Source: Gorillibacterium timonense
GTDB taxonomy: Bacteria > Bacillota > Bacilli > Paenibacillales > NBRC-103111
Reading direction: 5' to 3'
Length of the DNA: 64,000 nucleotides
Assembly (NCBI RefSeq): GCF_001457415.1
Contig: NZ_LN881724.1
Span: 558,001 to 622,000, forward strand
This document shows, one piece after another, positions 1 through 64,000 of the stretch. How positions within the stretch are numbered: position 1 is the first letter of the stretch; each line of letters begins with the position of its first letter. A program made the translations under genes and the position numbers. The notes under the pieces are model-generated. The model searched no databases, was not told where the DNA came from, and saw nothing but the letters and a program-made list of their open reading frames with translations.

Positions 1-1
1 G

Positions 2-1351
2 CTGAACGCGGCGAGCAATTCCCGGTTCTTCTATGCCGACGCCCTGGATTCCACTCATCAGGATGGCCTTTCCTGGACGGGAGATCAGGGCCGAGTCGTG
101 CCTTATGAAGGGCTGCGCCATTACAAGAGAGTTGGATATAGCACTCCGTATCAGATCGACTATAATACGTATCCATTCGCGACCGGAGACGCGGTGGGCT
201 GGAATTTTGGCACCAATTTTGGCGTCTACTCGGGGGCCTTGTCCGGCGTGTTCGGCGGCATGATCTCGACGACGAACGTAAATAAGATTCTGCAGCTGGA
301 TCTGAACAAGGCGGACTTCTTCCCGGTGGACGGGTATCAAACTTACCTGTACTACAACCCTTATGAGACCAGCCAATCCGTCCAAATTGATGTGGGCGCA
401 GCTTCGAAGGATCTGTACGATGCGGTGAGCGATACCAATCTGAAGACGAATGTCAGCGGAGTCCAATCCTTCACGATTGCCCCCGATTCGGCTGTCGTGC
501 TGGTGCTGGCACCTGCAAACGGAACGAAAACTTACAGCGGCCAAACCATCTTGATCAACTCCAAGTTCGTCGGCCACCGCCCGGTGACGAATTTGGCATC
601 CGGCAAGACGGCGACCGCCAGCTCGACGGTAAACGGCAACGTGGCAGCGGGAGTCACCGACGGCACGACGGCTACCCGCTGGGAATCGGCGACCAGTGAT
701 CCGCAGTGGATTCAAGTCGATCTGGGCAGCTCCAAAACCGTCGGCAAGGTCGTCCTGAACTGGGAAGCGGCGTATGCCAAAACCTATCAAATCCAAACCT
801 CTCTTGACGGAACCAACTGGACGAACGTGTACAGTACAACGGCCGGTACCGGCGGGGTCGAACCGATCTCCTTTTCACCCGTGAACGCTCGGTATGTGAG
901 AATGTACGGGACGGCGCGGGGAACCAGCTGGGCTTATTCCCTCTATGAATTCGGGGTGTATGCGCCGGATGATCTCGCGCGGAATCGCCCCGTATCCGCC
1001 AGCTCGACGGTGAACGGGAACCTTCCGACATTTGTAGTCGATGGCACGACGGCAACCCGCTGGGAGTCGACGGCCAGCGACCCGCAGTGGCTTCAAATCG
1101 ATCTGGGCAGCTCGAAGACCGTCGGTAGAACGATTCTCCGCTGGGAAGCGGCTTACGGCAAAACCTATCAAATTCAGTTATCGACGGACGGAACAACCTG
1201 GACCAACGCTTACAGCACCGTCTCGGCAACGGGAGGGGTGGAGAATATCACGTTCACACCCACAACCGCCCGGTATGTGAGGCTCTCCTGCACGCAGAGG
1301 GGAACCACGTACGCGTATTCCTTGTATGACCTGGAGCTGTACGCAAACTGA
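2..1351 (+). CDS. Secreted-type protein with two C-terminal discoidin (F5/8 type C) domains, 5' truncated
   Basis: The reading frame is open to the left edge, so the N-terminus lies outside the window. About 449 residues are visible. Residues ~196-325 and ~327-449 are two tandem discoidin-type modules that are near-duplicates of each other: each has an N-x-A/P-S start, a DGTTATRWES block, QWIQVDLGSSKTVG or QWLQIDLGSSKTVG, and a YVR strand near the end. Such modules usually bind carbohydrate on extracellular enzymes. The first ~190 residues are not a fold I recognise; they could be the end of a catalytic or beta-sandwich region. The following gene has its own promoter, so this is the last gene of its transcript. 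Function beyond carbohydrate or surface binding is unknown. Confidence 0.85.
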   Translation: MNAASNSRFFYADALDSTHQDGLSWTGDQGRVVPYEGLRHYKRVGYSTPYQIDYNTYPFATGDAVGWNFGTNFGVYSGALSGVFGGMISTTNVNKILQLDLNKADFFPVDGYQTYLYYNPYETSQSVQIDVGAASKDLYDAVSDTNLKTNVSGVQSFTIAPDSAVVLVLAPANGTKTYSGQTILINSKFVGHRPVTNLASGKTATASSTVNGNVAAGVTDGTTATRWESATSDPQWIQVDLGSSKTVGKVVLNWEAAYAKTYQIQTSLDGTNWTNVYSTTAGTGGVEPISFSPVNARYVRMYGTARGTSWAYSLYEFGVYAPDDLARNRPVSASSTVNGNLPTFVVDGTTATRWESTASDPQWLQIDLGSSKTVGRTILRWEAAYGKTYQIQLSTDGTTWTNAYSTVSATGGVENITFTPTTARYVRLSCTQRGTTYAYSLYDLELYAN

Positions 1352-1470
1352 TGGAACTGCCTGTAAATCCGGGGGTCAAACCACCTTAATCATGTGGATT
1401 AGAATCGGCGCTACCTGGCATGAGAACAGGGCGTTGAACCCACTTTTGTGAGTGGACAGCATACCGGGTG

Positions 1471-1499
1471 TTGAGTTTCAGGGCATCGTATGCTATAGT
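1471..1499 (+). promoter_or_regulatory. Sigma-A promoter of the ABC-F gene
   Basis: A TTGAGT -35 box (1471-1476) and a TATAGT -10 box (1494-1499) are separated by exactly 17 bases, with an extended TG two bases before the -10. Transcription would start near 1506, about 235 bases before the ABC-F start codon, leaving a long untranslated leader. Confidence 0.75.
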
Positions 1500-1530
1500 T
1501 CTTTCAACGAAATCGATTGGAGTTGAAAAG

Positions 1531-1551
1531 ATGGATAACCTTTCTTGCTAA
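1531..1551 (+). CDS. Leader peptide MDNLSC of the ABC-F attenuator
   Basis: A six-codon reading frame (ATG GAT AAC CTT TCT TGC TAA) begins ~25 bases after the predicted transcription start. A weak purine stretch (GGAG at 1519-1522) lies 8 bases upstream. Its coding bases are the 5' arm of a long hairpin with 1598-1618. That is the arrangement expected of a ribosome-stalling leader that senses ribosome-targeting antibiotics, as known in principle for several ABC-F and Erm genes. The peptide is too short for any homology argument; the case rests on position and base pairing. Confidence 0.6.
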   Translation: MDNLSC

Positions 1552-1720
1552 TGAATCTGGATAAGACAACGGAGCGAACGTTACCGTTTGTTTTATTATT
1601 CATGCAAGAAAGTTATCCTTTCTTTTCGCTCGGACCGCATAACCTTGTCATCCCCCTCGGAGGGTTGGCTTCGCTATAGGTTTGAGCTGCGAGAAGATAC
1701 TTTCTTGCAGCTCATTTTTT
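1533..1720 (+). promoter_or_regulatory. Three-segment transcription attenuator
   Basis: Segment 1 (1533-1555, inside the leader ORF) is complementary to segment 2 (1598-1618). The core of segment 2 (gcaagaaagt, 1604-1613) is also perfectly complementary to segment 3 (actttcttgc, 1699-1708), and segment 3 is the 3' arm of the intrinsic terminator just before the gene. Pairing 1:2 leaves segment 3 free to form the terminator. A ribosome held on the leader ORF would free segment 2 to pair with 3 and break the terminator. Base complementarity is seen directly; the switching is inferred. Confidence 0.75.
1684..1720 (+). terminator. Intrinsic terminator upstream of the ABC-F gene
   Basis: Arms 1684-1696 and 1701-1713 form a nearly perfect ~12-bp stem with a short loop, followed by ATTTTTT. 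It ends only 8 bases before the Shine-Dalgarno sequence of the ABC-F gene, so it must act within that gene's own transcript. Confidence 0.85.
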
Positions 1721-1741
1721 ATTTTCCGGGAGGCGATGACG

Positions 1742-3220
1742 ATGTCATTGATCAACGTAACCAACCTGACCTTCAGCTATGACGGCAGTTACGATACCAT
1801 ATTTGAAAATGTCAGCTTTCAAATCGATACCGATTGGAAGCTGGGGTTCACTGGGAGAAACGGCAGAGGAAAAACAACCTTTCTCCAGTTGCTGCTCGGC
1901 AGCTATGAATACAGCGGCAAAATTTCGGCGAGTGTCGGCTTTGATTATTTTCCTTTCCCGGTCGAGAACAAGGAACGGGATACCCTTTCGGTGGTTGGCG
2001 ATATTTATCCGGATTATCAGCATTGGGAATTGGTGCGTGAGCTTTCGTACCTGGAGGTGTCAGAGGAGGTTCTAGATCGGCCCTTTGCCACGTTGTCGAA
2101 CGGGGAGCAGACGAAGGTGCTGCTGGCTGCCCTGTTCTTGAAGGAAAACCGCTTTCTCCTGATCGACGAGCCGACCAACCACCTGGATATGAAGGCCCGC
2201 AAGCTGGTCAGCGATTATCTCCGCTCTAAGAGCGGGTTTATCCTCGTGTCTCACGACCGGTTCTTCCTCGACAACTGCGTCGATCACATTCTCTCCATCA
2301 ACAAGACGGATATCGAGATCCAGAAGGGGAATTTCTCGGAATGGTGGGACAACAAGACGAGACAGGACCGCTTCGAGCTTGCGGAGAATGAGAAGCTGAA
2401 GAAGGACATCAAACGCCTGTCTGAATCCGCCAAGCGAACGAGCGGGTGGTCACATGAGGTGGAGAAGACGAAGAACGGAACGACGGATTCCGGTAACAAG
2501 ATCGATAAGGGCTATGTGGGCCATAAAGCCGCCAAAATGATGAAGAGATCAAAGTCGCTTGAGAATAGGCAGCAATCGGCGATCGAGGACAAATCCAAGC
2601 TGCTGAAAAATATCGAAAGCTCCGACAGCCTGAAGCTCTCTCCTCTTGTCTATCACAAAAGCCGACTCGTCGAGCTGGAAAACGTCTCGATCTCCTACGG
2701 AGAGAAAGAGGTTTGCCAGGATGTGGGCTTTACGATTGAGCAGGGGGATCGGGTTGCGCTTCTCGGCCGGAACGGCTCCGGGAAATCCAGCATCCTCAAG
2801 CTGATCTGCGGTGAAGCGATTCCCTATACGGGTACCTTCCGCTTAGGGAGCCAAATGAAGATCTCTTATGTTTCCCAGGATACCTCGCACCTTCAAGGAA
2901 ATCTGACGGATTATGCAGCCCGGAGCGGGATCGATGAAAGCTTGTTTAAAGCGATTTTGCGCAAGCTCGATTTTTCCAGACTGCAATTTGAAAAGGACAT
3001 GTCCACGTTTAGCGGCGGCCAAAAGAAAAAGGTGCTGATCGCAAAAAGCCTCTGCGAGAAGGCCCATCTCTATGTCTGGGATGAACCGCTCAACTTTATC
3101 GATGTCCTCTCCCGCATGCAGATCGAAGAGCTCTTGTTGGAGTACGCGCCGACGATTCTTTTTGTGGAGCACGATAGTGAGTTCTGCCATCATATTGCGA
3201 CGAAGGTGATTGAACTCTAG
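1742..3220 (+). CDS. Lsa-type ABC-F ATPase, probable antibiotic target-protection protein
   Basis: A 492-residue soluble protein with two ABC ATPase domains and no membrane segments, the size of Lsa/Vga/VmlR proteins (~490-550). Domain 1 has Walker A GRNGRGKTTF (~38-47), signature LSNGEQTKV and Walker B LLIDEPTNHLD. A charged linker of ~80 residues follows, then domain 2 with GRNGSGKSS, FSGGQKKKV and VWDEPLNFID. Both catalytic glutamates are present. The wording of many blocks matches Lsa family proteins, which displace lincosamides, pleuromutilins and streptogramin A from the ribosome. ATG 1742 is preferred over ATG 1736 because GGGAGG lies 8 bases before it. The leader attenuator implies antibiotic-induced expression. 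The drug spectrum cannot be read from sequence. Confidence 0.88.
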   Translation: MSLINVTNLTFSYDGSYDTIFENVSFQIDTDWKLGFTGRNGRGKTTFLQLLLGSYEYSGKISASVGFDYFPFPVENKERDTLSVVGDIYPDYQHWELVRELSYLEVSEEVLDRPFATLSNGEQTKVLLAALFLKENRFLLIDEPTNHLDMKARKLVSDYLRSKSGFILVSHDRFFLDNCVDHILSINKTDIEIQKGNFSEWWDNKTRQDRFELAENEKLKKDIKRLSESAKRTSGWSHEVEKTKNGTTDSGNKIDKGYVGHKAAKMMKRSKSLENRQQSAIEDKSKLLKNIESSDSLKLSPLVYHKSRLVELENVSISYGEKEVCQDVGFTIEQGDRVALLGRNGSGKSSILKLICGEAIPYTGTFRLGSQMKISYVSQDTSHLQGNLTDYAARSGIDESLFKAILRKLDFSRLQFEKDMSTFSGGQKKKVLIAKSLCEKAHLYVWDEPLNFIDVLSRMQIEELLLEYAPTILFVEHDSEFCHHIATKVIEL

Positions 3221-3388
3221 AAGAATCTCCCCGAAGTTGGTTATAGGAAAAGTCTCCCTTGTTTAGCAGGGTCTGCTTCTCTATCCTGAATAGGTAGAAG
3301 GGCTTGCAATCGGCTGTTTTCCTGCCAGGCGCCGAGTCATGTACCGGGATGGGAAGCGGACCCACCAAAGAGGAGACGATGTTGACGA

Positions 3389-4294
3389 ATGGGGAAATTC
3401 GTAATCCGGAATCCGAAGGAAGACGAAGCAGAGAAGATCGAAAAGCTGGGGTTTGTCCTGAAGATGCTGTACCTCTATCACGGCGATCTGGAAAGGGAGA
3501 GCATGTTCTTCGCCGTTAACAGCGAAGACGAGCTTCTGGCCGTAGCGCATCTCATGCCTCATGATACCTTCGATGCGGTCGGACACGATGAGGAGAAGGG
3601 GTTTATCCGTTATCTGACGTATGAAATCAACTTTGCGGACGAGGTGGAAGACGAGGAGATCAAAGACGCTCTGACTGAAGCGCTCATCGCACGAGCCAGA
3701 GAGATAAAAGCTTTGAATCCGGACAAGCGGATCGTGATGGCTCAATATGTGGATACGGACAATCTCTCCGAGTTGAGCTATTATCTGAAGCGCGGGTTTA
3801 CGGTACACGATACGATTGTCGTATTCAAATACGACCTAAGCCGGGACATTCCCCGTTATCCGATGCCGGAAGGGGTGCGCGTTGTCCCGTATTCGCTGGA
3901 TAACGAAGAAGCGGTGGAACAGTATCATCTTGCAGAGCTGGCTTCGTTCGATGGCGTGGCGTGGAGCTTGAACCATTTGCGTTGGATGCAGGGCGGGCCG
4001 GAAGTGGTCAATTTCTGCGCATTCAGCGGCAGTCGACTGATCGGCAACACCTCGACCTGGAAAATCACGGACGAGCGGAGCGCGACGGAGAACGTCTTCG
4101 TCACCCCGGAATGGCGTAAGCAGGGCATTGCACGGAATATCATCTGCGCCGCGCTTGAGCATCTGAAGCAGGAGGGCAAAACCATTGCCACCTTGGGCAC
4201 TCACGGAACCAATCGAAAGGCGATTCGCCTCTACACCCAGATCGGATACGAGTTGTATGGCTTCCGGCTGACGATCGGCTACGAAGTCGAATAG
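3389..4294 (+). CDS. GNAT family N-acetyltransferase, two-domain
   Basis: 301 residues. The C-terminal half (~155-301) is a recognisable GNAT fold with the acetyl-CoA loop WRKQGIARNI followed by a helix and the conserved NRKAIRLYTQIGYE segment. The N-terminal half (~1-140) is a more diverged GNAT-like region, giving a tandem architecture. The substrate is unknown. An AGGAG (3371-3375) lies 13 bases before ATG 3389; a nearer ATG at 3379 is out of frame. The gene stands alone, with ~170 bases to the ABC-F gene and ~310 to the sigma factor. Confidence 0.75.
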   Translation: MGKFVIRNPKEDEAEKIEKLGFVLKMLYLYHGDLERESMFFAVNSEDELLAVAHLMPHDTFDAVGHDEEKGFIRYLTYEINFADEVEDEEIKDALTEALIARAREIKALNPDKRIVMAQYVDTDNLSELSYYLKRGFTVHDTIVVFKYDLSRDIPRYPMPEGVRVVPYSLDNEEAVEQYHLAELASFDGVAWSLNHLRWMQGGPEVVNFCAFSGSRLIGNTSTWKITDERSATENVFVTPEWRKQGIARNIICAALEHLKQEGKTIATLGTHGTNRKAIRLYTQIGYELYGFRLTIGYEVE

Positions 4295-4380
4295 CTCTGT
4301 AAACGTACACAGGCCTCGCCGCCGAACGGGGACTCAACTCCAGGGAAATGGTAAAAAGGAATAAAAAGCAATAAAAAGAG

Positions 4381-4426
4381 AAGAAACCCACAAGCATAGG
4401 GGCCGTCCCCAGCTTGTGGGTTTCTT
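4381..4426. terminator. 15-bp perfect stem-loop between GNAT and sigma factor genes
   Basis: Arms 4381-4395 and 4412-4426 are perfectly complementary, and a second short stem (ggggc/gtcccc) sits in the loop. On the + strand no T-run follows. On the - strand the sequence after the stem is T-rich, so as an intrinsic terminator it would work best leftward, yet no leftward gene precedes it. Its role is uncertain. The rest of 4295-4603 holds no gene I can support. Confidence 0.45.
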
Positions 4427-4603
4427 GCATGAGAGCCGCATGAACTCGAGAGTCGAAACCCTCTCATCCTTGGAACCCCAAGTGATTCCTAATCTTGAAC
4501 TTTTTCATAGCGAGGTCACTACCATTTCCCCTATAATTATCCATATTCGGTTTGCGGCTTACAGAGGGTCATCGCTTCCTCTGGTGCACAATGGAGGTTC
4601 TCT

Positions 4604-5215
4604 ATGCTCGTGATCATCCTATCCCTCATCGGCGATGAGGAGGATCGGCGTTTTATGACCGACTTGTATCGAGACTATTATCCGTTAATGAAAAAGAAAG
4701 CTTATGAAGTGACACAGGATTATCGGATCGTGGACGATCTGATTCAGGACGCGTGCATGAAGCTAATACCGAAAATCCCTCTTCTGCGGTCGTTGGAGGA
4801 TGGCAAACGGATCGCCTATGTGGTCTACACGGTGAAAAACACTTGTGTGGACTTCATCCGCAAACGCATTCGGGACCGACGAATGCTGCCGACCGTTCAA
4901 GAGGAGACGGCAGTCGATCAGCTCGCGGTGGCATGGGCGCTGCCGGAACCGAGCTTCTTGAACAAGGAGAACGGAGAGGAGCTCGGGCATGCTTTGCGCC
5001 TTCTGTCGGATCGGGACCGGCAGCTGCTCATCTGCAAGTACCATTTGGAATGGAAGGACCCGGAGATCGCCCGATATCTCGAAATTCCCGTTCGGCATGT
5101 CCCGTCCTATTTGACTCGGGCCAAACGCCGCGCCTGCGCTCTATTATCGGGGGAGAGGAGAGATCATCGTGAGGAAGCAAGCTCATCCCATGGACCCAGA
5201 GTCTCTCAAGAATGA
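4604..5215 (+). CDS. ECF-like sigma-70 family RNA polymerase sigma factor
   Basis: 203 residues with the two-domain layout of small alternative sigma factors. Region 2 spans ~15-88 (YRDYYPLMKKKAY, DDLIQDACMKL, then the basic CVDFIRKRIRDRR). After a linker, region 4 spans ~128-185 (LSDRDRQLLICKYHLEWKDPE, then IARYLEIPVRHVPSYLTRAKRR), a helix-turn-helix for -35 recognition. GGAGG stands 8 bases before ATG 4604. The gene overlaps the next one by 47 bases, typical of a sigma/anti-sigma pair. Target promoters are unknown, and I could not find a convincing autoregulated -35/-10 pair upstream. Confidence 0.88.
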   Translation: MLVIILSLIGDEEDRRFMTDLYRDYYPLMKKKAYEVTQDYRIVDDLIQDACMKLIPKIPLLRSLEDGKRIAYVVYTVKNTCVDFIRKRIRDRRMLPTVQEETAVDQLAVAWALPEPSFLNKENGEELGHALRLLSDRDRQLLICKYHLEWKDPEIARYLEIPVRHVPSYLTRAKRRACALLSGERRDHREEASSSHGPRVSQE

Positions 5216-5945
5216 ATATGAGGAGATTCTGCTGAAGCTGGCTTTGTCCTCCTATCTGGAGCAGGAGGGCCGTACATTCCTTAAAGAGAACGAGGAGCTG
5301 CGGGTTAATCCACTCTTTCAGCCGACCGCGGAGGAGGAGAGGCGGTTCCGCCTTCGCCTTCAACGTCGGATCCTGGGTAATCATCTGCTGCACGGGATGG
5401 GCATGCTGCGGATTAAGCCCAAAAAGGCTGCACTGGCTCTGTCTCTTCTCCTTGTGCTTCTAACTGTATCCGCCGTTAGCGTGGAAGCCGTCCGGGTGCG
5501 TATGTATGCCTTTTTCGTGCAAATGAAGGAGAACTATACCGAATTCCGGCTGGAGCCGCAGATGACAGAGCCGCAGATTCCCCCTCTTCAATCGCTTACG
5601 GGGACGGATTCCTATGCCCCGTCCGAGGTACCGAGCGGGTATCGTATGGTTCGGTTTACCCAGTATCAGACGATGAGAGAAATCGAATATGCCAACGACA
5701 ATGGAGGCTCCTTGCTGTTTCAGCAGAAGCTCGGGAACAGTGGAATTCACGTCGATTCGGAAGACGCGGATGAAGCCGCCGCTATCCTCGTACAGGGCGA
5801 GAAGGGCATGTTCGTGCGCAAAGGGGAGATGCTCACCATCGTCTGGCAGAGGCAGGATCAGCTCTTTTTGCTCATGGGCGAGGAGACGGGCTTATCAGAG
5901 GAAGAACTCGTTCGGGTAGCAGAGAGCGTCAAGAAAATCGAATAA
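5169..5945 (+). CDS. Membrane protein with DUF4367-like C-terminus, candidate anti-sigma partner
   Basis: 258 residues: a charged N-terminal ~80 residues, one transmembrane helix (~86-108), and an outside domain whose last ~110 residues (VPSGYRMVRF, GMFVRKGEMLTIVWQ, ELVRVAESVKKI) resemble DUF4367. Translation probably starts at GTG 5169, preceded by a long GGGGGAGAGGAG; this overlaps the sigma gene by 47 bases and implies translational coupling. ATG 5190 is an alternative. The topology (cytoplasmic N-terminus, external sensor) and the coupling suggest it controls the upstream sigma factor, but no classical zinc anti-sigma HxxxCxxC motif is visible, so this is inference from context. Confidence 0.7.
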   Translation: MRKQAHPMDPESLKNEYEEILLKLALSSYLEQEGRTFLKENEELRVNPLFQPTAEEERRFRLRLQRRILGNHLLHGMGMLRIKPKKAALALSLLLVLLTVSAVSVEAVRVRMYAFFVQMKENYTEFRLEPQMTEPQIPPLQSLTGTDSYAPSEVPSGYRMVRFTQYQTMREIEYANDNGGSLLFQQKLGNSGIHVDSEDADEAAAILVQGEKGMFVRKGEMLTIVWQRQDQLFLLMGEETGLSEEELVRVAESVKKIE

Positions 5946-6178
5946 TTTTTCCAAAGCCTGTTGTAATTGGAACGAATCGACGTCCTATCCATAAGGAAGC
6001 TCAAAACGAATGGAAGGAGGATTGGGGTTGAGTTAACAGGAGAGGACTCCATGCCTGATTACACTTGTCCGAGTACAAGAAGGATGAGGACGGGTTCACC
6101 AAGGCAGTGGTTCGGACAGATACATAAACGAAGAAATAACGGATATGAAACATAGGGGACAACAAGGAGGGGACTTGA

Positions 6179-6688
6179 ATGTCGTTTACCGGCAAAAGGG
6201 TGTTGTTTACGGCGGTCGTTGTGGCGCTTATCGCCATCCTGGTGGTGGTCTTTTATCCGAGGAATAAAGGAGAAGCCGTGCAGTTCGCCACCAAGGAAAC
6301 CAAATTTGAGGTTCAGGCTCCAGAAGGCTGGAAGGTGGTGGAGCAGCCAAGGAAGCCCGCTACCGCTGATAGGGAAGCTACCCCGGATGAAGGGGTGGAG
6401 CTAAGACTGAATGGCAGCGAACAGAACAAGGTGTATGTATTCAATCAATACGGTACGCTATCACCTCCGGAGGAGAAGCTGGAGCAGGAAGCGTTCACGA
6501 CCACCCAGGGGATCAAGGGGACGCTCTACAAGGACGCAGCGAACCACACATGGTGGTTGATCCTGGACCAATCCATCGCTCCTGGCTTTTATGGAGCGAC
6601 GGTTCGGTTCGAGGATGCGGAGCTGTTCGAGAAGAATCAGGACACGTTCCGCGAGATTCTGGGCAGCATCAAAATTTTCAAGCCGTAA
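6179..6688 (+). CDS. Small membrane-anchored protein of unknown function
   Basis: 169 residues. A single N-terminal hydrophobic helix (~9-25) follows a KR pair and anchors a soluble outside domain of ~140 residues (KFEVQAPEGWKVVE, AFTTTQGIKGTLYKD, TVRFEDAELFEKNQDTFREILGSIK). The domain reads like a PsbP- or DUF4367-type beta fold, but I cannot assign it. AAGGAGG lies 9 bases before ATG 6179. It stands 230 bases after the sigma/DUF4367 pair on the same strand and could be a target or accessory gene of that system; this is only positional. Confidence 0.65.
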   Translation: MSFTGKRVLFTAVVVALIAILVVVFYPRNKGEAVQFATKETKFEVQAPEGWKVVEQPRKPATADREATPDEGVELRLNGSEQNKVYVFNQYGTLSPPEEKLEQEAFTTTQGIKGTLYKDAANHTWWLILDQSIAPGFYGATVRFEDAELFEKNQDTFREILGSIKIFKP

Positions 6689-6857
6689 AAAAGCTCAACC
6701 TCAAAATCAGTGCTTGACGAATCATGCGGCGAACGCTGATGATTGCATGTCAGAAGGAAACCTTCGCTGTAGGGGGTTGCTGGTTTCCTCGAAAGCGTTC
6801 TCCAATGGCGCATGATCCGTTTATTCACGTTTTGAAGGGAAAACCAGTGGTTGAGAT

Positions 6858-7047
6858 TTTTAACGGCGGCCACAGCCGTTATTTCACGGAAATCGGTGGT
6901 TTTTCTGCTCTAACGGCGCCCACGACCGCTATTACCATTTTTCGTTGCTAAAAAGGGCTTCCCAGCCCCAAATAGCGGCGCTCAGTTCCGTTAGATTTTT
7001 AAACGGTCAAAAATGGGGGATTAAAGGCTGTGGCCGCCGTTAGCGCC
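6858..7047. repeat. Cluster of four AACGGCGGCC palindromic repeat units
   Basis: Four related units of ~26-32 bases lie in the 474-base gap 6689-7162. Two are direct: 6858-6887 with aacggcggccacagccgtt, and 6908-6934. Two are inverted: 6969-7000 and 7022-7047 with the reverse complement of the first. The same motif recurs at 20629-20766. Each unit is itself partly palindromic. I see no gene in the gap; 6689-6857 holds nothing I recognise. Confidence 0.7.
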
Positions 7048-7162
7048 TTGAGCCAAGCGTCAAGATCTGATTTCGGTTTTGAGCCCGTATAAAAGCAAAA
7101 ATGATTTTTTTCAAATAGGAACAGGAATCTAGATTAAGAAGGGATGAATCCTAACGAAAAAA

Positions 7163-8029
7163 ATGGTGATGTTTATATTCACCTTGTCAGGAATGCTCTT
7201 ATTGACCGGTTGCCAAGGCAATGAAAAAAGAGCATCCATTGAGAATACGATTCCCCCTGTTCCATCAAGTGTCCCCTCAAATCATCCATCAAGCATTCCG
7301 TTACCCACTACAAATGAAAGCAACACTCCAGAGGTAGTTAGCGGCGGTGATATAAAGGCGGAGCTGTTAACGGAATACCAGTTCGAGTTTTATGGGGTGC
7401 CCACTTTTATTAATGAAATTGTGGGGACTGACAAAGTCAGTGAATGGCTTAAACAGTTCAAAAGTAATCAAAATCCAGAAGGCCGAGACAGTCAGGAGAT
7501 TACGATCGCTAATGTCATTATGGAGTTACAGGTACCTAAAGAAGACTTTATAAAAGCAAGCCAAGGACTTTTATTCTCAGAGGAACAAATGGATGCCTTA
7601 TATTCGGGTGATAAAAAACGGATGAATGCGGCTTTTGTTAATGAAAATGCCCTCTTGGTCAATGGAAATATTTATACAGCAGATTGGCTTTCAGCCCATT
7701 CTGTCGACGATTACAAAACGGAGGGCATAACGGATGATATCTTGTACCCCTATTTAAAGAAAATGAACAAGGAAGTGTTACAAGACGAATACAACAATAT
7801 TCACAAGAAGGTAAGCGAAGCACAATTTTCATTATCAAAAACAGATGTATTGAATGTTAGCGGAGCTACGTATTCACTTGAGTGGCTCACTACCCACATT
7901 GTTCAAGATTACGAAAAGGCTGGGATAACAGCAGCGATGCTCGAACAATATGTAAACCGTGTTCATCTAAACGAGCAAAGCCCGGAGTTCGAACACCTAC
8001 ATGCAATCTTGGGAAAACTAAAAGAATAG
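7163..8029 (+). CDS. Putative lipoprotein of unknown function
   Basis: 288 residues with a signal peptide ending in the lipobox LLTGC (Cys17), then a Ser/Pro-rich spacer, then a mostly helical hydrophilic domain. A segment resembling a repeat occurs twice: NGNIYTADWLSAHSVDDYKTEGIT and, ~85 residues later, SGATYSLEWLTTHIVQDYEKAGIT. I do not recognise the family. The gene is visibly richer in A and T than its neighbours, suggesting recent acquisition. The predicted N-terminus lacks the usual basic residues. Just upstream an A-run (7157-7163) separates it from ATG 7144, which has a nearby AAGAAGGG; losing one A would fuse the two, so a frameshift or sequencing error at the start is possible. Confidence 0.65.
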   Translation: MVMFIFTLSGMLLLTGCQGNEKRASIENTIPPVPSSVPSNHPSSIPLPTTNESNTPEVVSGGDIKAELLTEYQFEFYGVPTFINEIVGTDKVSEWLKQFKSNQNPEGRDSQEITIANVIMELQVPKEDFIKASQGLLFSEEQMDALYSGDKKRMNAAFVNENALLVNGNIYTADWLSAHSVDDYKTEGITDDILYPYLKKMNKEVLQDEYNNIHKKVSEAQFSLSKTDVLNVSGATYSLEWLTTHIVQDYEKAGITAAMLEQYVNRVHLNEQSPEFEHLHAILGKLKE

Positions 8030-8128
8030 CCAATATTTGTTGTTTGAAATACCTAAATCCCGAAGGTTGAGCCCGTAAAAAACACCTTTCGGCTCCTGAT
8101 TGTTCGATCCAGAGCCTTATTCGGCTGC

Positions 8129-8863
8129 TCAAGACGGAAGAAGCTCAGCCCAGTGGGTGAAATATGCGAGCCCTTCCTCGGAGATGGCTTCCCGGCCGTA
8201 GGCATCCAGGAAGCCATCCCGATAGGCATCGGTATGCAGGTTGTACCGGAGCGTCCAAAGCCCCGAGCACAGGTCGTAATGCCGATCTCCGACACCTCCG
8301 TCTCCCACATCGATGAAACCCCGAAGTTCAAAGCGATCCATGAGCAGATTGGGCAAGCAATAATCTCCGTGCAGAATAACGGAATCGACGGGCGCGTAGG
8401 CATGCTTCCGCAAGGGAGTGAGGTCAGCGCCTTTTTTCATGTCGTCCTGCGCCATTTCCTGGGTTCGGTTCAGATAAGGACATCCTTCCGTAGGGAGGGA
8501 ATGCAGCCTGCGCAAGCTCTCCCCGAATACGGTCGCCAGTTTGTCCGGATCGGCCAAATGATGGGGAGCCGTTCCGTCCTCTCCCTCCATGGCCTCCGAC
8601 AGCAAATAGTCGTGGTCTCCTTCGGATAAATAAGCCAGAATCCGGGGAGCGAGGGAATGAACATGAAGATGGGCGCTCATGACACCCTCCCGTTCTAACG
8701 ATCCTTTGCATGCAATCTTGAGGAAGGCTTTCTCTTTTCCCGCAATGAAGAGGGTGCGGGCCGAAGCGGAGCAGCTGCTGTCATAGACATCGGCATCCTC
8801 CAAAAAGGGACGAAGCTCCGACGGGAGCGTTTCGGTGGAGAATGTTATTTTCGTTCGTTTCAT
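8129..8863 (-). CDS. Aminoglycoside 3'-phosphotransferase-like kinase
   Basis: 244 residues, slightly shorter than APH(3') enzymes (~264). The catalytic Brenner motif is intact (HGDYCLPNLLMD, His ~164), as is the metal-binding segment FIDVGDGGVGDRHYDL with the following SGLWTLRYN helix. The ATP-binding lysine is probably the one in EKAFLKIACKG. These enzymes phosphorylate 3'-hydroxyls of kanamycin-type drugs, though many homologues have no proven resistance role. The start is taken as ATG 8863, with GGAGAGGT 8 bases upstream; GTG 8872 is also in frame but has no ribosome site. The gene begins right at the end of the LysR gene, so the two are probably co-translated. Confidence 0.82.
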   Translation of the reverse strand: MKRTKITFSTETLPSELRPFLEDADVYDSSCSASARTLFIAGKEKAFLKIACKGSLEREGVMSAHLHVHSLAPRILAYLSEGDHDYLLSEAMEGEDGTAPHHLADPDKLATVFGESLRRLHSLPTEGCPYLNRTQEMAQDDMKKGADLTPLRKHAYAPVDSVILHGDYCLPNLLMDRFELRGFIDVGDGGVGDRHYDLCSGLWTLRYNLHTDAYRDGFLDAYGREAISEEGLAYFTHWAELLPS

Positions 8864-8868
8864 AGGGT

Positions 8869-9756
8869 TCACCTCTCCAATAAGTCAAGAAACTTCTGAG
8901 CGGCGGTGGACAAGGGCATGCCGTTCTTGGTGACGAGGCCCAAGTGCCGCTCGGGAATGAGCGCTTGAAGCGGAAGTTCGTAGAGCTGTCCACACTGAAG
9001 CTCGCGTTGAACATATTTCTTCGCGACGCAGGCAGCTCCAAGTCCCTGAGCGGCCAGCTCTACCATGAGGTCAAGGTGACTCACCTCCAGATGGGGGGTG
9101 ACCTCGACTTCATGCGACGCAAAATAGCGGTCAATCGAGTCTCGGGTGGTCCCGCCCTTCTGCAGGAGGATCAGTGGGTAGCGTTCGGCAAGCTCCTCCG
9201 GAGAAAGGGGGGCTCCGATGCTGCTGCGATAGCGCTCGCCGACGACGAAGCAGTCCTGAAGCGGAAGCTGCTTCCAAAGAGTGAACGAGCGCTCGTCGAG
9301 CTGATGCAGATGGACCACGCCGATGTCGCTTTCGCCCACGGACAAAAGGCGGGCGATCTCGGTGCTCGACTCGTCCCTGATGTTCAGCCGGACGCAAGGA
9401 TAGAGCTCCGCATAGCGGTTGATGGCGTCGAGCAGGTCATATTTGCACACCGCACCGCAGACGGAAATGCGCAGCTGCCCGGCGTTCATCTGCTTCAGCT
9501 CGGCGAACCGCAGCTCGCCGGTCATCATGAGGCCATAGCCCTGCTCGATATAGTCATACAGCACTTGTCCCTCGGGTGTGAGCGATACGCCTCGGGCCGA
9601 TCGATAGAACAGCTGGCCCCCAAGCTTCTCCTCCAGCAGCTTGATCGAGTGGCTGACGGAAGGCTGAGACGTATAAAGCTCTTTGGCGGCCTTAGACAAG
9701 CTGCCGGTTTTAGCAGTCAGGTAGAAGATGCGGTAAAGCTCCAAATGGATGTTCAT
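8869..9756 (-). CDS. LysR family transcriptional regulator
   Basis: 295 residues. The N-terminal winged helix-turn-helix (~1-62) has the typical FYLTAKTGSLSKAAKELYTSQPSVSHSIKLLE sequence, split here across two blocks, and ends in LFYRSARGVSLTPEG. The remainder (~90-290) is the periplasmic-binding-like effector domain. Its stop codon touches the start region of the downstream kinase gene, so it probably forms a two-gene operon with the APH-like enzyme. It is divergent from the LOG gene with a 92-base intergenic region where LysR regulators usually bind. The inducer is unknown. Confidence 0.9.
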   Translation of the reverse strand: MNIHLELYRIFYLTAKTGSLSKAAKELYTSQPSVSHSIKLLEEKLGGQLFYRSARGVSLTPEGQVLYDYIEQGYGLMMTGELRFAELKQMNAGQLRISVCGAVCKYDLLDAINRYAELYPCVRLNIRDESSTEIARLLSVGESDIGVVHLHQLDERSFTLWKQLPLQDCFVVGERYRSSIGAPLSPEELAERYPLILLQKGGTTRDSIDRYFASHEVEVTPHLEVSHLDLMVELAAQGLGAACVAKKYVQRELQCGQLYELPLQALIPERHLGLVTKNGMPLSTAAQKFLDLLER

Positions 9757-9848
9757 ATGAAAATCTGATATACCCCCTATGCAGAATCCGTCTTTTACTT
9801 ATAACACCCCATTCATTATCATATAGGAATCGAATGGAGGAGAAAACC

Positions 9849-10433
9849 ATGAATCGAATCGCGGTTTACTCCGGTTCTAATCACGGGAATCGGAACGAAT
9901 ACAAGGAAGCGGCCCTTCGGCTTGGCCGGACGCTCGCCGGACAAAGGATTGAGCTGGTCTACGGCGGATCGCAGTTCGGCTTGATGGGGGAAGTCGCCAA
10001 TGCTGTGCTGAGCGGTGAGGGGAGTGTCATCGGGGTCATGCCAAAGGGCTTGTTCCCGAAGGAAGCGGCCCATCCCGGACTTCAGGCATTCTATGAGGTC
10101 GAAGATATGCATGCCCGCAAGAAGCTCATGGCCGAGCTGTCGGACGGTTACATCGCTCTCCCTGGCGGAGCGGGCACTTACGAGGAGCTGTTCGAGATGC
10201 TGAGCTGGGCGCAGCTCGGCATTCACGGAAAGCCCATGGGTCTCCTGAATGCGGGTGGCTTTTTCGATCCGCTGATCGCCATGCTCCGGCACACGATCCG
10301 AGAAGGCTTTATGAAGGAGGCACACCACGATCTTCTGTGCGTATCGGATGATCCCGAGGGGCTGATCGCTCAGATGGCTCGGTACGAACCGCCTGCGCTC
10401 GGCGTTAAGTGGAAGCAGTTAGAACGCTGTTAG
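9849..10433 (+). CDS. LOG family protein (TIGR00730), probable nucleoside 5'-monophosphate phosphoribohydrolase
   Basis: 194 residues of Rossmann type. It opens with a CxGS-like start (IAVYSGSNHG) and carries the family signature LPGGAGTYEELFEML at ~104-118, with the glutamates used for N-glycosidic bond cleavage of cytokinin-type nucleotides. ATG 9849 is chosen because GGAGGAG lies 6 bases before it; the frame extends 15 bases further up without ribosome-site support. It is transcribed divergently from the LysR gene and may be under its control. A degraded palindromic element follows at 10459. Confidence 0.88.
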   Translation: MNRIAVYSGSNHGNRNEYKEAALRLGRTLAGQRIELVYGGSQFGLMGEVANAVLSGEGSVIGVMPKGLFPKEAAHPGLQAFYEVEDMHARKKLMAELSDGYIALPGGAGTYEELFEMLSWAQLGIHGKPMGLLNAGGFFDPLIAMLRHTIREGFMKEAHHDLLCVSDDPEGLIAQMARYEPPALGVKWKQLERC

Positions 10434-10458
10434 CTCATAAGCCGAGGTTCCAGCATCC

Positions 10459-10520
10459 TTCTCAGACTCTCACACCCATGGATGCCGTTACGTCAACACG
10501 ATTCGGGCTGACAGCGTACA
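10459..10520 (+). repeat. Degraded partial copy of the 97-bp palindromic element
   Basis: The sequence matches the right ~60 bases of the complete element at 23838-23934, in the same orientation: ttctca, a diverged middle with cacccatgg, acacgatt, then ggctgacagcgtac. The left half and the final CTAG are missing. Confidence 0.65.
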
Positions 10521-10551
10521 CAAGGGATTGAACCGCTTGTGAAGCGCACGG

Positions 10552-10580
10552 AAAAAACACCGGATATTCCGGTGTTTTTT
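10552..10580. terminator. Bidirectional terminator
   Basis: The perfect palindrome aaaaaacaccgg, ATATT-type loop, ccggtgtttttt has an A-run on one side and a T-run on the other. It lies directly behind the stop codon of the leftward GNAT gene and downstream of the rightward LOG gene, so it can serve both. Confidence 0.9.
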
Positions 10581-11131
10581 CATAACGTTTGAAGGCATGC
10601 TCTCGTGGACCATTCCGTTCTCAAAATGGCGTATTCGTAGGTGTCCTGCCAGATAGGGGTCCCTTCGGCATCCGTTTTAAAATAGATGTTTTGCAACAGA
10701 TGCCCCTCTCTTCTCATGTTCAAGCGCTCAAGCAATCTCCAAGACCGTTCGTTTAGCGGGTTGCACATCGCGGCGATTCGCCTTGCTCCTAAGTGCGTGA
10801 AAGTATAGTCGAGAAGGGCCTTCGCACTCTCGGTGGCATACCCCTGTCCCTGATAAAAGCGATTAAACACGTACCCCAATTCCCACGTATCAAAGTCGCC
10901 TTTTGCGAGATACAGGTTCCCGATTACCTTTCCGCTGGTTTGCAGGCTAACCGCCAAAAACGTGTCGAGATGAGAGCGGCGTTCCGCTTCTTCCTTCGCT
11001 TGTTTTTCCGAGAAAACTTCATAAGGCTCATAGCGCAGAACTTCTTCGTCTGAAAAATACTCAAACAAATCTTGCCAATCCGTTGGCTTGAAATTTCGAA
11101 TGATCAATCGATTTGTTGCGATCGTTTCCAT
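10580..11131 (-). CDS. GNAT N-acetyltransferase, RimJ/RimL type
   Basis: 183 residues with the RimJ/RimL layout: an N-terminal TNRLIIRNFKPTDWQDLFEYFSD block, the core strand WELGYVFNRFYQGQGYATES containing the acetyl-CoA binding loop, and C-terminal NPLNERSWRLLERLNMRREG. Members acetylate ribosomal protein N-termini or small amines; the substrate here is open. The stop codon abuts the terminator at 10552-10580. A 97-bp palindromic element sits just upstream of its start. Confidence 0.88.
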   Translation of the reverse strand: METIATNRLIIRNFKPTDWQDLFEYFSDEEVLRYEPYEVFSEKQAKEEAERRSHLDTFLAVSLQTSGKVIGNLYLAKGDFDTWELGYVFNRFYQGQGYATESAKALLDYTFTHLGARRIAAMCNPLNERSWRLLERLNMRREGHLLQNIYFKTDAEGTPIWQDTYEYAILRTEWSTRACLQTL

Positions 11132-11173
11132 ATGAATGATCCACCTTCAAGGAATGATTTCTAGTTTTTGGGC

Positions 11174-11269
11174 GAGTACGCTGTCAGCCCTAATCGATTG
11201 GATATGAATCGGCGCCAATCGATATGGGAAGTTGTGCGGAGACCACAGGTTAAACTGACAGCGTACTAG
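11174..11269 (-). repeat. Full-length copy of the 97-bp palindromic (MITE-like) element, inverted
   Basis: It begins gagtacgctgtcag and ends gacagcgtactag, so both terminal inverted repeats are present. The interior (aatcggcgccaat, gttgtgcggagacca) is the reverse complement of the copy at 23838-23934. It occupies most of the gap between the divergent GNAT and metallo-hydrolase genes. Confidence 0.85.
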
Positions 11270-11408
11270 ATCTTATCCTGTCCAATCTTCCAAATGATCC
11301 TGCCTGCATGATAAGCTTTGAGAGGTGGGGAAACAAGGGAAAGAATCGCTGAACCGAAACCTCCCTTTGAACGCCATTGAAAAAGGTTGAAAAAGGAGAA
11401 CATTTGAA

Positions 11409-12104
11409 ATGCCTTCCTATCATGTATTGTCCATCGAAATTCCTTATGGGGATGCCGTAACCGCGATTCACCCGGTATTGATTCAGGATGACCAAGATCT
11501 GGTGTTAGTGGATTGCGGCTATCCTGGCGACCTGAAGCGAATCGAAGCGGCGCTGGCTGCTATTGGCTTGACGGGAGACCAACTGACACGGCTTGTGATC
11601 ACTCACCACGATTACGATCACATGGGGGCTGCAGCCTCGTTTAAACGAAAGTACCCGCACCTGCTGGTGGCGACGAGTGAGGGAGAAGCTCCTTATGTGT
11701 CGGGGGAGCAGCCCTCGGCTCGCCTTGTTCAAGCGATGGATCTGCAGAGAAGCCTGCCCGCTTCCGAGCAAGAGAGAGGGCTTGCCTTCATCGAGATGCT
11801 GAAAGGAATGGAGACGGTCCCGGTCGATGAGTCGCTTCAGAACGGGGAGCGGCTTTCCTGGGGCGGGGGCTGCGAGGTGATCGCAACTCCCGGACATACG
11901 CCGGGACATATATCCTTGTACTTGACCGAGCAGAGCGTCCTCATCACGGGAGATGCGGCTGTTATTGAAGGCGGAGAGCTCGTCGTGGCGAATCCGCAGT
12001 ACACCCTGGACTTGGGGAGTGCGAAGGAATCGCTTGCGAAGCTGCTCGCATATGATGCCGATGCCTATATTTGCTACCATGGTGGAGTCTATTCGAAACG
12101 ATGA
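11409..12104 (+). CDS. Metallo-beta-lactamase fold hydrolase
   Basis: 231 residues. The zinc-binding signature THHDYDHMG is clear (~62-70), followed by the third-ligand region TPGHTPGHISLY and GDAAVIEG for the bridging aspartate. This is the general MBL-fold hydrolase layout (glyoxalase II / YcbL-like); the substrate is not indicated. AGGAG lies ~9 bases before ATG 11409. It is a single gene, convergent with the MetE-like gene and closed by a shared terminator. Confidence 0.88.
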   Translation: MPSYHVLSIEIPYGDAVTAIHPVLIQDDQDLVLVDCGYPGDLKRIEAALAAIGLTGDQLTRLVITHHDYDHMGAAASFKRKYPHLLVATSEGEAPYVSGEQPSARLVQAMDLQRSLPASEQERGLAFIEMLKGMETVPVDESLQNGERLSWGGGCEVIATPGHTPGHISLYLTEQSVLITGDAAVIEGGELVVANPQYTLDLGSAKESLAKLLAYDADAYICYHGGVYSKR

Positions 12105-12110
12105 GATACA

Positions 12111-12145
12111 AAAGCGGGGACTGCTGTCGATCAGTCCCCGCTTAT
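12111..12145. terminator. Bidirectional terminator between convergent genes
   Basis: Arms aagcggggactg (from 12112) and cagtccccgctt (12132-12143) form a perfect 12-bp stem between the metallo-hydrolase and the MetE-like gene. It lacks a long T-run on the + strand but is well placed for both transcripts. Confidence 0.75.
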
Positions 12146-12151
12146 CTTCAA

Positions 12152-13309
12152 TTAGGCTTCTTGACCCCAAACCTCTTCAGCAATTTCCTTGATGAGGGAG
12201 ATTTTCTTCCATTGCTCTTCCTCCGTCAAGATATTCCCTTCCTCGGTGGAGGCAAACCCGCATTGAGGGCTTAAGCAAAGCCGCTCTGCCGGAATGTATT
12301 GCTGCGCTTCCTTGATCCGTGCGATGATCTGCTCCTTGTTCTCCAGCTCCCCGGTCTTGGAGGAGATGAGGCCGAGCACGACCTGCTTGTCGCCGGACAC
12401 ATGCTGTAGAGGCGCGAAATCGCCGGCGCGATCGGTATCGTATTCGAGGAAGTAAGCCGATACGTTCTCTTGGCCGAGAAGGGTTTCGGCTACCGGATCG
12501 TAACCGCCGGACGTGGCCCAGGTGGAATGGTAATTGCCTCGGCAAACGTGGGTGGTGACGATCAGGTCGGCGGGAAGATCGGCAATCGCATCGTTGTTCA
12601 GGCGAAGATAGAGGTCTTGAAGGAGCTGGGGATCGTAGCCCTCTCCGGCCATGGTCGACCAGAACGACTTGTCGCACAGCATGCCCCATGTGCAGTCGTC
12701 GAGCTGGATATTCCGGCACCCGGCTTCATAGAATGCGAGAATTACGCTGCGATAAGCTGCTGCGATGTCGCGGTACAGATCTTCGCGGTCGGGATAGACG
12801 CGCTCGACCTCCTTCGCGTTCACATCGCGGACCAGCTCCGCCAGCAGCTGCGCGGGAGCGGGGATCGTCTGCTTCGCGAGCACATCAGTCCCGGCCGCTT
12901 CCTTGAGAAACCGGTAATGGGCGAGGAACGGATGACCGTTATCTCGAATCTTGCCGGTCAGTCGTGCCGAATCGGCTCGCGTTTCTTCCCCGTGGAAGAG
13001 GTAGCCGCGATCCATCAGCACATGCTCGATGCCGTCAAAGCCCCAGAAGAAGTCGAGGTGCCAGTAGCTGCGGCGAAACTCGCCGTCGGTGACGGCCTTG
13101 AGGCCCAACTCCTTCTGCTTGTCGACGAGCTTGCGAATTTCTTCGTCCTCCACCTTCGTCAGCTCGGCTTGCGTGATTTGCCCGGCGGCGAACTTTTCGC
13201 GTGCTTCCCTCAAGGCCTGCGGCCGGAGATAGCTGCCGACGACATCGTAGCGGAAAGGCGCTTTCTTGAATTTCTTCGAGGTGTTGCTCACTTGCGGTTG
13301 GTTGCTCAT
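12152..13309 (-). CDS. MetE-like cobalamin-independent methionine synthase family protein (YxjG/YxjH type)
   Basis: 385 residues, equal to the C-terminal half of MetE, as in the short YxjG/YxjH proteins. It starts with APFRYDVVGSYLRP and contains the zinc ligands in THVCRGNYHSTW (~253) and SPQCGFAS (~349). Proteins of this type transfer a methyl group to homocysteine or a related thiol; whether methyl-folate is the donor in the short forms is not settled. AAGGAGG lies just before ATG 13309. The gene follows a LysR gene on the same strand across 137 bases that contain a LysR-type operator, which points to regulation by sulfur amino acid supply. Confidence 0.88.
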   Translation of the reverse strand: MSNQPQVSNTSKKFKKAPFRYDVVGSYLRPQALREAREKFAAGQITQAELTKVEDEEIRKLVDKQKELGLKAVTDGEFRRSYWHLDFFWGFDGIEHVLMDRGYLFHGEETRADSARLTGKIRDNGHPFLAHYRFLKEAAGTDVLAKQTIPAPAQLLAELVRDVNAKEVERVYPDREDLYRDIAAAYRSVILAFYEAGCRNIQLDDCTWGMLCDKSFWSTMAGEGYDPQLLQDLYLRLNNDAIADLPADLIVTTHVCRGNYHSTWATSGGYDPVAETLLGQENVSAYFLEYDTDRAGDFAPLQHVSGDKQVVLGLISSKTGELENKEQIIARIKEAQQYIPAERLCLSPQCGFASTEEGNILTEEEQWKKISLIKEIAEEVWGQEA

Positions 13310-13398
13310 GGGATGATCCTCCTTCTGTCTCGTTCAGGTAGGATCAGTATACCGTGAGATTTGTCATATAGAGTAACACTTATCTTTTATAGTTAGAT

Positions 13399-13413
13399 AT
13401 AGTTATCATCTAT
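13399..13413. promoter_or_regulatory. LysR-type operator upstream of the MetE-like gene
   Basis: The 15-mer ATAG-N7-CTAT fits the T-N11-A dyad recognised by LysR proteins. A second partial ATAGTTA motif adjoins it at 13389, and the whole region is AT-rich. It lies 90 bases upstream of the MetE-like start and just downstream of the LysR gene at 13447. Confidence 0.55.
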
Positions 13414-13446
13414 AACTCGCGCAGCTGTGTACCTTTCAATAAAAGC

Positions 13447-14358
13447 TTACAAACCAGACTCCTGAATGACTGCCTTCAACTCCTCGATATAGAGCGCGGC
13501 CTGCTGGCTGAGCTGAACCTGATGATTGGCGATCCAGCCGACTTGAATGTGATCGTCTACCGTAAGCGGAACCGGAATGATCTGATCCCCGTTTAGATCC
13601 GCACTCACGATGCCGGTGGAGATCGTATAGCCGTTCAGCCCGATGAGCAGGTTGAACAGTGTGGCTCGGTCGCTCACGTGGATGCTTTTTTTACGAAAGA
13701 CGGTGCTCAGAATCTCCTCGGAAAAGTAAAACGAGTTGTGCTCCCCCTGCTCGAACGACAGGTAAGGGTAGTCCTCCAGATCCTCCAGCGTGACGGACTC
13801 CTTGGTCGCGAGCGGATTGCTCGTGCTGATGAAGACATGAGGCTTCGCTGTGAAGAGGGGATGAAAGTCCAGGTGCTGCTCTCTCAGCAGCTTTTCGATG
13901 ACTTTCCGGTTAAAAGGGTTCAGGTAGAGCACGCCAATTTCGCTGCGCAGGTTGCGGACGTCCTCGATGATCTCATGGGTGCGCGTCTCCCTCAAGGTGA
14001 ATTCGTACTCTTCGGCGCCGCTTCGCTTGATGAGGTTGACGAAGGCGTTCACGGCGAAGGCGTAGTGTTGGGTCGAAATGGAGCACAACTGACGGGAAGG
14101 CTTCTTGTTCAGGTACCGCTGCTCCAGAAGAGCCGTCTGCTCCACGACCTGGCGGGCGTAGCCGAGAAATTCCGCTCCGTCGACGGAGAGGGTGATCCCT
14201 TTCGGTGTGCGGAGGAATAGCTCGATGCCGAGCTCCTTTTCCAGCTCCTTGATCGCGCTCGACAAGCTCGGCTGGGTGATGAAGAGGCGTTTGGCCGCTT
14301 CGTTGATCGACCCCGCGTTCACGACCTCGATGAAATATTTCAACTGCTGCAGCTTCAT
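13447..14358 (-). CDS. LysR family regulator, probable regulator of the MetE-like gene
   Basis: 303 residues: HTH domain ~1-60 (VNAGSINEAAKRLFITQPSLSSAIKELE) and an effector domain beginning near residue 90. The wording is closest, from memory, to the CmbR/MtaR/HomR group that controls cysteine and methionine genes in Firmicutes. Position supports this: same strand and directly upstream of the MetE-like gene, with a LysR dyad between them. It follows the AraC gene by 63 bases and may be read through from it. Confidence 0.87.
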   Translation of the reverse strand: MKLQQLKYFIEVVNAGSINEAAKRLFITQPSLSSAIKELEKELGIELFLRTPKGITLSVDGAEFLGYARQVVEQTALLEQRYLNKKPSRQLCSISTQHYAFAVNAFVNLIKRSGAEEYEFTLRETRTHEIIEDVRNLRSEIGVLYLNPFNRKVIEKLLREQHLDFHPLFTAKPHVFISTSNPLATKESVTLEDLEDYPYLSFEQGEHNSFYFSEEILSTVFRKKSIHVSDRATLFNLLIGLNGYTISTGIVSADLNGDQIIPVPLTVDDHIQVGWIANHQVQLSQQAALYIEELKAVIQESGL

Positions 14359-14421
14359 GTCTCCCTACTCCTTTCGTGATGGTTCTTGGTCCGCAAGAGC
14401 TCTGAAAAAGCTCCGTTTCGG

Positions 14422-15303
14422 TTATGCTTCGCTGCGGTATTTTCCGGGAGGACAGCCGATCGCCTTCGCAAACTCCCGATTATAGTAGCTGATGTTGTTA
14501 AACCCGACGGTTCTCGCGATGTCGGCAATCTTCCAATCCGTGCTCATCAAGAGCGAACAGCTTTGCAGAATCCGATAGCGGACGACATAAGCAATGGGCG
14601 TCAGGTTCATCACCTCTTTAAAGGCGCTGCAGAATTGCCCCTCGCTCATCGGCAGAAGGTCGGCCAAGGCTTTAAGCGTGATCTCATCCCGATAGTTGGC
14701 TTGAATGAAGGCGAGAACCGGTTGCATCCGCTTGAGCTTGTAGGACAGGTTGTTTTCCCTCGTCGGAGAGGCTGCGGGGAGAGCGTGGCGGCAGCAGTGA
14801 TGCCAGATTTCAAACAGCTTGCTCTTCAACAGCAGCTCCATGTCGGGCAGCGGAAACGCCCCAATCGCGTCTATTTCCTTCAATCGCTCGTTCACGGTCC
14901 GCTGCCACTCCTCTTCACCCGTCAACTCTTTTACGAATTCAAGCTCGCCCTTCAGGACCGGATAGACGAATCGGGAATAGGCGGAGCCTTGCTTTTGATC
15001 GCTGAACAGATTGGGGTGAAACACGACAACGCAGGCTTCACAAGGCATTCCATCCAGCGAGCGGGCCGCATGAAGCCGATTGGACGGGATGAAGAGCCCT
15101 TCACCCGCCTTCACGGGATAGTCCGTGTCCTCAATGGTATACACGATCGCGCCTTCCAACACCACGAGAAATTCAAATTCATAATGCCAGTGTAGGTAGA
15201 AAAAGGTTTCCACATTCGCGGGATAACTTAAATGATGGATCGCAACGGGCAGAAGTGCGGTCCCATGCACCGCTTTTTCCTTCAAGAGATGCTTCGCTTT
15301 CAT
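14422..15303 (-). CDS. AraC family regulator with cupin sensor domain
   Basis: 293 residues. An N-terminal cupin-like sugar-binding domain (~15-150) contains YLHWHYEFEFLVVLEG, EGLFIPSNRLHAA and related blocks. The C-terminal ~100 residues are two helix-turn-helices (ITLKALADLLPMSEGQFCSAFKE and IADIARTVGFNNISYYNREFAKAIGCPPGKYR). AGAGG stands 7 bases before the start. It is divergent from the GH31/GH74 genes with ~147 bases between, so it is the likely activator of that xyloglucan cluster; the ligand is unknown. Confidence 0.9.
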   Translation of the reverse strand: MKAKHLLKEKAVHGTALLPVAIHHLSYPANVETFFYLHWHYEFEFLVVLEGAIVYTIEDTDYPVKAGEGLFIPSNRLHAARSLDGMPCEACVVVFHPNLFSDQKQGSAYSRFVYPVLKGELEFVKELTGEEEWQRTVNERLKEIDAIGAFPLPDMELLLKSKLFEIWHHCCRHALPAASPTRENNLSYKLKRMQPVLAFIQANYRDEITLKALADLLPMSEGQFCSAFKEVMNLTPIAYVVRYRILQSCSLLMSTDWKIADIARTVGFNNISYYNREFAKAIGCPPGKYRSEA

Positions 15304-15450
15304 GAAACGCCTCTCAATCTCCAGAATGGGAATATTGTGTTAGTCATTAGCAATTTACTTAAAGAATGGAGAGAAAACAACGAATATAATACAATTAGGT
15401 ACTCTATCATTATAGCGAAGCTGGTAGAGAAAAAGGAGGAGCAAAATAAA

Positions 15451-17517
15451 ATGAAGTTCACGAGAAACGGCAATCGCTTGATCGGAAGATCGGGCTCCGA
15501 AACGATTTGGATCGAGCCTTGGGGCAAAAATTCTCTGCGCGTCCGGATGACCAAGGAAGCGGTAATGGATCCCCATGATTGGGCTTTGCAGGATCGTCCT
15601 GCCGATTCTTCCACTCATATTACGATTGAAGAGGTAGAGCTGGTCGAACCGTGGATCGCGGAGGCCGAGAGAACTGCGAATGTGAAGAAGAGTCAGGTTG
15701 CGTCCATTCGCAACGGCGAAATCATCGCTACCTTCAATGCGGAGGGATGGCTTTCGTTTACCAACTGTGACGGAAAGCTGCTTACGGAAGAATATTGGCG
15801 CGACCGGAACCGGATCGACCGGTATTGCGCTCCGCTGCGCATCGAAGGGCGTGAAATGAAACCGCTTACGGGTACGAGCGATTACCAGCTTACCCTGCGT
15901 TTCGAAGCCTTCGAGGGAGAGAAGATCTTTGGGCTCGGCCAATATCAGGAGGGCATTCTGGACAAGAAAGGCGCTACCCTGGAATTGGCGCATCGCAATT
16001 CCCAGACGAGCGTTCCGTTCATGCTGTCGAACCGAGGATACGGCTTGCTCTGGAACAACCCGGCCATCGGAACGGTCACGTTCGGCACGAACCGCACGGA
16101 GTGGATGGCGACCAGCACGAAGAAGCTGGATTATTTCATCACCGCCGGCAAGACGCCTGCGCAGATTGAGGAGCAGTATGCCAACGCGGTTGGGAAAGCG
16201 CCGATGATGCCGGAATACGGCTTGGGCTTCTGGCAGTGCAAGCTCCGGTACCGTAATCAGGAGGAGCTGTTGACGGTCGCAAGGGAATACAAGCGACGCG
16301 GCATTCCGCTCGACGTGATCGTCGTGGACTTCTTCCATTGGACGAAGCAGGGCGACTTCAAATTCGAACCGAGGGATTGGCCCGATCCAAAGGCCATGAT
16401 CGCAGAGCTGAAGGAACTGGGCACGGAGCTGATGGTTTCCGTATGGCCGACCATCGACAGCCGATCCGAAAATTATGAGCCGATGGCGAACGAAGGTTAT
16501 TTGATCTCAGCCGACCGTGGCATGAACATCAACATGAACTGGATGGGCGAGACCGTCTTTTTCGATGCCACGCACCCGGGCGCACGAGAGTACGTTTGGC
16601 AGGTTTGTAAAAAGAACTATTATGATCTCGGCGTTCGCATCTTCTGGCTCGATGAAGCCGAGCCGGAATACGGTCCCTATGATTTTGACAATTACCGCTA
16701 CTACCAAGGTCCGGCCTTGCAGTGTACGAATATCTATCCGCTTGAATATGCGCGCGGTTATTATGACGGCATGACGGCGGAAGGACAGGAAGGCGTCTGC
16801 AACCTGGTGCGGGCCGCATGGGCGGGCAGCCAACGGTATGGCGCGCTGATCTGGTCGGGAGACATCTCCTCCACTTTCCGGGCGATGAAGGAGCAACTGC
16901 AAATCGGTCTGAACATGGGCATCGCCGGCATTCCGTGGTGGACGACCGACATCGGAGGCTTCCTGGGCGGGCATGTAAACGATCCGAACTTCCAAGAGCT
17001 GTTGCTGCGTTGGTTCGCTTTCGGGGTATTTACGCCGGTTCTTCGCTTGCATGGCGAACGTGTTCCCCATATTCAACCGGAGCAGGCGGTCATCGATGGG
17101 ATTGCGCAGATGTTCACGGGAAGCGACAATGAGATTTGGAGCTACGGTGAAGCGAACTATGAAGTGATGAAGGAATTCATTCTGATGCGCGAAAGACTGC
17201 GCCCCTACGTGAGGGCTTGCATGGCGGAGGCTCATGAGAAGGGGACGCCTGTCATGCGGACGATGTTCTACGAGTTCCCGGAGGATGCGTTGTGCTGGAC
17301 GGCTGATTCGCAATACATGTTCGGTTCGGATGTCCTGGTCGCGCCGATCTTCGAGCTCGGCGAGCGCAGCCGGGAAGTGTACCTTCCGGCTGGCCTGAGC
17401 TGGAAGAATGCCAAGACGAACGAAGTACTTGCGGGGGGACAAACGGTAACCGTCGACGCTCCTCTGACGGAGATTCCGCTGTTCGTCAGAGCGGATAAGG
17501 ATATTCCCGTCTATTAA
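15451..17517 (+). CDS. GH31 glycosidase, probable alpha-xylosidase
   Basis: 688 residues without a signal peptide, so probably cytoplasmic. The GH31 (alpha/beta)8 domain begins near residue 250. The expected nucleophile is Asp401 in RIFWLDEAEPE and the acid/base is Asp471 in LIWSGDISSTF; the 70-residue spacing is close to that of YicI-type alpha-xylosidases. The start ATG 15451 follows AAAAAGGAGGAG; the open frame extends far upstream but without a ribosome site. Specificity is inferred from context: the next gene is a GH74, so xylose-capped xyloglucan oligosaccharides are the likely substrate, with alpha-glucosides the alternative. A TATAAT at 15385-15390 is a possible -10. Confidence 0.85.
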   Translation: MKFTRNGNRLIGRSGSETIWIEPWGKNSLRVRMTKEAVMDPHDWALQDRPADSSTHITIEEVELVEPWIAEAERTANVKKSQVASIRNGEIIATFNAEGWLSFTNCDGKLLTEEYWRDRNRIDRYCAPLRIEGREMKPLTGTSDYQLTLRFEAFEGEKIFGLGQYQEGILDKKGATLELAHRNSQTSVPFMLSNRGYGLLWNNPAIGTVTFGTNRTEWMATSTKKLDYFITAGKTPAQIEEQYANAVGKAPMMPEYGLGFWQCKLRYRNQEELLTVAREYKRRGIPLDVIVVDFFHWTKQGDFKFEPRDWPDPKAMIAELKELGTELMVSVWPTIDSRSENYEPMANEGYLISADRGMNINMNWMGETVFFDATHPGAREYVWQVCKKNYYDLGVRIFWLDEAEPEYGPYDFDNYRYYQGPALQCTNIYPLEYARGYYDGMTAEGQEGVCNLVRAAWAGSQRYGALIWSGDISSTFRAMKEQLQIGLNMGIAGIPWWTTDIGGFLGGHVNDPNFQELLLRWFAFGVFTPVLRLHGERVPHIQPEQAVIDGIAQMFTGSDNEIWSYGEANYEVMKEFILMRERLRPYVRACMAEAHEKGTPVMRTMFYEFPEDALCWTADSQYMFGSDVLVAPIFELGERSREVYLPAGLSWKNAKTNEVLAGGQTVTVDAPLTEIPLFVRADKDIPVY

Positions 17518-17630
17518 TACAGTGAATTGAAGCGCGCCTTAGAAGGAAAGGGAAGAAGTGGGCGCGTTGGTGGAACGAATCGGGCTGCGGTCAGGTCAAG
17601 GGCTGCAGCTCGGAATTAGGAGGTTGTGGA

Positions 17631-20051
17631 ATGGACAAGGAAAGCGAGCCATACAAATATCAATCGATTTCGGTTCCCGGCGGCGGCTTTGTGACGGGCT
17701 TCGTGTTTCATCCCACGGTCCCGGACATCTTGTACTGCAGAACCGATATCGGCGGCGCTTACCGGTATGATTTTGCAGCAGAACGTTGGGTGTCGCTGGT
17801 TGACCATGTAACCGACCCGGGGATGTGGGAGACTTATCCCATTGCCTTGGCTCTGGACCGGCAAAATCCAAGCTACGTTTATGCCATGGTCGGACTATAT
17901 CCGACCCATAAGATCGCGTTCTCTGAAGATTACGGCGACCACTGGGTCTATTTCGATCCGCCCGTCATTGATGAGCAGGGGAATACGGCGACGATGCACG
18001 GCAATGCTCCCGGCCGCTCCACCGGCGAGCGTCTGGTCGTCGATCCGTACGATTCGAATGTCCTGTATATGGGCACGATGGAGGACGGGCTGTGGAAGAC
18101 CGAGGATCGCTGCCTCACCTGGACTCCGCTTACGGTTGCGGCTCACGGTAAACCGTCGGAGACGAACATCTCCTTCGTCGAGATCGATCCGGCGAGCGGC
18201 GGCCCGGGCCGTCCTGCGACGCGCATTGTGGTCGGGACGAACGGCCAACAGGGCTCGCCGGGAGACAACGTGCGCGGCCCGAGTGTGTATATCAGCGAGG
18301 ATGCCGGAGCGACCTTTGCTCCCATCAAGGGTGAACCCGCCCCGATCATCGGAGGCTCGAAGGATTATCCCGGCTATGTCGGGCAACGGGCGGCCTTTGT
18401 CGGTTCCTATCTGTTCGTCTCCTATGCGGCGTACAACATCGGCTGGTCCGGCTGGCATACGTACGGCTGCGACACCGGCTTGTGCTATGACGGAGCCTTG
18501 TTCCGCTACGAGTTGGATGAGAGCGGGAGAGTCGTCGAAGCGCTGGACATCACGCCGCCCAACTTCATCAATCCCGGCTTCCATGATGCTGAAGCGCCGG
18601 GCCGCCGGCTTGGCTACGGCATCAGTGGGATCGGTATCGACCTACAGGCGCCGGGGACGCTGATCTGCTCGACGATCACGGCCGCACCGGATACGATCTA
18701 TCGTTCTACAGACTACGGCTTGACCTGGAAACCGATCATGTTAGGCCTTGCCATCGGTCGCATAGATTGGACGACCTCCTACCAGAAGCCGGAGTACAAC
18801 GGACGTGATTCGCTTATTCACTGGATGTCGGATCTGAAGATCAATCCCTTTAATCGTGACATGTCTCTCTTTAACACCGGTGCGGGCATCTTCGTAAGCC
18901 GCGATCTCACCAAGGCGGACGGGGACGAGACGGTCACCTGGACCAACTTCAACGTCGGCGTCGAGGAGACGGTTCACCTGAACGTTTACTCGCCTCCTGC
19001 AGGCGATGTGAAGGTGATCGACATCATCGGCGATTACGGTGGCATCGTCTTCACGGATCTGGATCAGCCCGTCGAGAACACCTTCGCCAATGAGAAGGGC
19101 GACCGCTGGATCACCTGCATGAACGCCGATTATCCCGACAGCGATCCGAACCTGCTCGTGGTGACGCCTCGCGGCAATTGGAAAGGCTTCACGAAGGGCG
19201 GGCTTATTCTCTCCCGGGATCAGGGCCGAACCTGGACACAGCTTCCTAACCCTGCCGGGCTTAGCGAGCCTGTGGACGAATGGCTGAAGGAGCTGCAGCG
19301 GGCGAACGTGACCTCCGGCTGGACCGCCGTCTCCGCAGACGGCAAGACAATTCTGTGGGTGCTCGGCCTGCCGGTCTATGCGTCTCGGGCGGTCTACACC
19401 CATGACGAAGGAAAGACCTGGGCGCGCTCCATCCTCTACGGTATGGACGGTGAGCGGCTCGCTGAAGAGAGCCTGCCGACACTGCCGTTCAAGGTCATGG
19501 CGGACCGCGTGAACCCGGAGGTCTTCTACGGCTTCAGTGATCATGCAGATGGCCGGGGCTTCTATGTGAGCGTGGACAAGGGGGAGACCTTCCAAGCGAT
19601 CGAGGCGCCGGAAAGCTTCCCGCGTGTAGATCTCGCGGGCATCGACAGCGAGCAGCACTATGAGATTCGCGTCGAGCCGGGCAAGGAAGGCGTCATCTGG
19701 CTCGCCATGCAGGAAGGCGGTCTCTGGCGGCTTGTCTACGACCGAGAGCGGAATGTCCTCAGCGGGGAGCGTGTCTCCAAGCCGGGCGATTTCATCAAGC
19801 GCATCGGCCTTGGGAAGCCGCTTGAAAGCAGCGACATCAAAACGCTGTTCACGAGCGGGACGATCAACGGGGAATACGGGTTTTACCGTTCCCATGATAG
19901 CGGCGTGAACTGGATTCGCATCAACGACGACCGCCATCAATACGGCGATATTCGCTCGATTTCGGGAGACCCGCGGGTGTTCGGACGGATTTACGTAGCT
20001 ACCGGAACAAGAGGGCTCGTATACGGCGATATCGTATGGGAAGACGAGTAG
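17631..20051 (+). CDS. GH74 family xyloglucanase-like protein without signal peptide
   Basis: 806 residues of tandem seven-bladed beta-propellers with several BNR/Asp-box repeats (SEDYGDHW, SRDQGRTW, SHDSGVNW). The opening GGGFVTGFVFHPTVPDILYC followed by RTDIGGAYR is the GH74 signature with the first catalytic Asp (~39). A second candidate Asp lies in IIGDYGGIVF (~468), at the place expected from characterised GH74 enzymes. No signal peptide is visible, unlike most secreted xyloglucanases, so it may act inside the cell on imported oligosaccharides. AGGAGG lies 7 bases before ATG 17631. It is 113 bases after the GH31 gene and probably in the same operon. Confidence 0.87.
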   Translation: MDKESEPYKYQSISVPGGGFVTGFVFHPTVPDILYCRTDIGGAYRYDFAAERWVSLVDHVTDPGMWETYPIALALDRQNPSYVYAMVGLYPTHKIAFSEDYGDHWVYFDPPVIDEQGNTATMHGNAPGRSTGERLVVDPYDSNVLYMGTMEDGLWKTEDRCLTWTPLTVAAHGKPSETNISFVEIDPASGGPGRPATRIVVGTNGQQGSPGDNVRGPSVYISEDAGATFAPIKGEPAPIIGGSKDYPGYVGQRAAFVGSYLFVSYAAYNIGWSGWHTYGCDTGLCYDGALFRYELDESGRVVEALDITPPNFINPGFHDAEAPGRRLGYGISGIGIDLQAPGTLICSTITAAPDTIYRSTDYGLTWKPIMLGLAIGRIDWTTSYQKPEYNGRDSLIHWMSDLKINPFNRDMSLFNTGAGIFVSRDLTKADGDETVTWTNFNVGVEETVHLNVYSPPAGDVKVIDIIGDYGGIVFTDLDQPVENTFANEKGDRWITCMNADYPDSDPNLLVVTPRGNWKGFTKGGLILSRDQGRTWTQLPNPAGLSEPVDEWLKELQRANVTSGWTAVSADGKTILWVLGLPVYASRAVYTHDEGKTWARSILYGMDGERLAEESLPTLPFKVMADRVNPEVFYGFSDHADGRGFYVSVDKGETFQAIEAPESFPRVDLAGIDSEQHYEIRVEPGKEGVIWLAMQEGGLWRLVYDRERNVLSGERVSKPGDFIKRIGLGKPLESSDIKTLFTSGTINGEYGFYRSHDSGVNWIRINDDRHQYGDIRSISGDPRVFGRIYVATGTRGLVYGDIVWEDE

Positions 20052-20078
20052 ATTAAGAGCAAGAGACGGTTTGGCAGC

Positions 20079-20117
20079 AAGGACAGGCAAGAAGGACAAG
20101 CAAGAAGGACAAGCAAG
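20079..20117. repeat. Three tandem 13-bp repeats behind the GH74 gene
   Basis: Three consecutive units of aaggacaagcaag (the first with one change) lie 28 bases after the GH74 stop. They have no hairpin potential and no frame that continues a gene. Confidence 0.8.
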
Positions 20118-20628
20118 AAGAGCGAACGAGCATGACAAACGAGAAGGATGTGGTTCACCACCGTCATGTGGCGCCTAGCACCACGCGCTGAGAGTTTCGC
20201 GTGGTGCGGAAGAGAATCCTCGTCGTCCTCGGTGGACGTTACGGCTTGACTTGTCAGAGGGGCTGTATTCCAAGCAGGTTTTCATCTGCATGGAGTACAG
20301 CTCCTGATTATTTATAGCGAAAGATTCGGATCGAATCAAGCGGAATGAAGTTAGGCGGGCTTGATTGATCTCATTTTTGTCCGCCGCCGTAATTTCGAAG
20401 ACGATATGGAAGAACGAAGAACGCAAGCCACTCGACCACCAAGCTGACTGGGCTAAGCCCCATGTAAGCAGACTAGTAACATTTTTAGCAGGCAGTGACC
20501 CAACAGACATCACCGCGGGCATCTCGTATGTTTCCAAGCATGGAGCCTAATAAGCAAGCATCACCCGAACAGCGTCACAGCCCCTTGATGACTCGCCTCG
20601 TTGCCCCTTGCGACAACACGGCCTTTTT
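20118..20628. other. Gene-free stretch
   Basis: No supported gene. Short open frames on both strands (for example 20175-20537 leftward) have no ribosome sites and no recognisable family. A decayed gene cannot be excluded. Confidence 0.4.
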
Positions 20629-20766
20629 CTAACGGCGGCCATGGCCGCTATTTCATCGATAGACGTGGCTTTGAAAATCTAGCGGAGATACATGCTTCTA
20701 ATTGGGGGCAATCTCCGATTTTTACTATCAAACAAGTCAAATAGCTGCATTCATTTCCGCTAGATG
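20629..20766. repeat. Second cluster of AACGGCGGCC palindromic repeats
   Basis: One direct unit (20629-20658, ctaacggcggccatggccgc), a diverged partial unit near 20670-20705, and one inverted unit (20738-20766, with atttccgctaga) repeat the arrangement seen at 6858-7047. The cluster directly abuts the insertion sequence. Confidence 0.65.
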
Positions 20767-20829
20767 GAATAAAGTGTTTTTTTGAGTAAATTAAAGGCTC
20801 CTGTGGACCTCTGTCAAGAAAGTGGACGG

Positions 20830-21666
20830 TCAGGAAGCGGAATGAGTAGAAAAAAGAGCTGCAAAACGAACAGGAGAGAGATAGCCTAAGGTGCTGTGGA
20901 TTCGTTTGCGGTTGTAGTAAAACTCGATGTATTGGAAAAGGGAATGGTAAGCCTGGTCCTTGTTCTTGAAACGGGGGTTGCAGTAAATGAGCTCTTTCTT
21001 CAAGATGCTGTGCCACGACTCGATGCAGGCGTTGTCATAGCAATTGCCCTTTCGGCTCATGCTGGGTTTCATGTGATAGAGGCACAACTGATTTCGGTAG
21101 TCTTGAGAGGTGTATTGCGAACCTCGGTCGGAGTGGTGAATCAAGCCTTTTTCGGGTCGCTTGGCTGCATATGCATCTTGTAAAGCACCGAGTACGAGGC
21201 TCGTTTCCATGTGGTGATCCAGACGCCATCCAACAATCTCACGCGTACATAGATCCATGACGCTGGCCAAGTACAAGCGCCCTTCTCGACAAGGAATCGA
21301 GGTGATGTCCGTCACCCATACCATATTCGGCTTCGGCACCCTGAATTGTTGATTGAGGTGGTTGGGGGAAACGGGATGGTCGGGATTGGAGCAGGTTGTC
21401 TGTACCCGGTATTTTCTGGACACAACCGAGCGGAGGCTCATCTCTCGCATGTATACGCTCACGGTACGCTCAGAGATCGTATGTCCCTCTTGACGAAGCA
21501 GTCGGGTAATCTTCGGGCTTCCGTACCGCTTCTGATGGTCGGCGAAGTGATATTGAATGCGCTTGAGCACAATCGCTTTGCGTCGCTTCTGTTTACTCGA
21601 CCGCTCGACTCTCCACTTGTAATACCCGCTCCGTGAAACCCGTAGGGTTGTGCACATCTTCTCCAA
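20830..21666 (-). CDS. IS150-type transposase OrfB (DDE integrase)
   Basis: 278 residues from the in-frame TTG at 21666. It contains the HTH_21-like segment (KRYGSPKITRLLRQEGHTIS) and the integrase core with all three acidic residues: D in VWVTDITSIP, D in IHHSDRGSQYTS and E in NACIESWHSILKKE. The frame stays open upstream of the TTG through TKELRFRFIEDHRSEFRLEK, so the functional product is probably an OrfAB fusion made by -1 frameshifting within orfA. Confidence 0.92.
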   Translation of the reverse strand: MEKMCTTLRVSRSGYYKWRVERSSKQKRRKAIVLKRIQYHFADHQKRYGSPKITRLLRQEGHTISERTVSVYMREMSLRSVVSRKYRVQTTCSNPDHPVSPNHLNQQFRVPKPNMVWVTDITSIPCREGRLYLASVMDLCTREIVGWRLDHHMETSLVLGALQDAYAAKRPEKGLIHHSDRGSQYTSQDYRNQLCLYHMKPSMSRKGNCYDNACIESWHSILKKELIYCNPRFKNKDQAYHSLFQYIEFYYNRKRIHSTLGYLSPVRFAALFSTHSAS

Positions 21667-21704
21667 GCGGAACTCGGAGCGATGATCCTCAATAAACCGG
21701 AATC

Positions 21705-22022
21705 TCAGTTCTTTGGTTTGCTGAAGATGTGCACTGCTTTTTTTACGATGGCGAGCTCTTCTTCCACATCGGAGAGTTTTTGCTCTTTTTCATGGAGTTG
21801 CCGGTTTAGTTCGCTCAACTTCGCTTCCAGTTCACGTACCCGATCTCCGCTAGCTGCCGGTTCATATTTCAGTTCACGGTACTGGCCCATCCATTGGTGG
21901 AGGGTGCCTCTTGGAATGTTGAGTTCCTCTGCTAGATCCGCTACTGTTTTTGTTTGTTCCTGAATGAACCGCACGGTCTGCTTTTTGAATTCCTCGTTGT
22001 ACCGTTGTCGTTGTTCGCCCAT
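21705..22022 (-). CDS. IS150-type transposase OrfA
   Basis: 105 residues: an HTH_Tnp_1 helix-turn-helix at the N-terminus (YNEEFKKQTVRFIQEQTKTV, then ADLAEELNIPRGTLHQWM) followed by a leucine-rich coiled coil. Near its end is a run of seven A on the coding strand (21738-21744), read GTA AAA AAA G. A -1 slip there leads into the orfB frame, the standard way IS3 elements make the fusion transposase. Confidence 0.9.
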   Translation of the reverse strand: MGEQRQRYNEEFKKQTVRFIQEQTKTVADLAEELNIPRGTLHQWMGQYRELKYEPAASGDRVRELEAKLSELNRQLHEKEQKLSDVEEELAIVKKAVHIFSKPKN

Positions 22023-22235
22023 GGGGACACCTCCGTTGGCTTCATTATCCGCAGTCTGTTAGCCGGTGTCCACTTTTTATTCTAGTTGCACTGTTTCCTT
22101 TAGAATAAATTTGATTTCAGTTCCGGTTCATTCTTAATAAGGCTCACAAAGGGAGAAGTCAGCGCCGTTTTCATCCGTATCCGACCCCAGCGCGATCTAC
22201 TACGTCAGAAGATCAATTTATTCGATTTTTGCAGA

Positions 22236-22264
22236 TTGACACAAAGAGAGTTCTGCATTATGTT
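22236..22264 (+). promoter_or_regulatory. Promoter of the TetR operon
   Basis: TTGACA (22236-22241) and TATGTT (22259-22264) are separated by 17 bases. The rest of 22085-22356 outside this promoter and its operator shows no gene. Confidence 0.7.
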
Positions 22265-22269
22265 TTACT

Positions 22270-22298
22270 AAACAGTGTTCATATAATAAACAGTGTTA
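22270..22298. promoter_or_regulatory. Tandem operator for the TetR regulator
   Basis: Two identical 10-mers aaacagtgtt start at 22270 and 22289, 19 bases (about two helical turns) apart. Each contains the short palindrome AACA-G-TGTT. They sit across the predicted transcription start, as expected for autorepression. Confidence 0.6.
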
Positions 22299-22356
22299 AC
22301 AGAATGGAGAGATCATCATCGGAAGCGCAGAACGTAAGAAAAGAGAGAAGGATGAA

Positions 22357-22932
22357 ATGCGAGGTGATATTCTAAAAGCGGCTCGTGAAATCATCGGCAG
22401 CGAGGGCATCGAGAACGTATCCATTCGCAAAATCGCAGCTAAGATCGAGTATTCTCCCGCGATGATCTATCACTATTTTTCCAGCAAGGAAGAGATTATC
22501 GAGAAGCTGATCGCGGAGCAGTACGCGGAGATGGTCGCTTCCTTATCTGCCATGCAGTCGGAGACTTTGGCACCCGCCGATAGCCTGAGAAAAGGCATTG
22601 TACGTTTTATCGAGCTAGCGATGGAGATGGGCGATTTCTACATCAGCCTGATGCTGAACGGGTCCCCTGATGTCCTTGCGCATACATCGGTTTTGCAAAG
22701 GGGAGCGTCTGCTGAGCGGCCTGCCATCGGGATGCTCAGTCACTCGCTAAAGGAGTTCCCCGCCTTGGATAATTGGGAGGCTGCTGAAACGGAGCTGACC
22801 GCGCAAGTGATTTGGTCCACCGCCTTTGGGCTTGCAGTGCGTCTCATGGTGGAGAAGGTCGATGAGGAGCAGAAGCAGCGGTTAATGGATCATGCCGTGA
22901 AGGTCATTCTGCTCGCCTTGGGGACCCGGTAG
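22357..22932 (+). CDS. TetR family transcriptional regulator
   Basis: 191 residues. The DNA-binding domain is typical (ILKAAREIIGSEGIENVSIR, then KIAAKIEYSPAMIYHYFSSKEEIIEKL). The C-terminal ligand domain (~60-190) is variable as usual. ATG 22357 has AGAAGG 5 bases upstream. The frame stays open for 15 more codons (AERKKREKDE), which look like a genuine TetR N-terminal arm, so the true start might be a non-ATG codon near 22318. It lies upstream of a membrane protein gene in the same transcript and has a tandem operator. Confidence 0.87.
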   Translation: MRGDILKAAREIIGSEGIENVSIRKIAAKIEYSPAMIYHYFSSKEEIIEKLIAEQYAEMVASLSAMQSETLAPADSLRKGIVRFIELAMEMGDFYISLMLNGSPDVLAHTSVLQRGASAERPAIGMLSHSLKEFPALDNWEAAETELTAQVIWSTAFGLAVRLMVEKVDEEQKQRLMDHAVKVILLALGTR

Positions 22933-22962
22933 ATGGAACGACTTGAGGAGGAAAGCATCCCT

Positions 22963-23841
22963 ATGAAGGATAGAATAAGCATCACCGCAGTGGTTCTGGC
23001 CATTGCGGTGCTGTCGCTATTGGCAGCGGGGATCGGAATAGGATCAACTGGAGGCCCAGGGCGGCATGAAGTAACGACCATTCGGGGAGAAAGCGTCCTC
23101 CTCTATGGAAGAGGAATTTACGCGAACGATTCGGTGGCAGCCGCCTCGCAAGCGATCGCACAGGATTGGGTGACGCTCCTTCTTGGAATCCCCCTCTTGA
23201 TTGTGTCCTTGGTTTTGACAAGAAAGGGACAATTGCGAGCGAGGCTTCTTCTCGCCGGAACGCTGGCATACTTTTTATATACGTATATGTCTTATTCTTT
23301 TCTGTGCACCTACAATGCTTTGTTTTTGGTTTACGTGGGGCTGATGTCGGTCAGTTTCTTCGCGTTCATGCTCGTCATGCTGTCGTTTGACATGAAGATT
23401 CTAGCGAAGGTTTTCCGAGATGATCTGCCAGTGAAGACCATCGGAATCTCGATCATCGTTTTTGCCTCTGCGATCGGACTCATGTGGCTGGGCCGCCTCG
23501 TTCCGCCGCTAGTGAAAGGGGATGCCCCGGCAGGCTTGGAGCATTACACCACCTACATCATTCAGGCGATGGATTTGGGCTTTATCATCCCGGTGTCCAT
23601 CCTCTCGGCCATTCTGCTGATGCAAAAGAAACCTCTTGGCTTACTTCTCGCTTCCGTGATGTGCATGAAGGGAGTCACGATGCTGACGGCCCTCAGTGCG
23701 ATGATTCTGTTTCAGTGGATGGCTGACGTTCCGATGACAGCAGCCGAGCTTGTGGTTTTTCCTGCGGCGAATGTGCTCGTGATGGTTGGCGTGGTGGTAT
23801 TCCTGAAGCGGATTCGGGAGCCGGAATGGAAGAGCACCTAG
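22963..23841 (+). CDS. Multispanning membrane protein of unknown function
   Basis: 292 residues with about seven or eight hydrophobic helices and an outside loop after the first (RGESVLLYGRGIYANDSV). I do not recognise the family. GAGGAGG stands ~11 bases before ATG 22963; ATG 22933, flush with the TetR stop, has no ribosome site of its own. Its stop codon TAG (23839-23841) is formed by the left end of a 97-bp palindromic element, so the insertion trimmed or replaced the original C-terminus. It is the probable regulatory target of the TetR protein, perhaps an exporter or sensor. Confidence 0.7.
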   Translation: MKDRISITAVVLAIAVLSLLAAGIGIGSTGGPGRHEVTTIRGESVLLYGRGIYANDSVAAASQAIAQDWVTLLLGIPLLIVSLVLTRKGQLRARLLLAGTLAYFLYTYMSYSFLCTYNALFLVYVGLMSVSFFAFMLVMLSFDMKILAKVFRDDLPVKTIGISIIVFASAIGLMWLGRLVPPLVKGDAPAGLEHYTTYIIQAMDLGFIIPVSILSAILLMQKKPLGLLLASVMCMKGVTMLTALSAMILFQWMADVPMTAAELVVFPAANVLVMVGVVVFLKRIREPEWKST

Positions 23842-23934
23842 TACGCTGTCGGCTTAAACCGTGGTCTCCGCACAACTTCTCATACCCATTGACACCGATT
23901 CATTTTCACACGATTAAGGCTGACAGCGTACTAG
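23838..23934 (+). repeat. Complete 97-bp palindromic (MITE-like) element, reference copy
   Basis: It begins ctagtacgctgtc and ends gacagcgtactag, a perfect 13-bp terminal inverted repeat, with weaker symmetry continuing inward. There is no coding capacity. It supplies the stop codon of the preceding gene, and the interior contains a TTGACA. Confidence 0.88.
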
Positions 23935-23975
23935 GTAAGCATCATTTAAATCGGATCATGAAGGAGGCAAAAACC

Positions 23976-24470
23976 GTGAAGAGCATCGTGATCTACGCAA
24001 CCAAATACGGCAGTACCGCAGAGGTGGCCAAACGCATCAAAGCGGAGCTTGGCGGAGAAGCCCGGTTGTGCAACATCATGACGGACAGCGTGCCGCCGCT
24101 TGACGTATATGACACCGTGATTCTCGGCGGATCCATCTATGTAGGGAAAGTTCAAAAGAAGCTGACAAATTACATATCTCGTAACTTAAATAGCTTACTC
24201 ACCAAAAACGTTGGCCTCTATCTCTGCGCCGGCGAAACAAAAGAGGAGGGCCGCTTGCAATTCCTTCAAAAAGCCTACCCGGACACCCTCTACCGCCATG
24301 CTGCCGTGAAAGAAGTACTTGGTTATGCTTACGCGTTTGATAAGATGAATTTCCTCGAACGATGGATCATTAAGAAAATCAAAGGAGACAACATCAGCAC
24401 GGCGGAATATGACAACGACGGGATCTCCCAGTTTGCGGCGGTGTTAAACCAGAAGGGCTCCACTCCGTAA
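23976..24470 (+). CDS. Flavodoxin-domain protein, HemG-like
   Basis: 164 residues. The FMN phosphate loop is at the N-terminus (VIYATKYGSTAEVAK), followed by LGGSIYVGKVQKKLTNYI and LYLCAGETKEEG, typical of the flavodoxin_5 / menaquinone-dependent protoporphyrinogen oxidase group; a general NAD(P)H- or quinone-linked flavodoxin is equally possible. GTG 23976 is chosen because AAGGAGG precedes it by 8 bases; a longer open frame back to 23826 only reads through the palindromic element. A terminator follows at 24535. Confidence 0.82.
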   Translation: MKSIVIYATKYGSTAEVAKRIKAELGGEARLCNIMTDSVPPLDVYDTVILGGSIYVGKVQKKLTNYISRNLNSLLTKNVGLYLCAGETKEEGRLQFLQKAYPDTLYRHAAVKEVLGYAYAFDKMNFLERWIIKKIKGDNISTAEYDNDGISQFAAVLNQKGSTP

Positions 24471-24534
24471 AAAGCCTAGCGTGGACGGGGGCCGGAGTAC
24501 TCTCCGCTCGCTGATAGAAGCTTGGAAAAAAAGA

Positions 24535-24574
24535 AAAATGACATGCGAACTGTAATCAGTTTGCATGTCATTTT
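24535..24574. terminator. Bidirectional terminator
   Basis: aaaatgacatgcgaactg, loop TAAT, then the complementary arm ending cattttc form an ~18-bp stem with A and T runs outside. It separates the rightward flavodoxin from the leftward ABC exporter. Confidence 0.88.
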
Positions 24575-24643
24575 CATATTATGCACCTTCAGAATCCGCT
24601 CAGAAGGCAGAAAGAGTGTGCTTCCCTGTGGAAGGCTCCTATC

Positions 24644-26419
24644 CTATGCCTCCATCTTCTGAGCGGTATACAGCCGGTGATACAAGCCGCGCTGAGCGAT
24701 CAGCTCGTCGTGGGAGCCGGATTCGGCGATGCCCTTGTTGGAGACGTACATGATGCGGTCGCAGTTCTTCACCGTGGACAGACGGTGGGCGATGATGAAC
24801 GAGGTCCGGCCCTTAAGCAGCTCGTTCAAGCCTTGCTGCAGCAGGCGCTCCGTCTTCGCGTCGATGGACGAAGTCGCTTCGTCCAGGATGAGAATGCGCG
24901 GATTCGCGAGCAGGGTGCGGGCGAACGAGATGAGCTGCCGCTGCCCTTGCGAAAGCTTCGAGCCGCGTTCGTTAACTTCCGTCATATACCCGTCCTCAAA
25001 CTCGCGGATGAACTCGTCGGCACAGACCGTCTTGGCGGCGGCGATGACTTCCTCCTCGGTGGCGTCGAGCTTGCCGTACCGGATGTTGTCGAGGATGGTG
25101 CCGGAGAAGATGAAGCTGTCCTGCAGCATGATGCCCATCTGGCTGCGCAACGATTTTAGCGTGACCTGCGAAATGTCGTGGCCGTCGATCTGTAAGCTCC
25201 CGCCGGTGATGTTATAGAAGCGCGAGATCAGGTTGACGACCGTCGTTTTCCCTGCGCCGGTCGGACCGACGAGCGCGATGCTTTCCCCGGCCTTGACGTC
25301 GAAGGAGAGATTCTCCAGGATATTTACTCCCGGATCGTAGGCGAAGGTCACATCGTCGAACTTGACATTCCCCTTGATCGGGGGAAGCTCCTTGGCGTCC
25401 GGAACGTCACTGACCGTCACCGGCTCGTCAAGCGTTTCGAAGATCCGTTCCAGGTAAGCGACGGCGTTGATGAAGCTGTTGTACAGGTTCGACAGGTTGA
25501 GAATCGGCTGCCAGAAGCGCGCGGCATAGCTGCTCATCGCGAGAATGACACCGAAGGTCACCGTCTCCGGCCCCAAGGCCAGCAGACCGACCAAGTAAAT
25601 GGAAGTCGTGACGAGCGTAGCCAGGTTGTCGACCGAGAACGGGATGAGCAGGTTGAGGCCTACGGCGTTCATCCAGACCTTGCGGAAGTTGGTGGACAAC
25701 CGCGTGAAGATCCCTTCGTTGCGCTGCTCACGGGTAAAAATCTGCGTGACCCGGATGCCGCTGATGCTCTCCTGCAGATAAGCGTTCAGGTTGGAGCTCT
25801 TGTTGGAGACCGCTTGCCAGGCGCGGCGCTGCTTAGTTTTGATGAGCAGCATGATGCCGAGGAAGATTGGCAAGCCCGCGAGAATGACAAGCGAGAGCTG
25901 AACGTTTACAGCGAACATGAACACGGCGATGAAGATCAGGTTCAGGATTTCCAGAATGAAGTTGATGATCCCGTTTGACAAGACATCCGATACCGAGTTG
26001 ACATAGTTGACGACACGGATGAGGATCTTACCCTGCGGGCGGTCATCGTAATATTGAAACGGCAGCTCCTGGAGATGCTTGAATAGATCTGTACGAATAT
26101 CGAAGATGATGTCTTGACCGACGCTCGTCATGATGCGCGAGCGGATGGTGGCCAGAACGACGCTGATGACGATCGTGGCGAGCGTGAGAGCGGACCATCC
26201 GACGAGCGGAAGCTTATCCTTCGCGGGAATCGTCACGTCCACGACATGCTGGATGATGAGAGGCGCGGACAGCGCGATAGCCGCCGAGAGAGCGCTCAGC
26301 ACGAGAGCGACGATCATCGGCTTCTTCTGTTTCTTGATATAGACGAGCGCTCGCCGGAAGTGGGTGATGTCAAAGGGAGACTCGAGATTCTCGTCGATGT
26401 CGAATTTATTCCTGGCCAT
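24644..26419 (-). CDS. ABC exporter half-transporter, canonical ATP site subunit
   Basis: 591 residues: six transmembrane helices in the first ~330, then an ATPase with Walker A GPTGAGKTT, signature SQGQRQL and Walker B ILILDEATSSID carrying the catalytic glutamate. It overlaps the upstream partner gene by 14 bases with its own AGGTGA ribosome site. With the partner it forms a heterodimeric multidrug or peptide/lipid exporter of the BmrCD / LmrCD / TM287-288 type; the substrate is unknown. Confidence 0.9.
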   Translation of the reverse strand: MARNKFDIDENLESPFDITHFRRALVYIKKQKKPMIVALVLSALSAAIALSAPLIIQHVVDVTIPAKDKLPLVGWSALTLATIVISVVLATIRSRIMTSVGQDIIFDIRTDLFKHLQELPFQYYDDRPQGKILIRVVNYVNSVSDVLSNGIINFILEILNLIFIAVFMFAVNVQLSLVILAGLPIFLGIMLLIKTKQRRAWQAVSNKSSNLNAYLQESISGIRVTQIFTREQRNEGIFTRLSTNFRKVWMNAVGLNLLIPFSVDNLATLVTTSIYLVGLLALGPETVTFGVILAMSSYAARFWQPILNLSNLYNSFINAVAYLERIFETLDEPVTVSDVPDAKELPPIKGNVKFDDVTFAYDPGVNILENLSFDVKAGESIALVGPTGAGKTTVVNLISRFYNITGGSLQIDGHDISQVTLKSLRSQMGIMLQDSFIFSGTILDNIRYGKLDATEEEVIAAAKTVCADEFIREFEDGYMTEVNERGSKLSQGQRQLISFARTLLANPRILILDEATSSIDAKTERLLQQGLNELLKGRTSFIIAHRLSTVKNCDRIMYVSNKGIAESGSHDELIAQRGLYHRLYTAQKMEA

Positions 26420-28181
26420 GAGCGCTCACCTGCCTTCCAATGCCTTCGTTTTGCAGCATGAATACATCGTAGTAGTAGCCCCGCATGGCGAGGAGCTCGG
26501 CATGAGTGCCTTCCTCGATCAAACGGCCGTCCTCCAGGATGAGGATGCGGTCGGCCTGAGCCGTCGTCGAGACGCGCTGTGCGATGATGATCTTCGTGCA
26601 GGAGAAGTCAAGCTCGCGTAGGCTCTTCTGAATGTGCTCTTCGGTTTCGAGGTCGACGGCGGAGGTCGTATCGTCGAGGATCAGAATGGGCGGTTGAACC
26701 GCCATAGCCCGTGCCAGAGCAATACGCTGCTTCTGTCCTCCGGAGAGACCTACACCGCGTTCGCCGACGATGGTGTCATAGCCTTGCGGCATCTTGCTGA
26801 TGAAATCGTGAGCGGCGGCAAGCTGGGCATACTTGACGGTTTCTTCCTCCGGCATCTCGGGATCGCCGTAGGCGATATTTCCGTCGATCGTATCGGAGAA
26901 CAGCAGCACGTCTTGGGTCGCGACCCCGATATTGCCGCGCAGCTCATCGAGCTCCAGCTTGCGTACGTCTGTGCCATCAACGAGCACTTTGCCCTTGGCC
27001 ACATCATAGAAGCGCGGGATCAGGTTGATGAGCGTTGTTTTGCCGGAGCCGGTCGATCCCATGATGGCAATGGTTTCGCCGGGATTGACCTTGAAGCTGA
27101 TGTTATCGAGAACCGTCACGTTATCGTATTTGAAGGTCACGTGATCGAATTCGATCCGGCCTTGATAACGACGCTTGACGACAACGTTATGCTCGTTGAC
27201 GATTTCGGGTTGGGCGTAATACACTTCCACGATCTTGGTCAAGCTGGCGAAGAAGCGTTGAATGTCATTGATGATGATCCCGATGTTGCGCATCGGGTTC
27301 GAGAGGCCCCAGATCAGCGCCGAGAACGCAGAGAATTCCCCGAAGGTAATTCGACCGTCCATGACGTACAGACCGCCAACTACCATGAGAATGACGCTGA
27401 AGGCCTGCGCGAAGGTTTCCAGGTAAGGGAAGTAGTCCAGCCAGACGAGAGCAGCGGCTTTGTTCGCCTTCGAGTAGTTGACGTTCTTATCCGTGAATTT
27501 CTGAATCTCAAACTCTTCCCGGGCAAAAGCCTTGACCACCCGGTTGCCGGCGATGTTCTCCTGCGTGGTGGTGTTGAGCTGCGATAGCCGTTCGCGCAGG
27601 TCGATGTACATGGGGCGCACGCGCCGCGCAAAGATGAACGCCACAACGAAGATCGGCGGCGACAGAATGAGCAGCCACAGCGTAAGGCCGACGTCGATCG
27701 TGAAGAAGTACACCACGGCGGCCACGAAGATGGTCAACGATTCGATGATCGTCTTGATGATCCAGGCCATCGAGTGACGCACCATGTCGAGGTCCCCGGT
27801 CATCTTGGTCATGAGATCGCCGGTGCGGTTGTGATCGTAGTAATGCATGTCTTGCCCTTGAATCTTGTTGTACAGGTAGATCCGAACCCGGTACAGCATG
27901 TTCTGGGAGGAAATTTCATACTGCATGGCCGTCAAATAGGATAAACCTGTGCGCAAAAGCGAAAAGCCGATCATGGCCAAGCAGAGCCAGATCAGCAGGT
28001 TGCGGTCGTTTGCCAAATGGACTGCGGCGTCTTTACCCGATATGAAGGTATCGACGATGCGTTGGCCAATATAGGGGTTCACAATGGTGAGCGAAGAGCA
28101 CACAACGGAGAGAATCAGCGCCAGGATATATCGGAACCGATCTCCTTTCAAATTCTGCCAAAGCCATTTCAATTGAAACAT
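26406..28181 (-). CDS. ABC exporter half-transporter, degenerate ATP site subunit
   Basis: 591 residues with six transmembrane helices and an ATPase: Walker A GSTGSGKTT, signature LSGGQKQR, Walker B ILILDDTTSAVD. The residue after the Walker B aspartate is Asp instead of the catalytic Glu, the hallmark of the degenerate site in heterodimeric exporters. It is the first gene of the pair. A promoter (28351-28378) and a ~160-base leader with triple 15-bp repeats precede it. Confidence 0.9.
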   Translation of the reverse strand: MFQLKWLWQNLKGDRFRYILALILSVVCSSLTIVNPYIGQRIVDTFISGKDAAVHLANDRNLLIWLCLAMIGFSLLRTGLSYLTAMQYEISSQNMLYRVRIYLYNKIQGQDMHYYDHNRTGDLMTKMTGDLDMVRHSMAWIIKTIIESLTIFVAAVVYFFTIDVGLTLWLLILSPPIFVVAFIFARRVRPMYIDLRERLSQLNTTTQENIAGNRVVKAFAREEFEIQKFTDKNVNYSKANKAAALVWLDYFPYLETFAQAFSVILMVVGGLYVMDGRITFGEFSAFSALIWGLSNPMRNIGIIINDIQRFFASLTKIVEVYYAQPEIVNEHNVVVKRRYQGRIEFDHVTFKYDNVTVLDNISFKVNPGETIAIMGSTGSGKTTLINLIPRFYDVAKGKVLVDGTDVRKLELDELRGNIGVATQDVLLFSDTIDGNIAYGDPEMPEEETVKYAQLAAAHDFISKMPQGYDTIVGERGVGLSGGQKQRIALARAMAVQPPILILDDTTSAVDLETEEHIQKSLRELDFSCTKIIIAQRVSTTAQADRILILEDGRLIEEGTHAELLAMRGYYYDVFMLQNEGIGRQVSAHGQE

Positions 28182-28234
28182 CTGATCACCTGTTTCTGTT
28201 TGTTGGTACGTGTGGGTCGATCTTCATGAAAGAC

Positions 28235-28279
28235 GTCTCTCTGAATTTCTACTCTCGGAATTTCCACTCTCTGAATTTC
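28235..28279 (-). repeat. Three tandem 15-bp repeats in the exporter leader
   Basis: Three adjacent units related to GAAATTCAGAGAGTG (leftward strand) occupy 28235-28279, between the exporter's promoter and start codon. The middle unit differs by one or two bases. Being multiples of three, they keep a frame open through the leader, but no start codon with a ribosome site precedes them. Confidence 0.8.
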
Positions 28280-28350
28280 GTTTACCGGATTGCGCTCATT
28301 TCATGTGTAAGATAGGCAGGCCTTCTTTCGATAATGGATTGCTACGAGGA

Positions 28351-28378
28351 ATTATAACATAATCCGTTCCGATGCCAA
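28351..28378 (-). promoter_or_regulatory. Promoter of the ABC exporter operon
   Basis: Read leftward: TTGGCA (28378-28373), 16-base spacer, TATAAT (28356-28351), with TGT just before the -10. The 5' leader would be ~160 bases long. Confidence 0.7.
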
Positions 28379-28592
28379 CCGAATAATTTGTGTTGAATAA
28401 AACATTCTGATTCGGGGTGTGGAATGCGTTACCTCTTATAATAGAAGCGATTTTTTGTGAGTTAAGCTTTATGAAGATCGCCGCAAATCGACATAGAAAA
28501 ACACAGCTTCGTTTGGTAGAGTGTAAGTGTCGGGCGGATGTCGGAAGAACCTTTTATCTGGATTTATGCAAACGCCGTCAAAGAATTAAATC

Positions 28593-28686
28593 ACTAGCCC
28601 GCTTTCAAGCTGAGTCGTGTGGATACGAATTGGCGTCAATGGGTGTGGGAAATGTTCTGATCCCTGGTTTTGAGTTGAAAGCGTAT
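28593..28686 (-). repeat. Degraded full-length copy of the 97-bp palindromic element
   Basis: Inverted relative to the reference copy. The recognisable blocks are ctagcccgct, gagtcgtgtggata, ttggcgtcaatgggtgtg and gttgaaagcgtata. Both ends have lost several bases of the terminal repeat, so this is an old copy. It occupies the gap before the hydrolase gene at 28726. Confidence 0.65.
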
Positions 28687-28725
28687 AAGGATCAACGAGT
28701 TTTTCACCTAGAGAAGGAGGCAGGT

Positions 28726-29541
28726 ATGGAAGCGATCATCGAGAGGAACAACATTCGCATACAGGGAGAAGGAGATCGAACCCTCATATTCGGCCATGGC
28801 TTTGGCTGCGAGCAGAACATTTGGAGATCGATGATCCCGTACTTTGAAAAGGATTATCGAATCGTCTTGTTCGACTATGTGGGCTCCGGGAATTCTGATC
28901 TGGCCGCTTACAACCCTGAACGGTACTCGACTCTATACGGATATGTTGCGGATCTGCTGGACATTCTGGAGGCGCTCGAGATTGAGAAGGCTGTCTTTGT
29001 CGGCCATTCGGTCAGCTCGATGATCGGCCTGCTGGCCTCGATTCGGAAGCCGGAGGCTTTTCAAAGCATGGTCCTGATCGGTCCTTCCCCACGTTATATC
29101 AATGATCTGCCCGATTATTACGGCGGCTTTGATGAACGGGATGTGAAGGAGCTTCTGCAGATGATGGAGATGAATTTCGTCGGTTGGGCGAGCATGAACG
29201 CCGCCGCTCTCATGGATAATCCGGAACGGCCTGTGCTTACCGAACAACTGAAGGACACCTTTTGTGCGGAAGATCCGGCCATCATGAAAAATTTTGCTCA
29301 GGCCACTTTTTTGTCGGACCACCGAAGGGAGCTTCCAGAGGTTACGGTTCCTTGCTTGATCGTCCAATGTTCGGTTGACAGCATCGTACCGCTTGAAGTG
29401 GCCGAGTATCTTCATAAGCAGTTGAGGAACAGCCGGCTTGAGGTCATCTCCGCAAGGGGGCATTACCCGAACCTGAGCCAGCCCAAGGAAACGTCGGAGC
29501 TGATTCGGAGCTATTTGGATGACTCCGAGGCGCAAGGCTAA
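28726..29541 (+). CDS. RsbQ-like alpha/beta hydrolase
   Basis: 271 residues, against 269 for RsbQ. The catalytic triad reads Ser95 (GHSVSS), Asp218 (CSVDSIVP) and His246 (ARGHYPNLSQP), each one position off the triad of B. subtilis RsbQ. The oxyanion region FGHGFGCEQNIW also matches. RsbQ works with the PAS domain of RsbP, where it is thought to act on a ligand needed for signalling. Here the gene is followed 27 bases later by a PAS/GGDEF gene, so the partner output is probably cyclic-di-GMP. AAGGAGG stands 7 bases before ATG 28726. Confidence 0.88.
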   Translation: MEAIIERNNIRIQGEGDRTLIFGHGFGCEQNIWRSMIPYFEKDYRIVLFDYVGSGNSDLAAYNPERYSTLYGYVADLLDILEALEIEKAVFVGHSVSSMIGLLASIRKPEAFQSMVLIGPSPRYINDLPDYYGGFDERDVKELLQMMEMNFVGWASMNAAALMDNPERPVLTEQLKDTFCAEDPAIMKNFAQATFLSDHRRELPEVTVPCLIVQCSVDSIVPLEVAEYLHKQLRNSRLEVISARGHYPNLSQPKETSELIRSYLDDSEAQG

Positions 29542-29568
29542 CTACAACGAATAAAGGACGTACATGCG

Positions 29569-31209
29569 GTGAACGGGAGAATCGATCAAGCGCCTTGCGG
29601 GTACCTGCTCTTAACCAAGCAGGGGATGATTCAAGAGGCGAACCATACTTTTTTGAGTTGGATGGACTATGAGCATTCGGAGCTTGTGAACCAGCATATT
29701 GAGAAGTGCTTGTCGGCTGCGAGCCGGATCATCTTTCATTCCTTGTTCGTGATGGGAATCACATCCGGAGGACGAGTGGAAGAGACTTATTTGACGCTCC
29801 GAACGAAGCAGGATCAAGAGGTTCCCATTCTGCTGAACGGCCGCCTCGTCAAGATCGACGGGACGGAGCACATCGACTGCATCGCGGTAAGGATTACGAA
29901 ACGCAATGATTACGAGCATGAGCTGCAGACGATCAAGGCGAAGCTGGAAGAGGCTTACCGATTGAAAAATGAGGTGCTGGAGAAGGAGAGCAAGCTTCGG
30001 GAGCTGTTGGAGACGACGCTCTTCTCCATCAACGAGGGGATTATCGTAACGAATAATCAGGGGATCGTCACCCTGATGAATCCCTTGGCGGAAACCTATA
30101 CCGGCTGGACGTCGGAGGAGGCAAAGGGGAAGGAAGCGGCGCTTGTATTCCGCTGCAAGGATTTTCATACGGGAGAGGATGTCGACGGGGCGGTGAATGA
30201 GGTGATCCGAACCGGGAGGGGACTGGATCTGAACGATCATACGGTTCTGGTCGCTCACGACGGGACCGAGCGGCTCATCACGGGAACCTCGGCCTGCATC
30301 ACATCGAAGGACGGAACGATCACCGGAACCGTTACATCGTTTCGAGATATTACCAAAGAGTATTTGCAGGAAAAGGAAATCGACAGCTTCTTGAATGTGA
30401 ACATGGACATGCTTTGCGTGTTTGATCGAGATACGCTGCTGCACAAGGTCAACATCCGGTTTGAGGAAGTGCTCGGGTATAAGACGGAGGAGCTGATCGG
30501 GAAAAACTTCCTCTCCTTTGTCCATATGGATGATATCGGGGACACGATGGCCGTCATCAAGGATCTGACCGATCGAAATACGGTGTCCGGGTTTACCAAT
30601 CGCTTTCGCTGCAAGGACGGGTCTTACCGATATCTGGAGTGGCGTGCGCAGCCCGGTGTCGGACCCTACATTTACTCTTCGGCGAGAGACATTACGGAAA
30701 CTGTGCTCAAGGAAGAAAATCTGCAGAGAATCGCTGTAAAGGATGAATTGACCGGCCTTTACAACCGGCACTATTTTGCCATGATTCTGAAGGGTGAAAT
30801 GGACAAAGCGGATGCTTCCGATCAGCGGCTCTCGCTTGCGATTATGGATTTGGACCACTTCAAGCGGGTGAACGACACATGGGGGCATCCCGTGGGAGAC
30901 GAGCTGCTCATGCTTACGGCGGAGACGGCCGGCAGGAACTTGCGCAAGTCGGATTTGCTAATCCGGTTCGGCGGGGAAGAGTTCGTCGTGCTGATGCCGA
31001 ATACCGAGATGGAGGGAGCCGTCAAGGCGCTGGAAAAGGTGCGGCTCGCACTGGTAGCCCAGGATCATCCGCTTACCGGCAAGCAAACCGTCAGCATCGG
31101 CATTGCCGAGAAAAGGATGTCCGAGTCGTTCCAGGACTGGTACAAGCGGGCGGATGAAGCGCTCTATCGGGCCAAGCAGGAGGGGCGCAATCGCGTTGAA
31201 ACCGGTTGA
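29569..31209 (+). CDS. PAS-PAS-PAS-GGDEF diguanylate cyclase
   Basis: 546 residues without membrane helices. The N-terminal PAS (~1-115, starting DQAPCGYLLLTKQGMIQEAN) is followed by a coiled coil (~118-150), a second PAS (~150-265, INEGIIVTNNQGIVTLMNPL), a third PAS/PAC (~270-385), and a GGDEF domain (~390-546) with the active motif RFGGEEF (~467) and an intact inhibitory RxxD site (RKSD) five residues before it. It should make cyclic-di-GMP. GTG 29569 is used, with AAGGA 10 bases upstream. The tight link to an RsbQ-like hydrolase suggests the first PAS receives the hydrolase signal as RsbP does. Confidence 0.9.
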   Translation: MNGRIDQAPCGYLLLTKQGMIQEANHTFLSWMDYEHSELVNQHIEKCLSAASRIIFHSLFVMGITSGGRVEETYLTLRTKQDQEVPILLNGRLVKIDGTEHIDCIAVRITKRNDYEHELQTIKAKLEEAYRLKNEVLEKESKLRELLETTLFSINEGIIVTNNQGIVTLMNPLAETYTGWTSEEAKGKEAALVFRCKDFHTGEDVDGAVNEVIRTGRGLDLNDHTVLVAHDGTERLITGTSACITSKDGTITGTVTSFRDITKEYLQEKEIDSFLNVNMDMLCVFDRDTLLHKVNIRFEEVLGYKTEELIGKNFLSFVHMDDIGDTMAVIKDLTDRNTVSGFTNRFRCKDGSYRYLEWRAQPGVGPYIYSSARDITETVLKEENLQRIAVKDELTGLYNRHYFAMILKGEMDKADASDQRLSLAIMDLDHFKRVNDTWGHPVGDELLMLTAETAGRNLRKSDLLIRFGGEEFVVLMPNTEMEGAVKALEKVRLALVAQDHPLTGKQTVSIGIAEKRMSESFQDWYKRADEALYRAKQEGRNRVETG

Positions 31210-31482
31210 TACGGCCGATTGGTGCGGCGGGGGAGGGTGAGTAGACTGGAGCGCCCAAGTCGGCGGCTGCCACGAAGAACGCGAATCGAATCATTCAGTC
31301 CAATCCTCTTTTGAAGAATTCTGCGGGAATATTCGCCTGGCGATACGGAGGAGTTTCCAACCTATTTGTTTTCGATTTCTTGCGAGGGTTGATCACCGGA
31401 GAAACGGTGGCCAAGATGAATTCCATTCAAAGGGGGGAGAAACGGCAGTGGTGAACCGCATGATAGGTTTCGTACTTGATCG

Positions 31483-31613
31483 GCTCCATGCAAAGCCTGC
31501 TGAATAAGCAGAGGCGAAGCTTGGCATGGAGCGTAGCACCTTATTCGCCTATCGGATCGATTCTGCTTATGGAGCAGGCTTTGCCCTTAAAATATCCCAT
31601 TTATTTTAAGGAG
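31483..31613 (+). ncRNA. Structured leader RNA of the small HTH gene, unidentified class
   Basis: Several complementary segments overlap. Outer stem: 31483-31491 with 31524-31532 (gctccatgc/gcatggagc). Inner stem: 31495-31501 with 31508-31516. An alternative long pairing joins 31492-31511 with 31563-31582 (18 of 20 bases). A last hairpin, 31585-31594 with 31602-31611 (ccttaaaata/tattttaagg), covers most of the AAGGAG ribosome site at 31608. The competing pairings look like a switch, but the element matches no riboswitch consensus I know. The earlier part of the gap, 31210-31482, shows no gene. Confidence 0.5.
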
Positions 31614-31623
31614 CGAGTCCGTT

Positions 31624-31890
31624 ATGGAATCCAACCGAATCAAGGATGTGCTCCCGGCACATCTTCTTCAAGAAGTTCAGCGTTACATTCAAGGGGAATT
31701 GATGTACATCCCAACCCGTTCGAACAATCGAAAAAAGTGGGGGGAGTCCTCCGGAGCGGCAAGCTATTATGACGTCCGCAACAAGAGGATACGAGATTCC
31801 TTCCACGATGGCGCTAGGATCGGCCAACTGGCAGAGCAATTTGGCTTGTCGACGGATACGATCAAGAAAATCGTATATACCAAGAGATAG
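31624..31890 (+). CDS. Small HTH protein of the CD3324 / Mor-like family
   Basis: 88 residues. The N-terminal half (DVLPAHLLQEVQRYIQGELMYIP) and the C-terminal helix-turn-helix (IGQLAEQFGLSTDTIKKIVY) match the small Mor-activator-like proteins annotated as CD3324 family in Firmicutes; their targets are not known. Start ATG 31624 has AAGGAG 10 bases upstream, inside a hairpin. The gene is monocistronic, closed by the terminator at 31898. Confidence 0.8.
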   Translation: MESNRIKDVLPAHLLQEVQRYIQGELMYIPTRSNNRKKWGESSGAASYYDVRNKRIRDSFHDGARIGQLAEQFGLSTDTIKKIVYTKR

Positions 31891-31897
31891 GACCCAC

Positions 31898-31925
31898 GCC
31901 CGCAGAAACCCTCTGCGGGCTTTCC
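31898..31925 (+). terminator. Terminator behind the small HTH gene
   Basis: GCCCGCAG (31898-31905) pairs with CTGCGGGC (31913-31920), followed by TTTCCT. Confidence 0.8.
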
Positions 31926-32034
31926 TATGTCGTTCAACCGTTGCCGATGATGCCTTTTCTGCCCTTTTCATAGATTTGAGAAAGGGCTTAGGGTATACTC
32001 ATTCTGAATTGCTGTACGGAAAATCTTCCATATT

Positions 32035-35000
32035 ATGGCGGAAGTTAGGGGTTATCCTGCTGTGTCTACGAGTCGAAGCAAGCTGAGAATGAGAAGAACC
32101 CTTGCTGCCGTGTTCCTGTTCCTGTTGATCTTGACGAGCTTAAGAATCGTTTGGATCGTCACGTTTCAGAATACGGAACAGCCTCAAGCCGTAAAGGGAC
32201 AATTGGATTTGCGAGAGTGGGATGCATCGAAAGACGGTACCCTGTCGCTGGATGGCGAGTGGGAATTTTATCCTGAGGAATGGCTGGAAGGCGAAGGCCA
32301 AGCGGATGACCTCGGAAGCATCACAAAAAATCCGGTTTCCCTTCAAGTGCCGGGAGGCTGGAATGCTTTTTTGCTGTCGGGAAGACATACGCCTTATGGA
32401 TACGGATCCTATCGGCTCAAAATACTCGTCGATAAGGCTATGGAACAATCCTACTCCATCCGTGTATCCAGCGTCCGAAGCTCATCGGAGCTCTATGTCA
32501 ACGGTCGCCTTCTGGCTCATTCCGGGCAGCCCGGAGAGAATGAGCAGACATATAAGGCCCGTAATGTCCCTTACACCGCTTCCTTCACGGCAGACAAGGA
32601 TGGGGAGATCGTGATCGTCGTGCAGGCGGCGAATTTCAAGGACCCTCGCGAGGGCGGCATCGTCCGGTCCATGAAGTTCGGGACGGAGCAAGCAATTGCT
32701 CGCGAGACTCAGCTATCCACCGCGATGCAGCTCATGATGGCCGTTGTGTTCCTCCTCCATGCCATGTATGCGATTATCCTGTTCCTGATCGGAAACCGCG
32801 ACCGGAGGCTGCTGTACTTTTCCCTGCTGATTGTCTCCGCGATGATTGGGAACTTACTAGGGAGCGACGAGAAAATTCTCCATGTCTGGTTCCCGATCTC
32901 GTACGAATGGGGCTTCAAGTCCGTCCATCTGGCTATGATTTTCGCTACTTTTCTGCTCATTCAATGTATGAAGGGGCAATTGAAGAAGCCTTGGCGAACG
33001 ATTTTTTCGGGATACGGGGTTTTCTGCGGCTTCCTTGCTCTCATCCCGCTGCTGCTGCCCGTCCGGCAATTTATCCCTTATCAACCGTTCCTGTTTGCGG
33101 TAACCGGCATTTCCATTCTCGTCACGATCTTTGCCATGCTCCGGATGTCCGAGCAGGATTCCAAGGGGAACGTGCTGCTGCTCCTGTCCTTCATCGCTGT
33201 TGTGAACCACTTTATTTGGTGGGGCATCTATTTGATCCTGAAGATCAAGATCGTCTATTATCCGTTTGATCTGATCATTTCGGTGGCTTGCTTTGCATCG
33301 GTTTGGTTCAAGCACTATTTCCAGATCCACTCGGATACCAAACGGCTCGCAGCCAGGCTGCAGGAGGCGGACAAACGGAAGGATGAGTTTCTCGCCACGA
33401 CCTCTCACGAGCTTCGAAATCCTCTTCACAGCATGCTAAACATGTCGCAAGCGGTTCTCGAGAGGGAGCAACAGTCGCTTACGGGACGAAGCCTCCGAGA
33501 TATGGAGACCGTTCTGTCCATTGGCCGCCGGATGTCGCTCATGCTGAACGATCTGCTCGATTTGATGAGCCTGAAGGAAGGGGCGCCTCGTCTTTCCCTG
33601 CAAGGGATATCGATCTCGTCGATTGCGACCGGTGTCATAGACATGCTGCGCTTTATGACCGAAGCTAAGTCTATATCCCTAGTCAATCAGATTCCGGATT
33701 CCTTCCCCCCGGTGCTCGCCGATGAAAACCGAGTCATTCAAATCTTGTTCAACCTGCTCCATAATGCGGTGAAGTTTACGAACGAAGGAGAGATCGCCGT
33801 CCGAGGGCTCGTAAAGGATGGCAAAGCGTGGATCACCGTCTCGGATACCGGCATCGGCATGGATAAGGAAACGATGCTCCGCATGTTCGAGCCGTACGAA
33901 CAGGCTCACTCGGATGAGGGGATGATCGAAGGAGGCTTCGGGCTCGGACTCAGCATCTGCAAGAAGCTGGTAGAGCTGCATGGCGGATCGCTTGAGGCGC
34001 GTTCCATTCCCGGTCAAGGCTCGGAGTTCGCTTTCTCCTTGCCTCTGGCTGAATCGGAAGCGAAGTCTCCGTCGCCGGACGATCGCTCCCTCGATCCGTT
34101 CACCGCCATGCAAATTGCGGCCACGGCAGCCGATGAATCTGCGGAAGCGGACGCCCCTCATCCCTCTTCTGAATCGGGATCCGCGAGAGTGCCGGGTGCC
34201 GACCGGCCTCGTATTCTCATGGTCGATGATGATCCGATCAACCTCAGTGTGCTCGAGACGATTCTCTCGGCCGATTGCTATGACATGACGTCGACAACCA
34301 GCGGCAGGATCGCGCTGGATGCATTGAAATCGAAGGAATGGGATCTCCTCATCACCGATGTCATGATGCCACAGATGTCTGGCTACGAGCTGACGCGGAT
34401 TGTCCGTGAACGGTTTACCATCACCGAGCTCCCCGTTTTGCTCCTCACGGCAAGAAGTCAGCCCGAGGACATCGAGAACGGCTTTCGTTCCGGAGCTAAT
34501 GATTATGTGACGAAGCCGGTGGATGCCCAGCAGCTGCGGTCGCGGGTCAAAGCGCTAACCGATGTCAAGCGATCCGTTCGCGAACGGCTGCGCTTGGAAA
34601 CGGCTTGGCTTCAAGCGCAGATTCAACCTCATTTTCTGTTCAATACCTTGAATTCGTTGATGGCCCTAAGTGAGATCGATATAGATCGAATGCGCGGGCT
34701 GCTGGAGGCCTTCAGCGCTTTCCTTCGGGAAAAATTCCGCTTTCAGGACAGAGATGAACTCGTTCCCCTTGAGGAAGAGCTGAACTTGGTGCGCTCATAT
34801 CTGTACATTGAGCAGGAACGGTTTGACGATAGGCTGAGGGTGATTTGGGAAATGGAGGAGTGCGGCCAGGCGAAGATTCCGTTACTGACGATCCAGCCTC
34901 TGGTGGAAAATGCGGTCAAGCACGGCATCATGCAGAACAGCCTTGGAGGAATCGTCCTCATTCGAGTCCTAAACCATGAAACCTACGCCGAGATCACGAT

Positions 35001-35193
35001 TGAGGACAACGGTCCGGGGATGGAGGACGAGTTGGTGAGGCGATTGCTGGATGCAAAGCCGGGGCAGCCGTCTGGCGTCGGGCTGTTGAATACGGATCTT
35101 CGGCTAAAGCGGTATTATGGCAAAGGCCTTCAGATCACGAGCAAGCCGGGAGAAGGAACTTCGATCTCCTTTACGATCGATTTGAAGGGATAA
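32035..35193 (+). CDS. Hybrid sensor protein: 7TMR-DISM, HisKA kinase, REC, LytS-type kinase
   Basis: 1052 residues. One helix (~19-42), an outside jelly-roll sensor (~60-215, LDGEWEFYPEEW, GSYRLKI), and seven helices (~235-440) form the 7TMR-DISM input. Then come HisKA with His458 (SHELRNPLHS), an HATPase (~565-685), a receiver domain with phospho-Asp775 (LITDVMMPQ), and a second His_kinase/HATPase module of the LytS/YehU type with His866 (QIQPHFLFNTLNSL). Carbohydrate or cell-wall sensing is typical of DISM inputs. The start is uncertain: ATG 32035 and ATG 32089 (directly before the first helix) both lack a good ribosome site. No cognate response regulator gene is adjacent. Confidence 0.88.
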   Translation: MAEVRGYPAVSTSRSKLRMRRTLAAVFLFLLILTSLRIVWIVTFQNTEQPQAVKGQLDLREWDASKDGTLSLDGEWEFYPEEWLEGEGQADDLGSITKNPVSLQVPGGWNAFLLSGRHTPYGYGSYRLKILVDKAMEQSYSIRVSSVRSSSELYVNGRLLAHSGQPGENEQTYKARNVPYTASFTADKDGEIVIVVQAANFKDPREGGIVRSMKFGTEQAIARETQLSTAMQLMMAVVFLLHAMYAIILFLIGNRDRRLLYFSLLIVSAMIGNLLGSDEKILHVWFPISYEWGFKSVHLAMIFATFLLIQCMKGQLKKPWRTIFSGYGVFCGFLALIPLLLPVRQFIPYQPFLFAVTGISILVTIFAMLRMSEQDSKGNVLLLLSFIAVVNHFIWWGIYLILKIKIVYYPFDLIISVACFASVWFKHYFQIHSDTKRLAARLQEADKRKDEFLATTSHELRNPLHSMLNMSQAVLEREQQSLTGRSLRDMETVLSIGRRMSLMLNDLLDLMSLKEGAPRLSLQGISISSIATGVIDMLRFMTEAKSISLVNQIPDSFPPVLADENRVIQILFNLLHNAVKFTNEGEIAVRGLVKDGKAWITVSDTGIGMDKETMLRMFEPYEQAHSDEGMIEGGFGLGLSICKKLVELHGGSLEARSIPGQGSEFAFSLPLAESEAKSPSPDDRSLDPFTAMQIAATAADESAEADAPHPSSESGSARVPGADRPRILMVDDDPINLSVLETILSADCYDMTSTTSGRIALDALKSKEWDLLITDVMMPQMSGYELTRIVRERFTITELPVLLLTARSQPEDIENGFRSGANDYVTKPVDAQQLRSRVKALTDVKRSVRERLRLETAWLQAQIQPHFLFNTLNSLMALSEIDIDRMRGLLEAFSAFLREKFRFQDRDELVPLEEELNLVRSYLYIEQERFDDRLRVIWEMEECGQAKIPLLTIQPLVENAVKHGIMQNSLGGIVLIRVLNHETYAEITIEDNGPGMEDELVRRLLDAKPGQPSGVGLLNTDLRLKRYYGKGLQITSKPGEGTSISFTIDLKG

Positions 35194-35276
35194 GCGTGTT
35201 GGTCGATTGCCGCCGTACCTATATCCGTGCTAGGATCGAAGAAAGTGACGCACTTATCGAGAGAGAGGGATCTATG

Positions 35277-36050
35277 ATGGCGGATTGGAACTCGAAGCAG
35301 TACCTGCTGTTTGCGAACGAACGGACACAGCCGGCTATCGATTTGGCGAACCGAATTCAAGGGATATCCCCGCGCCGGATCATCGACATCGGCTGCGGCC
35401 CCGGCAACAGTACGGCGGTTTTGGCTAAGCGGTTTCCGGATGCCTCCATTCTGGGGATCGACCAGTCAGAGGCGATGATCGCCGCAGCCAAAGCGGATTA
35501 CCCCGAGCTTGACTTCGTGGTGTGCGATGCCGAGGTGGACCTGCCTACGCTTGGTGGAGGCTTTGACATTGTCTTTTCCAACGCCTGCATCCAATGGATC
35601 CCGAACCATCCCAAGCTGCTGCGCGACATGGCGGCCTTGCTCGAGCCGGGCGGAATTCTGGCGGTTCAGACTCCGATGAATGACAAGGAACCGATTCATC
35701 GGATCATCCAAGAGGTGACTGCTTCCGAGAAATGGCGGCCGTATATCTCCGAGCCGCGTATCTTTTATAACCTGCAGCAGGAAGAGTATTTCGATCTGTT
35801 GGCGGAGATCACCCCCCAATTTACACTGTGGGAGACCGTCTATTTTCATAAGATGAAGTCTCATGAAGCAATCATGGAATGGTATCGGGGGACAGGGCTT
35901 CGGCCTTATCTGAATGCACTTCCTGAGGAGAAAAAGCCTGAATTCGAGCAGGAGATCTTGGAGAGAGTGATCGAGAGCTACCCAGTGCAGCAGAATGGGG
36001 AGATCATCTTTCGCTTTCCGCGCTTCTTCTTTATGGCGAATAAGCTATGA
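35277..36050 (+). CDS. tam: Trans-aconitate 2-methyltransferase-like SAM methyltransferase
   Basis: 257 residues, the size of Tam. SAM motif I is IIDIGCGPGNSTAVLA (~31-46), followed by ILGIDQSEAMI and CDAEVDLPTLGGGFDIVFSNACIQW. The FSNACIQW and PGGILAVQTPMN blocks and the C-terminal RFPRFFFMA are typical of Tam, which methylates trans-aconitate to relieve aconitase inhibition. GAGAGGGA precedes two adjacent ATGs (35274, 35277); the second has better spacing. It lies 83 bases after the hybrid kinase gene on the same strand. Confidence 0.83.
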   Translation: MADWNSKQYLLFANERTQPAIDLANRIQGISPRRIIDIGCGPGNSTAVLAKRFPDASILGIDQSEAMIAAAKADYPELDFVVCDAEVDLPTLGGGFDIVFSNACIQWIPNHPKLLRDMAALLEPGGILAVQTPMNDKEPIHRIIQEVTASEKWRPYISEPRIFYNLQQEEYFDLLAEITPQFTLWETVYFHKMKSHEAIMEWYRGTGLRPYLNALPEEKKPEFEQEILERVIESYPVQQNGEIIFRFPRFFFMANKL

Positions 36051-36143
36051 ATGAAAGGGCGCTCCTTCATGTGGAGGGGCGGATGCGAATAGGCATATTA
36101 TGAAGCAGCAGAGAGGGCTTTAGCCCGGAAAGGATGTTACAAC

Positions 36144-36512
36144 TTGACTTACCCCATCGATCAAAAAAACGAATCGAAAGTGACCCTCGTGTCACAGAGC
36201 GACTACCGAATCGACACGGTTCGCGATGCGCTGGATCTGATTGCGAATGTCCGCTTTCAGGGCAGTGGTAAAATGCTGCTTCGCAAGGAACAGCTCTCCG
36301 AGGATTTCTTCGAGCTGAGGACGAAGCTGGCCGGAGAAATCGTCCAAAAGTTAACCAACTACCAGATGAAAGCAGCCATTGTCGGTGATTTTCACGGGTA
36401 CGAGAGCAAGAGCCTGCGCGATTTCATCTATGAGTGCAACAAGGGATCGCAGATTCTATTCAAGTCCACGGAAGCGGAAGCTTTGGAGGCGCTGCACGGA
36501 CTCCCCTCCTGA
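36144..36512 (+). CDS. DUF4180 domain protein
   Basis: 122 residues covering the whole DUF4180 family: DALDLIANVRFQGSGKMLLR, the central DFFELRTKLAGEIVQK, and KAAIVGDFHGYESKSLRDFI ending NKGSQILF. The function is unknown; the fold is related to STAS-like domains in some annotations. Start TTG 36144 is the only candidate in frame, with GGAAAGGA ~9 bases upstream. It follows tam by 93 bases; a terminator lies at 36648. Confidence 0.78.
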   Translation: MTYPIDQKNESKVTLVSQSDYRIDTVRDALDLIANVRFQGSGKMLLRKEQLSEDFFELRTKLAGEIVQKLTNYQMKAAIVGDFHGYESKSLRDFIYECNKGSQILFKSTEAEALEALHGLPS

Positions 36513-36647
36513 GGATGGCAGCGGGATGACGCTGGCTGAACCCGGTAAGTGGTCGCTCGCGGGGGATATGTCTCTCTTTAAGCTCTAGAATAGAGCCGGG
36601 GCTGGCTGCCCAATAAGAAAATAGGTAGAAATCGTATGGTTGACGAA

Positions 36648-36673
36648 AGCTGCCCGGGAGGGTGGCTTTTTTT
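36648..36673 (+). terminator. Intrinsic terminator
   Basis: AGCTGCCC (36648-36655) pairs, with two G-T pairs, with GGGTGGCT (36660-36667), followed by seven T. It closes the tam-DUF4180 transcript. The rest of 36513-36990 holds no supported gene. Confidence 0.8.
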
Positions 36674-36993
36674 GCTGCAAAAGAACAATCGCAGGAAGAC
36701 GCACGGAAGGACAGGGCGAAGGATCTGACGACCCGAACGAAGGGCTTCCGACCATCCTTGTGGTGATCTGCTTAAGCCGCGTTGTGGGAATGGGAATAGG
36801 GGCTCTCTGCTTTTGGGAAAGCTTACAGAAATAACGGGACATGTTTGATGCACGGCGGTCCTGCTTATCTCCAACCGAAGGAATCCTGATTCTTGGAAAT
36901 AGGCGGAAGAAAGCTGCCGAATGAAGCTGCCGGTTGTGCATTTGCCCAGAATAAAACGTTATCGCGTCAATAGGAGAGCCCGGCCCAGCCCGT

Positions 36994-37018
36994 TATACTA
37001 AACATGTAAGCGTTGTCA
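36994..37018 (+). promoter_or_regulatory. -10 box and cre site of the glycerate operon
   Basis: TATACT (36994-36999) is followed immediately by ATGTAAGCGTTGTCA (37004-37018), which fits the catabolite-responsive element consensus WTGNAANCGNWNNCW at every fixed position. A cre lying over the transcription start implies repression by CcpA when preferred sugars are present. No good -35 is visible. Confidence 0.75.
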
Positions 37019-37062
37019 AAACAACCGTTCGAGTCTGATTACAACTAGGGGGATGCATAAGA

Positions 37063-38361
37063 ATGGAAGGACCCGTGATTCACTGGATAGGAGCCGTTAT
37101 CGGGCTGCTTGTCGCAATTTTTCTCATCTTTCGGAAGGTCAATCCGGTATACGCCTTGTTCGGAGGTGCGATCATCGGAGGATTGCTCGGAGGGGCTTCG
37201 CTCGATACCACCGTGCAATACATCATTCAAGGAACGAACAGCGTAATGGGTGCCGTCGTTCGCGTTCTCGCCGCCGGCGTTCTTGCCGGGATCTTGATCG
37301 AATCAGGAGCTGCAGAGCGAATAGCCGAAACCATTGTCAATAAATTGGGTGAAAAGAAAGCGCTTTTCTCTATCGCTCTCGCCACGATGATTATCACGGC
37401 GGTAGGAGTGTTCATCACGGTCGCCATCATCATTGTCGCACCGATTGCTCTGTCGGTCGGCAAGAAGATCGGGTTGTCCAAAACGGCTCTTCTGCTTGCA
37501 CTAGTCGGCGGCGGCAAGGCGGGGAACGTCATCTCGCCGAATCCCAATACGATTGCAGTAGCGAAGGGCTTCGACGTGGATTTGGCGCAGGTCATGATCG
37601 CAGGCTTTTTCCCGGCTATCGCGGGCTTGATCGTTACGGTCATCGTAGCCCGGTTCCTGATGCATAAGGGCGTGAAGATTGAGGATAGCGATCCCGGAGT
37701 GGCAACCGGAGGTTCCACGAAGGAGAACCCGAGCTTTGCTCGGTCGATGGTTGCTCCGATCGTTGCGGTCGTTCTGCTCGCGATCAATCCGCTTGGCAGT
37801 ATTCTCAATATCCCGCTGCTGATGGATTTCAAGATCGACTCCATGATCATTCTGCCGCTAGCCGGGATCATCGGGCTGATTGCCATGAAGCAGAGCAAGA
37901 AGATCATCGCCTATACCACCTCGGGTCTTAACAAGATGACCAGCACCGCGATCATTCTCATCGGTGCGGGAGCGATCGCCGGGATCATTTCGAAATCCGA
38001 TCTCAGCAGCGCGGTCGTGGATGCCATTCAAGCCGTCGGCATTTCCGGTACCCTGCTCGCTCCGATCGCCGGTATTCTGATGGGGGCCGCTACCGCCTCC
38101 ACCTCGACGGCTTCCATCGTGGCCGCAGGCTCCTTCGGTCCGGCTATCCTCTCGATGGGAACCGCTCCGTTGAATGCCGCTGTTATGGTGCATACCGGCG
38201 CCACGGTGATCGACCATCTTCCGCACGGAAACTTCTTCCACGTGACGGCGGATGCCGTTAAAATGAACATCAAGAACCGGATGAGCCTCATTCCTTATGA
38301 AAGCATTGTGGGGCTGACGATGACCATTGTCGCAACGATCCTTTATGGATTTCTCTTCTGA
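37063..38361 (+). CDS. GntP family permease, probable glycerate (or gluconate) transporter
   Basis: 432 residues, ~12 hydrophobic helices, with the GntP family blocks (VGVFITVAIIIVAPIALSV, GGGKAGNVISPNPNTIAVAK, PLNAAVMVHTGATVIDHLPH). These proteins import gluconate, glycerate or similar acids by proton symport. The downstream glycerate kinase makes glycerate the likely substrate. The gene is first in the operon, under the cre site. A GGGGG stretch with poor spacing precedes ATG 37063. Confidence 0.85.
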   Translation: MEGPVIHWIGAVIGLLVAIFLIFRKVNPVYALFGGAIIGGLLGGASLDTTVQYIIQGTNSVMGAVVRVLAAGVLAGILIESGAAERIAETIVNKLGEKKALFSIALATMIITAVGVFITVAIIIVAPIALSVGKKIGLSKTALLLALVGGGKAGNVISPNPNTIAVAKGFDVDLAQVMIAGFFPAIAGLIVTVIVARFLMHKGVKIEDSDPGVATGGSTKENPSFARSMVAPIVAVVLLAINPLGSILNIPLLMDFKIDSMIILPLAGIIGLIAMKQSKKIIAYTTSGLNKMTSTAIILIGAGAIAGIISKSDLSSAVVDAIQAVGISGTLLAPIAGILMGAATASTSTASIVAAGSFGPAILSMGTAPLNAAVMVHTGATVIDHLPHGNFFHVTADAVKMNIKNRMSLIPYESIVGLTMTIVATILYGFLF

Positions 38362-38398
38362 TTAGGCACGTTCAAGCACAACGGGAAGGATGATACTG

Positions 38399-39553
38399 AT
38401 GAAATCGAATCTTACGATATTGCTCGCTCCGGATTCCTTTAAAGAAAGCATGACTGCCAAAGAGGCTTGCGAAGCGATGGAACGGGGGATTCATAAAGCT
38501 GATCCGAGCATCACTTGTCTGCATGTTCCGATGGCGGACGGCGGGGAAGGAACGATGCAGTCGGTGGTCGATGCCACCGGCGGCAAGGTCTACGCGGTCC
38601 AGGTGAAGGGGCCTTTAGGAACGGAGGTCACCGCTCACTACGGCATCACGGGCGACGGCGAAACCGGCGTTCTGGAGATGGCCAGCGCGAGCGGCATCCA
38701 ACTGGTGAAGCCGGAGGAGCGCAACCCGCTCATCACGACCACCTACGGAACCGGGCAGTTGATCGCCGCCTGTCTGGAGCACGGGGTGAAGAAGCTCTTG
38801 ATCGGGATCGGCGGCAGCGCCACCAATGACGGCGGAGCGGGCATGCTCCAGGCATTGGGTGGCCGGCTGCTCGATGCGGAAGGCCGGGAGCTGGGCCACG
38901 GCGGCGGCGAGCTAAACCGCTTGGCGACGCTTCACCTCGCGGGGCTTGATCCTCGCCTGAAAGATGTACAGGTGGAGGTCGCCTGCGACGTGACCAACCC
39001 GCTTGTCGGGCCGACCGGAGCTTCGCATGTGTTCGGTCCGCAGAAGGGGGCGACGCCCGAGATCGTGAAGCAGCTGAACGCCAACCTGCAGCATTATGCG
39101 GACGTCATCAAGGAGAGCCTCGGTCAGGATATTGCCCAGTATCCGGGGGCGGGAGCAGCTGGAGGGCTTGGCGCCGGGCTGATGGTGTTCCTGAACGGGT
39201 CGCTGAAGAAGGGGATCGAGCTCGTGATCCGTTATACCGGCCTTGAGGAGAAGGTGATGCAGGCCGACCTGGTATGGACCGGAGAAGGCAGCATTGATTT
39301 TCAAACCCAATACGGCAAGACGCCGCTCGGAGTAGCCCAAGTCGCTAAGAAATACGGCAAGCCCGTGCTGGCGTTCGCTGGACGGATCGGTGATCAGACC
39401 GAGGTGCTCTACTCGCTCGGAATCGATGCGATCTTCGGCATCGTGCAGGGAGCAAGCACGCTGGAGACGGCGCTTAAGGAAGGCGCGAAGAATCTGGAGC
39501 GAACGGCGGAGAATGCCGCTCGGTTCATCCGGCTCTCCAAAGTGAAGGAGTAG
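38399..39553 (+). CDS. glxK: Glycerate kinase
   Basis: 384 residues, the length of GlxK/GarK. The opening ILLAPDSFKESMTAKEA, the MADGGEGTM motif, IGIGGSATNDGGAGMLQALG and DLVWTGEGSIDFQTQYGKTP are family signatures. It phosphorylates glycerate (2-phosphoglycerate in the characterised class II enzymes), feeding glycolysis. ATG 38399 is preferred over ATG 38390 because GGAAGGA lies 9 bases upstream. It begins 37 bases after the permease, so the two form an operon. Confidence 0.92.
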   Translation: MKSNLTILLAPDSFKESMTAKEACEAMERGIHKADPSITCLHVPMADGGEGTMQSVVDATGGKVYAVQVKGPLGTEVTAHYGITGDGETGVLEMASASGIQLVKPEERNPLITTTYGTGQLIAACLEHGVKKLLIGIGGSATNDGGAGMLQALGGRLLDAEGRELGHGGGELNRLATLHLAGLDPRLKDVQVEVACDVTNPLVGPTGASHVFGPQKGATPEIVKQLNANLQHYADVIKESLGQDIAQYPGAGAAGGLGAGLMVFLNGSLKKGIELVIRYTGLEEKVMQADLVWTGEGSIDFQTQYGKTPLGVAQVAKKYGKPVLAFAGRIGDQTEVLYSLGIDAIFGIVQGASTLETALKEGAKNLERTAENAARFIRLSKVKE

Positions 39554-39567
39554 GGATAGCAATAAAG

Positions 39568-39592
39568 AAGGGGCAGGCTTGCGAGCCGCCCC
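39568..39592 (+). terminator. Terminator behind glxK
   Basis: aggggcaggct and agccgcccct form a GC-rich stem with a short loop, followed by gtttgttattt. It separates the operon from cdaR. Confidence 0.65.
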
Positions 39593-39630
39593 TGTTTGTT
39601 ATTTGGCACTTGAGGGAGGTACGTTTGTGA

Positions 39631-40689
39631 ATGATGAAACTGTCGAAGCCGATTGCTAAACGAATCGCCCAGGAAATGATGAGCGTGATTCCGTTCAACA
39701 TCAACGTGATGGATGAGCGGGGAGTTATCGTCGGAAGCGGAGATACAGGACGGATCGGCACTCTTCATCGCGGGGCGCAGAGAGCGATCGCATCCGGCAC
39801 GAACTTCGAGGTTCAGGAAGAGGCGGAGGGCATGAAGCCCGGCGTGAACGAGCCGATCGTGCTGAACGGTGATGTCATCGGCGTGGTGGGCATCACGGGC
39901 GAACCGGACATCGTGCGTCCGTTCAGCAAGCTGGTGCGAGCGGCAACGGTGCTTCTCATCGAGCAGGAGCGGCAGAATCGGCGCGAACGGGACGAACGCG
40001 AGCAGCGGGCGTTATTTTTTCATGAGCTGTCTTACCGGAACACTCCGTACGATCAGGATTTCCGCAAGCGGGCATCTCGCTATCAGCTGGATCTGTCGAG
40101 AAAGAGTCAGGTTCTGGTCGTGGAAGGAGATTTAGGAGGCAAGGAGTTCATCGAGATCGTGCGCGTTCTGTCCTCCTGGTGGGTCGTGAAGGAGCAGCAA
40201 GCCCTCTTGTTCGTTACCGATCCCGTACTTTTCCGCAAGCTTACGGAGAGGCTATCGGCCTGCCGGGATGTCGTGCAGCTTGGAATCGGTTCGGAAGAAG
40301 GACTGGCAGCCGATTCCCTGTCGCATGCGTATCTCGCCATACAGACGGGAGCCGCACTGGATCCTACGGCCAAGGTATATGAATATGAATCGCTGAAATT
40401 CCTCATCCATCTCACGCACGGAGGTTCGGAGCCGCCAGCGCCGCTGCTCGCCTCCTTGGAGCAGACAGGGGACAAGACCGGACTTGTTGAGACTTTGCAG
40501 GCCTACCTGGCCGAAAACGGCGATCACAACCGGACCGTCGAGCGGCTGAACATCCACCGCAACACCTTGAATTACCGCTTGAACCGGATCTGGCAGCTGA
40601 CGGGAAAAAATCCGCGCGAGTTCAAAGACTTGTTCGAGCTGATGTGTGGCTTGATCTGGCGCGAAGGGTTCAGGAGCGAATCGACCTGA
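39631..40689 (+). CDS. cdaR: CdaR family sugar-diacid/glycerate regulator
   Basis: 352 residues: an N-terminal diacid-recognition domain (~5-135; AKRIAQEMMSVIPFNINVMD, EPIVLNGDVIGVVGITGEPD) and a C-terminal PucR-type helix-turn-helix (VERLNIHRNTLNYRLNRIWQ). CdaR activates glycerate and hexarate genes, with glycerate as inducer in E. coli. Here it directly follows permease and kinase on the same strand, supporting the glycerate assignment. GGGAGG lies ~12 bases before ATG 39631. It converges with the next gene over 19 bases. Confidence 0.88.
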   Translation: MMKLSKPIAKRIAQEMMSVIPFNINVMDERGVIVGSGDTGRIGTLHRGAQRAIASGTNFEVQEEAEGMKPGVNEPIVLNGDVIGVVGITGEPDIVRPFSKLVRAATVLLIEQERQNRRERDEREQRALFFHELSYRNTPYDQDFRKRASRYQLDLSRKSQVLVVEGDLGGKEFIEIVRVLSSWWVVKEQQALLFVTDPVLFRKLTERLSACRDVVQLGIGSEEGLAADSLSHAYLAIQTGAALDPTAKVYEYESLKFLIHLTHGGSEPPAPLLASLEQTGDKTGLVETLQAYLAENGDHNRTVERLNIHRNTLNYRLNRIWQLTGKNPREFKDLFELMCGLIWREGFRSEST

Positions 40690-40708
40690 GTTCGGCTTGA
40701 AGACACGC

Positions 40709-41614
40709 TTACGTTACGAGCAGGTGGGGAAAGATGAACGCCCCCTGGACAAGGAATTCTCCTCGAACGAAGAAGGGATCATGCTCCGGGGTTTCCCAGC
40801 GGCAGTTCACTCCCATCCATTCGGGATTGAAGCCGAACTGGATGCGCTCGACTTCGGGGAATTGGTGCCGCAGCCCTGGAAGCAGCTTTGACAGGCTGAA
40901 TCGACGAGGTGCAATGACGTCATGAAGGATGAGATGGTCGCCTTCCTGTTCGGCAACGAGCATAGCATCCTGCTCGGGTACGTAATAGAGCTCCTCAGCA
41001 TGCTCATAGATCAAATGAAACCAATTTACGGAATAGGGAGCTGCGCAATCAAAGATAGCGGAGTATGCAGCGCGCTGCCGCAAGCAGAGATCGACTTTAG
41101 GATCGTTCAGCTCCAGCTTCTGAAGGACGGGGCTGGCCTCTTGCTCGCTTTCGCTGATAGCTACGAGAGTTTTCGTGCTGCTCATCCTCACGGTCTGGTC
41201 TGTGAGATCTAGCCAAGGCTCTGAATGAGTCGTCTGCCGAAAGCCGAACTTCGGATAAAAGCCGGTTACGCCTTTGTTCGCAAATAAGAGCATGGGGGTG
41301 TCTTCATACTTGGCGAGGATATGCTCAAGAACTTGCCTGGACAGCCCGCTTCCCCGATACTCTTTCCGCACGGCTACCGCTCCAAGCTGGAGATAGAGCC
41401 GTTTCACTCCGCCGATCAAGAGCTGCATTTTCATGACCGATGCATTGGCAAGCATGACTCCACCTTCCACGATGGAGTAGCATTCATATTCCTCTCCCCA
41501 AACCTTCCGAGCCTGCCAAGCGGCAAAATCGATCCCAAACACGGATTGCGTCAGTTCATTGAAGAGCTTGTTGTCCTCAGGGGTGGCGGTAAGTCCGTTC
41601 ATCATCTTAATCAT
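40709..41614 (-). CDS. GNAT family N-acetyltransferase
   Basis: 301 residues. The N-terminal GNAT core (~1-140) contains the acetyl-CoA loop LGAVAVRKEYRGSGLSRQVLE and the following LLFANKGVTGFYPKFGFRQ. The C-terminal half (~150-300) is a less conserved domain of the kind seen in Eis-like or sterol-carrier-type extensions, but I cannot assign it. ATG 41614 is preferred over ATG 41623 because AAGGA lies 9 bases upstream. The substrate is unknown. It follows the LysR gene at 41651 by 36 bases on the same strand and is probably co-transcribed. Confidence 0.8.
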   Translation of the reverse strand: MIKMMNGLTATPEDNKLFNELTQSVFGIDFAAWQARKVWGEEYECYSIVEGGVMLANASVMKMQLLIGGVKRLYLQLGAVAVRKEYRGSGLSRQVLEHILAKYEDTPMLLFANKGVTGFYPKFGFRQTTHSEPWLDLTDQTVRMSSTKTLVAISESEQEASPVLQKLELNDPKVDLCLRQRAAYSAIFDCAAPYSVNWFHLIYEHAEELYYVPEQDAMLVAEQEGDHLILHDVIAPRRFSLSKLLPGLRHQFPEVERIQFGFNPEWMGVNCRWETPEHDPFFVRGEFLVQGAFIFPHLLVT

Positions 41615-41650
41615 TCGGGACATCCTTCCGGAAAACTTATGAAACGCCTC

Positions 41651-42559
41651 TCATGATTCTTGCGCTTCTCTCCATCCCTCGGCATATCGTCCGAGAAGCT
41701 TCAGCCATTCCTCCAGGGCGGGGGTTACCCATTTTTTGCGGTGATACGCGGCCTGCATGGTCATCCGCTGCGACCGGTCATCCCACTTCAAGCGGAGCAG
41801 CTTGCCCTCGCCCAGCTCTCGTTGGACGGTAATCAAGGGAACAAGGGCGAGGCCCAGCCCCAGCATGACGCAGTTCTTGATCGCCTCGATGCTGAAAAAT
41901 TCGAGCCCCACCTCGGGAGTCACCCCACAGGCCAATAGCTCCTGCTCGAAGACCGCTCGGTATGTGCAGCCATTCTCGGTGTAGAGGAGGACCTCATCGC
42001 GCAGGTCATCCGGCGTGACGATCTCGGCTTCTGCCAGCCGATGCTCGGGACAGGCGATGAGAGCCATCTGCTCCTCCACGAGCGAATCGATCACGAAGTC
42101 GGGATCGGCAATTACCGGCTGCAGCAGAATCGCCAGATCGACTTCGCCGGTGCGGGCGAGCTCTTTCATTTCCGTGCAAAGCCCAGGCTTTAGAATCAGC
42201 TTTACTTGGGGATACAGCCGCTTGTATTCGCGGATCACCGCAGGGAGCCGGAAGGCCGCCAGCGATTCCGGTGCGCCGATCGTCAGCGTGCCGGACGGCT
42301 TCTCTTCCAGGACGACCGATTCCCGGATCGCTCCGTGCATCCGCACCATGTCCTGGGCATACGGCAGCAAGCGGCGCCCGGCTTCGGTCAGGACGATCCG
42401 TTTGCCGAGTCGATCGAACAGGAGCACGCCCAGCTCCGTTTCCAGCGCTTGAATCTGCGCCGTGATGCTCGATTGGGCATAGCCGATACGGGCCGCTGCC
42501 TTGGTAAAGCCGCCGTCCTCGGCTACGACGATAAAGGTATGCAAATGCCGCAATTCCAC
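41651..42559 (-). CDS. LysR family transcriptional regulator
   Basis: 302 residues from GTG 42559, which is preceded by GGGGGAA; an ATG further up would add 20 unlikely residues. HTH ~1-60 (FIVVAEDGGFTKAAARIGYAQSSITAQIQALE), effector domain ~88-300. It is divergent from the APC transporter gene (158 bases between), which it may regulate. Confidence 0.88.
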   Translation of the reverse strand: MELRHLHTFIVVAEDGGFTKAAARIGYAQSSITAQIQALETELGVLLFDRLGKRIVLTEAGRRLLPYAQDMVRMHGAIRESVVLEEKPSGTLTIGAPESLAAFRLPAVIREYKRLYPQVKLILKPGLCTEMKELARTGEVDLAILLQPVIADPDFVIDSLVEEQMALIACPEHRLAEAEIVTPDDLRDEVLLYTENGCTYRAVFEQELLACGVTPEVGLEFFSIEAIKNCVMLGLGLALVPLITVQRELGEGKLLRLKWDDRSQRMTMQAAYHRKKWVTPALEEWLKLLGRYAEGWREAQES

Positions 42560-42717
42560 TAGGATTCCCCCTTGTGCTTCCGTGAATCGGATTGCCCACC
42601 GCATGGGTCCCTCTTCCATCGGCTATTCTGATCGATTCCATCGAAAAGTTCCGTTTTACTGATAGCTCCAGTATCGGATAGGATGGAGAAAATGGCAAGA
42701 GGAAAGAGGGAGAGAAC

Positions 42718-44133
42718 GTGAAGAACACGGTAGAGAGAACGGCAAGCAGCGTGTCCAGGATATCTAGCCCCGGGCAGCAGACAGCCCGAATGTCCGTGAT
42801 GAATACAGCCGCAGTACCGGCGGAGCAGCCGGTCAAAAGGACGATTGGCCTGCCGCAGGCCATCGCCCTCTACATCGGATCGGTCCTCGGATCCGGCATA
42901 TTGGTTGTTCCCGGGCTTGCGGCTGAAATCGCCGGGCCAGCTTCCCTCCTGGCATGGGGATTCATGGCGATATTGATCCTGCCGATGGCGCTGTCGATGG
43001 GGCTGCTCGCCGCGCGGTTTCCCGATGCGGGAGGAGTGTCTCATTTCGCCGAGATGGCGTTCGGTCCGAAGATCGGAGCGCTCACCGGATGGCTCTTCTT
43101 GGCTTCGGTCCCCATCGGAGCACCTGTAGCGGCACTAACCGGAGCCGGTTACTTGACCGATGCGCTCGGTCTTGGCGAGCCATATCGGGTCGCGGTGGCG
43201 TGCGTCATGCTGGTCGTAGCTCTCGGGATTAATGCGGCCGGTATGAAGCTGGTCGGAGGCGTGCAGATCGCGGTTGTCCTCGCGATCATCGTCGTCCTGG
43301 CCGCGGGGATTGCGGTCTCGATTCCCCATCTGTCGCGGGAAGCGTTCACTCCCTTCCTGCCTAATGGTTGGCTAAGCGTAGGGAAGGCAACCGCGCTGTT
43401 GTTCTGGTGCTTCATCGGCTGGGAGGCCGTCTCCCACTTGTCCGCAGAGTTCAAAAATCCGAAGAAAGCGGGCGTTCAAGGGGTGATCGTCGCAGCTCTG
43501 CTGCTCGGAGTGCTCTACACCTTGACGGCCGTCGCCACCGTTGGCACGGCCAGCTACCATGACGGCCAAGCGGAAGCATCGCTCAGTCGGGTGATCGGCA
43601 TGGGCCTCGGCAGCGCAGGCGGAGTGGCGACGGGGGTCGTCGCCGTGCTCATCTGTACGGCGACCATCATCGCCTACAGCGGAGCGGCGTCCCGCCTCGC
43701 CTATTCGCTGGCTAAGCGAGGAGAAGCCCCTCGTATGCTCGGCCGTTTATCGCGGCGCTCATCCACTCCCTTAGGCGGCCTCGCATTTCTTGCCGCTTGC
43801 TTCGCCATCGTCATGACGGTCTACGGCAAAGGGATCGTCTCCCTTTCAGAGCTGATCCGCTTTCCCAACGCCACGTTCATCCTGACGTATATCAGTGGCA
43901 CCGCTGCCGGTATCCGCCTCCTGAAGGGAAACTCCTGGCAAGTCCGGATATGCGCGCTGTCCTGCTTTTGCTCGCTGGCGGTGTTCCCGTTCGTGGGAAC
44001 GGCTGCTTGGTATCCTCTCCTCATCGCTGCTGGTTTCTCCCTCGCGTCTTTCTTGCGGAATCCCAAGCATGCGGTGGACGTCCCGCGGGTTTTTCAGAAG
44101 GAGGACCCGGAAGACATGCATTCGCACAAGTAA
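42718..44133 (+). CDS. APC family amino acid transporter
   Basis: 471 residues, ~12 helices after a 38-residue hydrophilic N-terminus. The first-helix motif YIGSVLGSGILVVPGLAAE is the amino-acid-binding G-S-G-I loop of the APC superfamily; overall it resembles YjeH-type effluxers. GTG 42718 is used, with GAGGGAG upstream. Substrate and direction are unknown; a LysR gene is divergent and may respond to the substrate. Confidence 0.87.
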   Translation: MKNTVERTASSVSRISSPGQQTARMSVMNTAAVPAEQPVKRTIGLPQAIALYIGSVLGSGILVVPGLAAEIAGPASLLAWGFMAILILPMALSMGLLAARFPDAGGVSHFAEMAFGPKIGALTGWLFLASVPIGAPVAALTGAGYLTDALGLGEPYRVAVACVMLVVALGINAAGMKLVGGVQIAVVLAIIVVLAAGIAVSIPHLSREAFTPFLPNGWLSVGKATALLFWCFIGWEAVSHLSAEFKNPKKAGVQGVIVAALLLGVLYTLTAVATVGTASYHDGQAEASLSRVIGMGLGSAGGVATGVVAVLICTATIIAYSGAASRLAYSLAKRGEAPRMLGRLSRRSSTPLGGLAFLAACFAIVMTVYGKGIVSLSELIRFPNATFILTYISGTAAGIRLLKGNSWQVRICALSCFCSLAVFPFVGTAAWYPLLIAAGFSLASFLRNPKHAVDVPRVFQKEDPEDMHSHK

Positions 44134-44227
44134 GATCGCACGTGTACGAGCGCTTTGCCAGATAACATTCTCATAGAATCACGCCGCGATGCGATCCATG
44201 AAAAAAATGATGCTGAAGCGAGAAGAG

Positions 44228-44261
44228 CGCCACGATTTCATGATTTCGTAGGCGGTTTTTT
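44228..44261 (+). terminator. Terminator behind the APC transporter
   Basis: CGCCACGA and TCGTAGGCG pair with one bulge across a 10-base loop, followed by seven T. Confidence 0.7.
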
Positions 44262-44268
44262 GTTATAG

Positions 44269-44300
44269 TTGACGGGTCAATAAATTGGGTATAATATAAT
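44269..44300 (+). promoter_or_regulatory. Promoter and palindrome upstream of the MarR gene
   Basis: TTGACG (44269) lies inside the palindrome TTGAC-GG-GTCAA. Two overlapping TATAAT boxes follow at 44290 and 44295, giving spacers of 15 or 20 bases, so the exact promoter is unsure. The palindrome over the -35 is a plausible MarR operator. Confidence 0.5.
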
Positions 44301-44337
44301 TGATCGAGAGGAAAAAAGCTGTACAGGAGGGGTGAGA

Positions 44338-44787
44338 TTGCCGATAAGCGAAGGTCAAGCCGATGGAGCTGTCAACCGCGATGACACCATCTTCGAGCTG
44401 CTGCAGGAATTGAATCAGCGGCTCAGCCCCAAGTTCGAACGCCATGCAGGCATCAGCTTCACCCGGTTGCGGCTGCTTCAGGAGCTATACCGGCTAGGTC
44501 CCGTCAGCCAGAATACCCTGCAGCGAAAAGTCGGAATCGACGCCGCAGCCGTTACCCGCCATCTGAAGGGGCTGGAGGAGAACGGCCTGATTGCGAGGGG
44601 GAGCGATCCCGCAGACGGCAGAGCCATTCTTGTGTCACTTACGGAGCGGGGCCAGAACGCCATGTCTTCCTGCCGGGAGGAGAAAGGCCGGTTCCTCGAA
44701 CAGCTGCTATCCGGCTTCAAGGAAGAAGAGGTTGCCCTCTTGGCCCGCATGCTGGAGCGATTGTGCGGGAATATAAAACAGATCTAA
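44338..44787 (+). CDS. MarR family transcriptional regulator
   Basis: 149 residues: winged helix ~45-105 (GPVSQNTLQRKVGIDAAAVT, RHLKGLEENGLIARGSDPAD, GRAILVSLTERG) between dimerisation helices. The start TTG 44338 has AGGAGGGG 6 bases upstream; the in-frame GTG 44332 overlaps that ribosome site and is less likely. It precedes a nitroreductase by ~120 bases, a common MarR/nitroreductase pairing linked to redox or quinone stress. Confidence 0.88.
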   Translation: MPISEGQADGAVNRDDTIFELLQELNQRLSPKFERHAGISFTRLRLLQELYRLGPVSQNTLQRKVGIDAAAVTRHLKGLEENGLIARGSDPADGRAILVSLTERGQNAMSSCREEKGRFLEQLLSGFKEEEVALLARMLERLCGNIKQI

Positions 44788-44906
44788 CTTTTTCAGCAAA
44801 AGCTAAAGCTGGAGCGTGATTGCTAACCCCGTCTTCGGATGACTCAGTCGATCCTTTCGCCTGTTTCGAGCCACGCTCTAATTAAAACCCTAGGAGAGTG
44901 CTACTG

Positions 44907-45542
44907 ATGAACAAAGTATTGAACAACGATTTCGCCGCTATTGTTACCGGACGCCGATCCATCCGCAAATACGACTCGACGGTCAAGATCAGCCGGGAGG
45001 AAATGACGGAGATTCTGAGGGAAACGACGCTCGCCCCTTCCTCGGTCAATATGCAGCCGTGGCGGTTCGTTGTCATCGAGAGCCCAGAAGGCAAAGCTGC
45101 GCTTGCGCCGCTCGCAAAGTTCAACCAGCTTCAGGTCGAGACCTCTGCGGCCGTGATTGCGATTTTCGGCGATCTGGACAATTTCTCGTATGCAGAAGAA
45201 ATCTACAGCACTGCCGTGGAACGGGGCTTCATGCCGGCGGAAGTGAAGGAAAGACAGTTGGCGGCGCTGACCCAGCATTTTTCCGTCCTGCCTCACGAGA
45301 TTAACCGGGAAACCGTCGTGATCGACGCAAGTCTGGCTGCGATGCAGCTGATGCTTGTTGCCCGTGAACACGGCTATGACACCAACCCCATCGGCGGCTA
45401 CGAAAAGGACAAAATCGCGGAAGCGTTCGGTCTGGAAAAGGAACGTTATGTTCCGGTTATGCTTCTCTCGATCGGGAAAGCGGCGGAGGAAGGCTACAGC
45501 TCCGTCCGGCTTCCCATTGAAACGGTCGCTCAGTGGAAGTAA
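44907..45542 (+). CDS. Nitroreductase family FMN oxidoreductase
   Basis: 211 residues with family signatures: RRSIRKYDSTVKISREEMTEIL and APSSVNMQPWRFVVIES at the N-terminus for FMN binding, and REHGYDTNPIGGYEKDKIAEAFGLE at the C-terminus. Such enzymes reduce quinones or nitro compounds with NAD(P)H. AGGAG lies ~10 bases before ATG 44907. Likely regulated by the upstream MarR protein. Confidence 0.9.
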   Translation: MNKVLNNDFAAIVTGRRSIRKYDSTVKISREEMTEILRETTLAPSSVNMQPWRFVVIESPEGKAALAPLAKFNQLQVETSAAVIAIFGDLDNFSYAEEIYSTAVERGFMPAEVKERQLAALTQHFSVLPHEINRETVVIDASLAAMQLMLVAREHGYDTNPIGGYEKDKIAEAFGLEKERYVPVMLLSIGKAAEEGYSSVRLPIETVAQWK

Positions 45543-45605
45543 TGCCCCGAGGTTACATTCAGTAATAGACCCTTTCATCGATTAGGAATCCCAAAAAACT
45601 ACCTG

Positions 45606-45652
45606 AAAAGCTTTCCGTCTCGCGGCCATCGCCGTGTGCGGAGAGCTTTTTT
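45606..45652 (+). terminator. Terminator behind the nitroreductase
   Basis: aaaagctttccg and cggagagctttt pair around an inner cggc/gccg stem, followed by a T-run. Confidence 0.8.
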
Positions 45653-45704
45653 TGCTGGTCAAAAGATTCATTATGAAAATTAGATTAATTCCAATATGAA
45701 TCTA

Positions 45705-45733
45705 TTTACAATTGCCGAGGATGCGATTATAAT
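45705..45733 (+). promoter_or_regulatory. Promoter of mntH
   Basis: TTTACA (45705-45710), 17-base spacer, TATAAT (45728-45733). Confidence 0.78.
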
Positions 45734-45743
45734 CAGGTCAAGA

Positions 45744-45759
45744 GTTGCACAAGGCAAAC
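45744..45759. promoter_or_regulatory. MntR-like operator
   Basis: On the reverse strand the site reads GTTTGCCTTGTGCAAC, whose first half matches the MntR box (TTTGCCTTAAGGAAA) closely while the second half is weaker. It lies directly behind the mntH transcription start, the position for manganese-dependent repression. Confidence 0.55.
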
Positions 45760-45802
45760 ATTTATGGAGATAGATAACTTTTTCACAAAGGGAGGGTTGG
45801 CC

Positions 45803-47080
45803 ATGCTGGATCAACCGATTTCGACTCGAATGACGACGGAGGCAGCCGCTGAATCCGTTTTGAGAGGAGAAGGCAAAGGAGTAAAGCGGCTGCTGCCTTT
45901 CCTGGGTCCGGCTTTCATTGCCGCCGTGGCCTATCTGGACCCTGGTAATTTCGCTACCAACATCACAGCCGGTTCCAAATACGGCTATTTGCTCTTGTGG
46001 GTGATCGCCGCCTCTAACCTGATGGCTGTCCTCATCCAGTCGCTGTCCGCCAAGCTCGGCATCGCAACCGGGATGAACCTTCCGGAAGTGGCCCGCAGCC
46101 GGTTCTCGAAGCCGGTTTCGGTATTTCTGTGGATTCAAAGCGAGCTGGTGATCATCGCGACCGACCTGGCGGAGTTCATCGGAGCGGCGCTTGGCTTGTA
46201 TCTGATCTTCGGGATTCCGATGCTGCCAGCCGCTGTGATTACGGCGATCGCTTCCTTTCTCATTCTGGAGCTGCAGCGCAGGGGATACCGTTCGCTCGAA
46301 GTGGGGATCTCCGCCATGATCCTGATGGTGGTGCTCGCCTTCGCCTTTCAGGTATTCATCGCCGCTCCCGATGCAGGGGCGGTCGCTCAAGGCATCCTCA
46401 CCCCTGCTTTCCAGGGAACCGACAGCGTGCTGCTTGCCGCAGGGATTCTTGGAGCAACCGTTATGCCGCATGCGATCTACCTGCATTCCTCGCTGACCCA
46501 GAACCGTATCGTAGGCAAGACGGATAGCGATAAGAAACGTATCTTTAAATGGGAGCTGGTCGACATCGTCATCGCGATGGTCATCGCGGGAGCCGTCAAC
46601 ATGTCGATGGTCGTCATCGCCGCGGCATTCTTTCACAAGAACGGCCTGCTCGTGGACGACCTCGCCGTAGCGTACAACCAGCTTGATCGGCTCGCTGGAC
46701 CCATGGGGGCGGTATCGTTTGGGCTGGCGCTCTTGATCGCCGGGCTCGCCAGCTCCTCGGTCGGCACCCTGTCGGGGGATGTGGTCATGCAAGGCTTCAT
46801 CAACATGCGGATCAACCTGTATCTGCGGCGTGCCATCACCATTCTGCCGCCTCTCGCCATCATCATTTCGGGAGTCGATCCGACGAGAGCGCTTGTCATC
46901 AGCCAGGTCATTCTGTCCTTCGGGATCGCGTTCGCGCTCATTCCGCTCATCCTGTTCACCAGCAACCGCAGCATCATGGGTGGGCTCGTGAATCACAGGC
47001 TCACCACGGTGCTCGGCTGGATCGTCGCGGCGATCGTCGTTTCGCTGAATTTGTTCCTGCTGGGTGATCTGCTGATCTGA
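45803..47080 (+). CDS. mntH: Nramp family divalent metal (manganese) transporter
   Basis: 425 residues, 11 hydrophobic helices. The metal-binding motifs are intact: DPGNFATN in helix 1 and MPHAIYLHSSL in helix 6. MntH imports Mn2+ with protons. ATG 45803 follows AAAGGGAGGG by 8 bases; the frame extends to ATG 45764, but that lacks a ribosome site. The promoter with an MntR-like box indicates repression at high manganese. A terminator follows at 47197. Confidence 0.93.
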   Translation: MLDQPISTRMTTEAAAESVLRGEGKGVKRLLPFLGPAFIAAVAYLDPGNFATNITAGSKYGYLLLWVIAASNLMAVLIQSLSAKLGIATGMNLPEVARSRFSKPVSVFLWIQSELVIIATDLAEFIGAALGLYLIFGIPMLPAAVITAIASFLILELQRRGYRSLEVGISAMILMVVLAFAFQVFIAAPDAGAVAQGILTPAFQGTDSVLLAAGILGATVMPHAIYLHSSLTQNRIVGKTDSDKKRIFKWELVDIVIAMVIAGAVNMSMVVIAAAFFHKNGLLVDDLAVAYNQLDRLAGPMGAVSFGLALLIAGLASSSVGTLSGDVVMQGFINMRINLYLRRAITILPPLAIIISGVDPTRALVISQVILSFGIAFALIPLILFTSNRSIMGGLVNHRLTTVLGWIVAAIVVSLNLFLLGDLLI

Positions 47081-47196
47081 GACGGTCGGAGAAGTAGCGT
47101 CGGCGATTCCGAACGGGTCGGCTGAGGAGGCATGAACGGGGTCGCAGATGGGAACGGAGCTAGAACGCGCTGGACGATCAAGCCAGCCGGAAGGAA

Positions 47197-47242
47197 TGGG
47201 AAGGGATTCCGCGAGAAGCGGAGCTCCTTCCCTTCTTTTTTG
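47197..47242 (+). terminator. Terminator behind mntH
   Basis: gggaaggg/ccttccctt and ttccgc/gcgga form a long interrupted stem, followed by six T. Confidence 0.75.
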
Positions 47243-47315
47243 GGCGGTACTTCGGTCGCGCCATTCCATATCGTTCAACGCCGTTATCATCCAATGGAGT
47301 TCCGATCCCCACATA

Positions 47316-47344
47316 TTGACACCGGAAAAAAGAATGTGTTAAAT
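47316..47344 (+). promoter_or_regulatory. Promoter of htpG
   Basis: TTGACA (47316-47321), 17-base spacer, TTAAAT (47339-47344), immediately upstream of the CIRCE element. Confidence 0.78.
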
Positions 47345-47349
47345 AAGAG

Positions 47350-47376
47350 TTAGCACTCTTCTTATCTGAGTGCTAA
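47350..47376. promoter_or_regulatory. CIRCE element (HrcA operator)
   Basis: TTAGCACTC, 9-base spacer, GAGTGCTAA: a perfect match to the CIRCE inverted repeat bound by HrcA. It overlaps the transcription start of htpG, so HrcA would repress htpG under non-stress conditions. Confidence 0.95.
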
Positions 47377-47434
47377 CATTTCGCGTTTAAGCCGGGGAAT
47401 CCGAGAACGAGGACTGAGGAATCGGGACAAGCTA

Positions 47435-47473
47435 CGATTCATATCCACACGATTAGGGTTGACAGCGTACCAG
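47435..47473 (+). repeat. Right-end fragment of the 97-bp palindromic element in the htpG leader
   Basis: gattcatatccacacgatta followed by gggttgacagcgtaccag matches the right ~39 bases of the family. It lies between CIRCE and the htpG start codon. Confidence 0.75.
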
Positions 47474-47517
47474 GTCTCCGGGTTCACCTTATCTTGTACA
47501 AAGGGGATAGCAGGTTC

Positions 47518-49413
47518 ATGAGCAAACAACAATTCAAAGCGGAATCTAAACGACTTCTCGAAATGATGATCAACTCGATCTACACGCAGAAGGAAATCTT
47601 CCTGCGGGAGCTCATCTCCAACGCCAGCGACGCCATCGACAAGATGTACTACAAAGCGCTTACCGATGATACGCTGGAATTCAACAAGGACGATTATTTC
47701 ATTAAATTGTCTGCCGACAAGTCAGCGCGGACGCTGACGATAACCGACACCGGGATCGGCATGACCAAGGAAGAACTGGAGGAGAACCTTGGCGTGATCG
47801 CGAAGAGCGGCTCCCTCGCCTTCAAGAGCGAGAACGAAACCAAGGAAGACCATACGATCATCGGCCAATTCGGCGTCGGTTTCTATTCCGCCTTTATGGT
47901 GGCGGACGAGGTTAGCGTCGTGACGAAGGCATTCGGCTCGGAGGATGCCTATGTCTGGGAATCGGCTGGAGCAGAAGGCTACTCCATTGAGTCCGGCACG
48001 AAAGCGGAAGCGGGAACGAAGATCACCCTGCATCTGAAGGCGAACACCGAGGATGAGAGCTACGACGAATACCTGGAGGAATACCGGCTGCGCTCGCTCG
48101 TCAAAAAATACTCCGACTTTATCCGTTACCCGATCAAGATGGAGGTCACCCGCAGTGTTCCGGTGGCAGGAGCCGATGGCGCGGAAGGCGAAGAAACAGC
48201 CTATACCGAAGTGCGCGAGGAAGAGACCGTCAACAGCATGGTCCCGATCTGGCGCAAGAACAAGAACGAGCTCACCGATGAGGACTACGAGAAGTTTTAC
48301 TCGGAGAAGCGTTACGGCTTCGACAAACCGCTCAAGCATCTCCATCTGAAGGTCGACGGCAACATCGTCTACAATGCGATTCTCTACATCCCGGAGAAAA
48401 CCCCGTTCGATTACTACACCAAGGAATACGAAAAAGGGCTCGAGCTATACTCCAGCGGCGTCCTGATCATGAACAAATGTGCCGATCTGCTTCCCGACTA
48501 TTTCGGCTTTGTCAAAGGGATGGTCGATTCCGAGGATCTCTCGCTCAACATCTCCCGCGAGATGCTGCAGCATGACCGCCAGCTGAAGCTGATTGCAAAG
48601 AACATCCAGAACAAAATCAAGAGCGCTCTGCAAAGCTTGTTGAAGGACGAACGGGAGAAATACGAAACCTTCTTCGAATCGTTCGGACGTCAGCTCAAAT
48701 ATGGCGTATACAGCGATTACGGAATGAACAAGGACACGCTGCAGGACTTGCTCCTGTTCACCTCCTCGAAGGAGAAGAAGCAAGTGACCTTGGAGGAATA
48801 CGTTTCGCGCATGCCGGAGGAACAGAAGTACATCTATTATGCGACCGGCGGTTCGGTGGACCGCATCGAGAAGCTGCCGCAGACGGAGCTTGTGGCGGAC
48901 AAGGGCTATGAAATCCTCTACCTGACTGACGACATCGACGAATTCGCCTTGAAGATGCTGATGTCCTACAAGGAGAAGGAGTTCAAGAACGTATCCGCAG
49001 GCGACCTCGGAATCGAATCCGACGAGGAAACGAAGTCCGAGGAAGAGGACAAATCCAATGCGGAGCTGTTCGATGAGATGAAGACGCTTCTTGGCGGTAA
49101 GGTGAAGGAAGTGCGGGCATCGAAACGGCTGAAATCCCATCCGGTCTGCCTGACGAGCGAAGGCGAGCTCAGCATCGAGATGGAAAAGGTGCTCCGCGCC
49201 ATGCCGAACAGCGAGAACATCGAGGCGGACAAGGTACTCGAAATCAATGTCAATCACGAGGTGTTCCAATCCTTGAAGGCGGCCAGCGAGAAGGACAAGG
49301 AAAAGCTCGGCTTGTACACGAACCTGCTGTACAATCAAGCGCTCCTGATCGAAGGTCTGCCGGTTCAGGATCCGGTGGAATTCACCAATGCGATCTGCAA
49401 AATCATGGTGTAA
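47518..49413 (+). CDS. htpG: Hsp90 family chaperone HtpG
   Basis: 631 residues, full length. The N-terminal GHKL ATPase (~1-230) has [24 protein letters not shown] and [15 protein letters not shown]. The middle domain has [20 protein letters not shown] and [12 protein letters not shown] followed by [16 protein letters not shown]. The C-terminal dimerisation domain follows an acidic stretch (~500-515). ATG 47518 is used, with AAGGGG ~11 bases upstream. Unlike B. subtilis htpG, which is HrcA-independent, this gene carries CIRCE. A terminator follows at 49451. Confidence 0.96.
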
Positions 49414-49450
49414 GCGATTATCTGAAGAAAAGGACAATACACTAGGACTT

Positions 49451-49475
49451 AGGGGCCATATTCTGGCCCCTTTTT
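49451..49475 (+). terminator. Terminator behind htpG
   Basis: aggggcca, ATATTC-type loop, tggcccct, then five T. Confidence 0.9.
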
Positions 49476-49648
49476 CCATGTTATGCTAGGAAAAAATCCG
49501 TTGATGTGACAGAATACGAGCAATTTGTCAGCAATTGGGCAACGGGTCTTGCCTCGTAGGGGGGAAAAGACGGAGGTTCAGAATTGGTTTAGTTCAATCG
49601 GGTACGCTTGAAGGACAGTCACTTATCGGTTGTGGGGGAGGTTTGCTG

Positions 49649-50662
49649 ATGGAGCACGGCCTGCGGTTTGGAAAAAGAATCAAACGCGATATCTGCAACT
49701 CGCTTGGTGTCGTTGTTTTGCCTGCAGGTACGATATTCCGCCAAGAGCATCTTACGCTATTGCGGAATCACCGCATTGAAGCAAATGATCTTGCATTTTC
49801 AAGCGAATCCGAGGAACGCTACAAGGCCGCTTCGAAAAACGTGAATAAGATCGTCGGGACTTCACACGAATTCATCGAAAAGATGCGGGTTACCCACAAG
49901 GTTCCGGTCATGGAGTTTCGACAGGAGATTCTGCCCACCGTCCAACAGATTTCCGAGCATCCAGACGTCTTTCAGCTGTTTACCATCGTGAGAGCTACGG
50001 ATGAATATACATACACCCACAACATCGGGGTAGGGATCCTGTCCACGCTGATCGGCCGCTGGATGAAGCTGAGCGAAAGCGATTTGAACCTGCTGTCGCT
50101 GGCCGCCACCCTGCATGATGTCGGGAAGGTCATGGTCCCGACAGAGATTCTGACGAAGCCGGGAAAGCTGACCTCGGAGGAATACGAGATTATCAAGAAG
50201 CACACGATCTACGGCTATCAATTGATCAAGGCAACTCCGGGACTCAGCCATCGCGTCGCTCTCGTCGCTCTGCAGCATCACGAGCGGTTGGACGGGAAAG
50301 GCTACCCGTTCGGCGTGAAGGGGGACAAGATCGATTATCTCAGCAAGATCGTCGCGGTGGCGGACATTTTCCACGCCATGTCTTCCACACGGCCCTATCA
50401 CCATCCGATTGCCTTTCATGAGATCATCAGCCAGATGCGCGCTGGACTCTTCGGAGAATTGGATTCCCGGATTACGTCTGTGTTCCTGGAGCAGGTGATG
50501 AACCGTACGGTGGGGCATCAGGTCCTGCTGACGGACGGACGCAGCGGGGAAGTGGTGCTGATCAATCCCCATCGGCCCGAGCTGCCGCTCGTCAAGATCA
50601 ACGATGACTTCATCGATCTGAACCAAGTGACCGACCTGCGGATTCAGGAGATCACGATCTAA
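49649..50662 (+). CDS. HD-GYP domain cyclic-di-GMP phosphodiesterase
   Basis: 337 residues. The HD-GYP domain (~105-290) has the metal-binding HD at 156-157 (LHDVGK) and the GYP signature at 218-220 (HHERLDGKGYP). An N-terminal ~100-residue region (VVVLPAGTIFRQEHLTLLRN) is of the type often preceding HD-GYP in Firmicutes, and ~45 C-terminal residues resemble a small beta domain. It should degrade cyclic-di-GMP, opposing the GGDEF protein at 29569. ATG 49649 follows GGGGGAGG by 7 bases; earlier in-frame codons lack ribosome sites. Confidence 0.88.
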   Translation: MEHGLRFGKRIKRDICNSLGVVVLPAGTIFRQEHLTLLRNHRIEANDLAFSSESEERYKAASKNVNKIVGTSHEFIEKMRVTHKVPVMEFRQEILPTVQQISEHPDVFQLFTIVRATDEYTYTHNIGVGILSTLIGRWMKLSESDLNLLSLAATLHDVGKVMVPTEILTKPGKLTSEEYEIIKKHTIYGYQLIKATPGLSHRVALVALQHHERLDGKGYPFGVKGDKIDYLSKIVAVADIFHAMSSTRPYHHPIAFHEIISQMRAGLFGELDSRITSVFLEQVMNRTVGHQVLLTDGRSGEVVLINPHRPELPLVKINDDFIDLNQVTDLRIQEITI

Positions 50663-50906
50663 AGGCCGGACGTTTGATGCAGATTGTCGAGGACTCGATT
50701 TCCCTCCCTTCACGAAGCGAGATCCGAAGGAACGAGTCGGCCTGATAACGGGTTTGAGGCACGCTTTTTTTGGGGGAGGGCAATTTTGTTTCGTTCGCAT
50801 GATTCTTAAGCGTCAGGATAACACTGTTTCTGTAGACCCACCCGAAGTTCGTCGTGTATGCTGATTACCGATAGAAAATCTCGACGGCAGGGAGCTTGGA
50901 GTTTTC

Positions 50907-51767
50907 ATGAGCAGACAGATGAATGAAGCGGATAAGGGAGCGGCACTCAGCATCGTAGCCTATCTCTTTCTCGCAGCCTTGAAGCTGACCGTGGGGATTT
51001 GGACCGGGTCCGACGCGCTGAGGGCGGACGGTCTCAACAATACGACAGACATCGCGGCGTCACTTGCCGTCTTGATCGGGCTGAGAATCTCTCGGAAACC
51101 GCCGGACAGTGATCATCGCTACGGGCACAATCGCGCGGAAACGATCGCCGCTCTCACCGCTTCCCTGATCATGATCGCTGTCGGAGTGCAGGTTATGGTG
51201 GACGCGATCGGCAAGCTGCGGACCCCCTCGGTGGAATCTCCCGACTTAATCGCGGCATGGACGGCCCTCTTCGGAGCGGCGGTCATCTATGCGGTATATC
51301 GATACAACCTACGTTTGTCCCGCAGATTGAACAGCAGCGCGCTGCGGGCTGCGGCCCAGGATAACCGCTCCGACGCCCTTGTCAGTACGGGGGCATTCGT
51401 CGGCATTATCGGATCCCGGTTCGGACTGCCCTGGCTCGATCCGCTCACTGCGGTCATTGTCGCCCTCCTGATCTGCAAAACGGCTTGGGAGATCTTCCGG
51501 GACACGTCGCATAATTTGACGGACGGCTTTGACGAGTCGGAGCTCTCACGCATTCGCGCAACCATCCAGGAAACGCCTGGCGTTATTTCCGTGAAGGATT
51601 TGAAAGCAAGAAATCTCGGCAACAACACGCTGGTCGATGTGACCTTGGAGGTCGCCCGGGAGCTCACCGTCGGGGAGAGTCACGAGATCACGGAAGTGGT
51701 GGAGAAGCGGCTGTTGGATGCCCACATGATCGAATATGTCCAGACTCATCTTGAGCCGGATGAATAA
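50907..51767 (+). CDS. Cation diffusion facilitator family transporter
   Basis: 286 residues: six helices (~12-205) then a cytoplasmic ferredoxin-like domain (~210-286, VISVKDLKARNLGNNTLVDV). Metal site residues lie in ADGLNNTTDI (helix 2) and AAAQDNRSDALVS (helix 5), a pattern like the MneP/MneS manganese exporters and unlike the HxxxD pattern of zinc CDFs, so manganese export is plausible. GGGAG is ~14 bases before ATG 50907. A shared terminator follows at 51771. The 243 bases upstream show no gene. Confidence 0.85.
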   Translation: MSRQMNEADKGAALSIVAYLFLAALKLTVGIWTGSDALRADGLNNTTDIAASLAVLIGLRISRKPPDSDHRYGHNRAETIAALTASLIMIAVGVQVMVDAIGKLRTPSVESPDLIAAWTALFGAAVIYAVYRYNLRLSRRLNSSALRAAAQDNRSDALVSTGAFVGIIGSRFGLPWLDPLTAVIVALLICKTAWEIFRDTSHNLTDGFDESELSRIRATIQETPGVISVKDLKARNLGNNTLVDVTLEVARELTVGESHEITEVVEKRLLDAHMIEYVQTHLEPDE

Positions 51768-51770
51768 TAG

Positions 51771-51820
51771 AAGAACCTCGTCCCAAGCAGCGGCTGCACG
51801 CAAGGGACGAGGTTCTTTTT
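51771..51820. terminator. Bidirectional terminator
   Basis: aagaacctcgtccc (51771-51784) and gggacgaggttctt (51804-51817) are perfectly complementary and followed by a T-run. It separates the CDF gene from thiE. Confidence 0.9.
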
Positions 51821-51823
51821 GAT

Positions 51824-52492
51824 TTAGCGGGATGCCAGTGAGGCGAAATCGGCCGCCGCTTGTCTCACGTCAGGTGCTCCGGCAATCGCGGAGATGACCG
51901 AGAGGCCGTTGGCACCCGCCGCGAGAATGGGTGCGGCATTAAGGCAGGTGATCCCGCCGATGGCGACGATGGGAAGCTGGATGCCCTGCGAGCGCAGATC
52001 GGTGAGCAGCTGCGGACCGCACGCCTCCTCGGCATCGGGCTTGGAAGAAGTCGGGTAGATGGGACCGACACCGATGTAATCCGCCCCGTCCAGAACAGCC
52101 TGTCTTGCCTCCTCCAGCGTATGGGCGGATACTCCAATGATCTTATCAGCTCCGAGCCGGGAGCGGAGAATGCCTGCCGGCTCGTCGTCCTGGCCGACAT
52201 GGACGCCGTCCGCATTCAGCTCTTCAGCCAGCGCCGTATCGTCATTGACGAGGAAAGGAACGCCTGCCTTTCGGCAAATGCTTTGCAGACGGGAGGCTAG
52301 CTCGCGCTTAGCTGAGCCGGTCAGCGCTCCAGGGCCTTTCTCCCGGAATTGGAAGAGGGTGATGCCTCCGGCGATCGCTTCGGTCAGCACCTCCTCCGGT
52401 GGGCGGCCGACTGTATTCGGGCTTCCCATGATGAAATAGACGCGGAGCAGACGGCGAATCTCTTCCGGTGAATGAGAGTGCTTCGTCGTCAT
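51824..52492 (-). CDS. thiE: Thiamine phosphate synthase
   Basis: 222 residues of the ThiE TIM barrel: GITLFQFREKGPG, FLVNDDTALAEELNADGVHV and GQDD, then YIGVGPIYPTSSKPDAEEA and LPIVAIGGI. It condenses HMP-pyrophosphate with thiazole phosphate to make thiamine phosphate. It is the last gene of the thi operon and overlaps thiD by 4 bases. Confidence 0.95.
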   Translation of the reverse strand: MTTKHSHSPEEIRRLLRVYFIMGSPNTVGRPPEEVLTEAIAGGITLFQFREKGPGALTGSAKRELASRLQSICRKAGVPFLVNDDTALAEELNADGVHVGQDDEPAGILRSRLGADKIIGVSAHTLEEARQAVLDGADYIGVGPIYPTSSKPDAEEACGPQLLTDLRSQGIQLPIVAIGGITCLNAAPILAAGANGLSVISAIAGAPDVRQAAADFASLASR

Positions 52493-53304
52493 GGGCGTTC
52501 CCCCCGCATTCTTCTCTGATAAGCAAAATGATTGGTCGGCCCATGTCCTGCGCCGAGTTCGAGTCCGTCTTCAATCGCCGCTTGGATGAAGGCCTTGGCG
52601 AGTCGGACGGCTTCGGTCACAGAGAGTCCCTTGGCCAAACCAGCCGTGATTGCGGCGGAGAAGGTGCAGCCGGTTCCGTGCGTATGCCGGGTCGCTATGC
52701 GCGGAGCTTCCAAATAGGTGAAAGAACTGCCGTCATAGAGGAGATCGACGGTATTGTCACCGGATTCGTCATGGCCTCCCTTGATGACCGCGTAGCGAAC
52801 GCCCAGCTCGATCAAGCTGCGGGCGGCCTCTTCCCGGTCCTTCAGAGTACGGATGGCCCGTCCGGTGAGAATCTCGGCTTCCGGCAGATTGGGCGTGACG
52901 ACTTCGGCCAAGGGCAGAAGGTCGGCCCTCAGGGCGGCGACCGCTTCTTCCAGGAGCAGCGGCGAACCGCCTTTGGCGACCATCACTGGGTCGACCACGA
53001 GCTTGGTCCAGCGGAAGAAGGCAATCTTAGCTGCGGTGATACGAATGATCTCGCTGCTGAAGAGCATGCCGGTCTTGAAGGCATCAGGCGGCAGGTCCGC
53101 TCCGATGGATTCAAGCTGCCGCTCGACAGCTTCAAGCTCGAGGGGATAGACACCCTGCACGCCGAGCGTATTCTGGGCCGTCACAGCCGTGAGAACGCTC
53201 ATCCCGTAGACGCCAAGCTCCTGGAAGGTTTTCAGATCGGCTTGAATGCCCGCTCCGCCTCCGCTGTCCGAGCCGGCGATGGTGAGTGCCTTCGCGGCCG
53301 TCAT
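52489..53304 (-). CDS. thiD: Hydroxymethylpyrimidine / phosphomethylpyrimidine kinase
   Basis: 271 residues of the ribokinase-like fold: [20 protein letters not shown] at the N-terminus, [12 protein letters not shown], and [19 protein letters not shown] with the catalytic Cys/Asp region. It phosphorylates HMP twice for ThiE. It overlaps thiM by 4 bases (53301-53304). Confidence 0.95.
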
Positions 53305-54089
53305 CGGGTAATCCTCGCTTGTTTGGCGACGGTTTCGGGCGTGACCAGGGCCAACTGGTTCAGGAACTCGATCTGGAAGCTGCCCGGACCTTGATCCGCC
53401 GTAAGCTCGTGGGCCTTCTCGGCGGCGATGCCGTAGTAGGCGACCGCTTCCGTGGCGGCTTCCACCGGATCGTCCTTGCCGACCGCCAGGAACGCGCCGA
53501 CGACCGCGCTCAACAGGCAGCCCGTACCCGTGACGCGGGTGAGAATCGGATGGCCGTTCGTACCGATAGTCGTTCGGACGCCGTCGGAGATGACATCCTC
53601 CTTCCCGGTGATGACGACGACGGTCTCGAGCTTCTTCGCTGCGCGTTTCGCGAGAGCAGGCACATCACCGCTCCCGGCGCCCGCATCGACGCCCTTGATC
53701 TCCCAAGGCTCGCCGATGACATTGGCGATCTCCGCTACATTTCCGCGGATAGCCGTCAGCTTCACGGCTGAAGCGATCCGGCGGGCGGTTTCGGTCCGGT
53801 ACGGAGTCGCTCCGGCTCCGACGGGGTCAAACACGACCGGGACGCCGTGTTCATTTGCGGAGCGGCCGGCGATGATCATGGCATCAACAGTGTCCTTGTC
53901 CAGCGTGCCCATGTTGAGCACGACAGCGCCGGAGATTCGGGCCACATCAGCGACTTCCTCCAGGGCGCTAGCCATGAAGGGAGAAGCTCCGATGGCGAGT
54001 AGCCCGTTGGCGGAGAAGTTGGCGACCACCAGGTTGGTGATGTTGTGAATCAACGGATTGACGGTGCGGATTTTGGCAAGATAACTCAT
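53301..54089 (-). CDS. thiM: Hydroxyethylthiazole kinase
   Basis: 262 residues with the ThiM signatures [20 protein letters not shown] and [18 protein letters not shown], then [14 protein letters not shown] and [17 protein letters not shown]. It salvages the thiazole moiety by phosphorylating hydroxyethylthiazole. It starts 30 bases after thiY. With thiD and thiE it gives a complete salvage route from HMP and HET to thiamine phosphate. Confidence 0.95.
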
Positions 54090-54119
54090 GAAAGCATTCC
54101 TCCTCGGTTCAGTTGGGAT

Positions 54120-55133
54120 TTACCAAATGACATAAGCGTCTGCCGCTTGAACGGTATCTGGAATCAGCTTGTTCTCGGCTAGCCAGCGGTGTACGGCATT
54201 CCAGGAATCAGCGCTCTGCTGGCCGAACGGGACACCTGGCTCCGTCATGAGCGGTTGAAGGAGCTGCAGGCTCTTCGCTTCAATGTCCTTGTCGAGCGGT
54301 GAAGTCTTGTCCTCATGCTTCAGCAGGATCGCGAGCGCCGCATCCGGGTCTTGGGCCACTTGCTCCTCAGCCTCGCGAATGGCTGCGAGAAAGCTCTTCA
54401 GCTCCGCTTCCTTCTTCTTGATGCCGTCCTCGCTTGCGATGAGAACGAGCTCGCTATAATCAGGGACGCCGTAGCGGGTAGGGTCCATGGCGATTACGGG
54501 ATGCCCTTCTTTTTCCAAGAGCAGCTTCTCGTGGTTGATGAAGCCGCCCATGATCGCGTCCGTCTGTTTGGCGGCGAGCGCGGGGATGAGGCTGAAGCCG
54601 ACATCCGTGAGGGTCACTTGCTCCGGATCGCCACCGTCTGCTGTAACCATCGTCTTGATCATCGCCTCATAGAGCGGAATTGAAGAGAAGCCGACGTTCT
54701 TGCCAACGAGGTCTTTCGGTCGGGCGATCCCGCTGTCCGCGAGCACCATCAGGTGGTTGAGCGGATGGCGGACGATGGATGCGATGGCCTTTACCGGAAT
54801 GCCTTCCCCGCGCGCCATCAGAACCTGTGGCTGGTAGCTGAGAGCGAGATCGACCTTACCGGCGGCCGCCAGCTTCAGGGCGTCGTTCGTGTCCGAAGGC
54901 ATCTCCATATGGACATCCAGTCCATGGGCGGCGAAGATTCCTTTCTCTTCCGCGAGATAAAGGAAGGAATGGACCGCATTCGGATACCAGTCCAGCATGA
55001 TGGACAGCTTGGCTGTGGGCTTCTGAGATGCGGTGGCGGAAGGTTGGGCTTGATCGCTGGACGAGCAGCCGGACAATGCGGTTAACGTGAGCATCATAAC
55101 AACAACGAAGAGAGACGTTTGAATCCTTTTCAT
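54120..55133 (-). CDS. thiY: Thiamine-precursor ABC transporter substrate-binding lipoprotein
   Basis: 337 residues. Signal peptide with lipobox LSGCSSS at ~22, then an NMT1/THI5-like binding protein: KLSIMLDWYPNAVHSFLYLA, AAAGKVDLALSYQPQVLMA, IMGGFINHEKLLLE. ThiY binds formylaminopyrimidine. ATG 55133 follows GGAGGAA closely; the open frame extends further but only out of phase with thiX. It overlaps the thiX stop as ATGA. Confidence 0.92.
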   Translation of the reverse strand: MKRIQTSLFVVVMMLTLTALSGCSSSDQAQPSATASQKPTAKLSIMLDWYPNAVHSFLYLAEEKGIFAAHGLDVHMEMPSDTNDALKLAAAGKVDLALSYQPQVLMARGEGIPVKAIASIVRHPLNHLMVLADSGIARPKDLVGKNVGFSSIPLYEAMIKTMVTADGGDPEQVTLTDVGFSLIPALAAKQTDAIMGGFINHEKLLLEKEGHPVIAMDPTRYGVPDYSELVLIASEDGIKKKEAELKSFLAAIREAEEQVAQDPDAALAILLKHEDKTSPLDKDIEAKSLQLLQPLMTEPGVPFGQQSADSWNAVHRWLAENKLIPDTVQAADAYVIW

Positions 55134-55900
55134 AAAGGCTTCCTCCTTTTGCAGCAGAGCTTCTCTACTAGAATGATGACGAGAAAACATAGAATACCTG
55201 TAACCGACAAGAGCAGAACGGCGGCGAACATCTCCGCCGTCTGTAAATTGGCGGACATGCGGCGGCTGTAATAACCGAGGCCCGCATTGCCGCCAAGCCA
55301 TTCACCGATGGTCGCCCCCACCACGGAATAGACAGCTGCTAGCTTCAAGCCAGAGAAGAAGGAAGGGAGGGCGAAGGGCACACGTACCTTGAAGAAGATT
55401 TCGCGGCGGCTTGCCCCCATGGCTTGAAGCAGCTCCCGATATTCTCGGCTTCCTTGGGCAAGCCCGTCATATGCACCGACTACGACCGGGAAGAACGCGG
55501 TCAGCACCACCACCGCTACCTTGCTCAGGAGAGAGTAGCCAAACCAAAGGATGAAGACTGGGGCCAGGGTGATGAGCGGCAAGGTCTGGCTGATGACGAT
55601 CAGCGGATACAGCGCTTTGTCGAGCGGTCGCCAGGCTCGCATGCCCGCTGCGAGCAGCAGCCCGCCGGCGACGGACAGCAGGAAGCCGGCTCCGACCTCG
55701 CGCAGCGTGACCGGCAGATGCGTGAGGAGCAGAAGCTGGCTGTTCGCCAGCAGAGCTCGCCCGATGGCGGTAGGGGCGGGGGGGGTGAAGGGCGGCATCC
55801 AGCCCATATGGGCGAACGCTTCCCATAGGGCGAGCAGCAGTGCGGCGAGCAGCAAAAAGTAGCCGTAAGCGTTCAAATGCGCGAGCCATCTCCGCTTCAT
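55130..55900 (-). CDS. thiX: Thiamine-precursor ABC transporter permease
   Basis: 256 residues, six helices, with the BPD_transp_1 EAA loop (ELLQAMGASRREIFFKVRVPFALPSFFSGL). It forms the channel of ThiXYZ with ThiZ. ATGA overlaps with both neighbouring genes show tight translational coupling. Confidence 0.93.
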   Translation of the reverse strand: MKRRWLAHLNAYGYFLLLAALLLALWEAFAHMGWMPPFTPPAPTAIGRALLANSQLLLLTHLPVTLREVGAGFLLSVAGGLLLAAGMRAWRPLDKALYPLIVISQTLPLITLAPVFILWFGYSLLSKVAVVVLTAFFPVVVGAYDGLAQGSREYRELLQAMGASRREIFFKVRVPFALPSFFSGLKLAAVYSVVGATIGEWLGGNAGLGYYSRRMSANLQTAEMFAAVLLLSVTGILCFLVIILVEKLCCKRRKPL

Positions 55901-56658
55901 CCGAGCAGCCTCCCTTCCAGCTCTCGGCGCAGCTCCACGAAGGCGGGCTCGAATCGGATGGAAGGGGAACGCGGCCGCGGGAGCGTCACCGGAACCTCAA
56001 CGAGCCCCTTGTCCGTCCCGGTGGGCATGATGCAGATGCGGTCGCTGAGCAGAAGCGCTTCCTCCAGGTCGTGGGTGATGAACAGGACGGAGACCCCAAG
56101 GTCCGCCCAAAGCGAGAGTAGCCAGCGGTGCATATCCTGCTTGGTGAGCGCGTCGATAGCGCCGAACGGCTCATCCAACAGCAGGAGCGGCCTGCCGGTT
56201 GCTACGGTCCGCAGGAAAGCGGCGCGCTGCCTCATGCCTCCGGATAATTCATCCGGATAAGCATGCAGAACTTGGCCGAGCCCGAAGCGTTCCAGAAGCG
56301 AACGTACTTGCGCGGAGGAATAGGCAGATTTTGCGTTCGCAGAGAGCTCGCTTGCCAGGAGGCAGTTCGCCAGTACGGTGCGCCAAGGAAGCAGAAGGTC
56401 CTTTTGCGGCATATAGCCGACCTTGCCGAGCCGATCGGCAGCCGGGAGAGGTGAATCGCTCATGACGATCTCGCCGGAAGTGGGCTCGTCAAGTCCGGCA
56501 ATGAGCTTGAAGAGCGTGCTTTTTCCGGTACCGCTCGGTCCGACCAGCGAGACGAATTCTCCCTGATTCAATTCAAGCGAGACTCCCGTGAATACGGGAG
56601 GTGATTTCCCGGGAGAGTAGGAATGCGCGACGCGGCTCAGCGAGAGAATCCGGGACAT
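55897..56658 (-). CDS. thiZ: Thiamine-precursor ABC transporter ATPase
   Basis: 253 residues: Walker A GPSGTGKST, Q-loop MPQKDLLLPWR, signature LSGGMRQR, Walker B LLLLDEPFGAID, switch His in ITHDLEEAL. It powers ThiXYZ uptake. ATG 56658 follows AAAGGAGGG; the longer open frame upstream reads into the terminator and riboswitch. It is the first gene behind the TPP riboswitch. Confidence 0.93.
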   Translation of the reverse strand: MSRILSLSRVAHSYSPGKSPPVFTGVSLELNQGEFVSLVGPSGTGKSTLFKLIAGLDEPTSGEIVMSDSPLPAADRLGKVGYMPQKDLLLPWRTVLANCLLASELSANAKSAYSSAQVRSLLERFGLGQVLHAYPDELSGGMRQRAAFLRTVATGRPLLLLDEPFGAIDALTKQDMHRWLLSLWADLGVSVLFITHDLEEALLLSDRICIMPTGTDKGLVEVPVTLPRPRSPSIRFEPAFVELRRELEGRLLG

Positions 56659-56695
56659 ATCGTCCCTCCTTTCCATGCGCCCAATCCAGGGGTAC

Positions 56696-56732
56696 AAAAA
56701 AGACCCGTTCGTTTCGAAGGAAACGAACGGGT
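56696..56732 (-). terminator. Riboswitch-controlled terminator
   Basis: Read leftward, gacccgttcgtttc and gaaacgaacgggtc form a 14-bp perfect stem followed by six T, ending ~38 bases before thiZ. It is the expression platform of the TPP riboswitch. Confidence 0.9.
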
Positions 56733-56770
56733 CCGGAAACCGCCTGCTGCGGGCGGGATTCATCGGTCCA

Positions 56771-56858
56771 CTCACTTCCCTCCGCTGGTATGATCCAGTT
56801 CAGGTTCCAAGGGTCCGGAGCTGCATCGCTCCATCTCAGCCGGATTGGCCCCCCTAGT
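56771..56858 (-). ncRNA. TPP riboswitch (THI element)
   Basis: Leftward strand: AGGGGGGCC, then GGCTGAGATGGAG (the CUGAGA pyrimidine sensor), GGACCCTTGGAACCTGAACTGG and ATCATACCAGCGGAGGGAAG. All conserved THI-box blocks are in order. Together with the downstream terminator it stops transcription of the thi operon when thiamine pyrophosphate is abundant. Confidence 0.96.
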
Positions 56859-56909
56859 GATTGTTGGCAGTATTCAATTAGCCTAGTGCATGTTTGCAAA
56901 CACGCTCTA

Positions 56910-56937
56910 ACTATAGCATATGTTGGCTCTTTGTAAA
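56910..56937 (-). promoter_or_regulatory. Promoter of the thi operon
   Basis: Leftward TTTACA (56937-56932), 16-base spacer, TATAGT (56915-56910), ~50 bases upstream of the riboswitch core. Confidence 0.75.
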
Positions 56938-57077
56938 GGCTGGATTTCCAGCTCTCATGGCAAGGACAGAAGGAACAGGCCCATTTTCCCCGGGAAGGTA
57001 TGGATGGCATAAAATCGGGAATAATGAATAAATTAAGCAAAAAAAATCGTAAAGTTTCGATAAAATACTAATATGTT

Positions 57078-57105
57078 TTGTTTATTGCTCATTTATCTGT
57101 ATAAT
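57078..57105 (+). promoter_or_regulatory. Promoter of khtU-khtT
   Basis: TTGTTT (57078-57083), 16-base spacer, TATAAT (57100-57105), in a very AT-rich stretch. Confidence 0.65.
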
Positions 57106-57139
57106 AGATGTATAAACAAGGAGAAGAGGGAGGGATTCT

Positions 57140-58363
57140 ATGGATCACTTGGTTTTTGAGGTCGGTACGGCCTTGTTACTGGTCGCGTTGGCCTCGGTGC
57201 TTGCGAATAAACTGAAATTTTCCATCATTCCATTTCTGATCGTCCTCGGAATGCTGGTTGGGCCCCATGCCCCTAAGATCGGAATCTTGGATTTCCGGTT
57301 CATCGAGAGCCAGCCATTCATCGAATTTCTCGGCCGCATCGGCGTTTTGTTCCTGCTCTTTTATTTGGGGCTGGAATTCTCAGTGTCCAAGCTGATAAAA
57401 TCAGGGCGTAACATTGTGTTCGGCGGGAGCATTTACGTGGCGCTTAATTTTGCTCTGGGCCTCGGGTTCGCCTATCTTGCGGATTTCCCCTTCAATGAAA
57501 TGCTCATCGTTGCCGGGATGATGTCTGTCTCCTCTACGGCTATTGTGGCCAAGGTGCTTGTCGATCTTAGAAGGACCGGCAATGCGGAGACGGAGCTTAT
57601 TCTCGGAATGATTTTGTTCGACGATATCTTCCTGGCGGTCTTCCTATCCGTCATGTCCGGGCTGCTGCTCGGGGGGGCGACATCCGTCGGTGGGGTGCTC
57701 GTATCCGTGGCGATTTCGATTGGCTACATGCTGATGTTTTTCGTCATCGCGCGGTTTGGTCCGAAGGTGCTTAATCGTCTGCTGAATATCGCATCCAACG
57801 AAATTTTCATCATCGTCGTATTCTCGCTCCTGTTCTTCGTTGCAGGCTTCTCAGAAACGCTTCACGTCGCGGAGGCGATTGGAGCCCTCCTGTTCGGCCT
57901 CGCTTTGTCGGAGACGGAGCACAGCAAACGAATCGAGCATCTGGTGGTACCGTTTCGGGATTTCTTTGGCGCGGTGTTCTTCTTCAGCTTTGGCCTCGGC
58001 ATTGATCCGAGTACGCTGGGAAGTGCGGTCGGCCTTGCTCTCATTGCCGCTGTGCTCACGATCCTCGGCAACGTGGTTTCCGGGATGATCGCCGGAAGGA
58101 AAGCCGGTCTCTCCCACAAAGCGTCCACCAACATCGGCCTTACGGTTATGGCCCGCGGGGAATTTACCATCATCGTCGCCAATCTCGGAATAACGGCGGG
58201 GCTGATGCCCGTTCTCCGGCCGCTGTCGGCGCTCTATGTTCTTATTCTCGCCATCATCGGTCCGCTCTTGACCAAGGAATCGAAGCATGTCTACAAATTT
58301 CTCAACAAAATCTTCAAATGGAACAAGCCGAAGCCGCAGGATGCTCCTGCTTCACAGCCGTGA
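57140..58363 (+). CDS. khtU: Potassium/proton antiporter, CPA2 family (KhtU-like)
   Basis: 407 residues, ~12 helices. It has family blocks GRIGVLFLLFYLGLEFS, SVSSTAIVAKVL, MILFDDIFLAVF (with the paired aspartates of CPA2 antiporters), LHVAEAIGALLFGLALSETE and GRKAGLSHKASTNIG, then LTVMARGEFTIIVA. There is no C-terminal TrkA domain; that domain is supplied by the next gene, as in KhtTU, a K+ efflux system. GAGGGAGG precedes ATG 57140. Confidence 0.9.
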   Translation: MDHLVFEVGTALLLVALASVLANKLKFSIIPFLIVLGMLVGPHAPKIGILDFRFIESQPFIEFLGRIGVLFLLFYLGLEFSVSKLIKSGRNIVFGGSIYVALNFALGLGFAYLADFPFNEMLIVAGMMSVSSTAIVAKVLVDLRRTGNAETELILGMILFDDIFLAVFLSVMSGLLLGGATSVGGVLVSVAISIGYMLMFFVIARFGPKVLNRLLNIASNEIFIIVVFSLLFFVAGFSETLHVAEAIGALLFGLALSETEHSKRIEHLVVPFRDFFGAVFFFSFGLGIDPSTLGSAVGLALIAAVLTILGNVVSGMIAGRKAGLSHKASTNIGLTVMARGEFTIIVANLGITAGLMPVLRPLSALYVLILAIIGPLLTKESKHVYKFLNKIFKWNKPKPQDAPASQP

Positions 58364-58440
58364 AGCGCGGTGCGATGTCAGCCTGAGGCAGAGGATGCGA
58401 GTCAAGTCTAACCACAACCTGATATTGGAGGAAAGCTGCT

Positions 58441-58929
58441 ATGGGAATTATTCGAGAATCCGATCTTCCGGGCCTCGGGAAAAAGTATCAACTGGAAGCC
58501 CGTTCCGGAGATAAATTGGTGATCGTCATTCACGACGACGGCCGCCGCGAGCTGTACCACTATGATGATGACGATCCAGAGGAAAGCGTATCCCTCGTGA
58601 CCCTGGAAGACGAGGAAGCCCGCCAGGTCGCCGCGATTATCGGAGGGATGACGTACAAACCGAAAGCGCTGGAGACGATTGAGGTTTCGCTCGATGAACT
58701 GGTGATCGACTGGTTTAAGCTGGAGCCGTCCTTCAAAAGCGTCAACAAATCGATCATGGAGCTGGACGTCCGTGCCAAGACCGGAGCCACCATCCTCGCC
58801 ATCGTCGGCAAAACCGGCCAAAAAATCAATCCGGGTCCGGAGGATCGCCTCATTGCCGGCACCACCATCGTCATCGCCGGGGAGCGCAAGCAGATCCGCA
58901 TACTGAAGGAACTTCTTCAGTTCGGGTAA
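58441..58929 (+). CDS. khtT: KhtT-like regulatory subunit with TrkA-C domain
   Basis: 162 residues: an N-terminal domain starting [20 protein letters not shown] and a C-terminal RCK_C (TrkA-C) domain (~80-160; [40 protein letters not shown]) that binds cyclic-di-AMP in the B. subtilis homologue. It gates the antiporter. In B. subtilis the order is khtS-khtT-khtU; here khtU comes first and no khtS is present. TTGGAGG lies ~9 bases before ATG 58441. Confidence 0.9.
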
Positions 58930-58930
58930 A

Positions 58931-58989
58931 ACTTCTCATCCCCATTGACCCGATTCATATCCACACGATTAGGGCCGACAGCGTACTAA
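58931..58989 (+). repeat. Right-half copy of the 97-bp palindromic element
   Basis: acttctcatccccattgacc through gccgacagcgtactaac matches the right ~59 bases of the reference copy with few changes. It starts 1 base after the khtT stop. Confidence 0.8.
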
Positions 58990-59018
58990 CCTGTGTAATA
59001 GCTTGGGTTTACTAAACG

Positions 59019-59056
59019 AAAAAAGGGCAGTCCGCTGAGCGGGACTGTCCTTTTTT
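59019..59056. terminator. Bidirectional terminator
   Basis: aaaaaagg(g)cagtcccgc-type arms surround a TGAG-type loop, with an A-run before and six T after. It separates khtT from the convergent lipoprotein gene. Confidence 0.9.
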
Positions 59057-59102
59057 GTACGATATCATAGGATGTCGTTGGTCGATACCGGCGAAGCTTC
59101 GT

Positions 59103-59954
59103 TTACTTGAAGAAGCTATTGAAGATTTCTGCGGCTTTCTTTTGATCCTTTGTGATGCTGAAGAGGACGTAATCGCCGTTCCTCACAATCTGATCGTTCA
59201 TGGCAAGCTCATACTGGTCGGGCAGATAGGTCGAGAAGATTCGTTGAACGTCGGCAGCTCTTTTCTTAAGACCTTCCGTGACGGCTTTGTAGTCGTCTCC
59301 CGATTTCAGCTTCACGACGACCACTTCACTTGTGCTGACATTTATCATGGGCTGCATGAACGAATAATCTGCGAGGAGGGAAGGATCGAGATAATAGATA
59401 TCTTGGATCATATCTCCTTCCACCTTCATGAGCATCGGCATTTCGATCTCTTCTTTGATTTTTGCGGTCACATCCGCTGCCTTCACGTTCGTTTCCGGCT
59501 TCATGGATGGACTTGGCTTGGCGGTTGGCTTCGCAGTAGGATCGACCGTTGGTTTCGCTGTGGGCTTAGCAGTCGGCTTTGCTGTAGGCTTGGCGGTCGG
59601 CTTCACCGTGGGCTTAGATGAGGGATTTCCGGTCGGCTTGGCGTCTGGCTTATCGGTTAGCTTGACCGTTGCTGGTGCAGAGGTCTCCTTCTCGTTCGGC
59701 TGCTCCGAAGGACTCGTCGAGGGAGTTGCGCTGGGAGCTTCGGAGGCCGTTTCCTCCGGGGAGGAGCTTGACCCAACGGCTGCCGAGTCGGTTGCGGTGG
59801 GGGATGGGGAGGCGGATGCTTCGGCAGATGGAACGGAGCTGACTGCCGGACTTGATTCCGATCGGTCAGCGGAGCTGCTGCAGCCGGAAGCAACTAGAGC
59901 TGCGGCTACCGCGAAGGCGGCAAGCTTGGGATAAAACGAAGTCAAGGGGTTCAA
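59103..59954 (-). CDS. DUF4358 lipoprotein with Lys-Pro-Thr-Ala repeat linker
   Basis: 283 residues from TTG 59954 (AAGGAG 8 bases upstream). Signal peptide with lipobox LVASGCSSS, then ~115 residues of Ser/Pro/Thr-rich linker including about eight repeats of the KPTA type, then a C-terminal DUF4358 domain (~150-283: KIKEEIEMPMLMKVEGD, LADYSFMQPMINVSTSEVVV, DYVLFSITKDQKKAAEIF). The function is unknown. The linker would let the domain span the cell wall. The repeated 12-base units make its length prone to change. Confidence 0.85.
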   Translation of the reverse strand: MNPLTSFYPKLAAFAVAAALVASGCSSSADRSESSPAVSSVPSAEASASPSPTATDSAAVGSSSSPEETASEAPSATPSTSPSEQPNEKETSAPATVKLTDKPDAKPTGNPSSKPTVKPTAKPTAKPTAKPTAKPTVDPTAKPTAKPSPSMKPETNVKAADVTAKIKEEIEMPMLMKVEGDMIQDIYYLDPSLLADYSFMQPMINVSTSEVVVVKLKSGDDYKAVTEGLKKRAADVQRIFSTYLPDQYELAMNDQIVRNGDYVLFSITKDQKKAAEIFNSFFK

Positions 59955-60125
59955 GAACAACTCTCCTTCTCTCATGATGTCGTTCCCTCAGACGACAGCA
60001 TTCGTCAAAAGGTTGCAGGAACCGAGGGAAAGGCTTGCCTATACGAGAGCTCGTGACGAACCGAGGTATCCGCTGTCGAGAGGTTTCCTGCCTCCGAAAT
60101 CAAGGACATGCTATACTGAATAGGA

Positions 60126-60224
60126 CTAGTACGCTGTCAACTCAAAAAAGATGGTTTCCGCACCACTTCCCATACCGATTGACGCCGCTTCGTATACATA
60201 CGATTAAGGTTGACAGCGTACTAG
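60126..60224 (+). repeat. Complete copy of the 97-bp palindromic element
   Basis: It begins ctagtacgctgtcaa and ends gacagcgtactag; the interior matches the reference copy. It lies ~24 bases upstream of the DUF3048 gene. The adjacent stretch 59976-60125 shows no gene. Confidence 0.87.
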
Positions 60225-60247
60225 TAAGATCGGAAAAGGAGAATCTC

Positions 60248-61378
60248 ATGAACTCATCGACCCCGCACATACATACGGCTTATCAAGCGAATCCCATTCA
60301 ACCATCCCCACACCGCAGGCGGCTTCAGCGAACTCGCTGGCTTGCCGGAGTCTGCTGCGTTTTCCTAATCACGGCGGGCTGCGGTCCCGCTAAAGTGACG
60401 GAGACGGTTTCACCGTCCGGCAGTCTTCCGACGATGGCGCCGACAGCCGTGGTTGATCCTACAGCTACTGCGGCTCCTGTTTTGCCCTATGTTCAGCCGC
60501 TAACCGGACTTCCGAGTCAAACGGAGAACAAGGATCGGGCTTTCCTGGTGACGGTGGAGAATTCCCCGGCGGCGAGGCCGCAAACGGGACTGAGTCAAGC
60601 CGATCTCGTATATGAGGTGTTGGCGGAAGGAGAGATTACGAGATTTCTGGCTGTCTATCAGAGCGAGAAGCCGGAGGTCATCGGTCCGGTGCGCAGCATG
60701 CGCCCTTATTTTGCCGAGATTGGCGTCGGTCTTGGCGCGATGCTCGTCCATGCGGGCTGGAGTCAGGATGGCATGAACATGATGGTCAAGCTAAAAGCCG
60801 ACCACCTGGACGGCGTCTATGCGGACGGCGTTACCTTTTGGCGTTCGAAGGACCGCAAGGCGCCTCACAACTTGTACACCTCCTGGGAAAAGATACAGGA
60901 TGGCGCGGCTCGGCACAAATTCAGCACACAGTGGACAAACCCGGGGCTTTCCTTCGCATCGGTAGGGGAATCCGTCGTCAACGAAGAAGCGGTGTGGCAG
61001 CCGGCTAGCAAGGTCACGATTCCCTATATCATGGGGTATAAGGTCGGCTATGAGTACGATGCGGAAACGGGAGTGTATAACCGATTCATGGCCGGACAGC
61101 CGCATGTGGACAAGGATAGCGGCAAGCAGCTCACGGCGGCAAACGTTCTTGTAATCGAAGCCTCTCATAAAATATTGGACAAAGAGGGACGCCGGGCCGT
61201 CGATGTAAATTCGTCCGGCAAGGGTTACCTCATCCAGCAGGGACATCAACGGTCGGTAACGTGGAGCCGCAAAGATGGCGTGATCCGCGTGTTCGCGAAC
61301 GGCGCAGAACTGCCGCTCGTTCCGGGAAAAACGTGGATCCAGATCGTCCCGCTCGGCACGGTTCCGGAATTTTCATAA
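60248..61378 (+). CDS. DUF3048 (YerB-like) lipoprotein
   Basis: 376 residues. Basic N-terminus, hydrophobic stretch and lipobox LITAGC (~45), a Thr/Pro-rich spacer, then DUF3048 (~75-230: LPYVQPLTGLPSQTENKDRA, VTVENSPAARPQTGLSQADL, VLAEGEITRFLAVYQSEKPE, IGPVRSMRPYF) and DUF3048_C (~250-376). Its role is unknown, possibly at the cell envelope. AAAGGAG lies 6 bases before ATG 60248; a longer open frame back to 60035 reads through the palindromic element and is not believed. Confidence 0.88.
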   Translation: MNSSTPHIHTAYQANPIQPSPHRRRLQRTRWLAGVCCVFLITAGCGPAKVTETVSPSGSLPTMAPTAVVDPTATAAPVLPYVQPLTGLPSQTENKDRAFLVTVENSPAARPQTGLSQADLVYEVLAEGEITRFLAVYQSEKPEVIGPVRSMRPYFAEIGVGLGAMLVHAGWSQDGMNMMVKLKADHLDGVYADGVTFWRSKDRKAPHNLYTSWEKIQDGAARHKFSTQWTNPGLSFASVGESVVNEEAVWQPASKVTIPYIMGYKVGYEYDAETGVYNRFMAGQPHVDKDSGKQLTAANVLVIEASHKILDKEGRRAVDVNSSGKGYLIQQGHQRSVTWSRKDGVIRVFANGAELPLVPGKTWIQIVPLGTVPEFS

Positions 61379-61800
61379 GCGCTCCGCCTCCGCTAGACGG
61401 CCAACCCAGCCAGCCGCGCTGACGCTTCGGCTCCGCACTTCCGGGGCGAGGTTCCGATCGCTGTTGGTTTCGGGGGCCTTGATTGAATTTGCTGGTTGTT
61501 AGCCCCCGAAATCCAAAGGCGAGCGCTATCGCTTCTCCACCTCGCCCCAAGCGCCCCGCCTCCGCTGGGCGGCCAACCCCGCCAGCCGCGCTGACGCTTC
61601 GGCTCCGCACTTCCAGGGCGAGGTTCCGATCGCTGTTGGTTTCGGGGGCCTTGATTGAATTTGCTGGTTGTTAGCCCCCGAAATCCAAAGGCGAGCGCTA
61701 TCGCTTCTCCACCTCGCCCCAGGCGCTCCGCCTCCGCTGGGCGACCAACCCCGCCAGCCGCGCTGACGCTTCGGCTCCGCGCTTCCGCTAGGCGGCTGAC
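61379..61800. repeat. 172-bp tandem repeat, about 2.4 copies
   Basis: Units start at 61379, 61551 and 61723, exactly 172 bases apart, with only a few differences. Each full unit holds nested inverted repeats: outer ggggcgagg/cctcgcccc (61443-61451 with 61540-61548) and inner tttcgggggc/gcccccgaaa (61468-61477 with 61502-61511). The third copy stops near 61800. The unit length is not a multiple of three, so the open frames across it are chance. Confidence 0.9.
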
Positions 61801-61865
61801 TTCGTGTATGCGCCTACACTTTTGCGCACGCTCTGGCTCTGCGCCTGGCCGCGTTAGCACAACCC

Positions 61866-61921
61866 AAAAAACATGCCTCCTCTCCAGGCCCTACACGGGC
61901 GTGAGAGGAGGCATGTTTTTT
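61866..61921. terminator. Bidirectional terminator
   Basis: aaaaaacatgcctcctctc and gagaggaggcatgtttttt form a 19-bp perfect stem between the repeat region and the leftward LysR gene. Confidence 0.92.
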
Positions 61922-61937
61922 GCTGCTCTACCTTTTG

Positions 61938-62819
61938 TCATCTCGCTTCCGGCGGTTTGCCGAAGCTTTCGACGAATTTGCGAGCGGGAGCGGATAAGTA
62001 TTTATCCTTCATCCAGATGGCGGCGATCCGTGTCTTCAAGGCTTCTCCCTTGATTTCCCGGACGATCAAGTTCCCGCTCCCAGCGATGCGGATGGCTGAC
62101 TCGGGAACGAGGCCAATGCCAAGGCCCGCATTTGCCCAGAGTAGAGTCGTGCGTGCATCGTCGTTCAAGCAGAACACCTCCGGCTCAAACCCGGCGAGTC
62201 CGCACGCTTCGCGGATCAAGGACTCGAACCTGCGGTAGAGAATGAGCGGCTTGCCTTCCAGCTCGCCGATCTCGATGGGGGCAGTATCTCCCGACCAGGT
62301 GAGCTCTGGCGTCATGACGGCAATCATCGGCTCCGGCTCGACGAACAAGCATTCATAAGGAGCGGAAGGAAAGGGCGTCCGAACGATTCCCACCTCGACA
62401 ATTCCTTTACGCAGCATATCCAGTACGGCGAAGGTGTTTCCTTCATGAAGCTCGAACTTGACTCCCGCATAAGCCTGGTGAAAATCGGACAGTCTTACTT
62501 CAAGCAGGGCTGCTCCGGAGGAAGAGACGGTGCCGATGGCTAGCGTACCGGTGAGCCCCTTGGCATAATCCTCGATCTCGCGGACGGCGGAATCCGTCAA
62601 GCTCACGATCTGGCGAGCCCGGTCACGCAATAGCTCACCCGCACCGGTGAGACGAATGCTGCGGGAGCCGCGCTCCACCAGCTTGACGCCGAACTCCTCT
62701 TCAAGAAGTCGAAGCTGCTGGCTTAATGGAGGCTGCGCCATCTGCAAGCGCTTGGCGGCAGCGGTGATCTGACCCTCCTCGGCGATAGCGAGAAAATACA
62801 TCAATTGGCGGATATCCAT
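61938..62819 (-). CDS. LysR family transcriptional regulator
   Basis: 293 residues: HTH ~1-60 (FLAIAEEGQITAAAKRLQMA, QPPLSQQLRLLEEEFGVKLV), effector domain ~88-290. The recognition helix region QPPLSQQ is that of the CynR/YwbI-like branch. It is divergent from an ABC exporter gene across 157 bases containing CATATG-rich sequence, so it may regulate that exporter. Confidence 0.9.
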   Translation of the reverse strand: MDIRQLMYFLAIAEEGQITAAAKRLQMAQPPLSQQLRLLEEEFGVKLVERGSRSIRLTGAGELLRDRARQIVSLTDSAVREIEDYAKGLTGTLAIGTVSSSGAALLEVRLSDFHQAYAGVKFELHEGNTFAVLDMLRKGIVEVGIVRTPFPSAPYECLFVEPEPMIAVMTPELTWSGDTAPIEIGELEGKPLILYRRFESLIREACGLAGFEPEVFCLNDDARTTLLWANAGLGIGLVPESAIRIAGSGNLIVREIKGEALKTRIAAIWMKDKYLSAPARKFVESFGKPPEAR

Positions 62820-62886
62820 CCTGAACCTCCTCGCGAATCAAACCAATCCATATGATTTCGGTATGGAAAGGATATGTATCTAATAG

Positions 62887-62915
62887 TTTTCATATGCAAA
62901 GGGATATGCCATAAT
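62887..62915 (+). promoter_or_regulatory. Possible promoter of the ABC exporter gene
   Basis: TTTTCA (62887-62892), 17-base spacer, CATAAT (62910-62915). Weak by sequence but well spaced, and overlapping repeated ATATG motifs that could bind the divergent LysR. Confidence 0.4.
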
Positions 62916-62976
62916 CATAACCGGTGGTTGCAAATCGTCAACCCCCCGCATTTTGCCGAATCGGCTGAATGCCATC

Positions 62977-64000
62977 ATGATGAATAAGGTGTTGGTTTCC
63001 TTGTCCAAACTCTCGAGTTTTCTGAAGCCCTATCGGAAGGAGCTTGTGATCGGCCCTATTTTCAAGCTGATTGAAGCCATTCTGGAGCTGTTATTACCCA
63101 CGATCGTCGCTCTCATCATCAATCGCGGCGTGGGGCAGCATGATTCATCCTACATCCTGAGAATGGGAGGGGTCATGCTTGTCATGACCGTCTGCGGATA
63201 TGCCAGCTCCCTCGTCTGCCAATATTATGCGGCGCGCGCTTCTCAGGGGTATGGAACGCTATTGCGAAATGCGCTTTTTCGAAAAATTTCATCTTTCTCG
63301 TACGCGGAGCTGGATCGCTTCGGCACCTCTACGCTAACCAATCGGCTGACCAACGATGTCAATCAGCTGCAGTTTGCCGTAGCGATGCTCATTCGGCTTG
63401 TTATTCGCGCACCGTTTATTTGCATCGGAGCGATCATCATGGCGATGATCCTCGACTTTCAGCTCTCGCTCGTCCTGCTGGCTGCCACTCCGGTGTTCGC
63501 TGTCCTGCTGTACTGGATCATCAGCCGAACCTCCCCTCTGTACCGTAGCTATCAGCGCAAGCTGGATGGCCTCGCGGTCATTCTGAGTGAAAATCTCTCG
63601 GGTGTACGGGTCATTCGTGCATTTGCAAAATCCCGCAGAGAAAAGGAGCGGTTTCGCGAAGCGTCCGACGATTTGACGGCAACGGCGATTCGGGTAGGGC
63701 GTCTATCGGCGCTGCTCAATCCGTTTACAACGCTCGTAGTAAATGCAGGAATCATCGCGATCCTGTGGGTCGGCGGCGGCCGAATCGACAGCGGCCGCTT
63801 GTCGCAGGGGGAGATCATCGCGTTCATCAACTATGTGACGCAAATTCTGCTTGCGCTCATCGTCGTTTCGAACCTGGTGGTCATCTTCACCAAAGCCTTT
63901 TCTTCCGCCGGTCGGGTCAGCGAGGTGCTGGCGGCTGAGCCATCGGTGAAGGATGCGGCTAGTTTGGCATCCCATGCGGAATCCTCGGCATCCATGCCAG
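62977..64000 (+). CDS. ABC exporter half-transporter, 3' truncated by the window edge
   Basis: About 341 residues are visible, covering the six-helix ABC transmembrane domain (LELLLPTIVALIINRGVGQH, LDRFGTSTLTNRLTNDVNQL, LSENLSGVRVIRAFAKSRRE, FINYVTQILLALIVVSN). The ATPase half lies beyond the window. The TLTNRLTNDVNQ block is typical of multidrug/peptide exporters. The start is uncertain: ATG 62977 and ATG 62980 lack a clear ribosome site, and TTG 62953 is also in frame. Divergent from the LysR gene. Confidence 0.87.
   Translation, partial: MMNKVLVSLSKLSSFLKPYRKELVIGPIFKLIEAILELLLPTIVALIINRGVGQHDSSYILRMGGVMLVMTVCGYASSLVCQYYAARASQGYGTLLRNALFRKISSFSYAELDRFGTSTLTNRLTNDVNQLQFAVAMLIRLVIRAPFICIGAIIMAMILDFQLSLVLLAATPVFAVLLYWIISRTSPLYRSYQRKLDGLAVILSENLSGVRVIRAFAKSRREKERFREASDDLTATAIRVGRLSALLNPFTTLVVNAGIIAILWVGGGRIDSGRLSQGEIIAFINYVTQILLALIVVSNLVVIFTKAFSSAGRVSEVLAAEPSVKDAASLASHAESSASMP

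Follow-up and report, generated by a model that had tools for sequence, protein, structure and literature searches.

The Lsa-type ABC-F gene studied here, from Gorillibacterium timonense, is preceded by a leader that very probably works as a ribosome-controlled transcription attenuator of the resistance gene, sensing arrest of a ribosome at a start codon irrespective of the peptide encoded. Because most of the related leader open reading frames (ORFs) examined consist of a start codon and a stop codon only, the peptide would have no part in the switch, and arrest at initiation or release would be the event sensed. We also favor, with less confidence, the broader reading of a bacterial attenuator family with a coding-free start-stop sensor of ribosomes frozen before any peptide bond forms (or at fMet release), controlling both ABC-F and Cfr genes, in which cfr acquired the leader in at least some lineages by deletion of an intervening abc-f.

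The window is the whole 64,000-nucleotide stretch analysed (G000:C7:558001-622000 of a 5.26-Mb genome), and Table 1 lists the features of its leader. The promoter, leader ORF, three competing segments and terminator proposed in the first-pass annotation all lay within about 1 base of where it had placed them, as judged from the sequence and from promoter and terminator scans. Its layout of terminator and gene ribosome site also held, with a gap of 7 bases (T run to GGGAGG) instead of the 8 it had counted. The antiterminator proved longer than first described, as the 5' arm of the terminator also pairs upstream (1629-1636 with 1679-1686). Scans of positions 1340-1800 returned two promoter-like sites (one on the minus strand) vs 0.6 expected, and two terminator-like sites (one within the 5' hairpin) vs 0.4 expected. 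The minimum free energy of 1506-1740 was -95.8 kcal/mol vs a shuffle mean of -57.5 (sd 4.3; z -8.8), with 0/200 shuffles equally low. The leader had no Rfam match at gathering score, and at E up to 1 the scan returned mir-368 alone, with 18 bits vs a gathering score of 58.

Table 1 Features of the leader and the ABC-F gene in window coordinates.
Feature	Position	Strand	Remarks
Sigma-70-type promoter	1471..1499	+	TTGAGT (1471), 17-nt spacer, TATAGT (ends 1499); TG precedes the second hexamer
Shine-Dalgarno GGAG of leader ORF	1519..1522	+	8 nt 5' of ATG 1531; conserved in the 69-leader alignment
Leader ORF, ATG GAT AAC CTT TCT TGC TAA	1531..1551	+	MDNLSC, 6 codons
Segment 1, ctttcttgc	1540..1548	+	Partner is segment 2; 97.9% of cells paired in the alignment helix
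Anti-antiterminator hairpin	1526..1625 (approximate limits)	+	Segments 1 and 2 plus the hairpin between them
Segment 2, gcaagaaagttat	1604..1616	+	Core gcaagaaagt at 1604-1613, pairing continues to ~1616; partners are segment 1 or the terminator 3' arm
Inner antiterminator helix, 5' strand ctcggacc (CTCGGACC)	1629..1636	+	Fold of the window leader
Inner antiterminator helix, 3' strand ggtttgag (GGTTTGAG)	1679..1686	+	Overlaps the terminator 5' arm
Intrinsic terminator	1683..1720	+	Stem 1683-1714 (14 pairs), six T at 1715-1720
Segment 3, actttcttgc	1699..1708	+	Part of the terminator 3' arm; partner of segment 2 in the antiterminator
ABC-F gene ribosome-binding site, gggagg	1728..1733	+	Read from the sequence
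Lsa-family ABC-F ribosomal protection protein, 492 aa	1742..3220	+	ATG 1742; NCBIfam NF000167, 769.7 bits, cut-off 750

The downstream gene had been called an Lsa-type ABC-F, and its product is indeed a member of the Lsa family by a score above the curated NCBIfam cut-off, with a predicted protective role against pleuromutilins, lincosamides, and streptogramin A. Its best solved relative by sequence is Lsa(A) (7nhk, E 2.8e-125). Downstream of the ABC-F gene, at 3389-4294, is a gene for a GNAT acetyltransferase, and the window also carries a TPP riboswitch (RF00059, 78.5 bits) on the minus strand at 56760-56865.

To place the leader among relatives, we scanned a species-genome collection with the ABC-F protein and kept the best 80 of 593 stretches, which had 77–83% identity to the protein in the best segment; the closest relatives among the matches listed were from Paenibacillus, Brevibacillus, and Cohnella. 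The same leader, identified by rule, was present at 70 of the window plus these 80 loci, including loci from Desulforamulus, Desulfosporosinus, Clostridium, and Shimazuella. Eleven of the 80 had no leader score (L022, L026, L027, L065, L066, L080, L081, and L085-L088). L080 is cut at a contig end, and L022, L026, L027, L065, L066, and L081 encode close ABC-F relatives but have no leader that the rule accepts as complete; L027 retains the 3' half of the leader alone, terminator included. Alignment A1 comprised 69 rows (the window and 68 of the best 80 of 593; L029, with a longer distance to the gene, was excluded) and showed a conserved Shine-Dalgarno sequence, ATG, segment 1 TTTCTTGC, segment 2 GCAAGAAAGTTAC, and terminator GAGCTRC..GTAACTTTCTTGYRGCTC. 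A covariance model of the 5' hairpin (R1), built from 41 of the 70 leaders, matched 79/104 genomes of the window's family (E up to 0.01) and 47/398 genomes sampled from its class (E up to 1e-6), after removal of opposite-strand mirror matches and of G335:C48 (contig edge). Copies were taken from the matches listed in these scans. Since the R1-scanned genomes overlap in species with the loci from the protein scan, we removed identical leaders from the pooled set, so that 70 leaders and 163 parsed copies (L220 could not be parsed) gave 199 distinct leaders.

This distribution bears on a rival account of the terminator, that it merely ends the upstream gene or is constitutive and regulates nothing. 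An open reading frame does end at 1351, upstream of the leader, as that account would have it, but a promoter lies between this frame and the leader, and the 5' hairpin occurs in 79/104 family genomes and before a second, unrelated gene; we regard an unregulated terminator as highly improbable. A loose TTGNNN-N14-20-TANNNT pattern was found 5' of 68/70 leaders (a raw count, given without a chance level) and an extended -10 pattern 5' of 59/70 (both from the window and best 80 of 593). As the promoter pattern lies upstream of the leader, a transcription start 3' of the leader ORF appears unlikely.

In the related leaders the ORF is usually reduced to its minimum. The start codon was followed directly by a stop in 152/199 distinct leaders (TAA 106, TAG 35, TGA 11), in 55/81 after clustering these at 0.85 similarity, and in 50/70 leaders of the window and best 80 of 593 loci (TAA 31, TAG 11, TGA 8). 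By gene, the 199 divide into 116/163 start-stop leaders before ABC-F, 33/33 before Cfr, and 3/3 before unassigned genes. Controls were far lower: 20/527 other ATGs in the same upstream regions (loci from the best 80 of 593) were start-stop, as were 82/2159 ATGs preceded by an SD-like tetramer at the 80 loci with the leaders removed. The leader start was assigned by rule (an ATG near segment 1 or, failing that, a GTG), is ambiguous in some cases such as L149, and partly builds in the start-codon conservation in the pooled-leader counts and stop-pairing analysis; all 70 leaders of the window and best 80 of 593 have ATG (69) or GTG (1) at the start position. Some relatives have a TTG or ATG immediately behind GGAG that could serve as an alternative start (e.g., MKRIM in L033 and L067); it was rejected for lack of Shine-Dalgarno spacing.

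The remaining leaders have short ORFs. The 47/199 that are not start-stop all have at most 8 sense codons, and the 20/70 among the window and best 80 of 593 have 2 to 8. With six sense codons in place of a start-stop, the window leader is an ordinary member of the family. Mapped onto a quick ABC-F tree, in which 16/78 inner branches were well supported, the start-stop label needs 14 changes, at least 3 of them forced by well-supported branches, so the leader types were probably interconverted more than once.

The first-pass annotation had proposed a check for conservation of MDNLSC, and the peptide proved not to be conserved: 152/199 distinct leaders have no second sense codon. The same count argues against MDNLSC as an arrest peptide, on which a drug would stall the ribosome at a specific codon. 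Many longer leader ORFs do end in SC before the stop, as such a peptide might, but this ending is the segment 1 DNA (TTTCTTGC) read in one frame, and other leaders read FLA. In excerpts of PMC9226507, moreover, the vmlR uORF functions no worse as MDN or MDK than as MIN, and less well as MRK. We found no conserved peptide among the 199 distinct leaders and consider an arrest peptide quite improbable. A trp-type attenuator sensing a shortage of charged tRNA has a similar layout of competing hairpins, but the 199 distinct leaders contain no conserved regulatory codons, most have no such codons at all, and the leaders mainly serve ABC-F and Cfr genes, which leaves that possibility with a vanishingly small probability. 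The earlier description of the leader as trp-like thus survives for its topology and not for amino-acid sensing, as no amino-acid codons are conserved. Since 152/199 distinct leaders lack a second sense codon, the leader most likely registers a ribosome arrested on the start codon and not one stalled partway through a peptide, and it probably needs no peptide to do so.

We folded 69 leaders (the window and 68 from the best 80 of 593 loci) with and without a ribosome, modelled as a 31-nt footprint around the ATG held single-stranded; the energies are equilibrium values, not co-transcriptional ones. Ribosome-free, the off-state (anti-antiterminator plus terminator) was better in 69/69 leaders, by a median of 15.2 kcal/mol. 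With the footprint on the ATG, the antiterminator was better in 61/69 (median -3.7). The effect depended on position, with the antiterminator favored in 35 of the 69 for a footprint shifted by -5, 59 at +3, 43 at +11, 21 at +19, 10 at +27, and 0 at +35; beyond +35 only two single leaders switched, at +59 and +99. The eight leaders without antiterminator preference despite the footprint were L041, L043, L049, L053, L069, L072, L079, and L082, four of them from Clostridium, Desulforamulus, and Desulfosporosinus. The window leader, in which the short uORF and its Shine-Dalgarno sequence lie inside a hairpin that competes with the antiterminator, had an off-state of -82.9 vs -65.2 for the antiterminator without a ribosome, and an antiterminator of -59.4 vs -56.8 for the terminator with one. 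In this model the predicted terminator and antiterminator are mutually exclusive and are switched by a ribosome on the uORF, and the comparison of occupied and free leaders called for by the first-pass annotation came out as it had anticipated in 61/69 leaders, including that of the window. Segment 1 ends at +16 from the ATG (A = +1) in 41/70 leaders (range 15–21; window and best 80 of 593), and the initiating 30S toeprint on the vmlR uORF is reported, in the excerpts of PMC9226507, 16 nt downstream of the A.

RNAalifold on the consensus alignment did not favor the bare antiterminator helix (-11.0 vs -19.3 for the terminator), and single-sequence folding with the inner helix favored the antiterminator in 65/69 leaders. 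The inner helix is 88.9% paired across the 69 leaders (window and 68 of the best 80 of 593), and CTCAAA, located after segment 2, pairs with TTTGAG of the terminator 5' arm at a probability >0.5 in 65/69 before the 3' arm exists.

Covariation, which had been expected in all three segments, was clear for the terminator, weak for segments 2 and 3, and not above shuffles for segments 1 and 2. The terminator had 38 two-sided cells, with 0/500 shuffles as many, and a covariation score above all 500. Segment 2 was 99.3% paired with the terminator arm over 12 pairs (69 leaders, best 80 of 593), and the on-state helices were 95.6% paired with three two-sided pairs (14/500 shuffles as many); neither the on-state covariation score (181/500 as high) nor the paired share (77/500) exceeded shuffles. 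The 5' hairpin of segments 1 and 2 was nearly invariant (97.9% paired), with no covariation above shuffles, and covariation thus failed as proof of this pairing. Near-invariance is expected, which is no proof, because one segment must pair with two partners.

From the parts of the leader and how well they are conserved, from the start-stop pattern, and from the computed energies, all of them read directly from the sequence or calculated from it, we infer the following sequence of leader translation, ribosome arrest, termination, and read-through, as well as the class of drug. A ribosome would load at ATG 1531. With no drug present it would depart quickly, segments 1 and 2 would pair, and the terminator would halt transcription. 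A blocker of the peptidyl-transferase center (a pleuromutilin, lincosamide, or streptogramin A) would instead hold the ribosome at the start codon with its footprint covering segment 1, and the freed segment 2 could then pair with the terminator 3' arm. The inner helix may aid the antiterminator by capturing the terminator 5' arm while the 3' arm is still to be transcribed, and RNA polymerase would continue into the ABC-F gene. The event sensed would be arrest of initiation, or of fMet release at the stop, with no role for the peptide. The earlier proposal that a ribosome on the leader frees segment 2 for the terminator 3' arm is therefore supported in its core by conservation and energies, with the arrest most likely at the start codon.

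The stop codon could also be read without reference to translation. In start-stop leaders it overlaps a GTAA-like sequence whose partner is GTTAC in segment 2, and it is strongly paired in the folded hairpin (mean probability 0.88–0.97). The stop after the ATG might therefore be a by-product, with GTAA kept for GTTAC, the ATG hardly translated, and some other signal sensed (the speed of RNA polymerase, a protein, or a ligand, for instance). Each of the three stops fits this pairing, which alone would permit TAA, TAG, TGA, and TGG. TGG was seen once vs ~3 expected under independence, a depletion that was not significant (Fisher p 0.30) and failed as proof of selection for a stop. The spacing from GGAG to ATG is 12 nt in 29/50 start-stop and 9/20 short-ORF leaders (best 80 of 593) vs 8 nt in the window, and for the start-stop leaders this disfavors a coding role and sits well with a by-product. 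A further point on that side is TTNTTT, the NusG pause motif named for vmlR, which occurs in 183/199 leaders vs ~66 in mononucleotide shuffles, although the T-rich hairpin arm alone may explain the excess; the motif lies between segments 1 and 2, at about 1588-1600 in the window.

Against a by-product, the U of AUG is mostly unpaired in start-stop leaders (mean 0.26), yet ATG or GTG stands in 70/70 leaders (window and best 80 of 593). In nine leaders (ME, MK, MIK, MRK) GTAA is shifted by 3 or 6 nt and TAA remains an in-frame stop, and in four it is shifted by 2 nt and the ORF reads through to end after segment 1. The 47 ORFs that are not start-stop are all short, as given above, and the computed folding switch is positioned at the ATG. 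A pairing by-product is thus rather unlikely. Because the U of AUG is unpaired, the shifted GTAA stays in frame, and the other ORFs are short, we favor a coding role, in which the start-stop is likely translated.

Comparisons with known systems are with excerpts of the cited papers. Termination of ABC-F gene transcription without drug and read-through with drug via short uORFs is established (PMC9226507, PMC10201436, PMC12421871), in agreement with the first-pass annotation. By analogy, vmlR of Bacillus subtilis is close to the present leaders: it combines a short uORF in an anti-antiterminator hairpin, an antiterminator, an intrinsic terminator, and an ABC-F gene, its start-codon toeprint lies 16 nt downstream, and its peptide sequence is largely exchangeable, as would be the case here (PMC9226507). 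It differs in its three-codon uORF, MIN, followed by an SD-sequestering hairpin, whereas the window leader has six codons and most related leaders examined have ATG-stop. The uORFs of cplR, vmlR2, and lsaA differ in being peptide-coding consensus uORFs, found with uORF4u, and the term start-stop is absent from the main text of that paper (PMC10201436). In the are5sc and tiaA attenuators, ribosomes stall on the start codon of the uORF under lincosamides, tiamulin, and pristinamycin IIA, and there are likewise terminator and antiterminator conformations, but the ribosomes are those of Streptomyces and the uORFs are MLV and MVGDDDISG (PMC12421871).

Start-stop uORFs have been described for eukaryotes, and the AUG-stop uORF of plant NIP5;1 is similarly a minimal ORF acting as a regulatory ribosome trap; it responds to boron and affects translation and mRNA decay rather than transcription termination (PMC5972666). 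In bacteria, start-stop sites from ribosome profiling are thought to be translated, with potential regulatory functions reported for E. coli, whereas the 18 putative sites in Campylobacter have 2 or 3 codons and are internal and out of frame, and no attenuator is described in the excerpts of PMC11955535. Our search of the open-access literature, in the parts of the papers it returned, found neither a resistance-gene attenuator built on a start-stop nor a leader of this kind in front of cfr, with subscription papers and preprints outside its scope. We therefore regard the mechanism as known (ribosome-controlled attenuation, as in vmlR) and the proposed start-stop sensor and the sharing of the leader with cfr as the new part. 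If the start-stop reading is correct, the smallest possible ORF would serve as a drug sensor in bacteria, and induction of resistance by drugs that act before the first peptide bond would be explained without a stalling peptide. Such leaders could be missed by searches for conserved uORF peptides, and they make it testable whether release at the start-stop or initiation itself is the sensed step.

The window's genome carries a second copy of the leader at G000:C4:90047-90145 (locus L090; E 9.6e-15 with the R1 model). This leader is a start-stop (ATG-TAG) with its own terminator, and the gene it precedes encodes a Cfr-family 23S rRNA methyltransferase (TIGR04432, 629.3 bits, cut-off 550). Among the matches listed, 164 copies (L089, L090, and L093-L254) comprised 127 before ABC-F genes, 33 before Cfr genes, and 4 before unassigned genes. 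A Cfr copy was found in 33 of the 123 genomes with fetched copies (the window's genome and 32 others), in 32 of them alongside an ABC-F copy. Between leader and cfr, pieces of an abc-f reading frame remained in 10/33 copies (L158, L166, L176, L177, L185, L204, L214, L227, L229, and L239) at E up to 0.05, two of them only at 0.005–0.011, and shuffled leader-cfr intervals gave 0 matches in 330 even at E 0.5. The simplest account suggested by these remnants is an original order leader-abcF-cfr that lost abc-f by deletion, which brought cfr under the leader of abc-f. As the remnants differ between copies, this deletion may have occurred more than once, and, if so, would be one way for a regulatory leader to become common to two resistance genes. 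A blastn search (11-base words, E up to 1e-3) with the cfr-type leader of L090 had no match in 72,556 plasmid records, of which 181 encode Cfr relatives at E up to 1e-60.

In 32/33 loci a second, longer uORF lies upstream of cfr (1742-1849 in L090), with a conserved peptide of ~36 residues (M..EVVDD.VNRF...RLPE.Y.SIDRCT); in L219 it diverges after the first half, and in L150 there is none by pattern. L085-L088, loci without the start-stop leader, have related uORFs (MTELEVVDVYV..) ahead of their ABC-F genes. L211 and L241 have start-stop leaders without abc-f or an intact cfr in the fetched stretch, and a paralogue of ribosomal protein L4 further downstream; L211 retains a cfr-type uORF and L241 a scrap of cfr, and the 150-residue piece of the L4 paralogue in L241 scored 166 bits against TIGR03953 (cut-off 130).
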